Below, one piece after another: positions 1 through 52,054 of a stretch of DNA of 52,054 bases. The translations under genes and the position numbers were made by a program. The stretch is from assembly GCA_903920205.1 (NCBI GenBank), contig CAIXLI010000175.1, forward strand, positions 1-52,054, read 5' to 3'. The DNA comes from an uncultured Pseudomonadota bacterium (GTDB taxonomy: Bacteria > Pseudomonadota > Alphaproteobacteria > UBA9219). The notes below the pieces were generated by a model. It ran no database searches. It saw nothing but the letters and a program-made list of their open reading frames with translations, and was not told the DNA's origin. Numbering within the stretch: position 1 is the first letter of the stretch; every line of letters starts with the position of its first letter.

Positions 1-66
1 GGCCACGAGGATGACGACAATAAGTACAGCGAAAATAATAGGGCCTTTATAGTTTGCGTTTATCAT
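1..66 (-). CDS. N-terminal fragment of a small hydrophobic membrane protein, truncated by window edge
   Basis: Minus-strand ATG at 66 followed by open frame MINANYKGPIIFAVLIVVILVA to the window edge; hydrophobic helix. Confidence 0.4.
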   Translation of the reverse strand, partial: MINANYKGPIIFAVLIVVILVA

Positions 67-113
67 GGTTTTTGCCTCGTTGACTCTGGTTGACGGGAAA
101 GGACGCAACATCT

Positions 114-374
114 TTATCTACCAAGATCGATTTGTCTGTCGCTTGTCGCCGCCCCTGTCGCCGCGCCGACTGCCCCGCCTATGAGTACGGCGGGAAGAAG
201 CGGCGCCCCCAAAACAGCCGCGCCCACGCCTGCGCCCGCGCCGATGCCAGCGCCGCTGAGCGCGCGTTCGCCAGGCTCATGACCGCAGGAGGTCAGAGAA
301 AAAAGAAGCGCAGAAGCAACAAGGCAAGCGACAAGACGCTTTGCTTTGAACATGGGGTTAATCCTTTTTGACAC
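114..374 (-). CDS. Small glycine-zipper-type lipoprotein
   Basis: 86 aa; signal peptide with lipobox-like LFSLTSC, then GAGIGAGAGVGAAVLGAPLLPAVLIGGAVGAATGAA glycine-zipper repeats. Confidence 0.6.
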   Translation of the reverse strand: MSKRINPMFKAKRLVACLVASALLFSLTSCGHEPGERALSGAGIGAGAGVGAAVLGAPLLPAVLIGGAVGAATGAATSDRQIDLGR

Positions 375-382
375 GTAAGCGC

Positions 383-1033
383 TTACTGCGCATCGGGCAT
401 TTTGCCATCATGGCGAAGGCCGATTTCGACTTCGACGCGGCGATCATTTTGGAGGCATGCAATCAGCTTCTGCCGCGTTCCGGCTGCTGGACAGTTGGTT
501 GACGGCTTAGTCTTTCCGACCCACCGCGTTTTCGTGACATGCGCGTTCGTGTATCCGCTGGCGATCAGATAATCACGCACGGTTTCGGCGCGCTTTTGAG
601 AAAGCTTGTCGTTATAGGCAAGGCTTCCGATGCGGTCGGCATAGCCTACAAGACGAGCGTCTTGCACGCTTTGATCGGTTTTCAACGCGTTGGCAAGTGC
701 ATCCAGACGTTCTTTGGCCTCCAAAGACAAGTCAAAGCGGTCAAAAACAAAATAGACCGTGCGCTCCTCGCGCGTAAATTCTGAAACTGAACGAGTTTTC
801 CGCTCCTCGACAATGGTTTGCTCTTGCTGCACGACGCGACGGGGCGGCGGAGCGCAAACATCATGATCGTTAACCCCTTTCGAACGCACACAGGATCCGG
901 AAATAATGTGAACAATTTGCCCGTCCTTAGCGCGGACAACTTCGCGGTCGTCAGGCTCAGCAGCAGCCATGCCGACCGAGCCCAGCAAAACGAAGCCTGC
1001 AAGAGTCAGAAATTTTACATCGCGGCGGGTCAT
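383..1033 (-). CDS. OmpA-family C-terminal domain protein
   Basis: Signal peptide; OmpA/MotB-like VYFVFDRFDLSLEAKERLDALANAL...LVGYADRIGSLAYNDKLSQKRAETVRDYL; start overlaps upstream stop (ATGA). Confidence 0.85.
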   Translation of the reverse strand: MTRRDVKFLTLAGFVLLGSVGMAAAEPDDREVVRAKDGQIVHIISGSCVRSKGVNDHDVCAPPPRRVVQQEQTIVEERKTRSVSEFTREERTVYFVFDRFDLSLEAKERLDALANALKTDQSVQDARLVGYADRIGSLAYNDKLSQKRAETVRDYLIASGYTNAHVTKTRWVGKTKPSTNCPAAGTRQKLIACLQNDRRVEVEIGLRHDGKMPDAQ

Positions 1034-1749
1034 CTGGGTTGTCCTTGTTGCGTTGTTGTGCGGGTTGTGGTGGTGGTTTGCAGATCGCCGTCCTGAAAAT
1101 CGTCGGGCGTTGCATAAATAACCGGAGCGGCAAGATAACCGCCGGGGACAGGATGCCCGTAGACGATGGCGGGGGGAACGATGGTCGTGCGCCGGATTGT
1201 CACCGTTTTTTGCATAACGGTATCGGGAATCTCGGCGACTGGCTGCACGCGGAAGGGCATCATCTCGTTTTCATCGGCGATGACCCCGTCAATGGAGTAC
1301 AAATTGACATCATTGCCTTCGCTACGCGTCAAAATCTTGTGCCCTTCCACGGTAAAGTCGTTTTTGTACGCTTCCTCGACGCGAATGCCGCGATTGCCGA
1401 TTGTCGGAACAGGGCCGCCCCATCGAGAAAGATCGCGAAGGTTATCAGCCCGGGGAACAATGTGGTTGCGCAAAACGGCGGCTACTTGAGCGCGGCATTG
1501 CGCGGAGTAAAAACAGGGGTAAGCGCGAGGCCTTATGTCGGCGAAAGCCGCGTTAGTCGGCGCGAAGACCGTGTATGACGTGTTTTCATTCAGTTCATTA
1601 ACCACGCCGGTGCCGACGAGAGCCTGATGAAACGTCGAAAACCGCCCTCCTTGATTTTCAATAGCGATCTCTACGCTGGTGTTATTGGCGTAGGCAGGGA
1701 CAGCAGTCAGCAGACTTAGCATGACCGCAGTTGCGAGAGAGTAGTTCAT
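1030..1749 (-). CDS. Fasciclin (FAS1) domain secreted protein
   Basis: YTVFAPTNAAFADI...LRNHIVP...ILTRSEGNDVNLYSIDGVI is typical of FAS1; signal peptide; RBS AAAGGATATTTT before ATG at 1749. Confidence 0.8.
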   Translation of the reverse strand: MNYSLATAVMLSLLTAVPAYANNTSVEIAIENQGGRFSTFHQALVGTGVVNELNENTSYTVFAPTNAAFADIRPRAYPCFYSAQCRAQVAAVLRNHIVPRADNLRDLSRWGGPVPTIGNRGIRVEEAYKNDFTVEGHKILTRSEGNDVNLYSIDGVIADENEMMPFRVQPVAEIPDTVMQKTVTIRRTTIVPPAIVYGHPVPGGYLAAPVIYATPDDFQDGDLQTTTTTRTTTQQGQPR

Positions 1750-1805
1750 AAAATATCCTTTCAATCGTTGCGTGAGGCTTTTTTTGTTAAAGGCGCGGTA
1801 AAATA

Positions 1806-2042
1806 TTAGAATTTCAGCTTAAGTTCATAAGCTTCCCTATCCGCTTCCAGCTGCTCTTCGATAGAAAGTCGGCCGAAGGTGTCCTGCACCGATCGATGGA
1901 TGGCACGGGCCATGGCATTGCCATCTCCGCCTACTGCGACGGCAGGCAAATGCGCTGCTTGGCGAAGGGCGTCGCCGTCAAAATCGGAAAGGCGCAATTG
2001 CGCATTAAGAGTCTCGCTATGGGGATAATAACGTATGGCCAT
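1806..2042 (-). CDS. Small hypothetical protein (78 aa)
   Basis: Intact ORF at the head of the fasciclin/OmpA operon, downstream of a TTTTGACATTCATCAAA palindrome. Confidence 0.55.
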   Translation of the reverse strand: MAIRYYPHSETLNAQLRLSDFDGDALRQAAHLPAVAVGGDGNAMARAIHRSVQDTFGRLSIEEQLEADREAYELKLKF

Positions 2043-2112
2043 GGGGGAACCTGATGGTTAAGGAGAAAAGGATTTCTGCGCCCTTTATCCGTACTCTTAT
2101 TAAACAACCCTA

Positions 2113-2129
2113 TTTTGACATTCATCAAA
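2113..2129. promoter_or_regulatory. FNR/DNR-type palindrome TTTTGACATTCATCAAA
   Basis: TTGA-N6-TCAA dyad centred about 80 bp upstream of ORF 1806..2042(-). Confidence 0.65.
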
Positions 2130-2201
2130 TAGCGCGCTGCCTATTGATTATCTGTTCGCAATGTAAGGCCGTGTTATTGCAACAGCACAATTCACAACGA
2201 A

Positions 2202-2230
2202 AAACGCCGCCCCATGGAAAGGCGGCGTTT
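2202..2230 (-). terminator. Rho-independent terminator after CsbD gene
   Basis: Perfect 10-bp arms AAACGCCGCC / GGCGGCGTTT; on the minus strand followed by a T run, just 3' of 2249. Confidence 0.85.
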
Positions 2231-2248
2231 CTCAATAAGGCAGGGGGA

Positions 2249-2470
2249 TTACGCTGCCTTGCTTGAACTGCAACTACAGTTTTTCTCAAGTTCGGTCAGG
2301 CGCTTTTGCGCGTCTTCTTTGGTAAGGCCGTATTGTTCTTGGAGCTTGCCGAAGAACATATCAAGCTTGCCATCGGCAAGAGCGATGTCGTCGTCGCTGA
2401 GACGGCCCCAAGTTTCCTTGATTTTGCCGCGAAGCTGATCGAACTTTCCTTGCATTTGATCTTGATTCAT
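2249..2470 (-). CDS. CsbD-family stress protein
   Basis: MNQDQMQGKFDQLRGKIKETWGRLSDDDIALADGKLDMFFGKLQEQYGLTKEDAQKRL matches CsbD pattern. Confidence 0.9.
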   Translation of the reverse strand: MNQDQMQGKFDQLRGKIKETWGRLSDDDIALADGKLDMFFGKLQEQYGLTKEDAQKRLTELEKNCSCSSSKAA

Positions 2471-2530
2471 AGCGATCTCCTTTGGTTGAGGGTTAAGCAG
2501 GGTTGTCTTGCGACCTCGGGGTTTCGCTTC

Positions 2531-2866
2531 TTAGTTAATGTGCAGTGGAATGATAAAATTGAACGCAGGCCCACCCCCATATTCCGGTTCAGCATAGTAA
2601 GGGGGCGGAGCATAGACGAGCGGCGGCGCATAAATCACACCCGGCCCCTGCCTGTATCGCCGCCCGTCCCACGAATGGGAGGCGCGATATTCATGGTCGC
2701 GCCAGTTTCTGTTTACGACGGCAGGCCTCCCTCGGCCATGATCGTTGCGCCAGCCCTGTGCCTGCGCAGGAGCACCACACACTGCCAGAAGCATAACGCC
2801 GAGCGCCACGCTTGTTATAACGCTGCGCAAAGTCACCGCGCAAAGATATTTAGAAAGAACATTCAT
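2531..2866 (-). CDS. Small secreted basic/Tyr-Pro-rich protein
   Basis: MNVLSKYLCAVTL... signal peptide ending APAQA, then RNDHGRGRPAVVNRNWRDHEYRASH and YAPPLVYAPPPYY; ATG at 2866 preceded by GGAG; longer ORF start at 3073 would overlap the upstream gene. Confidence 0.6.
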   Translation of the reverse strand: MNVLSKYLCAVTLRSVITSVALGVMLLAVCGAPAQAQGWRNDHGRGRPAVVNRNWRDHEYRASHSWDGRRYRQGPGVIYAPPLVYAPPPYYAEPEYGGGPAFNFIIPLHIN

Positions 2867-2893
2867 GATCTGCTCCTTGGTGAGAACAAAAGT

Positions 2894-2933
2894 CGTTTCA
2901 GAGAGAATGCTTGAACGCCCCTCTTCTGAAACG
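2894..2933 (-). terminator. Inverted repeat between the Spy-like gene and the next gene (terminator/attenuator-like)
   Basis: CGTTTCAGA (2894-2902) / TCTGAAACG (2925-2933); on the minus strand followed by ACTTTTGTT. Confidence 0.45.
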
Positions 2934-2954
2934 AGTGGAATGACAAGGGGCAAG

Positions 2955-3548
2955 TTATTTGTGCTTTTTGCCCGGCTTTTTGCCATGACGTCCTTCAAAG
3001 TTTCCAAAGACTTTATCAGCGACTTTTTGCTGACTGTCCGGCATGTCAGCGTAAAGCGACTGGAACGACGCAATCATCTTCTTAAGACCATCAGCATGCG
3101 CCTGCGTGATATCGGCGTAGGATTGAAGGTCATCGATGGCGGTCATGGCCTCCGCGTTTTGATGCCGAGCTTCGATCAGCGTCCTGATCGCCGTTTCGTT
3201 ATCGCGCATCGTTTGCGCAACGGCAGACCATTTTACTTCCTGCTCGCTTGTAATAACGAGTTTGTCGTGCAGGGTGCTGATGCGTTCTTCGACATGCTGC
3301 GCCATTTCTTGTGGACTATGCTCCATCATCATCTTGTCATGCCCGCGATGATGCTTGACGGGTGGAGCGACTTGATCCGCCGCGTTTTGCTGTGGTTCCG
3401 TTGCATCGGCAGGCGAAGCATTCACGGGGCCAGCAAAAGAAAAACAGCCGATCACTGCGGCAAGAACGGCGGTGCGAATAATAGTTTGCGAGAGGGGGGG
3501 CGCCTGCAACGGCAAGTTCCTATCTTGATCTCTAGCGATATTTTTCAT
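2955..3548 (-). CDS. LTXXQ/Spy-like periplasmic protein
   Basis: Signal peptide; MMMEHSPQEMAQHVEERISTLHDKLVITSEQEVKWSAVAQTMRDN resembles the Spy/CpxP family; His/Lys-rich tail. Confidence 0.7.
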   Translation of the reverse strand: MKNIARDQDRNLPLQAPPLSQTIIRTAVLAAVIGCFSFAGPVNASPADATEPQQNAADQVAPPVKHHRGHDKMMMEHSPQEMAQHVEERISTLHDKLVITSEQEVKWSAVAQTMRDNETAIRTLIEARHQNAEAMTAIDDLQSYADITQAHADGLKKMIASFQSLYADMPDSQQKVADKVFGNFEGRHGKKPGKKHK

Positions 3549-3617
3549 CGGGAATCCTATAGGTTGGGGTGTGGGAAACTTTCTGACTGACCTCGTCTAC
3601 ACCCACATCACATTGCT

Positions 3618-3639
3618 CATTTTGACATTAATCAAAATG
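3618..3639. promoter_or_regulatory. FNR/DNR-type palindrome CATTTTGA-CATTAA-TCAAAATG
   Basis: Perfect 8-bp arms with 6-bp spacer between divergent Spy-like gene (3548-) and Crp/Fnr gene (3682+). Confidence 0.75.
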
Positions 3640-3681
3640 TTTTTTTAAGACTCTTCCTTTAAGGAGGAGTATACTTCCTCC

Positions 3682-4437
3682 ATGTCGTTACTGTGCACAA
3701 CCAGAGGCGAAGAAGTTTCTGGGCACCGGTCGAGTTATCTGGGGTGCTTGAGGGGAGCTTTGTTTTTTTCAGGCCTTTCCGACAAGGAAATTTCAGGATT
3801 TTTAGATGTCGCCCAGTCACGGGCTTACAGAAAAGGTAAGCTGCTTTACCTTGAAGGAGAGCCCGCAGAATTTTTTTACGTTGTCTGTAGCGGCTGGGTG
3901 AAACTTTTTCACACCATGCCGGAAGGCGACGAAGTGACCATTGACATGCTGACCACTGGACATCTTGCGGGCGAGGGTTCCATATTTGAAAATGGCCTTC
4001 ATACAAGCAGCGCACAAGTGATCGAAGACGTTCAGGTCATCAGCATTCCTTTGCACACGTTGAAGGATCAAATTAGAAACAGCCAGACATTGGCGCTGAA
4101 CATGTTTTCCGCGATGGCGCGCCATCACAGACGCCACTATGGCGATATGGCGCTGAACGCGATGCAGACGGCACCCCAGCGCGTTGGAACTTTTTTGCTG
4201 AGGCTTTGCCCGCAAGACAAAAAGGAAAGCATCGCTTTTCATCTACCCTATGACAAAACCTTGATCGCCGAAACTTTGGGAATGAAAGGCGCGACGTTTT
4301 CCCGCGCACTAAATATATTAAGGCAAAAGACGGGGCTGCGCATGAAAGGCACGCGCGTCGAAATTGACTCGACAAAGGCCTTAATCAAATTTGTTTATGG
4401 GCCCCTCGCCACAAAATACTTGTCAGAAGATTTTTGA
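3682..4437 (+). CDS. Crp/Fnr-family transcriptional regulator
   Basis: cNMP-binding-like N-domain (YRKGKLLYLEGEPAEFFYVVCSGWVKLF) and HTH (LIAETLGMKGATFSRALNILRQ); RBS AAGGAGGAG. Confidence 0.85.
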   Translation: MSLLCTTRGEEVSGHRSSYLGCLRGALFFSGLSDKEISGFLDVAQSRAYRKGKLLYLEGEPAEFFYVVCSGWVKLFHTMPEGDEVTIDMLTTGHLAGEGSIFENGLHTSSAQVIEDVQVISIPLHTLKDQIRNSQTLALNMFSAMARHHRRHYGDMALNAMQTAPQRVGTFLLRLCPQDKKESIAFHLPYDKTLIAETLGMKGATFSRALNILRQKTGLRMKGTRVEIDSTKALIKFVYGPLATKYLSEDF

Positions 4438-4446
4438 TTTGACGCG

Positions 4447-4833
4447 TCAGTTCTCGTCAAAAACACCCGTCAACCAGCCCCAATCGAGATTCGCGGGGTG
4501 TTCGATATATTCTTCGGGATGATCGACGACCTGCTTGATGTAACTGTATTTAAACGGCCAGACATCTTCCCGAATGGCGGGTTCCTTTTTTAGGATTTTT
4601 ATTTTCATGTCCTCGGTAAGTTGCAGCGTGTAAATGACCTTGGGCCTGTCGTCATAGACCGCGCAGTGAACGACGGCGTCCTGTCCAAGTTTCTTCCACC
4701 GCGCTTGCCAGATTTCCATAAATGGAAATTTTGTTTTGTTTTTTTCGATGGCCTGATTGCAGACTTCCAGATAGCGCTCGAAAACACGTTCATATTCCTC
4801 GACGATTTCCGGTTTTTGGGTCAAAGCATCCAT
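4447..4833 (-). CDS. Hypothetical protein (~128 aa)
   Basis: ATG at 4833 preceded by AAAGGAGAACAACA; MDALTQKPEIVEEYERVFERYLEVCNQAIEKNKTK; no family recognised. Confidence 0.6.
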   Translation of the reverse strand: MDALTQKPEIVEEYERVFERYLEVCNQAIEKNKTKFPFMEIWQARWKKLGQDAVVHCAVYDDRPKVIYTLQLTEDMKIKILKKEPAIREDVWPFKYSYIKQVVDHPEEYIEHPANLDWGWLTGVFDEN

Positions 4834-4943
4834 TGTTGTTCTCCTTTCCTTACGCAGCAAGGACACAAAATTCAGGAAGACGTCTTGACTTATGTAAAAT
4901 AGACAAGCTTGACGCATGACGTTGAGCCGATGACGGCGCATGC

Positions 4944-4963
4944 CTTTTGATTAATGTCAAAAG
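4944..4963. promoter_or_regulatory. FNR/DNR-type palindrome CTTTTGA-TTAATG-TCAAAAG
   Basis: Perfect 7-bp arms, TTGA-N6-TCAA, between divergent genes 4833(-) and 5035(+). Confidence 0.75.
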
Positions 4964-5034
4964 AACGGATGGTAGATAGAGGTACACGCAACACCGTCGG
5001 AGAATTCCTGCCGATTTTTATATGGAGCTTCCCA

Positions 5035-5445
5035 ATGAATCACGCCAGAAAAAATAGCGCACTTATGCTGACCGGCCTTGCTTTGCTTGGCGCCGCTATG
5101 CCGATAATGTACGCAAGAGCGGACAACGTGACGCAAACCATCGAGATGGTTCGGGTTGACGTTCAAAAGCTTTCGACCGGCTATCGCGTTTCTAAACTGA
5201 TTGGCAACAATGTTGTCAACGACACGGATGAAACGATCGGCAAGATCGACGACCTTATTGTCAGTCCCGACGACAACAAGTCTGCTTACGTCATTCTTTC
5301 GGTCGGCGGTTGGCTGGGCATGGGCACGCATTTGGTCGCCTTGCCTTATGCTAACTTACATATTACCAGCAACAAAATAGCTTTGCCCGGCGCTACCAAG
5401 GAAGGATTAAAAACCCTGCCGGAGTTTAAGTTCAGCACACTCTAA
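5035..5445 (+). CDS. PRC-barrel domain protein, secreted
   Basis: Signal peptide; YRVSKLIGNNVVNDTDETIGKIDDLIVSPDDNKSAYVILSVGGWLGMGTHLVALPY is PRC-barrel-like. Confidence 0.8.
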   Translation: MNHARKNSALMLTGLALLGAAMPIMYARADNVTQTIEMVRVDVQKLSTGYRVSKLIGNNVVNDTDETIGKIDDLIVSPDDNKSAYVILSVGGWLGMGTHLVALPYANLHITSNKIALPGATKEGLKTLPEFKFSTL

Positions 5446-5453
5446 GCCTTTTT

Positions 5454-5479
5454 CCCTCGCTTTACGCGTGAGGCGAGGG
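5454..5479 (+). terminator. Putative terminator hairpin
   Basis: CCCTCGC / GCGAGGG arms just 3' of the PRC-barrel gene; no clear T tract on the + strand. Confidence 0.5.
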
Positions 5480-5528
5480 GATGGTTTTGCCGCTTAGACT
5501 ACCCCTTACACTTTTTTGGAGGAAGCTT

Positions 5529-5897
5529 ATGAAATATCCACGCTTATCTGCTTTGTTATTTGTTGTTCTTGGTCTCGCCGCTTGTACCGGCCCTGCGGGC
5601 CCTCCTGGCAATCAGGGTAATACGGGCTATACAGGCGCAACAGGCGCCAAGGGAAACACAGGAAACACGGGCTATACAGGGTACACAGGCGCGACGGGCA
5701 ATCAGGGAAACACCGGCTATACCGGTGCGACCGGAGAGACCGGACAACAGGGCATGTCTGGCGACACTGGCGCACAAGGCGTTCCTGGCGACAAAGGCCA
5801 GCAAGGGGCTTCAGGAAGCCAGGGCAAGAAAGGCAATACAGGCGCCAAGGGAAGCACTGGTGGCTCGGGCAGCCCTACGACCGTTATTGTCGAGTAA
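5529..5897 (+). CDS. Collagen-like (Gly-X-Y) lipoprotein
   Basis: Lipobox LAAC followed immediately by about 32 uninterrupted G-X-Y triplets (GPAGPPGNQGNTGYTGATGAKG...). Confidence 0.85.
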   Translation: MKYPRLSALLFVVLGLAACTGPAGPPGNQGNTGYTGATGAKGNTGNTGYTGYTGATGNQGNTGYTGATGETGQQGMSGDTGAQGVPGDKGQQGASGSQGKKGNTGAKGSTGGSGSPTTVIVE

Positions 5898-6095
5898 GTC
5901 TGGGGCGTTTTAAGACTGCGGGGACTCCCCCTCTCCGCAGTTCGCCCTTTGAGTGCATGCCTTCCTGCGGAGCCCCCTAATACTTCGCACATTTCAAATA
6001 ACACAAACAAAGATCTTCATCGCTAATAAACAGACCGCAAGGCTTTCAGCCCCACCTTGTCACAGTCAATTCACGCATAATTGAGGAGACTCGCC

Positions 6096-6323
6096 ATGCC
6101 CGACTCGCAAAAAAAACCCACGCCAGAGCTGAGTTTCGAAGATCATATCAACGCCGCCAAATGCTGTAATAAAGCAGCGCAAGAACATAGTCACGCTGCC
6201 CAATGCTGCGCGACAGGGGATACAGATAGAGCGGTCGGTCATGCGCAAAGCGCGCTATTTTACAACGCGATAGCGCAAGATTACGGTCTGCGGGCGATTG
6301 CTCATAAAACGGGTTCAGCGTGA
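6096..6323 (+). CDS. Small hypothetical cytosolic protein
   Basis: MPDSQKKPTPELSFEDHINAAKCCNKAAQEHSHAAQCCATGDTDRAVGHAQSALFYNAIAQDYG; RBS GAGGAG. Confidence 0.6.
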   Translation: MPDSQKKPTPELSFEDHINAAKCCNKAAQEHSHAAQCCATGDTDRAVGHAQSALFYNAIAQDYGLRAIAHKTGSA

Positions 6324-6334
6324 CGCCCCCGTTA

Positions 6335-6371
6335 GGGGAAAAGTTTTTCGTGTACGAAGGAGCTTTTCCCC
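6335..6371. terminator. Terminator hairpin between convergent genes
   Basis: GGGGAAAAG ... CTTTTCCCC arms with inner TTCG-TGTA-CGAA, between 6323(+) and 6379(-). Confidence 0.7.
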
Positions 6372-6378
6372 GTCAAAC

Positions 6379-6771
6379 CTACTTCATCGCGGCTAGTTGT
6401 TCTCGAAGCCAAATTCTGGCTTCCATCTTTGTTCCGTCGGCAAGGCGCACGTAATAGGGAAGCCCTGTCACCGACGACTGACTAGCAATGGCGTTGATAA
6501 AATCTTCTGCCGTGTGAATCTGGTCGCTAAAATTCTTGAGCTTTTCTCGAAGATGAGCGCTGGCTTCTTCTCCGGTATAGGTAACACCGTTACGGATAAA
6601 CACAAGATCGGAGGCGCTTATTCTATTAAGCAAAGCAAGAATTTTATAATGTTCGCTTTGTTGATCGGCATGAGCGTGCGTTTGGCACGCAAAAGATACC
6701 GCCATTAGAGCCGTCATAAGCAGGATACGAAACAGAAACCTATTCCTGAACGTCGCATAAGGCACAGACAT
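6379..6771 (-). CDS. Hypothetical secreted protein (130 aa)
   Basis: Signal peptide, intact ORF directly downstream of the PLD gene. Confidence 0.6.
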   Translation of the reverse strand: MSVPYATFRNRFLFRILLMTALMAVSFACQTHAHADQQSEHYKILALLNRISASDLVFIRNGVTYTGEEASAHLREKLKNFSDQIHTAEDFINAIASQSSVTGLPYYVRLADGTKMEARIWLREQLAAMK

Positions 6772-6782
6772 ATTTTTCTCCC

Positions 6783-8381
6783 TTACAATTCAGTGTCGAT
6801 TGGAAGAATGGAAAAAAGACTGTCTATAACATTTCTCCAAAATCCTGCATGCGGGTTGAAGTCATAATAAACAGTTTTGCCGTCCTCTTTGGTCATCCAG
6901 AGCATATCTCCCGCCTGAATGTCAGGGCGATCGGCGATCGGAACCGTGTCGGCAATAATAACGCGATAGCTGGATTCTGGCGCGGTTACTTCCGCAAACA
7001 ATCGCGCAATATTGGCGCAAAGTTTGAGGCTATGAATAACCAACACCTGTTCCGTGTTTTGTTGCTCCGATCTCGGGTCAAGGTTGAACGAGCCAATCAC
7101 AAGGTCCCGCCGATCAATCATATAGATTTTCGAGTGCAGTCCGTTTTGAGAGGATGGCTTAAACATGCTTTTGACGGAATGCAGCGGCTGTATGGATTTG
7201 ATCTCATAAAGTTTGACGCCGCCTTCGACCAAGGCCTTTCGATAATGGCTGTATCCTGCCTGAGCAGGGACCATATCGGTTGAGGCAAGGGAATTTGTTA
7301 CGATACGAACGGCAACACCGCGAGCCACTAAAGCCTTAAGTTCATCTACCCCGCTATCAAGCGGCACAAAATAAGGCGTAAAAACGATAAACTCGTGTTG
7401 CGCTTGCCCCACCAACGCATCAATGCGAAGGCTGGGGGCGCTAACGGCGGCATCGCTTGGCAAATTGATTTTGCCGGGGCTGTCCGAGGCCAGTTCGGCG
7501 CGCGCCCAAATAAGCGGCACATCGCCCTTTTTGACCTCGCGCGGAAGGGGGATCTTGTTGAGCTGTTCCCCGATTGAGGATTGTGCCGTCTCTTCCCAGT
7601 AAGCGCGCCTGTCGTCACGCAGTTTGACAATAGTTTGCGCGTTCGGCGGCGGCAGATTCAGCGTAAGGATGGGAAAGGATTCGTCGCTGTTCCAATAGAC
7701 ATCGAAATTATTCGAGATTTGGCGCGTGATGGGGCCGCTGCTAAGAACGTCGATATCACGAAAATCCATGACCTTGCTGGCCTCGAAATATTCATCGCCG
7801 AGGTTCCGCCCGCCCATAATGGCGATCTGGTTATCAACGATAATTGCTTTGTTATGCATGCGTCGCGTAAACTGGTGCATGTCGAAAAAGACGTTGCCGA
7901 TATGCGCAAAAAAAGATTCGTCCCGCGTCGAGTAAGGATTAAAAACCCTGATTTCTATATTGGGGTGTTCGTTCAAAGAAACAGCGCCAGCTTCGAAATC
8001 GTCAAGATTCCAGTCGTCCAACAGCATCCGCACGCGCACGCCCCGATCTGCAGCACGCGAGACCGCTTCCAGCAAAAGTTTGCCGGTCGTGTCGTCGCTG
8101 GTGCTGAAATATTGCATGTCGATGCTTCGCTGGCTTGCCTCCATCAGAGCAATGCGCATCATCATGGCTTCGGGGCCTGTTGGCAGAATGTGAAAACCGG
8201 ATTTACCGGGATGCCGCGTCGCGGCTTGCCCATAGGCTTGCCCAAGCAGCGTCCCCGATGTGTCGGTCACAGCGTATGTGGCGACACGCGGGTAATAGGA
8301 CGCGGGCAGACGTGCGGCGCACCCCGTTAACAAAACTAAAAGGGCAAGCCCACCACAGTATCGGTGCAGCGAGCGAGACAT
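6783..8381 (-). CDS. Phospholipase D / cardiolipin synthase-like lipoprotein
   Basis: Two HxK motifs: HNKAIIVDNQIAIMGGRNLGDEYF and HSKIYMIDRRDLVIGSFNLDPRS; N-terminal lipobox LLTGC. Confidence 0.9.
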   Translation of the reverse strand: MSRSLHRYCGGLALLVLLTGCAARLPASYYPRVATYAVTDTSGTLLGQAYGQAATRHPGKSGFHILPTGPEAMMMRIALMEASQRSIDMQYFSTSDDTTGKLLLEAVSRAADRGVRVRMLLDDWNLDDFEAGAVSLNEHPNIEIRVFNPYSTRDESFFAHIGNVFFDMHQFTRRMHNKAIIVDNQIAIMGGRNLGDEYFEASKVMDFRDIDVLSSGPITRQISNNFDVYWNSDESFPILTLNLPPPNAQTIVKLRDDRRAYWEETAQSSIGEQLNKIPLPREVKKGDVPLIWARAELASDSPGKINLPSDAAVSAPSLRIDALVGQAQHEFIVFTPYFVPLDSGVDELKALVARGVAVRIVTNSLASTDMVPAQAGYSHYRKALVEGGVKLYEIKSIQPLHSVKSMFKPSSQNGLHSKIYMIDRRDLVIGSFNLDPRSEQQNTEQVLVIHSLKLCANIARLFAEVTAPESSYRVIIADTVPIADRPDIQAGDMLWMTKEDGKTVYYDFNPHAGFWRNVIDSLFSILPIDTEL

Positions 8382-8457
8382 ATTTCCTCAATTCATTTTT
8401 TTATTCATCGCGGCGTGTGGGAACTTTGACGATTTAGTATCAAGGGTGTGAAGCAAG

Positions 8458-8479
8458 CCTTTTGATCAATGTCAAAAGG
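8458..8479. promoter_or_regulatory. FNR/DNR-type palindrome CCTTTTGA-TCAATG-TCAAAAGG
   Basis: Perfect 8-bp arms with 6-bp spacer, between divergent PLD (8381-) and SYLF (8579+) genes; TATCAT -10-like element at 8503-8508. Confidence 0.8.
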
Positions 8480-8578
8480 CACACGCAAATACGGCGTACG
8501 ACTATCATAGTAGAAATTCATATTGCCTTCCTTCTTTTGAAGGATGTCGAAGATCGTCACCAACACATGGAGCAGATC

Positions 8579-9142
8579 ATGAGAAACTTACGGGCTTTCC
8601 TTTTGACGCTTGCCGTTGGAGCGCTTGCCTCTTTAGTTTGGGGTGCGTTTGGTAGCGCCTGCGCTGCGTCTCCTGAAGATTTGAACAAAGACGCCGATCA
8701 GGCTTTGCGTATGCTTGTGACGACAAATCCTGCCGCTGCGGCGCTTGCAAGGGATGCAAAGGCCGCGCTAATTTTTCCGAACATCGTCAAAGCCGGACTT
8801 ATCTTCGGCGGAGCCTATGGCGAGGGCGTTTTGAAGCAAGGGCCGAGAATAGACGGGTACTATAACTCCGTCACGGCCTCTTGGGGGTTACAGGCGGGTG
8901 CACAGTCATACGGTTATGTCGTCTTTTTGATGAACGACAAGGCGCTGCATTACATTCATAAAACGCATGGCTGGGAAATCGGCACGGGGCCAACGGTTGT
9001 GGTTGTGAATGAAGGCGTCGCCAAAAATCTTTCTTCGACAACCATGAAAAAGGACGCCTACGCCTTTATCTTCGATCAGCAAGGGCTGATGGCAAGCCTT
9101 AGCATTGAGGGAACGAAGATTTCGCACATCAAGAATCCGTAA
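8579..9142 (+). CDS. SYLF/YSC84-domain lipid-binding protein
   Basis: AKAALIFPNIVKAGLIFGGAYGEGVL...SYGYVVFLMNDKALHYIHKTHGWEIGTGPTVVVVNEG; signal peptide. Confidence 0.85.
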   Translation: MRNLRAFLLTLAVGALASLVWGAFGSACAASPEDLNKDADQALRMLVTTNPAAAALARDAKAALIFPNIVKAGLIFGGAYGEGVLKQGPRIDGYYNSVTASWGLQAGAQSYGYVVFLMNDKALHYIHKTHGWEIGTGPTVVVVNEGVAKNLSSTTMKKDAYAFIFDQQGLMASLSIEGTKISHIKNP

Positions 9143-9178
9143 ATCCCGACGCGGCAACATTTTTGAGAGGAACCAGTC

Positions 9179-9337
9179 ATGTCTTTAGGAACAATTCTTT
9201 TGGTCGTCCTTATCGTCCTATTGATAGGCGGCTTGCCCACATGGCCCCATAGCAGAAACTGGGGCTATTACCCTTCGGCGGGACTGGGGACGGTTCTGGT
9301 TATTGTCCTTATCCTCATGCTTTTGGGGAGACTGTAG
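9179..9337 (+). CDS. DUF3309-type small membrane protein (52 aa; missing from the ORF track)
   Basis: MSLGTILLVVLIVLLIGGLPTWPHSRNWGYYPSAGLGTVLVIVLILMLLGRL; RBS GAGAGGAACC. Confidence 0.85.
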   Translation: MSLGTILLVVLIVLLIGGLPTWPHSRNWGYYPSAGLGTVLVIVLILMLLGRL

Positions 9338-9377
9338 GTTTTTTTGAATTTCTTCCCGCTTAGAGGGGTGTTTTCCT

Positions 9378-9569
9378 ATGCCGCTTATTAATATCGTCAT
9401 CGCTTTGATCGTCATCGGCGTGTTGCTGTGGCTTGTGAACACATATATTCCGATGGATGGGAAGATTAAAAGCATCCTTAACGCCATCGTCGTCATTGTC
9501 GTGGTGGTGTGGCTGCTGCAGGCATTCGGGCTTCTGGGCGCCGTCAACGGCATTCATATCGCGCACTGA
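9378..9569 (+). CDS. Thivi_2564-type small membrane protein
   Basis: MPLINIVIALIVIGVLLWLVNTYIPMDGKIKSILNAIVVIVVVVWLLQAFGLL. Confidence 0.8.
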   Translation: MPLINIVIALIVIGVLLWLVNTYIPMDGKIKSILNAIVVIVVVVWLLQAFGLLGAVNGIHIAH

Positions 9570-9635
9570 TACGAAGGACGGGATTGTTCGCGCTTAATGT
9601 AATCCCTTGCGGAATCTTGGGAAGTGGGGCGCAGA

Positions 9636-10253
9636 ATGAAACAAGCTTTGGGCGTAGGCCTGATCTTTCTCATTGCCGCGCTAGCTTATGTCTCTTTGTC
9701 ATACAATCATCATATGAAAGAGCAATTGTTGGCATGCAATCCTCAGGCGCAGACGAGAATATTTTCGAATGTTATTCAGGGCGACTCCCCGCAACAACAC
9801 ACCCTATCGAAGCCGCCCGTTCTTGCGCAGTGTATCGTGTGGGCGTCAAGCTCTTACGATGTGCCGACAGAGGTTATGCTCGGTATTATGTATGTTGAAG
9901 GGGGCCGCGTCGGACAAGAGGTAGGCCCCAATACCAACGGCACCTACGATCTTGGCCTTATGCAGGTCAACAGTCTTTGGGTGCCGCAACTTGTCCGGCT
10001 TTGGCATGTGGATTACGCAACCGCTTATAAAAGCGTGCGTGACGGCGGTTGCGAGAATGTCTATGTCGGCGCGTGGATTTTGAAACAAAGCATCGCCGCC
10101 GCAGGAAGTCTTTATCAAGGCATCGCCTATTATCACTCGGCAACGCGCGGGCTTGGCGAGGATTATGCCGAAAAAGTTGTCGTCACCATGCAGCAAAAAG
10201 GCCTTTCTTTTCCGACCGAGAATCCTGCGGGCGCTCTATCAAGGTATCCTTGA
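9636..10253 (+). CDS. Lytic transglycosylase (SLT)-like protein
   Basis: QCIVWASSSYDVPTEVMLGIMYVEGGRVGQEVGPNTNGTYDLGLMQVNSLW...GAWILKQSI...GIAYYHSATRGLGEDYAEKV. Confidence 0.8.
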   Translation: MKQALGVGLIFLIAALAYVSLSYNHHMKEQLLACNPQAQTRIFSNVIQGDSPQQHTLSKPPVLAQCIVWASSSYDVPTEVMLGIMYVEGGRVGQEVGPNTNGTYDLGLMQVNSLWVPQLVRLWHVDYATAYKSVRDGGCENVYVGAWILKQSIAAAGSLYQGIAYYHSATRGLGEDYAEKVVVTMQQKGLSFPTENPAGALSRYP

Positions 10254-10283
10254 CTCGCATAGATAGGCGCGCGCAGCTATCCC

Positions 10284-11957
10284 TTATTGGCTCACCCGCA
10301 AATTCGACAGGGAATCGCCGATCGTGTCAAAGATGCTCTGCAAATCTGATGTTGAGGGCGAGATGAAGGCGTAATTCGCCGATGTCGCACAGTTTCGCAG
10401 CAGCGTTGTATTAATCCCGCTCGCCCCCAACCCGATCGTATAGATATAGATGCCTTGCGCCTTCATCGCTGTGCAAAGCGCCAGGGTCTTGTTGTCGAGT
10501 CTGGTCACCGCCGAGCTTGAGCTCGTCGAGCCGGTTCTGCCGCTGCCCAAAAACCAATAGGAGCCATGCGATCCATTATCGATCGTGTTGTCGCCATCGG
10601 TCAAAAGCACGACCGCCTTGGCCATACCTTGCGTGTTGTAAGCCAAAGGAAGTCCGTTGGTGCTCATAGTGCCGCCCCACAGCCCTTGCCAACGCGGCGA
10701 CAGCAGATGCCATCCCCACTCCAAGCCCTGATTGACCTCCGTGTTGCCCTGCGCCGTCATCGCGGTGATGGCGGTTAGTAGAGTTGTCGAGGTGTTGGTC
10801 ATTGTCGTTATTTGCTGCGGGCAATTCAAATTCGGCCCCTGATCGACCGTGTTAAGCGGCGAGGCATAGGCATATCCCGCCGAGGAACAGGTTGTGGTCG
10901 AATTTGTCGTGCAACTCTGCACCACCGTGCATGTAGGCGCTATAAGAGTACAGGTATGGCTTCCACTTGTCGAACATGTGGGAGAAACATGGACGCAGGT
11001 GCCATTTTTGCACCGATTGTAAGTGGTTACACACTGATTATATGCAGGAAACTTCCATTCGTTATTATTAGAGTTATTGATCCCATCGGTATTCAAGTTA
11101 TCGCTGGTCCAATAATATTTTCCGAATAACGTACTGGCGGTGCCCGAGGATGGCGGATCGTCTGTAATGTCTTCGCCGCTCAGCCGCGCATCGACGCATC
11201 CACCCCAATCGCTGCCATTATTTCCCCAGTCCAGCGTAGCCGTCGTATCCGTCGTTCCGTCATAAACATAGTCGGGGTCGATCCATGACGTGTGCGATGT
11301 GCCGATATTGACGGTTTGCGAAAACGGCACGATGCCAACCCATAACTTTCCGTTGGTCGACGTGGTCGCACCCCCAAACAAGGTGTTAACAAGCGTGGTC
11401 GACGCGTTTTTTAGCGCTTGAATTTTGCTGATGGTGCCACCGGCGGATTGGGTCATTGATCCCGTGTTATCCAGCACAAAAACAAGCTCAAGCCCTGTTA
11501 CCGCGCGCGAAATTTGTGAATTGGCGGTTACGGTCATGCTGCTGACGCCGACCACCCCCATGAACGTCGTTGGCACAGTCGCCGTCGCCGACAGCGTGAA
11601 AACCGTGTTCGTGCTATTCGCCGTTACCGAAGGAGAATTCGTCGACAACGAGGCGCCCATATAACAGGTGGCGTTAGCCCCGGTGCCGCAGCCGAAGTCG
11701 GCCTTAAGATATTTCACAGCCTCGGCGTTAAGGCTTGTCGTGCTGACCGTCGAACCCGCCGCTAGCCCCGCCGCGTCAAGCGAGAATTGTAGTTTCGACT
11801 GCACCATTTGCATCCGTCCGACATCGATGGCAAGGCCGGCGAACCCGGTCATGACAATCATCGACAACCCCATCAACGGCAAGGTCATGCCGGATTCCGA
11901 ACGCGCGAATAACCTGATCTTGGCAAGCAAACCCGCTTTCAGGGACATGAACGACAT
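10284..11957 (-). CDS. TadG-like pilus-associated protein with von Willebrand factor A domain
   Basis: SESGMTLPLMGLSMIVMTGFAGLAIDVGRMQMVQSKLQFSLDAAGLAAG (TadG N-term); VWA MIDAS-like ELVFVLDNTGSMTQS; AVVLLTDGDNT. Confidence 0.85.
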   Translation of the reverse strand: MSFMSLKAGLLAKIRLFARSESGMTLPLMGLSMIVMTGFAGLAIDVGRMQMVQSKLQFSLDAAGLAAGSTVSTTSLNAEAVKYLKADFGCGTGANATCYMGASLSTNSPSVTANSTNTVFTLSATATVPTTFMGVVGVSSMTVTANSQISRAVTGLELVFVLDNTGSMTQSAGGTISKIQALKNASTTLVNTLFGGATTSTNGKLWVGIVPFSQTVNIGTSHTSWIDPDYVYDGTTDTTATLDWGNNGSDWGGCVDARLSGEDITDDPPSSGTASTLFGKYYWTSDNLNTDGINNSNNNEWKFPAYNQCVTTYNRCKNGTCVHVSPTCSTSGSHTCTLIAPTCTVVQSCTTNSTTTCSSAGYAYASPLNTVDQGPNLNCPQQITTMTNTSTTLLTAITAMTAQGNTEVNQGLEWGWHLLSPRWQGLWGGTMSTNGLPLAYNTQGMAKAVVLLTDGDNTIDNGSHGSYWFLGSGRTGSTSSSSAVTRLDNKTLALCTAMKAQGIYIYTIGLGASGINTTLLRNCATSANYAFISPSTSDLQSIFDTIGDSLSNLRVSQ

Positions 11958-11967
11958 AGGGTTCTCC

Positions 11968-12603
11968 TTAAGTTGGCTTCTTGGTCAGCGGGCTGAGGCG
12001 CGGCTTATAGACGGCGACACGATAAAGCGTTTGGGCAAGAAATTGATCGACAAACAAAGGCGTGAACCGGTAGGAAACTTCGGCAATAATTACGTTGTCG
12101 CCGTTATTCAGCGTCAAACCGTTAGGCAGCGTCGCCGTCCCCCCGCTGGAACAATCGGTGCTGCTCCCAGGCGAGCCGATTAGACTACCAACGCCGGATG
12201 TCGAAACAAGCCCTCCGCTGTATTGCCAACACACGATCGGGTTTTGCCCCGTTGGCTTGTAGACGGATGAAACGATGATGGTCAACCGCGAGGAGGTGTC
12301 CGATCCCGTCGTTGTGATCGTTGTGGGAAGGGGCTGCATAAGCTGCGCACCCGCCAAGACGATATCGGCGAGATTGGCCAGTGAGATCGTCTGATACTGC
12401 GTAACAATGTCGGTGATAGTATAAGCGATGCGATCCGTCTTTTCGCTGGCCAAGAAAAAATATGAGCCGTCCCCCACGCCAAGCAAAAGCGCCATCCAGA
12501 TCGGCAAAGTCAGCGCGAATTCCAACGCCGCAATGCCGCGACGCGCCCGATGCCGCCAAGACGCGAACCTTTTTTCAACCATAGGGCTCATTGCGCACCA
12601 CAA
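11968..12603 (-). CDS. TadE/TadG-family pilus assembly protein
   Basis: RRGIAALEFALTLPIWMALLLGVGDGSYFFLASEKTDRIAYTITDIV. Confidence 0.8.
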   Translation of the reverse strand: MWCAMSPMVEKRFASWRHRARRGIAALEFALTLPIWMALLLGVGDGSYFFLASEKTDRIAYTITDIVTQYQTISLANLADIVLAGAQLMQPLPTTITTTGSDTSSRLTIIVSSVYKPTGQNPIVCWQYSGGLVSTSGVGSLIGSPGSSTDCSSGGTATLPNGLTLNNGDNVIIAEVSYRFTPLFVDQFLAQTLYRVAVYKPRLSPLTKKPT

Positions 12604-13078
12604 TCGTTGATGTCAGCGTGACCACGCCATCGGTTCCCAGAATAGCGGACATAATCGGCGTAAAAAGTTTCCACGGATAGGAAAGGGTGTAAACGACGAT
12701 CTGCTGCTCTGTGCCGTATCCCGCCGTGCCTCCGCCTGCCGAGGCGCTTGAAAAACTGCCGTAACTCGCTTGCGTCATCGTGACTTGGGCCGGATCGATG
12801 AGCGCGCCATAGCTGGATAATTCATTGGTCACAACTTGGCTGACGGTCTGAGCCTGCGTTTGCCCTGTCGCGACGTAGCCAGTTTTAGCAAGGCGCGAGG
12901 CGTTATACGCCGCGTTTTCCATCAATTCCTGTGCGCCGATCATCATGGACACTTCCACGATCCCGAGCAACAACAAGAAAAAGGCAGGCGCAAGCAGCGC
13001 GAATTCGAGCGCAACGGTGCCACGACGCGTTGCATTGCAAGCGGGCGACTTCAAAACACAGGACAGCAATCTGGACAT
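12575..13078 (-). CDS. TadE-family pilus assembly protein
   Basis: RRGTVALEFALLAPAFFLLLLGIVEVSMMIGAQELMENAAYNASRLAKTGY. Confidence 0.85.
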   Translation of the reverse strand: MSRLLSCVLKSPACNATRRGTVALEFALLAPAFFLLLLGIVEVSMMIGAQELMENAAYNASRLAKTGYVATGQTQAQTVSQVVTNELSSYGALIDPAQVTMTQASYGSFSSASAGGGTAGYGTEQQIVVYTLSYPWKLFTPIMSAILGTDGVVTLTSTIVVRNEPYG

Positions 13079-13288
13079 ACAAAACGCCCCTTAAAACCCA
13101 AGAATTTTCCGCAGAAACGCAGACGTATTCCCGAGGTTAAGTATCCCACCTTCGCCTTTACAGGTTGTTAAGTTTAGCGGTGATTTATGAAAATTTGAGA
13201 AAGTTCGAAAACAGAAACAGTTTCCGCGCTATCTGATAATTCTTTGTTTTATAATACACTATCTATGCCCGAGCAGGGCTTCGACATT

Positions 13289-14221
13289 TTATCCGGCTTC
13301 CTTCATGCGAAAATCATAGGCGCTTTCTTCTTCTTGTTCTGGCCCTTCGCCCTGCGTGATCGCCGCGCTGGTGGATTGTACGGCCTTGCGTCGCCCCGCC
13401 ACGATCACTTCGGCCATCAGCGAAATCAGCGCGCTGGACATGCCGAACAATTGCGTCGCTTCGTCGATCGACACGGCGGCGTCGGACGACACCAAAGGAT
13501 TGCGATAATGTTCTTTGATCTGCGCCAACATCTGAATCACGCGCTTGTCGGGACGTACGGCGCGGTCTTCTTCTTCCGTCATCGCGGCAAGCTTCTTGAT
13601 ATAGACCGAATAATTACGTTCCGCCTTCGCGGGCGCGGAGCCCGCAAAAAATTCGTAGTAGCCGCGCAGCGTCATTTCAACAGCGCGCAAGGTGTGGACG
13701 ACAGCCGCCGTGCCAAGGCCGAAGGCAAGAGCACGACCGGCCGAACAGAATTCGTTCTGAGCCGCGACGGGAATCGAGGGGCGCAGGTTTTCCGAAAAGA
13801 TTTCCTGGGCGTTTTCCGCAAGGTCATAGGTCGAATAAATGCCGCGCTTGCCCGCGACATAAGTCGGGGCGCGATTCAATTCCGCCGCCAGCGCATGTTC
13901 GAATTTTTCCACGAGGCCGCGCAGCATGGCAAGTTCATGCGTATCGATGCGATCTTCGCCGTCTTGGGTTTTCAATTGTTTGGTGGAGGGGTCGATGAAG
14001 TAGCGATTGAAGATAGCGCCGATTTTATTAAGAAGTTTTACCGCGTCGGATTTCGATGTGGAAAGCGTAATCGCGTCGCCTTTGATGAAACTGTCGAGCA
14101 TCGTCTGGGCTTCGCTGAGCGGCGAGAACATATCCGAGATGCGCGCGCCATTCTCTGTCCCGAACAAACCGTGGAGCTTGGCGCCCAGTTCGTAAAAACG
14201 ATAAGAGTTAAGTTGTTTCAT
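13289..14221 (-). CDS. Hypothetical protein, weakly HEPN-like C-terminal part
   Basis: Long intact ORF; C-terminal HTLRAVEMTLRGYYEFF...KEHYRNPLVSSDAAVSIDEATQLFGMSSALISLMAE reminiscent of HEPN RNxxxH regions. Confidence 0.6.
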   Translation of the reverse strand: MKQLNSYRFYELGAKLHGLFGTENGARISDMFSPLSEAQTMLDSFIKGDAITLSTSKSDAVKLLNKIGAIFNRYFIDPSTKQLKTQDGEDRIDTHELAMLRGLVEKFEHALAAELNRAPTYVAGKRGIYSTYDLAENAQEIFSENLRPSIPVAAQNEFCSAGRALAFGLGTAAVVHTLRAVEMTLRGYYEFFAGSAPAKAERNYSVYIKKLAAMTEEEDRAVRPDKRVIQMLAQIKEHYRNPLVSSDAAVSIDEATQLFGMSSALISLMAEVIVAGRRKAVQSTSAAITQGEGPEQEEESAYDFRMKEAG

Positions 14222-14484
14222 GGTTCAATCTTTTCCGTTTTTGCCCACGCCAAATTCGGCGGCAGAATTTTGTATAGTTCCCAATATCGGGTAATTTGTT
14301 GCTTATACAAGCAGTAAATTAGTTTCACGCTCATTTCGTTACGAAACCGCACCGGATTCGTCAATCGGTTATTATGGTTAACGCATAATGAGTTAGACGA
14401 CATTTCATTGCGCGAGAAAAACTCTTTGGAGAATCAGGGGCATCGCCCGATAATTCCAAAATCTTTTGACTTGGAAAGCGCCTC

Positions 14485-15879
14485 ATGCCCGATATTTTTG
14501 TTATCGACGACCAGCATCCCGAAGACCTCGCTATGCTGCAAGCCCTCTATTCGCGGAGCCCCGCCAGCGTTGTGACGCATTTAGACAAGCTGAAACAGTC
14601 CGGTAGCGGCAAGTTCATGGATCAGTATTATGTCGGGTATGGGCATGCCTCGATCGGTGATTGCGGCGCGACGACTGTCTTTATCGAGCAGGTCTCGATG
14701 CTGGTCGCCAAGGCGGTGCAGGATAATCCTCTATATAACGGACAGGAAGCATCCACCCGTTATCTCGATTACTCGAAGCAAGAGGTGATCGATCCTTATG
14801 ATAATCCCGCCAGCGCCGCGATTCAGGCGCAATGGATGGAAATTTACAATCGCGTTTTGCCGCTTTTGACCGAGGGGTTGAAGAAAGCCTATCCGTTTGA
14901 TCCCTCCGAATACAAGAATGAGAGGATTTGGTCGAACGCGCTTTACGCCCGCGCTTTTGATATATCCCGCGCTTTGCTGCCGGTCGGCACGACGACGCTT
15001 TTGAGCTGGACGACATCGCTTCGTGCGGCACGGGATAATCTGCGCCGATTGAAATATCATCCCTTGCCGGAAGTGCGCGAAGCGGCGCGGAATATTTTCG
15101 CCGCATTGCTAAAAAAATATCCGCACAGCTTCAACGGCGACGAGTTGGACGAGACGGAGAGCCCCCGCGACGCCTATGCCGCGAAGTTCGCTTTGCGCAA
15201 TCATGTTGTCAGCGCCGACGACATCCAAAGCCAGTTTGCCCTGACGCCGAAAGAACGCGCACGCATTGCATCTGGCGATATCGTTGCGCGGAACCAGATC
15301 GTCGATCTTGCAGCTTTGCGCCGGAACGAAGCAGAGATTTTGGCGGCCCGTCCGCAATTTGCCGCATTGCCTTGGCGGTTGGAAGCCTATGGACGGTATA
15401 ATTTCCTGTTCCTGCTCGACTTTGGGTCGTTCCGCGATTTGCAGCGCCATCGGAACGGCGTGTGCCAGATTCCGTTGATTGACGGGCAGTTTGGGTTGAA
15501 CCCTTGGTACACGCAGCAATGCGCCGAGCATCTGTCCAAAGCCGATGCGGCGCAATTGGAGCAAGACATTGCCGTGCAATTCGCCGCAATTGCCGCCCTG
15601 CCCCAACGCGGAGTCGCGGTTACGCCAACGCTGAACCAATATCTGTTCCCGATGGGAACGCAGATATTGGTGCACACATCGTATTCCGTGCCGGAAACCG
15701 TTTATATCGCCGAATTGCGTTCGGCGAAGACGGTGCATCCTTCTTTGCGGCCCATCGCACAGAAGATGTTGGAAGTTTTGGAGCGCGACATTCCGGGCAT
15801 CGCCCTTTACGGCGACAGGGATCAGGAGAGTTGGAGCGCCAAGCGCGGCGAACAAACGATTGCGAGCAAGACGGCGTAA
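14485..15879 (+). CDS. ThyX-like (FAD-dependent thymidylate synthase family) protein, long two-part form
   Basis: YVGYGHASIGDCGATTVFIEQVSMLVAKAVQDNPLYNGQEASTRYLDYS in N-half; FGSFRDLQRHRNGVCQIPLI in C-half. Confidence 0.75.
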   Translation: MPDIFVIDDQHPEDLAMLQALYSRSPASVVTHLDKLKQSGSGKFMDQYYVGYGHASIGDCGATTVFIEQVSMLVAKAVQDNPLYNGQEASTRYLDYSKQEVIDPYDNPASAAIQAQWMEIYNRVLPLLTEGLKKAYPFDPSEYKNERIWSNALYARAFDISRALLPVGTTTLLSWTTSLRAARDNLRRLKYHPLPEVREAARNIFAALLKKYPHSFNGDELDETESPRDAYAAKFALRNHVVSADDIQSQFALTPKERARIASGDIVARNQIVDLAALRRNEAEILAARPQFAALPWRLEAYGRYNFLFLLDFGSFRDLQRHRNGVCQIPLIDGQFGLNPWYTQQCAEHLSKADAAQLEQDIAVQFAAIAALPQRGVAVTPTLNQYLFPMGTQILVHTSYSVPETVYIAELRSAKTVHPSLRPIAQKMLEVLERDIPGIALYGDRDQESWSAKRGEQTIASKTA

Positions 15880-15906
15880 CCCCCTTCCCCACCAACGGAG
15901 GATATC

Positions 15907-16152
15907 ATGACCCATACTCAAGCCATCCTGATCGGCGCGGCGATGATCGCCGCCAGCATCATCGCCACAGGCAGCATTCGTCCGGCAGAGGCGGAGCGTT
16001 ACGGCGGCCCTTATCAGCTTATGCATCACAGCAACACCGCCGCGAATGCAGGCGTATTCAGACTCGACACTTCCAGCGGAGAGGTGAACATCTGCTATAT
16101 CTCCGGCGGTCAGGTTCTGACCTGCAGCAAAGTCGGAGAACGGGTGCAGTAA
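15907..16152 (+). CDS. Small secreted hypothetical protein (81 aa)
   Basis: RBS GGAGGATATC; signal peptide; NAGVFRLDTSSGEVNICYISGGQVLTCSKV. Confidence 0.6.
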   Translation: MTHTQAILIGAAMIAASIIATGSIRPAEAERYGGPYQLMHHSNTAANAGVFRLDTSSGEVNICYISGGQVLTCSKVGERVQ

Positions 16153-16348
16153 AGAAGCGGGTGAAGGGGCGGTCGTTGTAAGAATCAAAATTGCGGCATC
16201 GCTCTCCGCCAACCCCATGTTTCGACTCATAAAATAAATCCGCCTCCCTTGCTGCAAATAAACGCGTCAAGGCCCTTGCGAATCAAACCGCTCTGACTCA
16301 CACTTGCGCGTCGTGATTCTTTAGTTTTCCTCCGTTGCGGGTTTTTTC

Positions 16349-16792
16349 GTGCCAGCTCAGTTACAGTCTCTTGAACTTTGGCGTCATGCCTTTGTCGCCA
16401 GCGTTCGCGGCGATGCGCCGGATCTTTCAGCCCGTCAGATGGCGTTGATGCTTTCCGTTTATTTGGGCGAAGCCCCCCATACGGTGCGCGGGTTGGCCTT
16501 GGCATTGAAGATATCCAAGCCCGCCGTGAGCCGTGCGCTCGACCGTTTGGGCGAGCTTGGCTATATCCGCCGCCAGCGCGACGATCTCGACCGCCGCAAT
16601 GTGCTTGTGCAAAAAACCGCCAGCGGCGCAGGCTTCCTGACCGAATTTTCGCGTTTGATCGACGAGGCCAAGGAACATATCGCGTCTGTCCCCGCTCGGA
16701 TGATCGACTTTGCGATTGAGGCGGAAGCGCCGCTTTCTTCGGATATCGCCGCGCCTTCTTCGGAAATTTGGGCGCATAGCACCGCTGAATAG
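16349..16792 (+). CDS. MarR-like winged-helix regulator
   Basis: LSARQMALMLSVYLGEAPHTVRGLALALKISKPAVSRALDRLGELGYIRRQRDDLDRRNVLVQKT; GTG start. Confidence 0.8.
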   Translation: MPAQLQSLELWRHAFVASVRGDAPDLSARQMALMLSVYLGEAPHTVRGLALALKISKPAVSRALDRLGELGYIRRQRDDLDRRNVLVQKTASGAGFLTEFSRLIDEAKEHIASVPARMIDFAIEAEAPLSSDIAAPSSEIWAHSTAE

Positions 16793-16901
16793 ATCGCTTG
16801 CACAACCCCGTTGCGGTAAAGATAATAAGAACAACGGCGGCGCGTAGGGTCGTGGCGGGGCCACGATCCCCTACCCCGCACGGCGTGACGCAAGAGGCTT
16901 T

Positions 16902-17765
16902 ATGAATCCAGACCCCCGCATCCATGCCTATCGCCCTGACCTTGCGGATATGACGCTGCGCGATTCCGTGACGGCTTTGCGCTATGTCGAGCCGGTCATG
17001 CGTCAGTGCCTGCGCGGCGTTCTGCCTCTGCTGGCCGCGCCGAAGCCCGATGCGCGGCAGATCAGCCAAGTGCGCTATGGCGAATTTATGGATGTGTTCG
17101 AAACCCGCGATGACGGGTTTTTGTGGGTGCAAAATCGCGCCGACCGTTATGTCGGCTATCTGCCCGATGTGGGGGAACTGGGAGATTCCATCGCCATGAG
17201 GTCCAACAAAATCACGGCGTTACGGACGTTTGTTTATCCTGAACCTGACATAAAATCGCCGCCGGTCGACGAGTTGACGCTTGGTTCCTTCGTTAGCCTC
17301 GCGGGCAAACAGGAGCGGCTTTTGGAGCTGACCAATGGCGGGTTCGTGTATGAAGCGCATGTGATGGCGACGGAATTTGCCAACACATCTGATTATGTTT
17401 TTACCGCCGGACGTTTGCTGCATACCCCCTATCTGTGGGGCGGGCGGACGCCTAAAGGCATCGATTGTTCGGGGCTGATTCAACTGGCCTTGGAAATGGC
17501 GGATATCGACTGCCCCCGCGACAGCGACCAACAGCGCGAGGCATTTGGCAAGCCCTTGCACACGCATTGGCGGGACAGGGCTTGGCGTCGGGGCGATATC
17601 GTCTTTTTCCTTCCCGACCCGCATGTGGGCTTTATGACCGATACCGACCACATCATCCACGCCAACGCCACGACGATGGATGTGACCGTGGAGCCCCTTT
17701 CCAACGTTGTGGAACGCGGCAACGAGGTTGTCGCCGTGGGCAGCGCGGGTTCCTTATGGGGATAG
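16902..17765 (+). CDS. NlpC/P60-family (C40) peptidase with SH3-like region
   Basis: TPYLWGGRTPKGIDCSGLIQLALEMADIDCPRDSDQQ...WRRGDIVFFLPDPHVGFMTDTDHIIHAN; Cys/His of NlpC/P60. Confidence 0.9.
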   Translation: MNPDPRIHAYRPDLADMTLRDSVTALRYVEPVMRQCLRGVLPLLAAPKPDARQISQVRYGEFMDVFETRDDGFLWVQNRADRYVGYLPDVGELGDSIAMRSNKITALRTFVYPEPDIKSPPVDELTLGSFVSLAGKQERLLELTNGGFVYEAHVMATEFANTSDYVFTAGRLLHTPYLWGGRTPKGIDCSGLIQLALEMADIDCPRDSDQQREAFGKPLHTHWRDRAWRRGDIVFFLPDPHVGFMTDTDHIIHANATTMDVTVEPLSNVVERGNEVVAVGSAGSLWG

Positions 17766-17817
17766 CCCCGTTTTGTTTGACCTTACGGCGCGGATGAATT
17801 ATGGGAGAAGGCGCAAT

Positions 17818-17907
17818 GGATGGGTGTCCGAGTGGTTTAAGGAACCGGTCTTGAAAACCGGCGTGGGGGAAACTCCACCGTGGGTTCGAATCCCACCCTA
17901 TCCGCCA
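17818..17907 (+). tRNA. tRNA-Ser(UGA)
   Basis: Acceptor GGATGGG/CCTATCC, anticodon loop CTTGAAA (TGA), long variable arm, T-arm GTGGGTTCGAATCCCAC, encoded CCA. Confidence 0.95.
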
Positions 17908-18170
17908 CAACTTATTGATTTTATTGAATAAATTATAGAAACATTCCTGCTTATCATCATAGCTACCATCATTAGCTTTCCGCATGTGCAGCCATGTTGG
18001 TGCAGATATTCAACTCTCGTCTTATCTCCAGACTCGCCCGAATCACCCCAATAGACTAGCGTCATAAGAGGATAATTAAGTCGAGCAGCAAGACAAAAAA
18101 ATAGCGTTTAACTACGCTTATAATTGACGTGTTGATTTGTTTTGCTCCCGCCTCAAAATAAAGGGACGTA

Positions 18171-18791
18171 ATGTGGAGCAAAACATCAACATCTTACATC
18201 TCAGCGACCTTCCGCGAACGCGTCTGCACAACACTGTGCCGAGCGGACGAACGAGGCATCGGTGTTGGCGCAGCGGTAACGCCCTTGCTCAATCTGTACG
18301 ACAACCTCTGCCAGCAACTGGCGATATTGACCAAGCAGGTTACGGCGTTGGCCAAAACCAATCCGATTTGCAAACGTATGATGACGGCACCGGGGGTTGG
18401 CCCGATTGTCGCTCTATCGTTTGTCACGGCCATCGACGATCCGAAGCGATTCAAGACAGCCAGCGATGTTGGTGCCTACTTCGGCCTTACGCCTCAACAA
18501 TACCAATCCGGCGAAACTGATATTAGGGGCAATGCCTCAAGGCGAGGCGACATCATGACGCGCTGTCATCTAGTTCAGGCAGCAACGACGCTTCTTGCCA
18601 GCACTAAAAAATGGTGTGCCCTAAAAGTCTGGGGTGTGAAGCTCGCCAAGAAGCACGGCTTTTCCAAAGCCCGCATTGCCGTCGCGCGCAAACTCTCAAT
18701 CATTTTGTGCCGGATGTGGATTAGGGAACAAGATTTTTGCTGGACGACGATGCCAGTCAACACGCCTTCGGCGGGGACAACACCCGCCTAA
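18171..18791 (+). pseudogene. 5'-truncated IS110-family transposase (C-terminal IS116/IS110/IS902-type part only)
   Basis: MMTAPGVGPIVALSFVTAIDDPKRFKTASDVGAYFGLTPQQYQSGETDIRGNASRRGDIMTRCHLVQAA; N-terminal DEDD/RuvC-like half absent. Confidence 0.85.
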
Positions 18792-18798
18792 ACCGACC

Positions 18799-18896
18799 CT
18801 TCCGGCTTAAACCGGAAGATATCTCCGCGAGGGGACGGAACGGGCGGTGACCGCGCTTAGGGGCTGATGGCGATAGAGAACAATCTCTCCGTCCCC
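18799..18896. other. Cluster of hairpin-forming dyads, possible structured RNA or element end
   Basis: CTTCCGG/CCGGAAG (18799-18818); GGGGACGGA (18831-18839)/TCCGTCCCC (18888-18896) enclosing GCGG-TGA-CCGC (18844-18854) and AGAGA-ACAA-TCTCT (18875-18888). Confidence 0.5.
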
Positions 18897-19041
18897 CATC
18901 GTCCCCCCCCATTGCGGCACCACTCTTCTGACCGAACCCCATACTGCGGCCGGCAGAACCTAAAGCATCATGCCGATCAGACCGCGAAGAGACCCATGAC
19001 CTCTCGCCCGGATCATTTTGTGTCGACCGCTGGCTAAGGCC

Positions 19042-19123
19042 GGTGTGAACTCTGTGGAAAACGCTTGGCTCTGTACAGGGCCAAGCCTTTTCGCATGTCC
19101 GCGTTTCCCACAGAGTTCACACC
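19042..19123. repeat. Long inverted repeat, 22-bp arms (21/22), with nested hairpin
   Basis: GGTGTGAACTCTGTGGAAAACG (19042-19063) vs reverse complement of CGTTTCCCACAGAGTTCACACC (19102-19123); inner CTTGGCTCTGTACAGGGCCAAG (19064-19085). Confidence 0.85.
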
Positions 19124-19560
19124 CCAACCCCAACAAACCTCTGTTTCTCAATGAAAAGATAAAAGAAAGAAGATTCTGCTTGTCAAAACCGCGGCTAGAG
19201 ACCCCTCACCTTCCTCCCGCAAGCATATCACGCCACTAACCCACTGATCCCCTTCACTAACCCTCCTTTTGAAAAAGCTGGTTGCTCTTGGGGGCGGTTG
19301 TGTTTATCATGGGGAACCTTCCGGCTCCCCTTGCGCGAATGGTTTGCGCATCGGAGGCAAAAGACAGGAAATTCATAGAGTTATCCTTGTCTGTCGGACA
19401 AACTGACACTGCGGCCTCGTTTGCTCTTGGTGAGCATGGGGTGCGCAAAATGCGGGACGATCCATTCCGGGGCGTTCGGCTTACAGGCAACCAATTTGCC
19501 GATTCTGGCGCCAAAGGGTTCATTTCCACCTTTTCGGCGACGTGTCGGCGGGAGAATAAA

Positions 19561-22164
19561 ATGACGAAGCGTATGTTAGTGGATGCCACGCATCCTGAGG
19601 AAACCCGTGTTGCCATTATCGATGATCGCCGCTTAGAAGACTTCGATTTCGAGAGCGCGAGCAAAAAACAGCTTAAAGGCAATATCTATCTTGCCAAGGT
19701 TGTGCGGATCGAGCCTTCTTTGCAGGCCGCGTTTGTTGAATATGGCGGCAACCGCCACGGTTTTCTGCCCTTTAGCGAAATCCATCCCGATTATTTCCGT
19801 ATTCCCATCGCCGACCGTCCGCATGACGAAGAAGACGCGGATCTGGACACGGACGCCGACGTTGAAGACGAAACCGGCATTTCCGCCGAGGCCTATGCCG
19901 AGGAAGTGCGTGCCTATCAGAGCGAATCCCTAGAGCATGACGAAGAACACGGGCATGTGCCGGAACAAGACGCTGCCTCTGTCGCTCCTGCCGAGCCTGT
20001 CGAACCTGTTGAAATTGGCGCGGTTGACGCGGAGCAGCTTGTTGTTCAGGAAGCCGTACCTTCGGTTTCGGAAGCCCCTGCCGTTGCCCCCCTCGAACCT
20101 CATGCCTCCGGCCTTGGCGCGGAAGCGGATACGGATTTGGGGCTGATTACCGATTTCGGCAATGCCGTTGTTGACCCCGCTTTTGTTCCTGCCCCCGTCG
20201 AAATTGTTGGCGGACAGGGCGTCGAGGAAGACGAAGTGATTGAGCGCGTGCGTCATCCGAGGGCTCCTCGTTACAAGATTCAAGAAGTCGTTAAGCGTCG
20301 CCAGATCATGCTGATTCAGGTGGTCAAGGAAGAACGCGGCAATAAGGGCGCGGCTTTGACCTCGTTCCTATCCTTGGCGGGACGTTATTGCGTTTTGATG
20401 CCCAACACCGACCGTGGCGGCGGCGTCAGCCGTAAGATCACCAGCCATCAAGATCGCAAGCGTATGAAAGACATGCTCGATCAGCTGGAAACGCCGGAAG
20501 GCATGGCGGTCATCCTGCGCACAGCAGGGATGGAGCAAGACCCCGCAGAAATTCAACGCGATTTGGAACATTTGCTGCGTTTGTGGAACAATATCCGCGA
20601 GCAGACTTTGATTTCGACCGCGCCGACTTTGATTTATGAAGAAGCGAACCTTATCAAGCGTTCGATCCGCGATTTGTATTCCGCCGATGTCGCCGAAGTG
20701 CTGGTTGCCGGAAACAAGGGCCATGAATTGGCGCATGACTTTATGCGTTCAATCATGCCGGAAGATCAGGCAAAGGTTCGGCTGTACGAAGACCCCGTGC
20801 CTTTGTTCTTCCGCTATAACGTCGAGAAGCAGATCGATCAGCTTTATAATCCGGTCGTTCAGTTGCGCTCGGGCGGCTATATCGTGATTAACCCGACCGA
20901 AGCTTTGGTGTCTATCGACGTCAATTCCGGTCGCGCCACCCGCGAACGCCATATCGAAGGCACCGCGCTGAAGACCAATTTGGAAGCCGCGGACGAAATC
21001 GCCCGTCAATTGCGCTTGCGCGATTTGGCTGGTTTGATCGTGATCGATTATATCGACATGGAAGACGGGCGGAACAACGCCGCTGTCGAACGCCGCATGA
21101 AGGAAGCGATGAAGTCCGATCGTGCGCGTTTGCAGATCGGTCGTTTGTCGGCTTTCGGCTTGATGGAATTGTCGCGTCAGCGTTTGCATCCCAGCTTGAC
21201 GGAAATCAACTTTGAACGTTGCCCCCATTGCGCGGGGGTTGGCTTGGTTCGTTCGGTGGATTCCTCCGCCATTTCCATTTTGCGCTTGATCGAGGAAGAC
21301 GCCATTCGTCAACCCGGCGGCGAGATGGTTTTGCATGTGCCGACCAAGGTCGCTCTTTATATCCTGAACCAGAAACGCGCCGCGCTACACGACATCGAAC
21401 GCCGCTATCAGGTTCAAGTTTTGCTACACAGCGACGATACGTTGGTGCCGCCTGATTGCCGTTTGGAACGCACCCGCGCCGGAAGCGGCGAAAGCCGTAG
21501 CCGCGCCGCTGTCGACAGCGATCAGCTCATGGCCGATGCGCCCACGCCGCTTATCAGCGATTATGTTCAGCCCGAGGAAAGCGACGACGCTCAACCCGCG
21601 CCGCGCGCCGAAGGCGAACGCAACCCGCGCCGTCGTGGACGTTTTGGTCGCGGACGTGAACGCGGCGAACGCAATCGCCCTCCCCATGCTGCGCCGAACG
21701 GGGATCAACAGACACCCTCTGTCGAACCCAACGGCAATGTCGTTCCTCCCGAAATCACGATTGACGATTCCATTGGTAATGTCGCCACGCCTGAATTTTC
21801 CGGCACGCCGCGTTCTGACGATCGTCCCGACGGAGCCCGTCAAAGCAGCCGTCGCCGCGGACGTCGCGGCGGTCGCGGTCGCCGTGGAGGTCCAAACGAC
21901 GAACGCGGCGAACGCCGTCCCGATAACCGCGAAGGCGGACACCCCGAATTTGCAGCACAGGAACATCAACGCGTTCCTGCGCCGCCTGTGGTCCCCGTCA
22001 GCATTCACGACATCGATACGACGCCGCGGGAACATCGCGCTCCGTCTTATGCGCAAGCCCCCAAGCCTATCGCATCCGCCCCGCCGCCTTCGCCTTACGA
22101 AGTCACGAATCCGGAATCGGACAAGCCTAAGGGCGGATGGTGGCATAAGCTGACGGGACAATAA
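19561..22164 (+). CDS. rne: Ribonuclease E/G family protein
   Basis: MTKRMLVDATHPEETRVAIIDDRRLEDFDFES...KGNIYLAKVVRIEPSLQAAFVEYGGNRHGFLPFSEI; RNase E catalytic core; CPHCAG Zn-link; Arg-rich C-terminus. Confidence 0.93.
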   Translation: MTKRMLVDATHPEETRVAIIDDRRLEDFDFESASKKQLKGNIYLAKVVRIEPSLQAAFVEYGGNRHGFLPFSEIHPDYFRIPIADRPHDEEDADLDTDADVEDETGISAEAYAEEVRAYQSESLEHDEEHGHVPEQDAASVAPAEPVEPVEIGAVDAEQLVVQEAVPSVSEAPAVAPLEPHASGLGAEADTDLGLITDFGNAVVDPAFVPAPVEIVGGQGVEEDEVIERVRHPRAPRYKIQEVVKRRQIMLIQVVKEERGNKGAALTSFLSLAGRYCVLMPNTDRGGGVSRKITSHQDRKRMKDMLDQLETPEGMAVILRTAGMEQDPAEIQRDLEHLLRLWNNIREQTLISTAPTLIYEEANLIKRSIRDLYSADVAEVLVAGNKGHELAHDFMRSIMPEDQAKVRLYEDPVPLFFRYNVEKQIDQLYNPVVQLRSGGYIVINPTEALVSIDVNSGRATRERHIEGTALKTNLEAADEIARQLRLRDLAGLIVIDYIDMEDGRNNAAVERRMKEAMKSDRARLQIGRLSAFGLMELSRQRLHPSLTEINFERCPHCAGVGLVRSVDSSAISILRLIEEDAIRQPGGEMVLHVPTKVALYILNQKRAALHDIERRYQVQVLLHSDDTLVPPDCRLERTRAGSGESRSRAAVDSDQLMADAPTPLISDYVQPEESDDAQPAPRAEGERNPRRRGRFGRGRERGERNRPPHAAPNGDQQTPSVEPNGNVVPPEITIDDSIGNVATPEFSGTPRSDDRPDGARQSSRRRGRRGGRGRRGGPNDERGERRPDNREGGHPEFAAQEHQRVPAPPVVPVSIHDIDTTPREHRAPSYAQAPKPIASAPPPSPYEVTNPESDKPKGGWWHKLTGQ

Positions 22165-22257
22165 GCTTCGGCATGAGTGTCCTGCCCTGTGAAACGGGGC
22201 GTTCAGCGAAATAAAGCCTTGTCGGGTTCATAATCTGTCGGGCATGTGGTGTGACTT

Positions 22258-24096
22258 ATGGCCTCGACACTTCTTTTAACCGTTCAAGACGGCGTTATCC
22301 GTTTTGGCCAAAAGACGCTTTTTGAAGGGCTGTCTTTTAACATCCGTGACGGCGAGAAAGTCTGTCTGATCGGGCAGAATGGCGCGGGAAAAACCACGTT
22401 GATGAACATCATCACGGGGGCGCGGGAGCTGGACGAAGGCTTGCGCTGGCAATTGCAAGGCTCGACAACAGGCTATCTGCAACAGGAAATCATCCCGCAA
22501 GAAGGACAAACGGTACGCGACTTTATTTTTCAAGCGTTGAACAACCAAGACGGCAGCCACGATTACAAGATCGAACGCGTGGTCGAGCCTTTGGAGCTTT
22601 CGCTGGACGATAAAATGACGCATCTGTCGGGCGGGCAATTGCGCCGTGCGGCTTTAGCACGGGCCTTGGTTGAAGAGCCGGATATTCTGCTGCTCGACGA
22701 GCCGACGAACCATCTCGACCTCGACATTATCGAATGGCTGGAAGGCTATTTGAAAGCCTATCGGGGTGCTGTTGTTTGCATTAGCCATGACAAGGCGTTT
22801 CTAGCGAATGTTTCCGAAGAAGTCTTTTGGCTCGACCGAGGCAAATTGAAGGTGTGCCCACGCGGTTTCTCGTTCTTTGAAGAATGGGCAACGATGCTGT
22901 TAGAGCAGGAAGAGCGTGAATTGCACAACCGGCAGAAAGTCCTCGACCTCGAAGTCGAATGGGCGAGCCGTGGCGTCAAGGCGCGGCGCAAGCGCAATGT
23001 CCGCCGCGTCGAATTGATGAAGGCCGAGCGCGACAAGTTGCGCGTCGATAAAAACGCCCTGAGCCGCATGCTGGCGAAAATCGAGTTTACGCCGGAGGAA
23101 GCGGTCGAGGCCTCTTCCCGCATCGCCGCCGAATTTTATAACGTTCATAAATCCTATGTCGGGGATGAGGGCGAAAAAGTCATCCTGTCGAAATTCAATC
23201 TGCGCATTTTGCGCGGCGACCGTATCGGCATCATCGGCAAAAACGGCTCCGGCAAAACGAGTTTCCTGCGCATGCTGGTAGGCGAGATGAAGCCCGATAT
23301 GGGCAAGGTGAAGGTCGCCAAGGATTTGGCTTTCTCGTATTTCGACCAGAAACGCAAAGACTTGATCCCCGATCATTCGTTGCAGCGTATTTTGTGCCCG
23401 AATGGCAGCGATTATATCGAGGTGATGGGCAAGTCGCGCCATGTCTGCGGTTATTTGAAGGATTTTCTGTTCGACCCCAAAATGGTCGCACATCCCGTCA
23501 GCGTTTTGTCGGGAGGGCAGAAGAACCGCTTGATGCTGGCGAAAATTATGGCGAATCCGGGCGGCTTGTTGATCCTTGACGAACCGACCAACGATCTGGA
23601 TATGGATACGCTGGATATGTTGGAAGACATGCTGGCAAAATATACCGGCACTTTGCTGGTCGTGAGCCACGACCGCGATTTTCTCGACCAGACCGTGACC
23701 AAAATTTTGGCCTTTGAAGGCGATGGAAAGATCGACGCCGTGATCGGCGGCTATCAGGATTATCTCGTCAAACGCACGGGCAAAACAAAGCCGGAGGCCA
23801 TCGCCAAGGTCAAAGCCAAGAAACAGGAGCAAGCCGCCCTGCCCCGCGCCAAAAGCGGCGGCAAGCTGACTTACATCCAAGAATATGAACTGAAGACCTT
23901 GCCCGATAAAATTATCGCATTGGAAAAAGAAATCGCCTTTGTCGAAAACCAACTGAACGATCACGAACTTTATACCCGCGATGCCGCCTTGTTCGACAAG
24001 CTGACCCGCGATCTGGCGCATGCCAAAGCATCTCTGCATATCGCCGAAGAACGCTGGCTGGAACTGGACGAGTTGCGAGCGGAAGCGGAAGGATAG
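22258..24096 (+). CDS. ABC-F family ATPase (Uup-like)
   Basis: Two ABC cassettes: GQNGAGKTT / LSGGQLRRAALARAL / LLLDEPTNHLD and GKNGSGKTS / LSGGQKNRLMLAKIM / LILDEPTNDLD; coiled-coil tail. Confidence 0.93.
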   Translation: MASTLLLTVQDGVIRFGQKTLFEGLSFNIRDGEKVCLIGQNGAGKTTLMNIITGARELDEGLRWQLQGSTTGYLQQEIIPQEGQTVRDFIFQALNNQDGSHDYKIERVVEPLELSLDDKMTHLSGGQLRRAALARALVEEPDILLLDEPTNHLDLDIIEWLEGYLKAYRGAVVCISHDKAFLANVSEEVFWLDRGKLKVCPRGFSFFEEWATMLLEQEERELHNRQKVLDLEVEWASRGVKARRKRNVRRVELMKAERDKLRVDKNALSRMLAKIEFTPEEAVEASSRIAAEFYNVHKSYVGDEGEKVILSKFNLRILRGDRIGIIGKNGSGKTSFLRMLVGEMKPDMGKVKVAKDLAFSYFDQKRKDLIPDHSLQRILCPNGSDYIEVMGKSRHVCGYLKDFLFDPKMVAHPVSVLSGGQKNRLMLAKIMANPGGLLILDEPTNDLDMDTLDMLEDMLAKYTGTLLVVSHDRDFLDQTVTKILAFEGDGKIDAVIGGYQDYLVKRTGKTKPEAIAKVKAKKQEQAALPRAKSGGKLTYIQEYELKTLPDKIIALEKEIAFVENQLNDHELYTRDAALFDKLTRDLAHAKASLHIAEERWLELDELRAEAEG

Positions 24097-24217
24097 CCCC
24101 CTTTTATAGGGAATGAACGCGCCTTTCTATTCCGCGACAGGTCAATTATTATAACCGCCACTATGATAAGCAGATTGCACTGCTGCGCTTCACCGGATAT
24201 GGAAGGGTTAGCTTCCC

Positions 24218-24988
24218 TTGTTTAAACGCGCCCCCCTTCAGGAATCCGGCATCCTCGCCCTTGACGGCGAGCAGGTGGCCTTTTCTGTTTTCCGGTCGAA
24301 GCGGCGTAAGCGAACCATCGCCTTTAAAATGGAGCGCGACGGCAGTCTGCGGGTTCTTGCTCCCTTTTCAGCCAGCCTTTCTTCCGTCACCAAAATTCTG
24401 CACAAACGCGCGGCGTGGATTGCACGAGAACTGGCAGACCGCAAGCACGCGCTGCCGGAGAACGATTTTACCGACGGCGCTGTTTTCTCCTATCTTGGGC
24501 ACACCTACACCTTGCGGATTACGCAGGGCGGCGATGCCCCGCGTTCGTCCCTTCTTTCTCCGCGAGTCTTGCGCGTTCATGTGCCGGACGAAACTCTGTC
24601 GCAGGACAATCTTCAACAAGAAGTCCGGCTGGAAATCCTGCTGTGGCTGAAAAAGCGGGCAAAAGTTAAGTTTAAGAAGCGGCTGGATCTGTGGGCGGAA
24701 AGATTGGGCGTGCGCTATAAAAAGCTTATCGTCGCAGACCCTGAACGAAGATGGGGCAGTTGCAGCGTCGATAACATCATCCGTTTGAATTGGCGGCTGA
24801 TGATGGCGCCTTTGCCGATCCTCGATTATGTCGTGGCGCATGAATTGTGCCATGTCCGTCACAAAAATCACGCGCCGCGTTTCTGGAGTTTTTTGGCGCA
24901 GGCTATGCCGGACTGTCAGGCTCGGCGAAAAACGCTGAGGCGTCTTGAATGCGGGATCATAGGAAAAACACCGCGCAATCAAGCATAA
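24218..24988 (+). CDS. YgjP-like (M48/SprT-type) metallopeptidase
   Basis: RRWGSCSVDNIIRLNWRLMMAPLPILDYVVAHELCHVRHKNHAPRFW; HELCH zinc motif. Confidence 0.88.
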   Translation: MFKRAPLQESGILALDGEQVAFSVFRSKRRKRTIAFKMERDGSLRVLAPFSASLSSVTKILHKRAAWIARELADRKHALPENDFTDGAVFSYLGHTYTLRITQGGDAPRSSLLSPRVLRVHVPDETLSQDNLQQEVRLEILLWLKKRAKVKFKKRLDLWAERLGVRYKKLIVADPERRWGSCSVDNIIRLNWRLMMAPLPILDYVVAHELCHVRHKNHAPRFWSFLAQAMPDCQARRKTLRRLECGIIGKTPRNQA

Positions 24989-25106
24989 AATTGCAGCACA
25001 GTCTGCAACAATAAAACCATTGTTTGCGCCCTAAACTATCGTTATGGGTAAGGGCTCGCATTACAATGCCCATTCATTTTGGTCGTTTAGTACCCGGACA
25101 CGCGCT

Positions 25107-26046
25107 ATGGCGATCATGTATCCTCAGCGGCTTTCAGACCGCATTCTTAACGATAGACAGTTAAAGGGCGAACGAGACACCTAATGAGTCTCTGAAAAAT
25201 TTGCCGGACGCGTTCGAGGTTTTCTATAACCGTTGCGTCAGAACGGGTCAGGGATCGAGAGCGTATAAACGTCGGATTGATTTTATTGTTTTGCATGAAA
25301 AATTTGGCCTCCTCGCTATAGAGGTCAAGGGCGGAAAAATTCGTGTCGGTCTCGACGGAGACTTTGAACAGTATCACCCCAATAAGAAAAGGTGGACGTC
25401 GATTGCCCCCTACGCTCAAGTAGAAAAGGCGGCCATCGAATTGATTACAGATTGCAAGGCAGACGGGGTCACTTATTGGATTCCCGCTGACGTCTGTGTG
25501 ATTTTCCCCAACACTCTTCGCCGCGATATTACCGATACGCCGCAAACCTTGCCGGATGGAACCTTGTGCGCGGACGACCTTTCTTCCCTAGCCGTCCTTG
25601 TACCAACCCTTTTTTCCAAATCAGCCAAGGGTCAAGCATGGGATCGAGACGCGTTTTTGGATATGCGGCGGCGGCTGCAAAATATGCCTGAAGCGACAAT
25701 GCCGGAATCGGCTATACCTAAAGCCACAAAGAACGAAAAACTGCTGCGCGAAAAAGACGAAGCAAGAAAACCCTTTTTATATGTGCCCCCCAAAAGAGAG
25801 ATTCCTCAGGAAGACGCCTATGACTTCACAACGGCGACCTGTTCACACTATGACGCTGTCGATTCATATGATTTTTTAGTGACCTCGCCGACCCCTTCTT
25901 TACCGCCTCCTTCCGTGACATTAAAAGGATGGCAAATTGCGGTTGCCGTGATGATAGGCCTTGCAGCAACTCTTGTTTTTGCATGGATATTTATGCATCC
26001 CTTTGTGCAGCATGTTTTTTCCTCCATCGGGAAAAGAAGCCTATAA
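25107..26046 (+). pseudogene. NERD-domain protein with C-terminal TM helix; apparent +1 frameshift at about 25182
   Basis: Frame 25107-25184 encodes MAIMYPQRLSDRILNDRQLKGERDT*, then shifted frame NESLKNLPDAFEVFYNRCVR...RIDFIVLHEKFGLLAIEVKGGKI (NERD). ORF track starts only at TTG 25201. Confidence 0.65.
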
Positions 26047-26177
26047 GAAAGAAAGGGATTTTTGCCTGCACTCGAATCTCTTTTGTTTGCCCTTAGTCCC
26101 ACAAGCAGTCTATAATTTTACTCCGCGCCAACAGTGCGGGATATTTTCTGCCTAAAAACAACCATCAAGAGGCCCTT

Positions 26178-26363
26178 ATGTCTGTCATCTTGAAACGCAG
26201 GACAAGCTCGTTCGGCACGTCTTTTGTAAAATTCGGCCTTGGTTATGGCGCGGTTGCGGCGATGATCTTGTCCTATAGCGTCAATAAATCTATCCTATGG
26301 ATGCTAATCGACGGCTGGTTCAGCTGGTTGTATGTCATTTTTTTCGCGCTTTTCAGAGCCTGA
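26178..26363 (+). CDS. Small membrane protein (61 aa)
   Basis: Hydrophobic ORF MSVILKRRTSSFGTSFVKFGLGYGAVAAMILSYSVNKSILWMLIDGWFSWLYVIFFALFRA. Confidence 0.5.
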   Translation: MSVILKRRTSSFGTSFVKFGLGYGAVAAMILSYSVNKSILWMLIDGWFSWLYVIFFALFRA

Positions 26364-26385
26364 GTAAAAGATTATAAGCTTCCCC

Positions 26386-26550
26386 ATGCCTTCTTGGATC
26401 AACGCTCCTCATGCCGATTATGTGCTGGCGGCTTATACCGCAGCCGCTCTTGCCCTTATCGGGCTTGCGGTTTCCTCGTGGCGTGAGCAAAGAAAACGCG
26501 CGAAGGAATGGGCGGAACTTTCCCGCACGCGCACCGATGATGCTTCATGA
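26386..26550 (+). CDS. ccmD: Heme exporter protein CcmD (54 aa; missing from the ORF track)
   Basis: MPSWINAPHADYVLAAYTAAALALIGLAVSSWREQRKRAKEWAELSRTRTDDAS; overlaps ccmE start by ATGA. Confidence 0.85.
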   Translation: MPSWINAPHADYVLAAYTAAALALIGLAVSSWREQRKRAKEWAELSRTRTDDAS

Positions 26551-26999
26551 CACGCAAAAGCGCCCGAATAATTATGGTGTTGCTGATCTTGCTGGGCGCG
26601 GGCGCGGCGGCGGCCTTGGTCGTGACGGCCTTGGGGCAGAATGTTTCCTATTTCCGCACGCCCACGGAGATCGCCTCCGGCGTTTATCCTGAAAAGATTA
26701 ATGGTCGTGGCATTCGCTTGGGCGGTTTGGTCGAAAAAGGAAGCATCCTTCGTCAAGGCAGCGCACTTTCGTTCAAGGTTACCGATCTGAAAACGACCCT
26801 TCCCGTCCATTACGAAGGCATCGCGCCCGATCTTTTCCGCGAAGAACAAGGCGTGATCGCCGAGGGCAAGATGGACGATGCGGGCGTATTTCAGGCGGCG
26901 GTTTTGCTGGCCAAGCATGACGAAAAATACATGCCGCCCGAAATCGCCAAGGAATTGAAGGCCGCAGGTCATCCGCAAGAGCCGCCGGAAACAAAATGA
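26547..26999 (+). CDS. ccmE: Cytochrome c maturation protein CcmE
   Basis: GQNVSYFRTPTEIA...GIRLGGLVEKGSI...VHYEGIAPDLFREEQGVIAEGKMDDAGVFQAAVLLAKHDEKYMPPE; heme-binding His in LLAKHDEKY. Confidence 0.95.
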   Translation: MTRKSARIIMVLLILLGAGAAAALVVTALGQNVSYFRTPTEIASGVYPEKINGRGIRLGGLVEKGSILRQGSALSFKVTDLKTTLPVHYEGIAPDLFREEQGVIAEGKMDDAGVFQAAVLLAKHDEKYMPPEIAKELKAAGHPQEPPETK

Positions 27000-27541
27000 A
27001 TCAAGAAATACGAAAAGCGGCCCCGGCGCTGATGATCTTCGGACTGCTGATTCTGATTCTGCTTATCGGCGTTCACCACCCGAAAGTGAACGAGTCCGTC
27101 AAATACGCGCGGTATGTCGGCGATGCCGCACCTGCGACCGCTTTGCCTGTTTTACAAGGAGGCGGCGCACGGTTCACGACGGCTTCATGGCGGGGACGCC
27201 CCTATATGATTCACTTTTTTGCTAGTTGGTGCGCCGATTGCCGCGCCGAGCATGAAGAAATCATGACTCTCGCGGCTTTGCATCTGCCGATCATCGGCGT
27301 GGCATTCAAGGACAAAGCCGATAAAGTCGCCGCCTATCTCGACCGCAACGGGAATCCTTTCGCTGCCGTCGCGATGGACAACGAAGGTCGCGCCGGAACC
27401 GCGTGGGGGCTTAGGGGTATACCTGAAACCTTTATCATCGACGCTTCCGGGGTCATTCGCTGGCACCACAGGGGCATTTTGCTTGATGCCGTTGTTAGAG
27501 AATCCCTGATGCCCGCGCTGGAATCCGTCCTGCATGAGTGA
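26996..27541 (+). CDS. ccmG: CcmG/DsbE-type thioredoxin-fold protein
   Basis: MIHFFASWCADCRAEHEEIMTLA...GLRGIPETFIIDASGVIRWHHRG; N-terminal TM. Confidence 0.88.
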   Translation: MNQEIRKAAPALMIFGLLILILLIGVHHPKVNESVKYARYVGDAAPATALPVLQGGGARFTTASWRGRPYMIHFFASWCADCRAEHEEIMTLAALHLPIIGVAFKDKADKVAAYLDRNGNPFAAVAMDNEGRAGTAWGLRGIPETFIIDASGVIRWHHRGILLDAVVRESLMPALESVLHE

Positions 27542-27562
27542 GCCCTGAAAGGCCGCCCAAGC

Positions 27563-27584
27563 GTGTTTTTCGTTCTAAAAACAC
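27563..27584 (+). terminator. Putative terminator hairpin
   Basis: GTGTTTTT-CGTTCT-AAAAACAC downstream of ccmG. Confidence 0.45.
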
Positions 27585-27756
27585 TTCGATTGTTGTCATA
27601 AGAGCCACAAAAACACGAAAAATAGGTAGTTTCTGCCCTGATTTTGGCTAACCCACTGTTTTTTCGTGCAAAAAGTTAGAGGCTGTGTTACTCGTTTCGA
27701 TCACCGGACGATTATTCCGTTGCTCGTAAAGAGGGTTCGAACGCAGAAGGAGAGGC

Positions 27757-28521
27757 TTGATGACGGCTCGCAAAAAAAAGGCTCCGCTTAAAAAACCCGT
27801 GACGCAAAAAAAGCCGGCGGCCAAAAAACATGCTCCCGCCAAGGCGAAGAAAAGCCCGTCCTTGTCGCTTCTGAAATTTCCGCGCCCCAGTCTGGTTTCA
27901 CAGCTTGCCGGTGGCGGCGAACGCCTTAACCCTCGGGTTCAAGCCGCGCTCGATAAAAGCGAAATAGCCGAAGTTCTGGCCAACTTCGCGCGCAGCATCG
28001 ACCGTATAGACGAAAATTTGTTGCGTTCAATCCTCCATCACGACGCCACGCTCGACCTCGGTCCCGGCGTTTTTCAGGGTACAGGCAGCGACTATGTACG
28101 TTGGGTTATGGGCGTTGTGCAGGGCATTCGCTCCTCGCACCACCTTATTGGGACAATTCGCATCGAGCTTGAAGGCGATACTGCCTTGGTCGAATCCTAC
28201 TTTCAAGCCCATATCCGCATCGAAAAGCCCATAGGCCGCGAGGATGTCTTCCTCGGCGGACGCAATCTCGACCGTTTTGAGCGGCGTCCTTCGGGCGCGG
28301 CGGGCGTCTGGAAGATCGTGCATCGCAAACCAATCCTCGATTGGGCGCGGACGGAAGCGGCATCGGATATCTTTTATCACCAAAATCCCGATGCTTTGTG
28401 GAGCGCGCGCACCAAGACGGATGCGTCTTATCACATGGCCCAATTCCCCGGCACGCAAACGGGAGGCAAGCTGCCCGCCTTTTTGGGACGGCATTACGAG
28501 AGCAAGAGCGTTAAGTTTTGA
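27757..28521 (+). CDS. SnoaL/NTF2-like protein with Lys/Ala-rich N-terminus
   Basis: EVLANFARSIDRIDENLLRSILHHDATLDLGPGVFQGTGSDYVRWVMGVVQGIRSSHHLIGTIRIELEGDTALVESYF. Confidence 0.8.
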   Translation: MMTARKKKAPLKKPVTQKKPAAKKHAPAKAKKSPSLSLLKFPRPSLVSQLAGGGERLNPRVQAALDKSEIAEVLANFARSIDRIDENLLRSILHHDATLDLGPGVFQGTGSDYVRWVMGVVQGIRSSHHLIGTIRIELEGDTALVESYFQAHIRIEKPIGREDVFLGGRNLDRFERRPSGAAGVWKIVHRKPILDWARTEAASDIFYHQNPDALWSARTKTDASYHMAQFPGTQTGGKLPAFLGRHYESKSVKF

Positions 28522-28648
28522 TGGCGATGCAAAACGGACGGAGACTCTCCCACGAATAATGAACGTCGAGCCGTCGATTATTAAGCGTTTCTTAAGCCAA
28601 ACAGTCGCTTTATATCACGGATTCATTATGCCCTTAAGGGAGAGCATC

Positions 28649-29698
28649 ATGCACCTCAAAAAAGTTGCGATCTCGTGCGGCATCCTTTGCGTTCTTGCCA
28701 GCACCTCTTGGGCGGACGGCATCAATTCAGCAAACAACGCCGATCTCCCTATCGGGGCTGGCTCATCATCCTTTATGTGGGTTGGTGGCGGCAGCGGCGC
28801 TTTAAACACAGCTCTTGGCAAAATCAATTTTGGCACGACAAAAACAAGCCCGACCGCATGGATCAACACCACGTTAGGGACGGCAAGCTTTTCAGGCAAT
28901 GTGGCCGTCCAAACGCTAACAGCCTCCGGCAATGCGACAGTCCAAAGCTTAACGTCCTCCGGCAATGTGACCGCCGCGAATGTGACCGTTACTTCCCCCT
29001 CAAGCGCGACCATAACATCGGCGACGGTGAATACGGCGAATGCTCTTGCTAGCCTGTCTTGTCCTGCTGGCTATGAAGCCCTCACGAAATTCTCGAACGG
29101 ATCATTTGGCTGCATAGCCGTTACCGATATCGTTAATGTTGGCACGGTTACCGTTCCGTCTTGCCCCGCGAGCCAAATGCTTTATTTTACAGGGGCTGGG
29201 TTTTCATGCATTGCAGCTGCGCCCGGACCTCAGGGGCCCACAGGGGCTACCGGCCCGCAGGGTCCCCAAGGCCCTCAAGGACCACAAGGACCACAAGGGC
29301 TTACGGGAGCAACGGGGATACCAAGCGGTGCCGTCATGGCGTTTAATTTGGGTTCATGCCCTAGTGGCTGGGTTGCCTTCGGATCGGCCAACGGCAGAAC
29401 CATCATTGGCACAGGTAATTCGGGAGCACCAGGAGCGACATCCCACTCAGCTGGCCAAACAGGCGGCGAAGAAACGCATACTCTTAGCGTAGCCGAAATG
29501 CCGTCACACGCCCATAGTCCTTCCGATGGGACGTTCTTCATGTCCGGAACTTATAACGACGGCCCGTGGTATACTGGCAGCGCCAGTGGGCTTAATGGGG
29601 ATCACCGCAACAACCCCAACACAACCTATACCGGCGGCAGCGGAGCCCACAACACGATGCCCCCCTATATCGCTTTGCTTTACTGCCAAAAATCCTAA
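28649..29698 (+). CDS. Secreted protein with collagen-like repeat and phage tail-collar-like C-terminal domain
   Basis: Signal peptide MHLKKVAISCGILCVLASTSWA; GPQGPTGATGPQGPQGPQGPQGPQGLTGATG; then GAVMAFNLGSCPSGWVAF...EETHTLSVAEMPSHAHS...TMPPYIALLYCQKS. Confidence 0.85.
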   Translation: MHLKKVAISCGILCVLASTSWADGINSANNADLPIGAGSSSFMWVGGGSGALNTALGKINFGTTKTSPTAWINTTLGTASFSGNVAVQTLTASGNATVQSLTSSGNVTAANVTVTSPSSATITSATVNTANALASLSCPAGYEALTKFSNGSFGCIAVTDIVNVGTVTVPSCPASQMLYFTGAGFSCIAAAPGPQGPTGATGPQGPQGPQGPQGPQGLTGATGIPSGAVMAFNLGSCPSGWVAFGSANGRTIIGTGNSGAPGATSHSAGQTGGEETHTLSVAEMPSHAHSPSDGTFFMSGTYNDGPWYTGSASGLNGDHRNNPNTTYTGGSGAHNTMPPYIALLYCQKS

Positions 29699-29719
29699 AA
29701 ACGAAGGCATAGGATTCCC

Positions 29720-29751
29720 AACGGCTCCCTGAAAATTCTCAGGGAGCCGTT
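29720..29751 (+). terminator. Strong hairpin, likely terminator
   Basis: Perfect 13-bp arms AACGGCTCCCTGA / TCAGGGAGCCGTT right after 29698. Confidence 0.8.
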
Positions 29752-30019
29752 GCCATAACAGCATAAATCCTAAGCTTGCGCCGTGCAAAGACGGGACAAA
29801 CCCGTTCTTTTTCAAGCCCTTACCCTAAAAAATGCGGGGGAAGCGCATAAAAGGATGGAATCCGGCGCGTATTTCGGTAAAATGGCGCTTGAGGCTTCCT
29901 TATCCGAAGCTTTAACCGATCCTCACAAGATGCTCGCGGATCGTTCGGTCGCCCCGTCGCGTCCGGCAAGAGCACGTTTTTTTGTTTGCCCGATTCTGTT
30001 CGTTTTTAGGAGAAGACCG

Positions 30020-30673
30020 ATGGCCCTGCCCCTTATGCCCAAAGCGACCGCCGTATGGCTGGTTGAAAACACCACGCTGACTTTCGACCAAATCGCGGAA
30101 TTCTGCGGTCTGCACAAGTTGGAAGTACAGGCTATCGCCGACGGCGAAGTCGCGGTGAGCATCGTCGGTCTTGACCCCGTGTTTAACGGTCAATTGTCGC
30201 AGGACGAAATCAAACGTTGCGAAGCCGATCCGCGCGGTCGCCTCAAGATGACAAAAAGCGACCTGCCGCAACCCGTCATGCGCACCAAAGGCGCGCGTTA
30301 CACGCCGGTTTCCAAGCGCGGAGAAAAGCCGGACGCGATCGCGTATCTGGTCAAGAATTACCCTGACTTGCTGGACGCGCAAATTGCGCGCTTGCTGGGC
30401 ACGACCAAGGAAACAATCGCCAAGGTGCGCGACCGTTCACACTGGAACACCTCGAACATCAAGCCGCAAAATCCTGTCTTGCTGGGACTGTGCAAACAGG
30501 CCGATTTGGAAGCCGCTGCCAAACGCGCAGAGCGCCGCGTGATCCGTGAACGCGGGCCGCAACCCAAAGCGCCTAAGCCAAGCGCCGACGACGGCTTCAT
30601 TCACACGCCCAGCAGTCAACAAGATGAACAGCCCGAAATCGACCACGACGCGATGATCAGAAGCCTAGGGTAA
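30020..30673 (+). CDS. DUF1013-family alphaproteobacterial protein (putative regulator)
   Basis: MALPLMPKATAVWLVENTTLTFDQIAEFCGLHKLEVQAIADGEVA; RBS TAGGAGAAG before ATG 30020. Confidence 0.85.
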   Translation: MALPLMPKATAVWLVENTTLTFDQIAEFCGLHKLEVQAIADGEVAVSIVGLDPVFNGQLSQDEIKRCEADPRGRLKMTKSDLPQPVMRTKGARYTPVSKRGEKPDAIAYLVKNYPDLLDAQIARLLGTTKETIAKVRDRSHWNTSNIKPQNPVLLGLCKQADLEAAAKRAERRVIRERGPQPKAPKPSADDGFIHTPSSQQDEQPEIDHDAMIRSLG

Positions 30674-30819
30674 TAGGGGCCTTCCTCGCGTAGAGGGATA
30701 AGGGCGCGGGGAAGCTTGTCGACGTATTTTGGAAATGTCGGCAAAGCCCAAAAACCCTATTTAATACCGTCGCGTTCTGTTCTACCCTGCGGGAACGATT
30801 CAGCTTGTGGAGTTCCGTC

Positions 30820-31590
30820 ATGAAAAAACTGACCGCCGCCTTCGGCATGATGCTCGCGCTTACCGCCTGTTCCTACGAACAAGCGCCCCCGCTCCCCGTC
30901 AGTCATGTCTTGCCGCCGAAAATCGCGCTGAATGTACGCGCAGTTAATCTGGCGGATCGCAGCGGCATACAGCCACCCAACTCGCCCTACAGCACCAATC
31001 ACTTTACCCCAACGATTGCCGAGGCGATCAAGCAATGGGCGGGCGACCGCTTGCAGGCCGTTGGGCAAAACGGACAAGCCATTATCGTTATCAAGGACGC
31101 GTCTCTGACCGCCCAACCTTTGGCGGTCAAGGACGGCTTTGACAGCTGGTTCACGCGCCAGCAGGGTTTGAAATATATGGGCCATGCCGATGTTTCTATC
31201 GAAGCTTCCGGCTCTACCGGCTTTGCGGTGACGGATGCCTCGGCTTCCCGCGTTTTGACCTTGCCGGAAAATCCGACCGCCATGGAAAAACAGGACGCCT
31301 ATTACACGATGCTGAACGGCCTGATGAAGGATTTGGGAGAAAACCTCGACTCCGGCATTCAAGCGCATATGGGCAACTTCATCACGACAGCGCCTATTTA
31401 CGGCTCGACGGCGGTTCCCACAGCAGCGCCCCGCGCCTCCGTGCAATCGACGGTCGATCAGGATGTGACCGCGCCCGAAGCCCCGTCTTCGTTTGACACA
31501 TCGCCTTCGACGATCGAAGCCGCCCCTGCGCCCGCACCAGCGTCTTCGCATCAGGGAGTCGTTATCCCTCTTTCCGGTGGAGGAAGGTAG
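30820..31590 (+). CDS. Lipoprotein of unknown function
   Basis: MKKLTAAFGMMLALTACSYEQ lipobox; intact ORF. Confidence 0.75.
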   Translation: MKKLTAAFGMMLALTACSYEQAPPLPVSHVLPPKIALNVRAVNLADRSGIQPPNSPYSTNHFTPTIAEAIKQWAGDRLQAVGQNGQAIIVIKDASLTAQPLAVKDGFDSWFTRQQGLKYMGHADVSIEASGSTGFAVTDASASRVLTLPENPTAMEKQDAYYTMLNGLMKDLGENLDSGIQAHMGNFITTAPIYGSTAVPTAAPRASVQSTVDQDVTAPEAPSSFDTSPSTIEAAPAPAPASSHQGVVIPLSGGGR

Positions 31591-31703
31591 AAAGGGCATC
31601 GCACGCTCTTTCGACACCCCCTTATTTTAATCTCCCACCCTTGCGGATGATTCTCTTTCCTGCGGTGCGGCGGGTTACGTATTGACGCAGGATAAAGGCC
31701 GCC

Positions 31704-33347
31704 ATGTTCCTTATTCACCCCCCCCACTTTCTTCCTCCCAAGGGACATCGAGCACGGTCGCTAGCTTTGGCAATTTTGTTTGTGGCGCCCGTGGCCTTTG
31801 GGCTTTTGGCGCTGGCGTTGGGGCAGGATGCCAATTGGGATTTGCGTAACTATCATTTCTATAACGCTTATGCATTTCTGAACAACCGCTATGCGCAGGA
31901 TTTGTTGCCTTCGCAAACGCCCTATTTCTACAACCCGTTGATGGACGTTCCGTTCTTCACTTTGGCGACGCATGCTTCCGCGCGCGTGGCGGGGTTTGCG
32001 CTGGGGCTGGTGCAGGGATTGAATTTCGTCCTTCTTTTCCTTATCGCGCATGCTGTATTGATCGTGCCGAACCCGCGCCACAAAATTATCGTTTGCGCCG
32101 CTTTGGCTGCACTGGGCATGTTGGGCGGCGGAGGCATCGCGCAAATCGGCACGACCTTTGGCGACAACGTTACAAGCCTAGGTGCGCTTCTTTCCGCCGC
32201 GCTGATCGTGCGCCACTTGGAACGTCTTTCGCTCGACATCGCGCCAAGGGCGTTCGGCTTGGCTTTGGCCTTTGGCATTCCTGCGGGCATGATGATGGGA
32301 TTGAAACTACCCGCCGTCATTTACGCCGTCGGATTGTGCGGCGGCTTGCTGTTCACCGGCGGAGGGTGGAGGCGCGGCGTCATGCTAAGTTTTGCCTTCG
32401 GCCTTGGCGTTCTGTCGGGATGCGCGGTGACGCTGGGGCATTGGGCGACTTTTCTGCAAAGCCATTTCGGCAGCCCCCTTTTCCCCTATTTCAACGATCT
32501 TTTCCATTCGCCCCTCGCGCCGCCCGTTAGCGCCCGCGACACCCAATTCGCCCCGCACAGCTGGAGCGACCTCCTGTTGATGCCCTTCCTATTCGCCCAT
32601 AGCCCCTATCGGGTCGGCGAGATCGAATGGCGCGATTGGCGTTTGCCTATCCTTTATGTTCTGTTGCCCGTGGCTCTGATCTTGCGCATGTTTTTCGGAC
32701 GCAATAGGGCGGCTCCCGACGCGGTCGCCGCGCCTTATGCGGCGAGGTATCTGCTGGTCAGCTTTTCGCTGGCCTATGGCGTGTGGCTAACACTATTCTC
32801 AATCTATCGCTACGCCGTGACACTGGAAATGATCGCGCCGCTTTTGATCGTTTTCGCGGTCGGCATGCTCCCTTTGAAACTATCGACGCGGGCTTTGGTG
32901 ACGGCATTTATTCTTGCGGTCATTTCCGCCTCGATCCAACCGGGCAATTGGCATCGGCGCGAGGCTTGGCTTGACCGCTTTGTCGAAGCGCGGATTCCCG
33001 ATTTGGGCGATACTTCGCACCTGATGATTCTGATGGCGGGTATGGAACCCTATTCCCACCTGATTCCTGAATTTCCGCCGGAAGTTTCGTTCACGCGCAT
33101 CCAAAGCAACTTTTCAAGCCCCGAGCAGGACAAGGGCATCAACCGCTTGCTACATGAACGCATCGACGCCCACCGCGCCGCAGGAGGCAGGTTTATGATG
33201 CTGATCCCCCTGTGGCAGCATCAGGTTGCCGACGACGCGTTAGCCTTTTTTGGCCTTAAATTAGCCTCACAAAAATGCCTGAACGTGACGGACAGGCTTT
33301 TTGATGATAAGCAGGTGAGCCTGTGCCCCATTGTCTCTAAGGAATGA
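31704..33347 (+). CDS. Polytopic membrane protein, possible GT-C-type glycosyltransferase
   Basis: Multiple TM helices; ALGQDANWDLRNYHFYNAYAFLNNRYAQDLLPSQTPYFYNPLMDVPFF; followed by GT2 and GtrA genes. Confidence 0.7.
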   Translation: MFLIHPPHFLPPKGHRARSLALAILFVAPVAFGLLALALGQDANWDLRNYHFYNAYAFLNNRYAQDLLPSQTPYFYNPLMDVPFFTLATHASARVAGFALGLVQGLNFVLLFLIAHAVLIVPNPRHKIIVCAALAALGMLGGGGIAQIGTTFGDNVTSLGALLSAALIVRHLERLSLDIAPRAFGLALAFGIPAGMMMGLKLPAVIYAVGLCGGLLFTGGGWRRGVMLSFAFGLGVLSGCAVTLGHWATFLQSHFGSPLFPYFNDLFHSPLAPPVSARDTQFAPHSWSDLLLMPFLFAHSPYRVGEIEWRDWRLPILYVLLPVALILRMFFGRNRAAPDAVAAPYAARYLLVSFSLAYGVWLTLFSIYRYAVTLEMIAPLLIVFAVGMLPLKLSTRALVTAFILAVISASIQPGNWHRREAWLDRFVEARIPDLGDTSHLMILMAGMEPYSHLIPEFPPEVSFTRIQSNFSSPEQDKGINRLLHERIDAHRAAGGRFMMLIPLWQHQVADDALAFFGLKLASQKCLNVTDRLFDDKQVSLCPIVSKE

Positions 33348-33354
33348 GTGCTTC

Positions 33355-34290
33355 ATGACCAGAACCGCCGTCTTGATCCCTTGCTATAACGAAGAAGCAG
33401 CGGTCGCCAAAGTCGTCGCCGATTTCCTCAAAACTCTGCCAGATGCGGATATTTATGTTTACGACAACAATTCGCGCGACCGTACGATCGAAGTCGCCAA
33501 ACAGGCTGGCGCCATTGTCCGCAGCGAACCGTTGCAGGGAAAAGGCAATGTCGTGCGCCGGATGTTCGCCGATGTCGAAGCCGATATTTATGTAATGGTG
33601 GATGGCGACGCGACCTATGACGCCGCCTCGGCCCCGAAAATGATCGAAGCCTTGCGCCGCGATTCGCTCGATATGGTCAATGGCGTACGCGTTACCGATA
33701 TTGAAAAAGCCTATCGCCCGGGGCATCGCTTTGGCAATTGGCTTTTAACCAGCATGGTGTCGTGGATTTTTGGCAGCCGTTTTTCCGATATGCTGTCGGG
33801 CTATCGCGTGATGTCGCGGCGTTATGTTAAAAGCTTTCCCGCTCTTTCCGCGGGATTCGAGACCGAAACAGAATTGACGGTTCACGCGCTGGAACTGCGG
33901 ATGCCGATTCTTGAAATCGCCACGCCCTATAAAGACCGTCCCGAAGGTTCCATTAGCAAACTTAGTACATTCAAGGACGGATTCCGCATTTTGTGGACGA
34001 TCATCGTTTTGGTGAAGGAAGAAAGGCCGATGCAGTTCTTCTCGCTGCTTGCGCTGTTCTTCGTTATCATCTCGACCGCGCTTATTATTCCGATCTTCGT
34101 TGGCTATATGGAAACGGGCTTGGTGCCGCGCTTGCCAACGGCGGTGTTGTCGATGGGCCTGATGATCGTAGCGTTCCTGTGTCTGACTTGCGGACTGATC
34201 CTCGACACCGTCACGCGTGGGCGGAGGGAGATGAAGCGCATGCGCTATCTGAACATCCCCGCCCCGCAAACGACCGATAGCGCCGCATGA
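33355..34290 (+). CDS. Glycosyltransferase family 2 (polyprenyl-phosphate glycosyltransferase type)
   Basis: TAVLIPCYNEEAAVAKVVADFLKTLPDADIYVYDNNSRDRT...VMVDGDATYDA; two C-terminal TM helices. Confidence 0.92.
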   Translation: MTRTAVLIPCYNEEAAVAKVVADFLKTLPDADIYVYDNNSRDRTIEVAKQAGAIVRSEPLQGKGNVVRRMFADVEADIYVMVDGDATYDAASAPKMIEALRRDSLDMVNGVRVTDIEKAYRPGHRFGNWLLTSMVSWIFGSRFSDMLSGYRVMSRRYVKSFPALSAGFETETELTVHALELRMPILEIATPYKDRPEGSISKLSTFKDGFRILWTIIVLVKEERPMQFFSLLALFFVIISTALIIPIFVGYMETGLVPRLPTAVLSMGLMIVAFLCLTCGLILDTVTRGRREMKRMRYLNIPAPQTTDSAA

Positions 34291-34715
34291 TGACCGCGCA
34301 TAAAAGCTCTTGGAACGATTGGCGCGAAACCGCGCTGCAGTTTTTCAAATTTGGCATTGTTGGCGGCGTCGGCTTTGTCGTTGATAGCGCCATGCTTTAT
34401 ATCGGCATCGGGGCGCTGGGTCTGGGGCGCGTCGCGGCGGGATTCTTTTCGTTTCCCTTTGCCGTGACGGCAACATGGATCGGCAATCGCCGCTTTACTT
34501 TCAGCGACGCGCCGCCGATGCCCGCCGCCCGACAGCTCGCCAAATTCGCCGCCGTCTGCGCCGTGGGACTGATCTTCAATCGTGGAACCTATAGCCTGTT
34601 GGTCAGCACAATCCCCTTCGTCTACGACTACCCTATTATTGGTCTTTTGGCAGGCACCGGCGTGAGCATGTTTTTTAACTTCTTTGCTTCCAGAAGGCAT
34701 GTGTTTGGAAGGTGA
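34287..34715 (+). CDS. GtrA-family membrane protein
   Basis: FFKFGIVGGVGFVVDSAMLYIGIGALGLGRVAAGFFSFPFAVTATWIGNRRFTFSD; overlaps GT2 stop (ATGA). Confidence 0.92.
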   Translation: MMTAHKSSWNDWRETALQFFKFGIVGGVGFVVDSAMLYIGIGALGLGRVAAGFFSFPFAVTATWIGNRRFTFSDAPPMPAARQLAKFAAVCAVGLIFNRGTYSLLVSTIPFVYDYPIIGLLAGTGVSMFFNFFASRRHVFGR

Positions 34716-34864
34716 GGGGGCCAACTGCGCCAACAAGAATAGGAAAGATCAAAATGCTTGAGTTTCGGAAAGAGGATTATGCAACAATTTACTCTCAACC
34801 AGATAAGTGATAAAATGAAGGGCAATTTCGGGACGGCTTATTTATAATATATACATTATGGTTA

Positions 34865-35533
34865 ATGATGTTAAGGGCGCTTCATTTATCTATTGATCTT
34901 TCCCATAAATCAAAAAAATTTTTTTTGGGCAACGATTTTGATCGTGTTGTGTCGGGCAGCGTTGCCCTCACAGAAGGACTGCGTCCCCGCAATGTCCCGA
35001 CTATCATTGTTGGTTTCTTCAAAACAGGCTCACCCCCCTTTGGTTCGCTGAAGGAAGTCGAATCTTCGCTTGGCAATGGCGGTTATTACCCGAACGCCGT
35101 TACGCGTAAAATGGCTATCCCCATCCCCGAGGATAGCCGGATCGCAATAAAATCGACCGTCTCGGCCCGGCACCACCCGAGGCTGTTTGAATATATTAGC
35201 CGAGAATCCCCGGAAATACTTATCTTGAGCGGCGTTTTTGAAGCCTACGAAAACACGTCTGATGCAGTAGATGTTGCTTGTGTAAGCGCAAGTGCCCGCG
35301 ATTTTTGCGCCCTTGGCTATCGAGTGATCATCGCTTCCGAAACGACGAACGCTAATTACCGGTATTCTGGAGGATTTTCAATGCCCCCACAAAGCATTCA
35401 ACAACGAAAACAAGTCCACACGCCGATGGGCGTTGAAATTATGCCTATACAGGAAATTTTAGAAGAACTTGCGCCTCATCACGCCAGATTGAACCACCCT
35501 CCGTCGAGCCGGTCCCTACATCCATGTGGTTAA
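34865..35533 (+). CDS. Divergent isochorismatase-like (cysteine hydrolase fold) protein
   Basis: LHLSIDLSHKSKKFF (Asp), IAIKSTVSARHHPRLFEYI (Lys), ILILSGVFEAYENTSDAVDVACVSASARDFCALGYRVIIASETTNA (Cys) align by eye with isochorismatase D-K-C triad. Confidence 0.5.
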   Translation: MMLRALHLSIDLSHKSKKFFLGNDFDRVVSGSVALTEGLRPRNVPTIIVGFFKTGSPPFGSLKEVESSLGNGGYYPNAVTRKMAIPIPEDSRIAIKSTVSARHHPRLFEYISRESPEILILSGVFEAYENTSDAVDVACVSASARDFCALGYRVIIASETTNANYRYSGGFSMPPQSIQQRKQVHTPMGVEIMPIQEILEELAPHHARLNHPPSSRSLHPCG

Positions 35534-35758
35534 CCCTTGACGATGGGCCATGTTTTTTAACATTTCAGACACAGACAGCTTTGCCGCGAGACAGGGTGAA
35601 GTAGTTCAACCGTACAGGCATCCTTATATGGAAAATCGCTTGTTTCTCTAGCAAAATCGGTGGCTTATTCCTGTCTTGTTCGGATGGAGCTCACACCATC
35701 GGTCCTTCCACTAGCGAGATATCCACAATCCCCGTCGAATCCTTGTTTTTGCCTCCTT

Positions 35759-35784
35759 GATATGGTCAGCTTACACACCATATC
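35759..35784. promoter_or_regulatory. Perfect dyad upstream of lon
   Basis: GATATGGT-N10-ACCATATC, ends 35 nt before the lon ATG at 35820. Confidence 0.5.
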
Positions 35785-35819
35785 TGTTCCTCGAATAAGA
35801 GGACTTGAAAGGATTTTGC

Positions 35820-38231
35820 ATGGAAACGCAACCTGCGGGCGGCGCTTTATACCCTATTCTTCCGTTGCGCGACATCGTCGTATTTCCGCATATGGTTGTG
35901 CCCTTGTTCGTCGGGCGCGAGAAATCCGTGCGCGCGCTGGAAGACGTGATGCAAGACGACAAGCATATCCTGATGCTGACGCAAAAAGCGTCTTCGCAGG
36001 AAGATCCAACGCGCGAGGATCTTTACACCATTGGCACTGTCGGCACCGTATTGCAGCTTTTGAAGCTTCCTGACGGAACAGTCAAAGTTTTGGTCGAAGG
36101 CACACACCGCGCCAAGGTTACACAATTCACGCAAAACCCAGATTTCTTTCAGGCCTTCGCCGAACCCATCGATGAATTCGCCGGAGACAGGGGCGAATTG
36201 GACGCCATCGCCCGTGCCGTGGTTGGCCAATTCGACCAATATATCCGTTTAAACAAAAAAATTACGCCTGAAGTCTTGGTCACGGTCAACCAGATCGACG
36301 ACCCCGCCAAGCTTGCCGACACGATTGCCGCGCATCTGGCGTTAAAAATCTCGGACAAACAGGCTTTGCTGGAAGCCGCGTCAGTCAACCAAAGGCTGGA
36401 GCGCATTTTCGGCTTTATGGAAGGCGAGATTGACGTTTTGCAGGTGGAAAAGAAAATCCGCACCCGCGTCAAAAAGCAGATGGAGAAGACCCAGCGCGAT
36501 TATTATCTGAACGAGCAGATGAAGGCGATTCAGAAAGAATTGGGCGAAAGCGAAGACGGCAAGAACGAAGCTGACGATTATCAAAAACGCATCGCCGCCA
36601 AAAAGCTGACCAAAGAAGCCCGCGAAAAAGTCGACGCCGAGATCAAGAAGCTGAAAAGCATGAGTCCGATGTCGGCGGAAGCCACCGTCGTGCGCAATTA
36701 TCTGGACTGGATCGTCGGCATTCCGTGGCAGGAACGCACCCGCGTGCGCCGCGATTTGAAGGCCGCAGAAAAGATTCTCAACGAAGACCATTTCGGCTTG
36801 GACAAGGTCAAGGAACGTATTCTTGAATACCTTGCCGTGCAACATCGCCAAAGCAAGATTAAGGGACCGATTTTGTGCCTCGTAGGCCCTCCCGGCGTCG
36901 GCAAAACTTCGCTGGGCAAATCCATCGCCCGTGCGACGGGGCGCAACTTCGTGCGTATGTCATTGGGCGGCGTGCGCGACGAATCCGAAATTCGTGGGCA
37001 TCGCCGCACTTATATCGGATCCATGCCGGGCAAGATCGTACAGGGAATGAAGAAGGGCAAATCCTCCAATCCGCTGTTCCTGCTCGACGAAATCGACAAA
37101 CTGGGCGCGGATTGGCGCGGCGATCCTTCCGCCGCCTTGCTGGAAGTGCTTGACCCCGAACAGAACAACACGTTTAGCGATCATTATCTGGAAGTCGATT
37201 ATGACTTGTCCGACGTCATGTTCGTCTGCACTGCCAACACGCTGAAAATGCCACAGCCGCTTTTGGATCGCATGGAGATCATTCGTCTGTCAGGTTATAC
37301 CGAAGACGAAAAGATTGAAATCGCCACGCGCCATCTTTTTCCCAAAATTCAAAAGGACCACGGGTTTAAAAAGGGCGAGTTTTCCATGTCGGAAGACGCT
37401 TTGCGCGACCTGATCCGTTATTACACGCGGGAAGCAGGCGTACGTAGCCTTGAACGCGAAATCGCCAATCTCGCCCGTAAATCGCTGAAGGAAATCGTGT
37501 CGGGCAAGACCAAGTCGATGCATATCACGCGCCGTAATCTGGAAAAATATTCAGGCGTGAAGCGTTTCCGCTATGGCGAAGTCGAGCCGGAAGATTTGGT
37601 CGGCGTCACGACGGGTTTGGCTTGGACGGAAGTCGGCGGCGAATTGCTGTCCATCGAAGCCGTCGGCATGCCCGGCAAAGGCAAGGTTACGACGACCGGC
37701 AAACTGGGCGAGGTGATGAAGGAATCCGTGCAAGCAGCGGAAAGCTACGTCAAAGCCCGCGCTATTGCTTTCGGGCTGAAGCCGACATCACTCGACAAAC
37801 GCGATATCCATGTCCATGTTCCCGAAGGCGCGACCCCCAAAGACGGGCCGAGCGCGGGCGTCGCCATGGTTACGTCTATTGTTTCCGTTTTGACCGGCAT
37901 TCCTGTGCGCAAGGACGTGGCGATGACGGGCGAAATCACGCTGCGCGGACGCGTGTTACCCATCGGCGGGTTAAAGGAAAAACTTTTGGCAGCGCTGCGC
38001 GGCGGCATCACCACTGTGCTAATCCCCAAGGAAAACGAAAAAGACCTCAGCGAAATTCCTGACAACGTGAAAAAGGGCATGAGCATCCTTTTGATGAACA
38101 CCGTCGACGAAGTGCTGAAACACGCTCTTGTGCGCCCCGTCGTTCCGATCGAATGGGACGAAAACATTGAGGCCGAAGCCATCGCCGCCGATAAGGCGAA
38201 AAGCGGTGCGGGAGATGTTGTGAAGCATTAG
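35820..38231 (+). CDS. lon: ATP-dependent protease Lon
   Basis: [79 protein letters not shown]; catalytic [11 protein letters not shown]. Confidence 0.97.
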
Positions 38232-38319
38232 GAGAAGTGGGCCAGGGGCGACACATTGCCTTGGTTCCCTGCCTCTGATAGGGTCGGCGTCATGTCCCGC
38301 CGTGCTCCGCCTCTGCCCT

Positions 38320-39246
38320 ATGATTGAAATCAGCGTTAACCTTGCGACCCATAATCGCGCCGCGTTTCTGGAGCCATGCCTTATCGGCCTGTGCGAACAA
38401 ACGCTTGCCCCGTCGCGCTATGAAATTTGCGTGGTTGCCAACGCCTGCACCGACTCGACGCCCGAAGTTGTGCAAAAAATCGCAGCGCTTTATCCCTATC
38501 ATCGAATCTTTATGGTATGCGAACCAATTCCTGGGGTTTCGCGTGCGCGCAATCGAGGACTGAGCGCAACGAGGGCGCCGCTGATTGCAATGGTCGATGA
38601 TGATGAAATTGTTTATCCTGATTGGCTCGAAAAATTTATCGCCCGTTTTGACGCCTTTGATTCTAGTGTCGCCGTCATCGGCGGCGAGGTTGAACCGATT
38701 TGGGCAGGCGCCAAGCCGGAATGGGTAACGTCGCGCATGGAACTTTTTTTGTCGGCGGCCACAGGATTGGGTTCGGAGCCACGTTTTCTGATCGAGGGAG
38801 AATCGACGTTCGAGGGCAATAGCTGCTATCGCCGCTCTGTAATCGAGCAGGCAGGCGGTTTCCCTGAAGAGCTAGGACGTGTCGGCTCTTGTCTTTTATC
38901 AGGGGAACACGCTGTTGAATCCTACATCAGGGGAAACGGGGGGCGCATCTTCTTTGATCCGGCCATCATTCTCCGTCACAATATTCACGCGGACAGGGTG
39001 CGCCCGTTGTGGCTTCGACGCCGCCTTTTTTGGCAGGGCGTGTCCAGCGCGGCTATCCGGTTCTATCAAATTAGACACAATCTTCCAGTGACGAAGGAGT
39101 TTTTCCTTACTTTGCCGTTAAAGCCTGAGAACTGGGATTTTATTAGGAACGACACGCCGGACGCGTTGGAAGAAAGTATGTTCCTTTTTTACTGCCTCGG
39201 CTTCACTCTCGCTTTGACGGGGATTTTCCCTATCGACAATGTATAA
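38320..39246 (+). CDS. Glycosyltransferase family 2 (tandem paralog 1)
   Basis: MIEISVNLATHNRAAFLEPCLIGLCEQTLAPSRYEICVVANACTDST...AMVDDDEIVYPDW. Confidence 0.9.
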   Translation: MIEISVNLATHNRAAFLEPCLIGLCEQTLAPSRYEICVVANACTDSTPEVVQKIAALYPYHRIFMVCEPIPGVSRARNRGLSATRAPLIAMVDDDEIVYPDWLEKFIARFDAFDSSVAVIGGEVEPIWAGAKPEWVTSRMELFLSAATGLGSEPRFLIEGESTFEGNSCYRRSVIEQAGGFPEELGRVGSCLLSGEHAVESYIRGNGGRIFFDPAIILRHNIHADRVRPLWLRRRLFWQGVSSAAIRFYQIRHNLPVTKEFFLTLPLKPENWDFIRNDTPDALEESMFLFYCLGFTLALTGIFPIDNV

Positions 39247-39335
39247 TTGACTGCGGTTTCGTGGAGTTGCTTTGGGCTGGTGGCTCTGTTAGGGTCGGAG
39301 GCTCTTTTCTTTCGCCCTCTCCCCTTTTTTGCCGC

Positions 39336-40274
39336 ATGATTGAAATCAGCGTTAACCTAGCGACCCATAACCGCGCCGCGTTTTTGGAGTCGTGCCTTAT
39401 CAGCCTGTGCGAACAAACGCTTGCCCCGTCGCGCTTTGAAATCTGCGTCGTCGCCAATGCCTGCATAGACACCACGCCGGAAGTTGTGCGGAAAATAGCG
39501 ACTCTGTATCCCGCTCATCGCGTATTTATGATCGAGGAACCTGTCCCGGGTCTGTCCCGCGCCCGTAATTGCGGATTACGATCGACACAAGCGCCGTTAG
39601 TTGCCCATATCGACGACGACGGAACCGTCTATCCGGACTGGCTGGAAAGGTTTATAGCCCGCTTCACCGAATTTGGCTCCACCCTCGCTGCCGTAAGCGG
39701 AGAAATCGAGCCAGTTTGGGAAAGCCCCAGACCGGCATGGCTTGTGGAAGACATGCTTCCTCCTTTATCGGCCAAAACGATGATGGGGGCGGAGCCGCGC
39801 TTTTTGAGCGAAGATGATTGGGCCATGGAGGGTAATTGCTGCTATCGACGTGCAGCGTTGGAGCAAGCGGGTAATTTTTCCGAAAACTTAGGTCGTGCAG
39901 GCGCTTGTTTGTTATCCGGCGAGGGGTGCCTTGAACACAACATCAGGAAAAACGGCGGCCGCCTTTTTTTTGACCCCAAGATCATTTTACGCCACTTTAT
40001 CCACGCCGATCGTTTACAGCCTTTATGGTTTCGTCAGCGTTATTTCTGGCAGGGCATCTCTTGCGTGGCGGTTCAACGGTACAAAGCCAAACACGGTTTG
40101 CCAACGGAAAAGGAGAAATTCCTTCGCCTTCCTCTGGAAAAGGAAGACTGGGGCTTTATTGAAAAAGATACGACGGACGCTATTGAAACCAGCATATCTC
40201 AATTTCACGATCTTGGCTTTGTTCTTGCCTTGAGTGGCATCATCCCTATAGAGCAGGAGGTATCTGCCAGATGA
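39336..40274 (+). CDS. Glycosyltransferase family 2 (tandem paralog 2)
   Basis: MIEISVNLATHNRAAFLESCLISLCEQTLAPSRFEICVVANACIDTT...AHIDDDGTVYPDWLERF. Confidence 0.9.
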   Translation: MIEISVNLATHNRAAFLESCLISLCEQTLAPSRFEICVVANACIDTTPEVVRKIATLYPAHRVFMIEEPVPGLSRARNCGLRSTQAPLVAHIDDDGTVYPDWLERFIARFTEFGSTLAAVSGEIEPVWESPRPAWLVEDMLPPLSAKTMMGAEPRFLSEDDWAMEGNCCYRRAALEQAGNFSENLGRAGACLLSGEGCLEHNIRKNGGRLFFDPKIILRHFIHADRLQPLWFRQRYFWQGISCVAVQRYKAKHGLPTEKEKFLRLPLEKEDWGFIEKDTTDAIETSISQFHDLGFVLALSGIIPIEQEVSAR

Positions 40275-41197
40275 CCGAGATCTCTGTCGTTATTCCCACA
40301 CATAATCGTGCGGCATTTTTGGAACTATGTCTTGTTAGCCTCTGCAAACAATCGATTGATCCGTCTCGTTTTGAAATTTGCGTCGTCGCCAATGCCTGCA
40401 CCGACAACACACCGGATGTTGTGGAAGAAATTGCGGCACTCCATCCATCACATCGGATACTCATGGTCGAGGAGCCGATCGCGGGCGTATCCCGCGCCCG
40501 TAATCGCGGCTTACGAGCAACGCAAGCGCCACTGGTTGCTCATATTGACGACGATGGAACCGTCTATCCCGACTGGCTGGAAAGATTTATCGTTCGCTTT
40601 GCTGAATTTGGCGAGGATGTCGCCGGAATAAGCGGAGAAATCGAACCCGTTTGGGAAAGCCCCAGACCAGCTTGGGTTACGGAAGATATGCTGCCGCCTC
40701 TTTCCGCTAAAACGACGTTAGGGTCGGAGCCGCGCTTTTTGCGCGAGGATGATTGGGGAATGGAAGGCAATTGCTGCTACCGCCGCGCCGCGCTAGAATA
40801 CGCCGACAATTTTTCTGAACAGTTAGGACGATCAGGAACCTACCTTTTGTCGGGCGAGGGCACGTGTCTTGAACATCGCATTAGGAAAAACGGCGGACGC
40901 CTTTTTTTCGACCCTGAGATCGTTTTGCGCCACTTTATACATGCGGATCGTTTAAGGCCATTATGGTTTCGTCACCGTTATTTCTGGCAGGGTGTCTCTT
41001 GCGTGGCAGTCAGGCGGTACAAAGCCAAACACGGCCTGCCAGTCGACGCCGACAAATCTCTTAATTTGCCCTTGAAGAAAGAAGCCTGGGCTTTTATCGA
41101 GCAAGAAACGACGGATAATATGGAGGATAGCATGATCCGGTTTCACGATCTCGGTTTCGTCCTCGCCTTAAGCGGCATAATCCCGATAGAAAGTTAG
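40271..41197 (+). CDS. Glycosyltransferase family 2 (tandem paralog 3)
   Basis: MTEISVVIPTHNRAAFLELCLVSLCKQSIDPSRFEICVVANACTDNT; ATGA overlap with paralog 2. Confidence 0.9.
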   Translation: MTEISVVIPTHNRAAFLELCLVSLCKQSIDPSRFEICVVANACTDNTPDVVEEIAALHPSHRILMVEEPIAGVSRARNRGLRATQAPLVAHIDDDGTVYPDWLERFIVRFAEFGEDVAGISGEIEPVWESPRPAWVTEDMLPPLSAKTTLGSEPRFLREDDWGMEGNCCYRRAALEYADNFSEQLGRSGTYLLSGEGTCLEHRIRKNGGRLFFDPEIVLRHFIHADRLRPLWFRHRYFWQGVSCVAVRRYKAKHGLPVDADKSLNLPLKKEAWAFIEQETTDNMEDSMIRFHDLGFVLALSGIIPIES

Positions 41198-41209
41198 GAG
41201 GCTATCCTT

Positions 41210-42121
41210 ATGGTCGATATCAGCGTCGTCGTCCCCACCCAAAATCGCCCCGCTCTTCTTGGGCACTGCCTTGCAAGCCTATGCGAGCAAACGCTAGATC
41301 CGGCTCGTTTCGAGGTCTGCGTCGTCAACAACGGCTCAATCGAGATGACAGAGAAAGTTCTGTCCTTGATTAACACCCACTACCCGAAACATCGCGTCTT
41401 TATGATCGACGAGCCCAGGCGGGGCGTGGCGCATGCGCGCAACGCAGGTGTACGCAACACCAAAGCATCGTTAATCGCGCAGGGCGACGACGATGCTACG
41501 ATGCCGCCCGATTGGCTGGAACGTTTTTTAAACACGTTCTCTGCGCAAGAAGCCAAGGTTGGTAAAATTGGTGGCGACATTATTCCTGTTTGGAGCGCAC
41601 CCCGTCCGAACTGGTTGACCGACAGCATGCTCCCTATGTTGTCGGCAAGCAGCGGGTTCGGCGATCAGCCGCGTTATATGAACGAAGGCCTGTTGGAAGG
41701 TAACAGCTGTTATCGCCGCGAGGCGTTAGAGGCCGCAGGAAATTTCCCGGCCTCGTTGGGGCATCAGGGCAATACTCTTCTGTCGGCGAGTCATGCCGTC
41801 GACCTGGTGATGGATATTATGGGTTGGAAACTTTATTATGACCCCTCTATTGTGATCAACCACATAATCCACGCCGATAGGCTGACTCCGGCTTGGTTTC
41901 GCCGCCTCTATTTCTGGAAGGGCGTCTCGGACTTCGCCATACAAACATATTTGAAGAACAAAGGTGTCAATGCAGGTTTTACGATTTACGCCGACATGTC
42001 CTTCGACCAGGCCGACTGGTCGTTCATTAACGACGGCAACGAGCCTCCGACCGAAGCCGGACTGAACCGCCTGCGTAACCTCGGCTTTGTCCTCGCAAGC
42101 TCCGGCTTTATACCGTCTTAA
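41210..42121 (+). CDS. Glycosyltransferase family 2 (tandem paralog 4)
   Basis: MVDISVVVPTQNRPALLGHCLASLCEQTLDPARFEVCVVNNGS...AQGDDDATMPPDWLERF. Confidence 0.9.
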   Translation: MVDISVVVPTQNRPALLGHCLASLCEQTLDPARFEVCVVNNGSIEMTEKVLSLINTHYPKHRVFMIDEPRRGVAHARNAGVRNTKASLIAQGDDDATMPPDWLERFLNTFSAQEAKVGKIGGDIIPVWSAPRPNWLTDSMLPMLSASSGFGDQPRYMNEGLLEGNSCYRREALEAAGNFPASLGHQGNTLLSASHAVDLVMDIMGWKLYYDPSIVINHIIHADRLTPAWFRRLYFWKGVSDFAIQTYLKNKGVNAGFTIYADMSFDQADWSFINDGNEPPTEAGLNRLRNLGFVLASSGFIPS

Positions 42122-42524
42122 TAACTGGCGCGCCTTCCAGCGTGCGCTGGATGGGGCATTTGGCAGAGACCTCGATCAATTTCCGGCGTTGTTCGTCGGA
42201 AAGCGCGCTGCCGTGCAACGTGATGCTTTTTTCAAAAACATCCGTCTTCTTTGGGCTGCCTTCGACGCATTCCTTGCGGTGCGTAATGACAACATCGACT
42301 TTGTCCAGCGGCCAGTTTTGCTGCTTGGCGTACCAGCGAACCGTCATCGCCGTACATTCGCCTAAAGACGCCGTCAGAAGATCATAAGGCGCAGGCCCTG
42401 TATCCCCGCCGCCAAAAGAAATCGGTTCGTCGCCGCTTAACGCATGCCCTGAGACCGTAATCGACACGGCATAGGGGCTTGCCCCATTTTCCGCAATCGT
42501 CGCCTGAGTAATTCCGTCGGTCAT
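42108..42524 (-). CDS. OsmC-family protein
   Basis: PISFGGGDTGPAPYDLLTASLGECTAMTVRWYAKQQNWPLDKVDVVITHRKE. Confidence 0.9.
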   Translation of the reverse strand: MTDGITQATIAENGASPYAVSITVSGHALSGDEPISFGGGDTGPAPYDLLTASLGECTAMTVRWYAKQQNWPLDKVDVVITHRKECVEGSPKKTDVFEKSITLHGSALSDEQRRKLIEVSAKCPIQRTLEGAPVIKTV

Positions 42525-42538
42525 TGTGGCCTCCTTTG

Positions 42539-43393
42539 TTAGCGGGACAACGCTTCACAGATAGGCGTTTTTGTCGCACGGCTTGCCCACACCTCTTGCC
42601 ACCCCGTTTGATGCGTGGCGTAAGGGACATGCGTGACCTTAACGCAATAACTGACGCCGATCGCCTTGACAAAATTCTCGGTCAGAAAGGGAGGCACAAA
42701 AACGTCCTTGTCCCCCACAAAATGTTCCTGCGGCAATAAAGCGAGTCGAGACGCGATTTCCATAGGATCGATAAAATCATTCTGCGGATCGGAAGCATGG
42801 GCGCGCCCGTTGCCATCGGGATCAAGATTTCCCGCAATCGTGCGCAAACTAACGACATCGCGCCTGCGCGAGGCCAGCACGGCGGCAACCGCGCCGCCCC
42901 CGGAATAACCGACAAGATTCAGCTGCGGATGCGCAAAAACGATGGCGACATGATCGACGGCGCGATTGATGCTGGCAAAAACCTGCTGCGCCAAAGCCCC
43001 TTTTTCCCAGAACTCGTCAAAGCACGCCGGATCGCCGATGCCGAACTGGCAAGGATGGGAGATAAAAACGACATTGGTCGAAGGATCGAGCGCCGCAAGC
43101 CGCAAGCCCATAGAATCGTCCGGCGTCGCGTCGATGCCCGGATCGGCCGAAGGCAACCACCCGCGAACATCGCCCTCGATATAAATCGTAACGGGCTTAT
43201 TGGTGTCGCGGATACGGGAATAGGTTGTCAGCCGGAACGAACCCGCCGTTATCTCGCGCCGCCGCATCGATACGGCGACAGCCGAGGCATCGGCGTCGTT
43301 TAACGGTACAGACGAGCATCCTTGCAAGGAAGCCAGTACCAACGCCATAACTAATAGTCGACGCCCGCGCACGAAATAACGATTAGGTTTCAT
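42539..43393 (-). CDS. Alpha/beta-hydrolase-fold lipoprotein
   Basis: LASLQGCSS lipobox; nucleophile elbow LVGYSGGGAVAAVLASRR; ATG at 43393. Confidence 0.75.
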   Translation of the reverse strand: MKPNRYFVRGRRLLVMALVLASLQGCSSVPLNDADASAVAVSMRRREITAGSFRLTTYSRIRDTNKPVTIYIEGDVRGWLPSADPGIDATPDDSMGLRLAALDPSTNVVFISHPCQFGIGDPACFDEFWEKGALAQQVFASINRAVDHVAIVFAHPQLNLVGYSGGGAVAAVLASRRRDVVSLRTIAGNLDPDGNGRAHASDPQNDFIDPMEIASRLALLPQEHFVGDKDVFVPPFLTENFVKAIGVSYCVKVTHVPYATHQTGWQEVWASRATKTPICEALSR

Positions 43394-43446
43394 GAGATTA
43401 AGTCCGCCACTTTCTCGAGAAAAGAAGTTTTTTATTCCCCGCACGG

Positions 43447-44226
43447 CTAGACCGCAACTTCAATGTTGCTGGCGGCGATCATGCAGTCGCCCGTGTGGGC
43501 AAAGGGGCACGAGCGCATCGTGATCGTATCGCAATATTCGCACAAAGCATAACGGGACGGGACGGTAAGATGGCTGCGTTCGATGATAAAGCCCCGCTCG
43601 CGGAAAGTCTGAAACGTACGCGAGAGAGTCTCCGGCTTGATGCCCAGATAGGAGGCGATCAGAGCCTTATCAAAGGGCAACACGATATCTTTTCCATCGG
43701 GGCTTGTGTTGAAGCGCATCTGCAGCAAAAATCGCCCCACGCGCCGCTCGGCGTTATGCAAGGCCAGTTGTTCGACATGATCGCGCAATTCCTGGCAACG
43801 GCGCACGGAGGCTTCCAGCATAGTGGTCGTGAAAGTTTTAGAGCGTTCCAACGCAAAGCGTACCGCCGTCGGCGAAAGCGTTAAAAGCTGAACTTGAGTC
43901 AACGCTTGCAGATTCATCGGGCTAATATCGACCACGGCGCTTGGCGCGGATTCCAGAAGGAAATCGCCGCGACGGAAAATCTGCAAAATGGATTCTTGCC
44001 CTTCCGCGTTGCCTTTGCTGGCGCCGCACCAGCCTTCCAGCATGACATAGAAGCGCGGAACCGGCGCACCTTGCGGCAGAAAGATCGTGCCTTTTTGATA
44101 CTGCGCCGCATGCGCCGAAACCATCAGCTCGCGCAGGACATCCGGCTCCACGCCCTGAAAAATAGGAAGTGCGGCGACGTCTTTGCCCAAATTCAACGTG
44201 ACTGACTGACTATACTGCATCGCCAT
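43447..44226 (-). CDS. Crp/Fnr-family regulator with C-terminal Cys cluster
   Basis: cNMP-like domain; HTH KALIASYLGIKPETLSRTFQTFRERGFI; C-terminal CEYCDTITMRSCPFAHTGDC. Confidence 0.88.
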   Translation of the reverse strand: MAMQYSQSVTLNLGKDVAALPIFQGVEPDVLRELMVSAHAAQYQKGTIFLPQGAPVPRFYVMLEGWCGASKGNAEGQESILQIFRRGDFLLESAPSAVVDISPMNLQALTQVQLLTLSPTAVRFALERSKTFTTTMLEASVRRCQELRDHVEQLALHNAERRVGRFLLQMRFNTSPDGKDIVLPFDKALIASYLGIKPETLSRTFQTFRERGFIIERSHLTVPSRYALCEYCDTITMRSCPFAHTGDCMIAASNIEVAV

Positions 44227-44309
44227 CCCTCTTGATCCGCGGCCCTGTTCGCTAGGCTAATCGCCGAATCTTCCCCCACAAAAAGCGCATAGGGACGTAG
44301 GCGATACGC

Positions 44310-44323
44310 TTGATTTGTCTCAA
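44310..44323. promoter_or_regulatory. FNR-type box TTGATTTGTCTCAA within dyad CGCTTGA-N6-TCAAGCG
   Basis: TTGA-N6-TCAA between divergent Crp/Fnr (44226-) and hemN (44343+). Confidence 0.7.
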
Positions 44324-44342
44324 GCGCGTATGATGTTCGCCT

Positions 44343-45731
44343 ATGTTACAGAGATTGGCTATGAAGCTCAAAACAAATCCGAACGCCGAAAATTTTGACC
44401 TGTGGTTGGGGCAAGCTGCACCGCGCTATACAAGCTACCCACCCGCGCCTTTTTTTACCGCGCAAATCGGAGAAAAAGATTATGCCTTATCTTTGAATGG
44501 GTTGTCGGAAAAAGATCATGTTTCTCTTTATGTCCACATCCCCTTCTGTCGCTCCTTATGCCTTTATTGCGGCTGCAACACGCAGGTGACCCAACGGGTC
44601 GACCGTGTCCAGGAATACCTCGATTCCCTGAAACGCGAGATCGCCAAGGTTGCTACCTTGACGGGAAAACGCCGCATTAACTTTTTACACTTTGGCGGGG
44701 GCACGCCCAATCTGCTGGGGGCGCAAGATATGCGCGACCTGTTCGCCTGCCTTGGGGAACATTTCGATCTTAGCTCCGCCCGCGAAATTGCGATGGAGCT
44801 GGACCCACGCGTGGCGGGGGCAGATCAGGCCAAGATTCTGGCCGACTGCGGCGTGACCCGCGTCAGCCTCGGAGCACAAGACTTTAATCCCGAAGTGCAA
44901 GCCATCGTTCACCGCCACCAACCCTTTGAAAGGGTGGCGGAGCTCTGCGCCCAGATGCGGGATGCCGGCATCACCCGAATCAATATCGACCTTATGTACG
45001 GGCTGCCTAAGCAGACACCCGAAACAATCGCCGCGACAGCGCACCAAGTTTGCACGCTAAGCCCCGACCGTGTCGCACTCTTTTCCTATGCCCATGTGCC
45101 GCAGATCAAGAAGCACCAACTCGCCTTGGAAGAACACGGCCTGCCCGACCTTCACGAAAGGCTGGCACTGGATAGCGCCGCACGAGAGGTTCTGACCGCC
45201 AACCGCTATCGCGCCATCGGCATCGATCATTTTGCCCAAGAAGGCGACACGCTGACGCAGGCACTGAACGAAGGCCGCCTGCATCGCAGTTTCCAAGGCT
45301 ACACCGACGACGACTCGACAACGCTTATTGGCCTTGGCTGTTCTTCGATCAGCCAGACAAAAGACGGCTATTTCCAAAGCGAACATGACGAACGCGCCTA
45401 TCAAGACCTTATCGCCTTGGGCAAACTCCCCACGCGGCGCGGATTCCTTTTGTCTTCCGAAGACCGCCTGCGCCGTGCGATTATCGAGCAACTGATGGGC
45501 ACGACGACTTGCGATGTCGCAACGATTTGCCAACGCCACGCCTTCCCGATTGAGAATCTTGCCGCAGATTTTGAAAGGCTTAAGCCCTATGAAGATGCTG
45601 GACTTATCGGGCTCGACGGCACCACGTTACGCCTGACGACGCACTATCGGATGGCGCTGCGCGTTATCAGCAAAGCCTTCGACCCCTATTCCCTCAACGC
45701 CCCGCAGCCTTTGTCTTCGCGCACATCCTAA
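44343..45731 (+). CDS. hemN: Oxygen-independent coproporphyrinogen III oxidase HemN
   Basis: YTSYPPAPFFTAQIG; YVHIPFCRSLCLYCGCNTQVTQ radical-SAM motif; LHFGGGTPNLL; INIDLMYGLPKQT; ATG at 44361 is an alternative start. Confidence 0.95.
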   Translation: MLQRLAMKLKTNPNAENFDLWLGQAAPRYTSYPPAPFFTAQIGEKDYALSLNGLSEKDHVSLYVHIPFCRSLCLYCGCNTQVTQRVDRVQEYLDSLKREIAKVATLTGKRRINFLHFGGGTPNLLGAQDMRDLFACLGEHFDLSSAREIAMELDPRVAGADQAKILADCGVTRVSLGAQDFNPEVQAIVHRHQPFERVAELCAQMRDAGITRINIDLMYGLPKQTPETIAATAHQVCTLSPDRVALFSYAHVPQIKKHQLALEEHGLPDLHERLALDSAAREVLTANRYRAIGIDHFAQEGDTLTQALNEGRLHRSFQGYTDDDSTTLIGLGCSSISQTKDGYFQSEHDERAYQDLIALGKLPTRRGFLLSSEDRLRRAIIEQLMGTTTCDVATICQRHAFPIENLAADFERLKPYEDAGLIGLDGTTLRLTTHYRMALRVISKAFDPYSLNAPQPLSSRTS

Positions 45732-46451
45732 CTAGGCAGGCTGAACCGCCCGTCCGTATATGGCGAAAGCCTGCGGATGGTTTCCCCGTTCAACCCAAAC
45801 GGCGAGTTGATCGCCGCGCGAGAAATGCCACCATTCGGCAGGATTGCGGATCAAACCTTGAGCGCACATGACATCGTTCAACAAAACGCGATGCGCGTGC
45901 GCCTGTTTTCCTGCTTCATCGACGGCATGGACAAAATAATCCGGCATCAACTTGTCTGAATTTTCGTCTACGGCGGAGCCCATATCGACCTCGCGCCCCG
46001 TCTCGTCAATCAACGTGCAATCGAATACCGCTCCCGTGCTGTGCGGCGGCGGCGTGGCAGGGTCGTCGCTGGGGACACCCCATGCGCGGAAAACTTTTGC
46101 GCCCAAGGCCTCGCGGTCGGACGCAGAAAGCGCATGAGGATTCATCCCCGCCGCCACCGCCTGCGCCGCGAATTCGCGCTCGACCATAAACGCCTGAACG
46201 GCATTGGGGCGATAGGCGTCGGTCAAAAGAATCTTCCAGCCGTGCTTGATGCTTTGCAGCGCCGCTTGCGCCTTTCGCAAAGACTCTGCCACCGACCGCC
46301 GCAGCATCCACGGCGACGCACCGCCGTAAGGAGCCCCCAGCGCAACATAAGGATGCGGCTCGATCAACGCAAAAAGCTCCCGCGCAAGCGCCACCATCGG
46401 CTCCCCGCACTCGCGGATGGGAATAGAACGATAAGGTTTAGGAGGAGACAT
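45732..46451 (-). CDS. D-Ala-D-Ala dipeptidase (VanX-like, M15D)
   Basis: ILLTDAYRPNAVQAFM; HSTGAVFDCTLIDETGREVDMGSAVDE; NPAEWWHFSRGD; start ATG 46451 (MSPPKPYRS). Confidence 0.88.
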   Translation of the reverse strand: MSPPKPYRSIPIRECGEPMVALARELFALIEPHPYVALGAPYGGASPWMLRRSVAESLRKAQAALQSIKHGWKILLTDAYRPNAVQAFMVEREFAAQAVAAGMNPHALSASDREALGAKVFRAWGVPSDDPATPPPHSTGAVFDCTLIDETGREVDMGSAVDENSDKLMPDYFVHAVDEAGKQAHAHRVLLNDVMCAQGLIRNPAEWWHFSRGDQLAVWVERGNHPQAFAIYGRAVQPA

Positions 46452-46779
46452 GAAAAAACAAAGTTCTGAAAAGGAAGAAATAGTCCAGCCCACGATCAAG
46501 GACGCCAAACCAGTTAAACGACATCGCCATTCCAGCGCAAGCCGGATTTCAGATAAATCTAACCCCCAAAGGCACAAAAACAACGATTCCGCCTATGCAA
46601 AACTCCAAGCCTTGAAAAGACAGCGCGTTATTAACCATAGATATTCTTTGAGACTCTTGCTCTTGGTGTATAAGGTGCGGCGCTGAACGGGGCACGAGAA
46701 CAAAAATCGCTGATGAATACAGATCTCTTTTTCAAAGCGCCCCCCAAGCAAACGGTTATACAATTTTTTATACGGAATA

Positions 46780-47502
46780 ATGATGACAGAGCAAACGCAA
46801 AACGGAGAACAAAGGAAGCGCAACATGCTTCTTCTCATGCTTAAGGAATGGAGCAACGCTGCCTCTCCGGAATTACGCCGCGTTCAAAGATCAGGGCCTC
46901 CTGACGAACGGCTAAAAAATGAGCCATTCCTTCTCGGCGCACTTGTTGATCCTAAAAATACATGGCTTGCTAAGGACTTTTCGGAGAAAGGGGGTACGAT
47001 TCAAGGCATAAAACAACATATTGGAGAACCTTCCCCCAATATGTTGGGGGTGTGTCAAGACTCGCATCTATCCAATGAAGGAGGCTTTTTGACCTTGTTG
47101 GCAGAGTATCTTATTAAGAGAGGCATACCCTGTCAGGCCATACCAAGACCTAGCGCTGACCGAAATCCATTTCTTGTTTTTTCTCTCGACAAAATATCCG
47201 AGACAGACCTGCGGGAAAGCCTGACGGGCCTATGGAACGAGCATGTTCTTCCAAATAAGCGGGCCCTTATCGGCGATCGAATGACAAGGGGGATAAGCGC
47301 CATCGTCAAAAGTTCCCTTGATTCATATTCGCAGCAAGATCCCTTTGGAAACGCGCTTAACAATCACGAAGAGGTTAAAGCCGCCTTCACTGAGGCTATC
47401 AGTGCTGCACTGCTGCCATTCTTAGCCAAAAAGTTAAACCAAACGGATATTCAGCAGGCGCTTACTCAAGCGGTAACGAACTTAAAGTTACAACTCAACT
47501 AA
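46780..47502 (+). CDS. Hypothetical protein (240 aa)
   Basis: Long intact ORF, no family recognised; AT-rich upstream region. Confidence 0.65.
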   Translation: MMTEQTQNGEQRKRNMLLLMLKEWSNAASPELRRVQRSGPPDERLKNEPFLLGALVDPKNTWLAKDFSEKGGTIQGIKQHIGEPSPNMLGVCQDSHLSNEGGFLTLLAEYLIKRGIPCQAIPRPSADRNPFLVFSLDKISETDLRESLTGLWNEHVLPNKRALIGDRMTRGISAIVKSSLDSYSQQDPFGNALNNHEEVKAAFTEAISAALLPFLAKKLNQTDIQQALTQAVTNLKLQLN

Positions 47503-47538
47503 CACAGGATTTGGATAACCCCCTTTACCCCACAGACT

Positions 47539-48270
47539 TTATCCCCTCGTCGGAATCCGCGACAAAGCGATGCTCGCCGCCACAACAACGTTCAAACTCT
47601 CAACGCCCGTGGTGGGAATACGAATGCGCGGAGCAAATCCGCTCGCGCTGATCCCGGGGCCCTCTTCACCGACCAGAAGCAAAGCATCTTGAGGCCAAAC
47701 GAATTCGTTGATTGACACGCCGCGCATATCAAGCGCGATGCAATCAGCCGGAAATTCCGCTAAGGCGGGGCCTCGCGCCAAGTTCATGCGCAGCACGCTG
47801 CCCGCCGAAGCCTTGACGGCTTTAGGCAAAAAAGGATGCGCGGCTTCGCGGGACAGTATCACACGCGGCACACCGAAAGCTTCGCAACTGCGGATCAACG
47901 CGCCAAGATTCCCGGGATCGCCAAGAGGCGCGACAAGTTCGATGCCGCAGGGCGCATAAGCCTTCATATCCGCCGCCGTCAGAACAGGAACAGGCGGTTG
48001 TTTCAAAACCAAAATGTTGAAATGCGTCCCGAGCACATCAATTTGCGCAAAAAGGGATGAAGCGAGCAGTACCTGCTTCCCCCCCGCCGTCAAAGCCTCG
48101 TGAGACGGCGCTAAAAGCTCGTCAACGATTTCCAGATGCGGTTTCTTTAAAAATTCGCGTATCAGTTTTTCGCCGGAAAGCAGAAAAAGCCCTTCCTCCT
48201 TCAACCCCTTGGAGGAGGTAAGGCTTAAAAGCTTCCTAAACGTTTCGTTCTGTGCGCTTTCGATCATCAT
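47539..48270 (-). CDS. TrmH/SpoU-family RNA methyltransferase
   Basis: ELVAPLGDPGNLGALIRSCEAFGVPRVILSREAAHPFLPKAVKASAGSVLRMNLA...LLLVGEEGPGIS...VESLNVVVAASIAL. Confidence 0.92.
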   Translation of the reverse strand: MMIESAQNETFRKLLSLTSSKGLKEEGLFLLSGEKLIREFLKKPHLEIVDELLAPSHEALTAGGKQVLLASSLFAQIDVLGTHFNILVLKQPPVPVLTAADMKAYAPCGIELVAPLGDPGNLGALIRSCEAFGVPRVILSREAAHPFLPKAVKASAGSVLRMNLARGPALAEFPADCIALDMRGVSINEFVWPQDALLLVGEEGPGISASGFAPRIRIPTTGVESLNVVVAASIALSRIPTRG

Positions 48271-48671
48271 TGAGGACGGTAGCAATACCAATGCTTGAGT
48301 TCGCACGCATCTCCTGACTTGGCAAGGCACCCACGCTGAGCCTCGCTTCTCGCCTCTTCGGGAGTCCCTTCTTCGGCCCAAGCGACCTCGTTCTTATATC
48401 CCATAGCGACAGCGGCGCATTTATTCTGCAAGGTCAAGACGATCTTACACTCCGCGCCATATCTAGAGCAGAACCCAAGCGCGTTTTCCGTCGCGGCCTG
48501 TTCATCGGGAAAGGGATCCGACATTCCCCAAGCGCCGTTCTTTTCGCTGAAGGCGATCGCGCCGTAAACCGCAGCGCCTTCGGCATAGGCGGCAGAACTG
48601 CCGACAAGCACAACCGTTGCCGCAATCAGAATCAATCGAAAGACCTTAAGCCGCGTTCCCGAACATGTCAT
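48267..48671 (-). CDS. DUF4189-type secreted protein
   Basis: Signal peptide; YGAIAFSEKNGAWGMSDPFPDEQAATENALGFCSRYGAECKIVLTLQNKCAAVAMG; overlaps TrmH start by 4 bp. Confidence 0.8.
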   Translation of the reverse strand: MTCSGTRLKVFRLILIAATVVLVGSSAAYAEGAAVYGAIAFSEKNGAWGMSDPFPDEQAATENALGFCSRYGAECKIVLTLQNKCAAVAMGYKNEVAWAEEGTPEEARSEAQRGCLAKSGDACELKHWYCYRPQ

Positions 48672-48785
48672 GTTATCCCCCTAGTTTGGCATAAGCCTCA
48701 ACCAGGGTTTTCTAAAACTCCGGCCCAAAATTTCTATCAGAAGCGCCTCTTTGGAACAAGCCGTTTGAAGGCCTCGCCGACCGCC

Positions 48786-49568
48786 TCATACGCCATCTTT
48801 AAAAATCTGCGCCGCCTGCGCGGCAAGGCCCTTAGAGCTTGCGGCGACCATCTCCCCAGAAAAATCAAAGCCGATAGGATTTAAATCCCAATCTCCGGCA
48901 AACCCGCCCGCGCCGGTGATGATGGGGATAACGCCAGCAACGTCATATATTTTCAGATGTTGCTCCACCACCAGATCCGTCCACCCCATCGCCAGAAGCC
49001 CATAGGCATAGCAGTCGCAACCATATTGAGGCCATTTAACCGTGCGGCATAAATCCAGATAACTCTCAAAATTTTCGCCCCGAAACATATCGGGCGAACC
49101 CGTGTAAAGGCGCGAGGATTCCAACGCGCGAGGCGGAGAAACCTTGATCGGTGCGCCATCATGCGTGGCAACAAGGCCATCAATGCCGAACCAGCGTTCC
49201 CGCGTAAAGGCTTGATCGATACAGCCGACGACGGGCTTCCCCCCATGCATCAAGCCGATGATCGTGCCGAATAAAGGCTTGCCGGTCATAAAGGCGCGTG
49301 TGCCGTCGATGGGATCGATAACCCAAACGAATTCCGCCTTTTCGTTCGACACACCGAATTCTTCGCCAACAATGCCGTGATCGGGAAAGGCCTTGCCAAT
49401 CCTATCGCGCAAATTTTGTTCAATCTCGCGGTCGGCTTGCGTCACCGGCGACTTGTCGTCTTTATCGTCGATGGGGATTTCCTTGCGAAAATAACGCAGC
49501 GTAATCTGTCCCGCAAGATCGGCTGCTTCGTTAAAAAACGGGGCAAAAAACTTCTCGTAATCCGGCAT
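48786..49568 (-). CDS. hisN: Inositol monophosphatase-like histidinol-phosphatase (HisN-type)
   Basis: GEEFGVSNEKAEFVWVIDPIDGTRAFMTGKPLFGTIIGL; adjacent to his genes. Confidence 0.85.
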   Translation of the reverse strand: MPDYEKFFAPFFNEAADLAGQITLRYFRKEIPIDDKDDKSPVTQADREIEQNLRDRIGKAFPDHGIVGEEFGVSNEKAEFVWVIDPIDGTRAFMTGKPLFGTIIGLMHGGKPVVGCIDQAFTRERWFGIDGLVATHDGAPIKVSPPRALESSRLYTGSPDMFRGENFESYLDLCRTVKWPQYGCDCYAYGLLAMGWTDLVVEQHLKIYDVAGVIPIITGAGGFAGDWDLNPIGFDFSGEMVAASSKGLAAQAAQIFKDGV

Positions 49569-50194
49569 CACTTCGCCGCCTTTACCTGAGACCGTTGAAG
49601 CAAAGCCTTCAGAACATCCCCCCACTGCATCGGGGAGGCTTCCAGAAGAACCAGAAGATGGTAAATCAAATCCGCCGCCTCAGAAGCCAAAGCAGGGCTT
49701 TTCGTCGCCGCCGCCAAAGCCGTTTCAACGCCCTCCTCGCCGACCTTCTGCGCGATCCGCGTGACGCCTGCGGCAAAAAGCTTGGCGGTATAACTGTCCG
49801 GCGGCGCCGTCACGCGGCGTTCGTGAATCGTCGCCACAAGATCAGCCAGAACGGAAAGATCGGCGGTTTCATTCGCCTCGCCGAAACAGGTGCGCGTGCC
49901 AAGATGGCAAGTCGGCCCCTCAGGCTCAACCATAATTAAAAGGGCGTCCTTGTCGCAATCAAGCTTAACGTCGACCAAGCGTAGCACATGCCCCGACGTT
50001 TCCCCTTTTTGCCACAAACGTTGCTTGCTGCGGCTATAGAAGGTGACGAGGCCGGAGGAAAGTGTTTTTTGTAACGCTTCTTGATTCACATAACCCAGCA
50101 TCAAAACACGCAGCGAATTTGCGTCTTGCGCAATCGCCGGAATCAAGCCGTCATTTTTTGACCAATCAAGCGCGGCCGGATTGATATCTTGCAT
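49568..50194 (-). CDS. hisIE: Bifunctional phosphoribosyl-AMP cyclohydrolase / phosphoribosyl-ATP pyrophosphatase
   Basis: HisI: VLMLGYVNQEALQKTLSSGLVTFYSRSKQRLWQKGETSGH...CDKDALL; HisE: LADLVATIHERR...KVGEEGVETALAA. Confidence 0.93.
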   Translation of the reverse strand: MQDINPAALDWSKNDGLIPAIAQDANSLRVLMLGYVNQEALQKTLSSGLVTFYSRSKQRLWQKGETSGHVLRLVDVKLDCDKDALLIMVEPEGPTCHLGTRTCFGEANETADLSVLADLVATIHERRVTAPPDSYTAKLFAAGVTRIAQKVGEEGVETALAAATKSPALASEAADLIYHLLVLLEASPMQWGDVLKALLQRSQVKAAK

Positions 50195-50231
50195 TATGTC
50201 CTTTTCCTTCCTGAAAAAACTAAGGTCCTTG

Positions 50232-50999
50232 TCACGCCCGCACCATCACGCCTTGTTGCCGCAGAAAAGACTTCACTTCGCCGATGGTCAAAAGCTGTTT
50301 ATGGAATACGCTGGCCGCCAAGGCTCCGTCAACATGGGCTTTTTGAAAAACATCGGCGAAATGATCTTGTATGCCGGCACCACCTGAGGCGATCAGGGGA
50401 ATCGAGACTTTTTCCCGAACGGTGCGCAGCTGATCGATATCATAGCCGTCGCGCATACCGTCTTGATTCATGCAGTTCAGCACGATCTCACCCGCGCCAC
50501 GTTCTGTTGCTTCAACCGCCCAAGCCACGCTTCGCCGCCGCGTCGCCTGCGTTTTAGCGGCATCGCCCGTATATTGATAAACCCAATAATCGCCGTCCTG
50601 TTTTTTGCTATCGATGCCGATAACAACGCATTGGCTTCCGAATTCCCGCGCCATAAGGTCGATCAGATCGGGATTTTCCAGAGCCGGAGAATTAATCGAA
50701 ATCTTATCCGCGCCATTCGCCAAAATCGCCCGCGCATCGTCAACCGTGCGAATGCCCCCCGCGACGCAAAAAGGGATATCCAGAACATCTGCGACCCGTG
50801 CGATCCATTGGCGATCCACCATGCGCCCGTCGCTGCTGGCGGTGATGTCATAAAACACCAACTCGTCCGCGCCTTCGTCACGATAGCGCGAGGCAAGGCC
50901 GATAATGTCGCCGACGATTTCATGATCGCGGAACTGCACGCCCTTGACGACTTTCCCGTCTTTAACATCCAAACAAGGAATGATGCGTTTAGCAAGCAT
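50232..50999 (-). CDS. hisF: Imidazole glycerol phosphate synthase subunit HisF
   Basis: [31 protein letters not shown]...[32 protein letters not shown]. Confidence 0.97.
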
Positions 51000-51729
51000 G
51001 GGCAACCCGTTCTATAGCCTCTGCCAAATCGACGCGGCCTTCGTAAATCGCTTTGCCGACGATAGCGCCCGCGACGGGAGTTTTGGCGAGATCGAGCAAA
51101 TCATCAAGCCCACCGACGCCGCCCGAAGCCAGAACCTCAAGCTTGGGCGCATGTTCATGTATCGATTGATACAGCGCGATATTGGCGCCCGTCAGCATCC
51201 CGTCACGGCCTATATCGGTGCAAAGGATGTGCCGCAACCCGCTGCCCTCATACGCATCCAGAATATCCCACAGCAATTGCTGGCTGCCGCTTTGCCATCC
51301 GTGGGTCAAAACCTCGGGTTGATCGTCAACATATTTGACATCGAACGCTAGGATAATGCGCTCCTCGCCGAATTGGCGAAGCCATTCATGCACCAAAGGT
51401 TTGTTTTTGATCGCCAGACTGCCGACAACGACGCGCTGAACGCCTGCATCCAATAGTTTCTGAATTGTAGCGGCCCCGCGAATGCCGCCACCCGCCTGAA
51501 TTTTCAGCGATGTTTGTTGAGCCACCTGCGCGATAAGATCGATTTGCTGCATCTCGCCCAGACGCGCTCCGTCGAGATCGACCATATGTAGCCATGTCGC
51601 TCCGGCCTCGGCAAATATTTGCGCCTGAGCGACGGGGTCGGTGGCGTATATCTTCGCCGTGTCGAAATCGCCCTGCGTCAGGCGAACGCATTGCCCGTCC
51701 TTAAGATCGATGGCGGGAAAAATATCCAT
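50989..51729 (-). CDS. hisA: HisA isomerase
   Basis: [39 protein letters not shown]...[30 protein letters not shown]. Confidence 0.97.
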
Positions 51730-51730
51730 G

Positions 51731-52054
51731 TCACATCTCCAAAAAGTTTTTCAGGATTTTGCTTCCTGCCGTTCCGGAACGTTCAGGATGAAATTGACAC
51801 CCGAAAAAGTTCCCCTGCCCCGCCACCGCCGTAAAAACCTCGCTGTAGTCGCATACGGCCACTGTAGACTCTCCCACAGGCGCGGCGAAACTGTGCACAA
51901 AATAGACGACGCTTCCATCCTCTATGCCGCGCAAAAGGGGATGCCCCGCCTGACGCGCCGCGATTTGGTTCCATCCCATTTGGGGAATGGGCATGTCTTC
52001 CTTAGGCTGCAACCGCTTGACCTCGCCCGCCAGAATGCCGAGGCAGGCGCAGCC
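51731..52054 (-). CDS. hisH: HisH glutamine amidotransferase subunit, C-terminal part (truncated by window edge)
   Basis: GCACLGILAGEVKRLQPKEDMPIPQMGWNQI...YFVHSFAAP...FFGCQFHPERSGTAGSKILKNFLEM. Confidence 0.93.
   Translation of the reverse strand, partial: GCACLGILAGEVKRLQPKEDMPIPQMGWNQIAARQAGHPLLRGIEDGSVVYFVHSFAAPVGESTVAVCDYSEVFTAVAGQGNFFGCQFHPERSGTAGSKILKNFLEM

Follow-up and report, generated by a model that had tools for sequence, protein, structure and literature searches.

The window analysed here, 52,054 nucleotides of DNA from an uncultured alphaproteobacterium, contains four short FNR-type palindromes, each lying between genes. Site 1 (2115..2128 on the minus strand; match to TTTTGACATTNATCAAA at 2113-2129 on the plus strand) reads TTTGATGAATGTCAAAA towards a predicted minus-strand operon, which consists of a 78-aa ORF as its first gene (p78, 1806..2042), a FAS1 (fasciclin) secreted protein (1030..1764), an OmpA-domain protein (383..1033) and a glycine-zipper lipoprotein-like protein (114..374). 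Site 2 (3622..3635, minus; match 3620-3636, plus) is directed towards a second minus-strand operon encoding an LTXXQ (Spy/CpxP-like) periplasmic protein (2955..3548), a basic secreted protein (2531..2866) and a CsbD-like protein (2249..2470); on its opposite side lies REG1 (3682..4437, plus), a Crp/Fnr-superfamily regulator of 251 aa and the proposed reader of the sites. Site 3 (4947..4960, plus; match 4946-4962, minus) is directed towards the plus-strand genes of a PRC-barrel secreted protein (5035..5445) and a collagen-like secreted protein (5529..5897), with h128 (4447..4833, minus), a conserved protein, opposite. Site 4 (8462..8475, plus; match 8461-8477, minus) is directed towards a SYLF/Ysc84 protein (8567..9142, plus; start codon uncertain within 8567-8579) and a DUF3309 small membrane protein (9179..9337, plus). 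Opposite it are a PLD-family protein (6783..8381, minus), a possible second target on the non-preferred side, and, downstream of PLD, a DUF5329 protein (6379..6771, minus). A second Crp/Fnr-type regulator, REG2 (43447..44226, minus), adjoins hemN.

The four palindromes are real and conserved. As an earlier note on this DNA had described, they are nearly identical: all four match TTTTGACATTNATCAAA with zero mismatch, all are intergenic, and divergent gene pairs surround three of them (3620, LTXXQ/REG1; 4946, h128/PRC; 8461, PLD/SYLF), while site 1 is flanked by two genes of the same strand. Pattern searches of the whole genome (2,324,392 bases) return just four exact copies of the 14-mer TTGACATTNATCAA, and these all fall within 6.4 kb of the window. 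When up to three mismatches to TTTTGACATTNATCAAA are allowed, the same four sites are the sole matches in the window, and shuffles give a mean of 0.70 matches and never four. The sites also have the form TTGAT/C-N4-A/GTCAA of FNR, FnrN and FixK operators; TTGAY-N4-RTCAA is present in 32 copies genome-wide, compared with 2 for the reversed control pattern. The proposed spacing of about 80-87 bp from the start codons applies to the 78-aa ORF (79.5 from the dyad), LTXXQ (80.5), PRC (81.5) and PLD (87.5), but not to REG1 (53.5), h128 (120.5) or SYLF (about 99-111).

REG1 belongs to the Crp/Fnr superfamily, scoring 71.5 bits against PF00027 (cNMP_binding) and 36.1 bits against PF13545 (HTH_Crp_2), both above the curated cut-offs. 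The FNR/DNR-type label given to the system earlier is apt for the geometry of the sites, but judging by its sequence REG1 is not FNR proper. Its cysteines are only those at positions 5, 22, 69 and 176, of which C176 alone is invariant in the clade, and the [4Fe-4S] pattern of FNR and FnrN, an N-terminal cluster of cysteines with one more in the centre, was sought in REG1 and is absent. In the recognition helix (LGMKGATFSRALN), the Glu of FNR, FnrN and FixK (E-T/S-x-SR) is replaced by Ala, so recognition of TTGA by REG1 is not self-evident; GATFSR is found in REG1 and in 8 of 9 close family members, whereas Glu is found in all 38 of the more distant relatives listed. The best named family is FtrB, at 91.9 bits against an NCBIfam equivalog cut-off of 211, which places REG1 outside FtrB. 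Among solved structures the best match is a cNMP-binding regulator (3fx3), and DNR (3dkw) also matches. A paralogue, REG1b, is encoded on contig C95 and is 75% identical to REG1; a homologue of p78 faces a REG1b site there.

Downstream of the palindromes, at a fixed distance from the dyad and reading away from the TTGAYATT half, stands a second conserved element, AATnRGnGTAn4T. Of 41 pooled sites, 22 have its GTA 27 bases beyond the dyad and 2 have it on the opposite side; these sites were picked regardless of the box, are partly orthologous and include one duplicate pair (in G015). In the window, GTA is at 2092-2094 (minus) for site 1 and 8496-8498 for site 4, and is displaced by one base for the other two (3598-3600, minus, for site 2; 4982-4984 for site 3). 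The box faces the FAS1/OmpA, LTXXQ/CsbD, PRC and SYLF operons; REG1 and h128 lie on the box-less side of their sites, as does PLD, if less clearly. On the PLD/DUF5329 side of site 4 there is an ATACT-type box at class-II spacing, and TATACT directly precedes the REG1 ATG. The earlier note had placed both partners of each divergent pair under the same control; the conserved box, however, points one way only. The asymmetric spacer appears to encode promoter direction, a point new to this analysis. Neither the directionality nor the downstream box had been noticed in the earlier note.

Conservation was examined in 24 draft genomes of one family, 8 with REG1 and 16 without. In G007, of the same genus, matching sites are kept in front of the same genes: site 1 has its counterpart upstream of the orthologous FAS1 operon (L058:5583), site 2 between the same two genes, site 3 upstream of h128, and site 4 at L216:3418. 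The surroundings are also retained there, with FAS1, OmpA, LTXXQ and PLD (80% identical) syntenic, the glycine-zipper protein 75% identical, and DUF3309 following SYLF. Counterparts of site 3 are found upstream of PRC in G011, G014 and G015, where the collagen-like gene follows PRC as well. The sites keep their position between genomes although their flanks differ. Further matches to the composite promoter of palindrome and box stand before members of the same gene families (p79 in G005, DUF883 in G019, PRC in G014), and extra regulon sites are present elsewhere in the source genome.

These composite promoters go together with REG1. At no more than one mismatch there are 37 in the 8 REG1 genomes and 2 in the 16 others; they are present in 7/8 and 2/16 genomes, respectively (Fisher p=0.0007), or in 5/6 and 0/7 when only good-quality genomes are counted (p=0.005). 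Counts of TTTTGAYATTNATCAAA at the same threshold are 11, 1, 3, 5, 1, 2, 1 and 16 in the REG1 genomes and 0-3 (mean 0.5) in the rest (Mann-Whitney p=0.0005). One REG1 genome, G001, has two REG1-type genes and zero composite promoters at this threshold. Across the class, exact copies of the motif are sporadic and mostly single, occurring in only 12 of 289 genomes, 11 of which hold one or two each. That the sites form a single regulon, as had been suggested, is therefore supported by the same operator before orthologous genes in other genomes, by more members within the genome, and by co-occurrence with the regulator at 3682.

We consider it likely that all four sites serve as operators in a single regulon under the adjacent REG1, probably shared with REG1b, with one-way promoters of class II that serve survival under low oxygen or energy limitation. 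A REG1 dimer would bind TTTTGAT-nA-ATGTCAAAA, centred near -41.5, and would then activate transcription in class-II fashion, with AATnRGnGTAn4T as the -10-like box. Each site would drive mainly one operon, because the asymmetry of the spacer goes with the side of the box, and the main outputs would be the FAS1/OmpA, LTXXQ/CsbD, PRC/collagen and SYLF/DUF3309 operons. Any autoregulation would take another form, as REG1 is located away from the box side of site 2 and has TATACT immediately ahead of its ATG.

As to the role of the regulon, envelope stress had been put forward as its theme, and the products of nearly all target genes in the window are indeed secreted, belong to the outer membrane or are small membrane proteins, while sites in relatives adjoin LpxR, DUF308, SPFH and YflT-domain genes. 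But sites in G015 adjoin pta-ackA (acetate kinase, phosphotransacetylase), nitroreductase, PPK2, phasin and alcohol dehydrogenase genes, and BON genes are a further addition in relatives. Distant REG1-like regulators have h128 as a neighbour, and several genomes also place cbb3-oxidase or hemN genes next to them (ccoN in L088; ccoI/ccoS and hemN in L084; hemN and ccoI in L091). With fermentation, storage, polyphosphate and redox genes in relatives and such neighbours in the wider clade, "envelope stress" is too narrow, and a direct response to it seems unlikely, if still with some appreciable chance of being right. From gene content, surviving low oxygen or limited energy is the most probable function of the regulon, with many envelope proteins forming part of the programme.

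A different view of the promoter would make the box and the proximal TGTCAAA half (as -35) the promoter of an alternative sigma factor, the palindrome adding REG1 as a second key. Some ECF sigma factors recognize a -35 like TGTCA and a -10 like CGTA or CGTC, and the conserved T of the box lies at offset 34, one base further than in a standard TAnnnT -10 (33), with a random base after GTA. We regard this as improbable: the half-sites vary between C and T where a TGTCA -35 needs a fixed base, REG1 genes and palindromes co-occur, and in the G000 loci the box without palindrome is not enriched and matches no better than background. On that last count, the box as a promoter element independent of the palindrome was rejected.

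It is also quite improbable that REG2, or a shared FNR-type pool, reads the sites and that REG1 is merely nearby. TTGAY-N4-RTCAA is readable by all Crp/Fnr regulators of this type, and the three site-richest genomes (G000, G007, G015) hold both regulators. Nevertheless, the 12 family genomes that have REG2 relatives (35-62% identity) and lack REG1 contain 0 composite promoters at up to one mismatch, whereas the five REG1 genomes without REG2 (G001, G005, G011, G012, G014) contain 9 together. The FNR-type site of the nrdD promoter is another one (GGCTTGATCAAGATCAATCA), with an ordinary TAGAGT after it, and the REG2-hemN gap holds just a one-mismatch site. REG2 was thus rejected as the main reader, and the joint control by the 43447 regulator proposed earlier is not borne out. 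Chance, or a repeated DNA element without regulatory role, might be suspected of a short motif in A+T-rich intergenic DNA, but it has virtually no standing against counts far above the shuffles and reversed-pattern controls and against intergenic palindromes that keep their positions while flanks differ.

With REG1 as the probable reader, the system can be set beside known ones. The FnrN and FixK regulators of Alphaproteobacteria have the consensus TTGANCNNGATCAANG, mostly respiratory targets, with phbC (storage) among them in some Rhizobiales, and highly conserved DNA-contacting residues (PMC4999443). The likeness lies in TTGAY-N4-RTCAA palindromes before regulator-linked genes and in the hemN and cbb3-oxidase assembly genes next to distant REG1 relatives; unlike those systems, the window sites have TTT/AAA flanks, a one-sided ATT spacer, small envelope/stress targets and a distinctive downstream box, and REG1 lacks both the cysteines of FnrN and the conserved Glu of the recognition helix. 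Sequence similarity brings REG1 nearer to DNR/FtrB-type regulators, given its best named family, the DNR structure and the missing Fe-S cysteines, but it is far below the FtrB equivalog cut-off, and none of the sites examined has denitrification genes. The sites resemble class-II FNR/CRP promoters in that the dyad would lie some 41.5 bases ahead of the predicted start and the putative -10-like box follows the 14-mer by about 21 bases, a fixed one-sided spacing that would suit a class-II activator; they differ in having AATnRGnGTAn4T instead of TAnnnT and an asymmetric operator spacer that predicts orientation. The low-oxygen regulons of Anr (Pseudomonas) and DosR (mycobacteria) resemble in make-up the one predicted for G015 (acetate kinase, phosphotransacetylase, PPK2, storage, nitroreductase), but their regulators are others, DosR being a response regulator. 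A search of a literature collection with few subscription papers found no described regulon of this make-up.

CsbD, SYLF, PRC-barrel, FAS1, DUF3309, DUF883, DUF308 and glycine-zipper genes are widespread, and their function is unsettled; here, small envelope/stress genes of an uncultured family of Alphaproteobacteria are linked with a single regulator and a single type of promoter, so that direction, operator, promoter box and further regulon members become predictable. The product of h128 matches no family in Pfam or NCBIfam, its predicted fold (pLDDT 78) has no match in the PDB at E<=0.001, and throughout Alphaproteobacteria its gene is paired convergently with those of REG1-type regulators, which points to an unclassified protein family coupled to FNR-type regulators. 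A bolder and rather doubtful proposal is that a Crp/Fnr branch that lost the Glu which normally contacts TTGA still reads a TTGA palindrome and drives promoters that work strictly one way, have AATnRGnGTAn4T as an unusual -10 and may depend on a sigma factor of their own, forming a two-key class for low-oxygen envelope remodelling with h128 as constant partner. The change in the recognition helix of REG1 can be tested at the bench.

The four palindromes of the window (sites 1 to 4, at 2113-2129, 3620-3636, 4946-4962 and 8461-8477) lie exactly where the earlier note had placed them, and the geometry it described also holds, with three of the four sites between divergent genes and four start codons 79.5-87.5 bases from a dyad (palindrome centre). 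The exact form TTGACATTNATCAA occurs four times in the whole 2.32-Mb genome, each time at one of these sites, and FNR-like palindromes number 32 genome-wide versus 2 with the reversed pattern; sites 1 to 4 thus represent a single variant, tightly clustered in this one place. Among 26 other FNR-like palindromes that were checked with a simple gene caller, 16 are intergenic. Two palindromes of another FNR-type variety lie on contig C56 (L148:2797 and 2841) between divergent HSP20 and universal-stress-protein genes. On contig C157 (L056), an ice-binding-like gene and one for a secreted 268-aa protein are surrounded by four FNR-type palindromes, all within 2 kb; IS21-type transposition genes adjoin this group.

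When 41 palindromes from genomes encoding REG1, the Crp/Fnr-superfamily regulator at 3682-4437, were selected by palindrome alone, pooled and aligned on the dyad, a box AATnRGnGTAn4T was found on the TTGAYATT side. The offset at which its GTA begins is 27 in 22 cases, 28 in 3 and 26 in 1, versus 2 of 41 at offset 27 on the opposite side; allowing shifts of up to 2 bases, T28 is present in 36/41 and A29 in 37/41. Judged from sequence, this distance from the dyad is class-II spacing. With T conserved at offset 34 and a random base following GTA, the box departs from the standard TAnnnT; the nrdD promoter, by contrast, carries an ordinary TAGAGT, also at class-II spacing. Within the window, the box points from site 1 to FAS1/OmpA, from site 2 to LTXXQ/CsbD, from site 3 to PRC and from site 4 to SYLF, lying one base further out at sites 2 and 3. 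On the other side of site 4, PLD has GATACT at class-II spacing (CATACT in the same-genus genome G007), and owing to this equal spacing site 4 may act in both directions. In both genomes TATACT immediately precedes the REG1 ATG, which lies 53-54 bases downstream of the dyad.

Conservation in relatives, proposed in the earlier note as a check, was borne out in G007, where REG1, h128 (a 128-aa protein), LTXXQ, basic secreted, CsbD, FAS1, OmpA and glycine-zipper genes are syntenic. TTTTGATATTTATCAAA is found upstream of h128 and also between REG1 and LTXXQ, TTTTGATATTCATCAAA upstream of FAS1, and TTTTGATTTTTATCAAA between PLD and SYLF. Site letters match at 14-16 of 18 positions and intergenic regions at 63-70% of aligned columns, a contrast that is modest taken alone. 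Elsewhere in the family, a site lies upstream of PRC/collagen in G011, G014 and G015, and of SYLF operons in G014 and G015. A collagen-like (Gly-X-Y) secreted protein of the PRC operon (5529-5897) is kept in the same three genomes. Just upstream of PRC, a block GGAGAATTCCTGCC (4998-5040) is kept in G007 (L058, near 2713-2760), where a PRC-like reading frame seems to persist only at its start, possibly as a gene remnant.

REG1-type genes occur in 8 of 24 family genomes (E<=1e-30), all compared as draft assemblies from one uncultured family, with related genomes treated as independent in the statistics. Motif counts track REG1 presence, and counts of composite promoters (palindrome plus box) do so more sharply, at 37 versus 2 without REG1; the box was discovered in the same data, so that the former count is not independent of it, while counts in genomes without REG1 are. 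The two exceptions come from genomes 79% and 69% complete, and the one in G019 is predicted to drive a DUF883 operon, which also has a site in the window's genome. Relatives of REG2, the second Crp/Fnr-type regulator (43447-44226, beside hemN), are common among genomes without REG1, and those genomes hold zero composite promoters. Recognition-helix Glu of Crp/Fnr proteins contacts the operator core. The helix reads GATFSR in 9 of 10 close family REG1 proteins, and Glu holds the corresponding place in 38 of 38 listed outgroup relatives. A paralogue 75% identical to REG1, REG1b, lies on contig C95 (L055:13438-15430), flanked by TTTTGACATCCGTCAAA and TTTTGACATCCATCAAA, variant sites with a CATCC spacer that face a p78/DUF308 operon (p78 being the 78-aa ORF that begins the site-1 operon) and a ferritin-like gene; it is putatively a duplicate of the regulator, serving a target set of its own.

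The h128 gene (4447-4833, minus strand; L058, L060, L063, L083-L095) encodes an unclassified protein family with invariant Y21, C25, N26, W118 and W120, for which fold comparison found no match. It is a near-constant convergent partner of REG1-type regulators: distant ones (about 30-44% identity) pair with it in Micavibrio-like, Kordiimonas, Cohaesibacter and other genomes. In 12 of 15 cases the 200 bases upstream of h128 contain an FNR-type palindrome, versus about 0.0008 expected per case. A copy in G015 is the last gene of a DUF308-pta-ackA operon (L207).

Near-consensus sites elsewhere in the window's genome adjoin a DUF883-like gene, a p75/p79-type small protein with a baeRF12-type gene, and ice-binding-like secreted protein, glycosyltransferase, lipoprotein and cupin genes. 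G015, with gene calls in relatives taken from a simple codon model, has 16 composite promoters, two of them identical (15 distinct). Among them are promoters adjoining PRC/collagen/DUF3309, SYLF and OmpA/glycine-zipper genes; a nitroreductase gene, with DUF308-pta-ackA-h128 divergent from it; PHB-depolymerase-like hydrolase, PPK2 and phasin/Pta/acetate kinase genes; and BON/YjeF/alcohol dehydrogenase, SPFH, DUF992 and YflT genes. Read by eye, the neighbours of distant REG1-type regulators include ccoN (L088), ccoI/ccoS with hemN (L084) and hemN with ccoI (L091). Because of these putative targets and neighbours, we infer that low oxygen or energy limitation is the likeliest theme of the regulon, with envelope proteins forming a large share of the response. 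Apart from the sites, four consecutive family-2 glycosyltransferase-like genes at 38302-42121 resemble one another and form a local tandem expansion.
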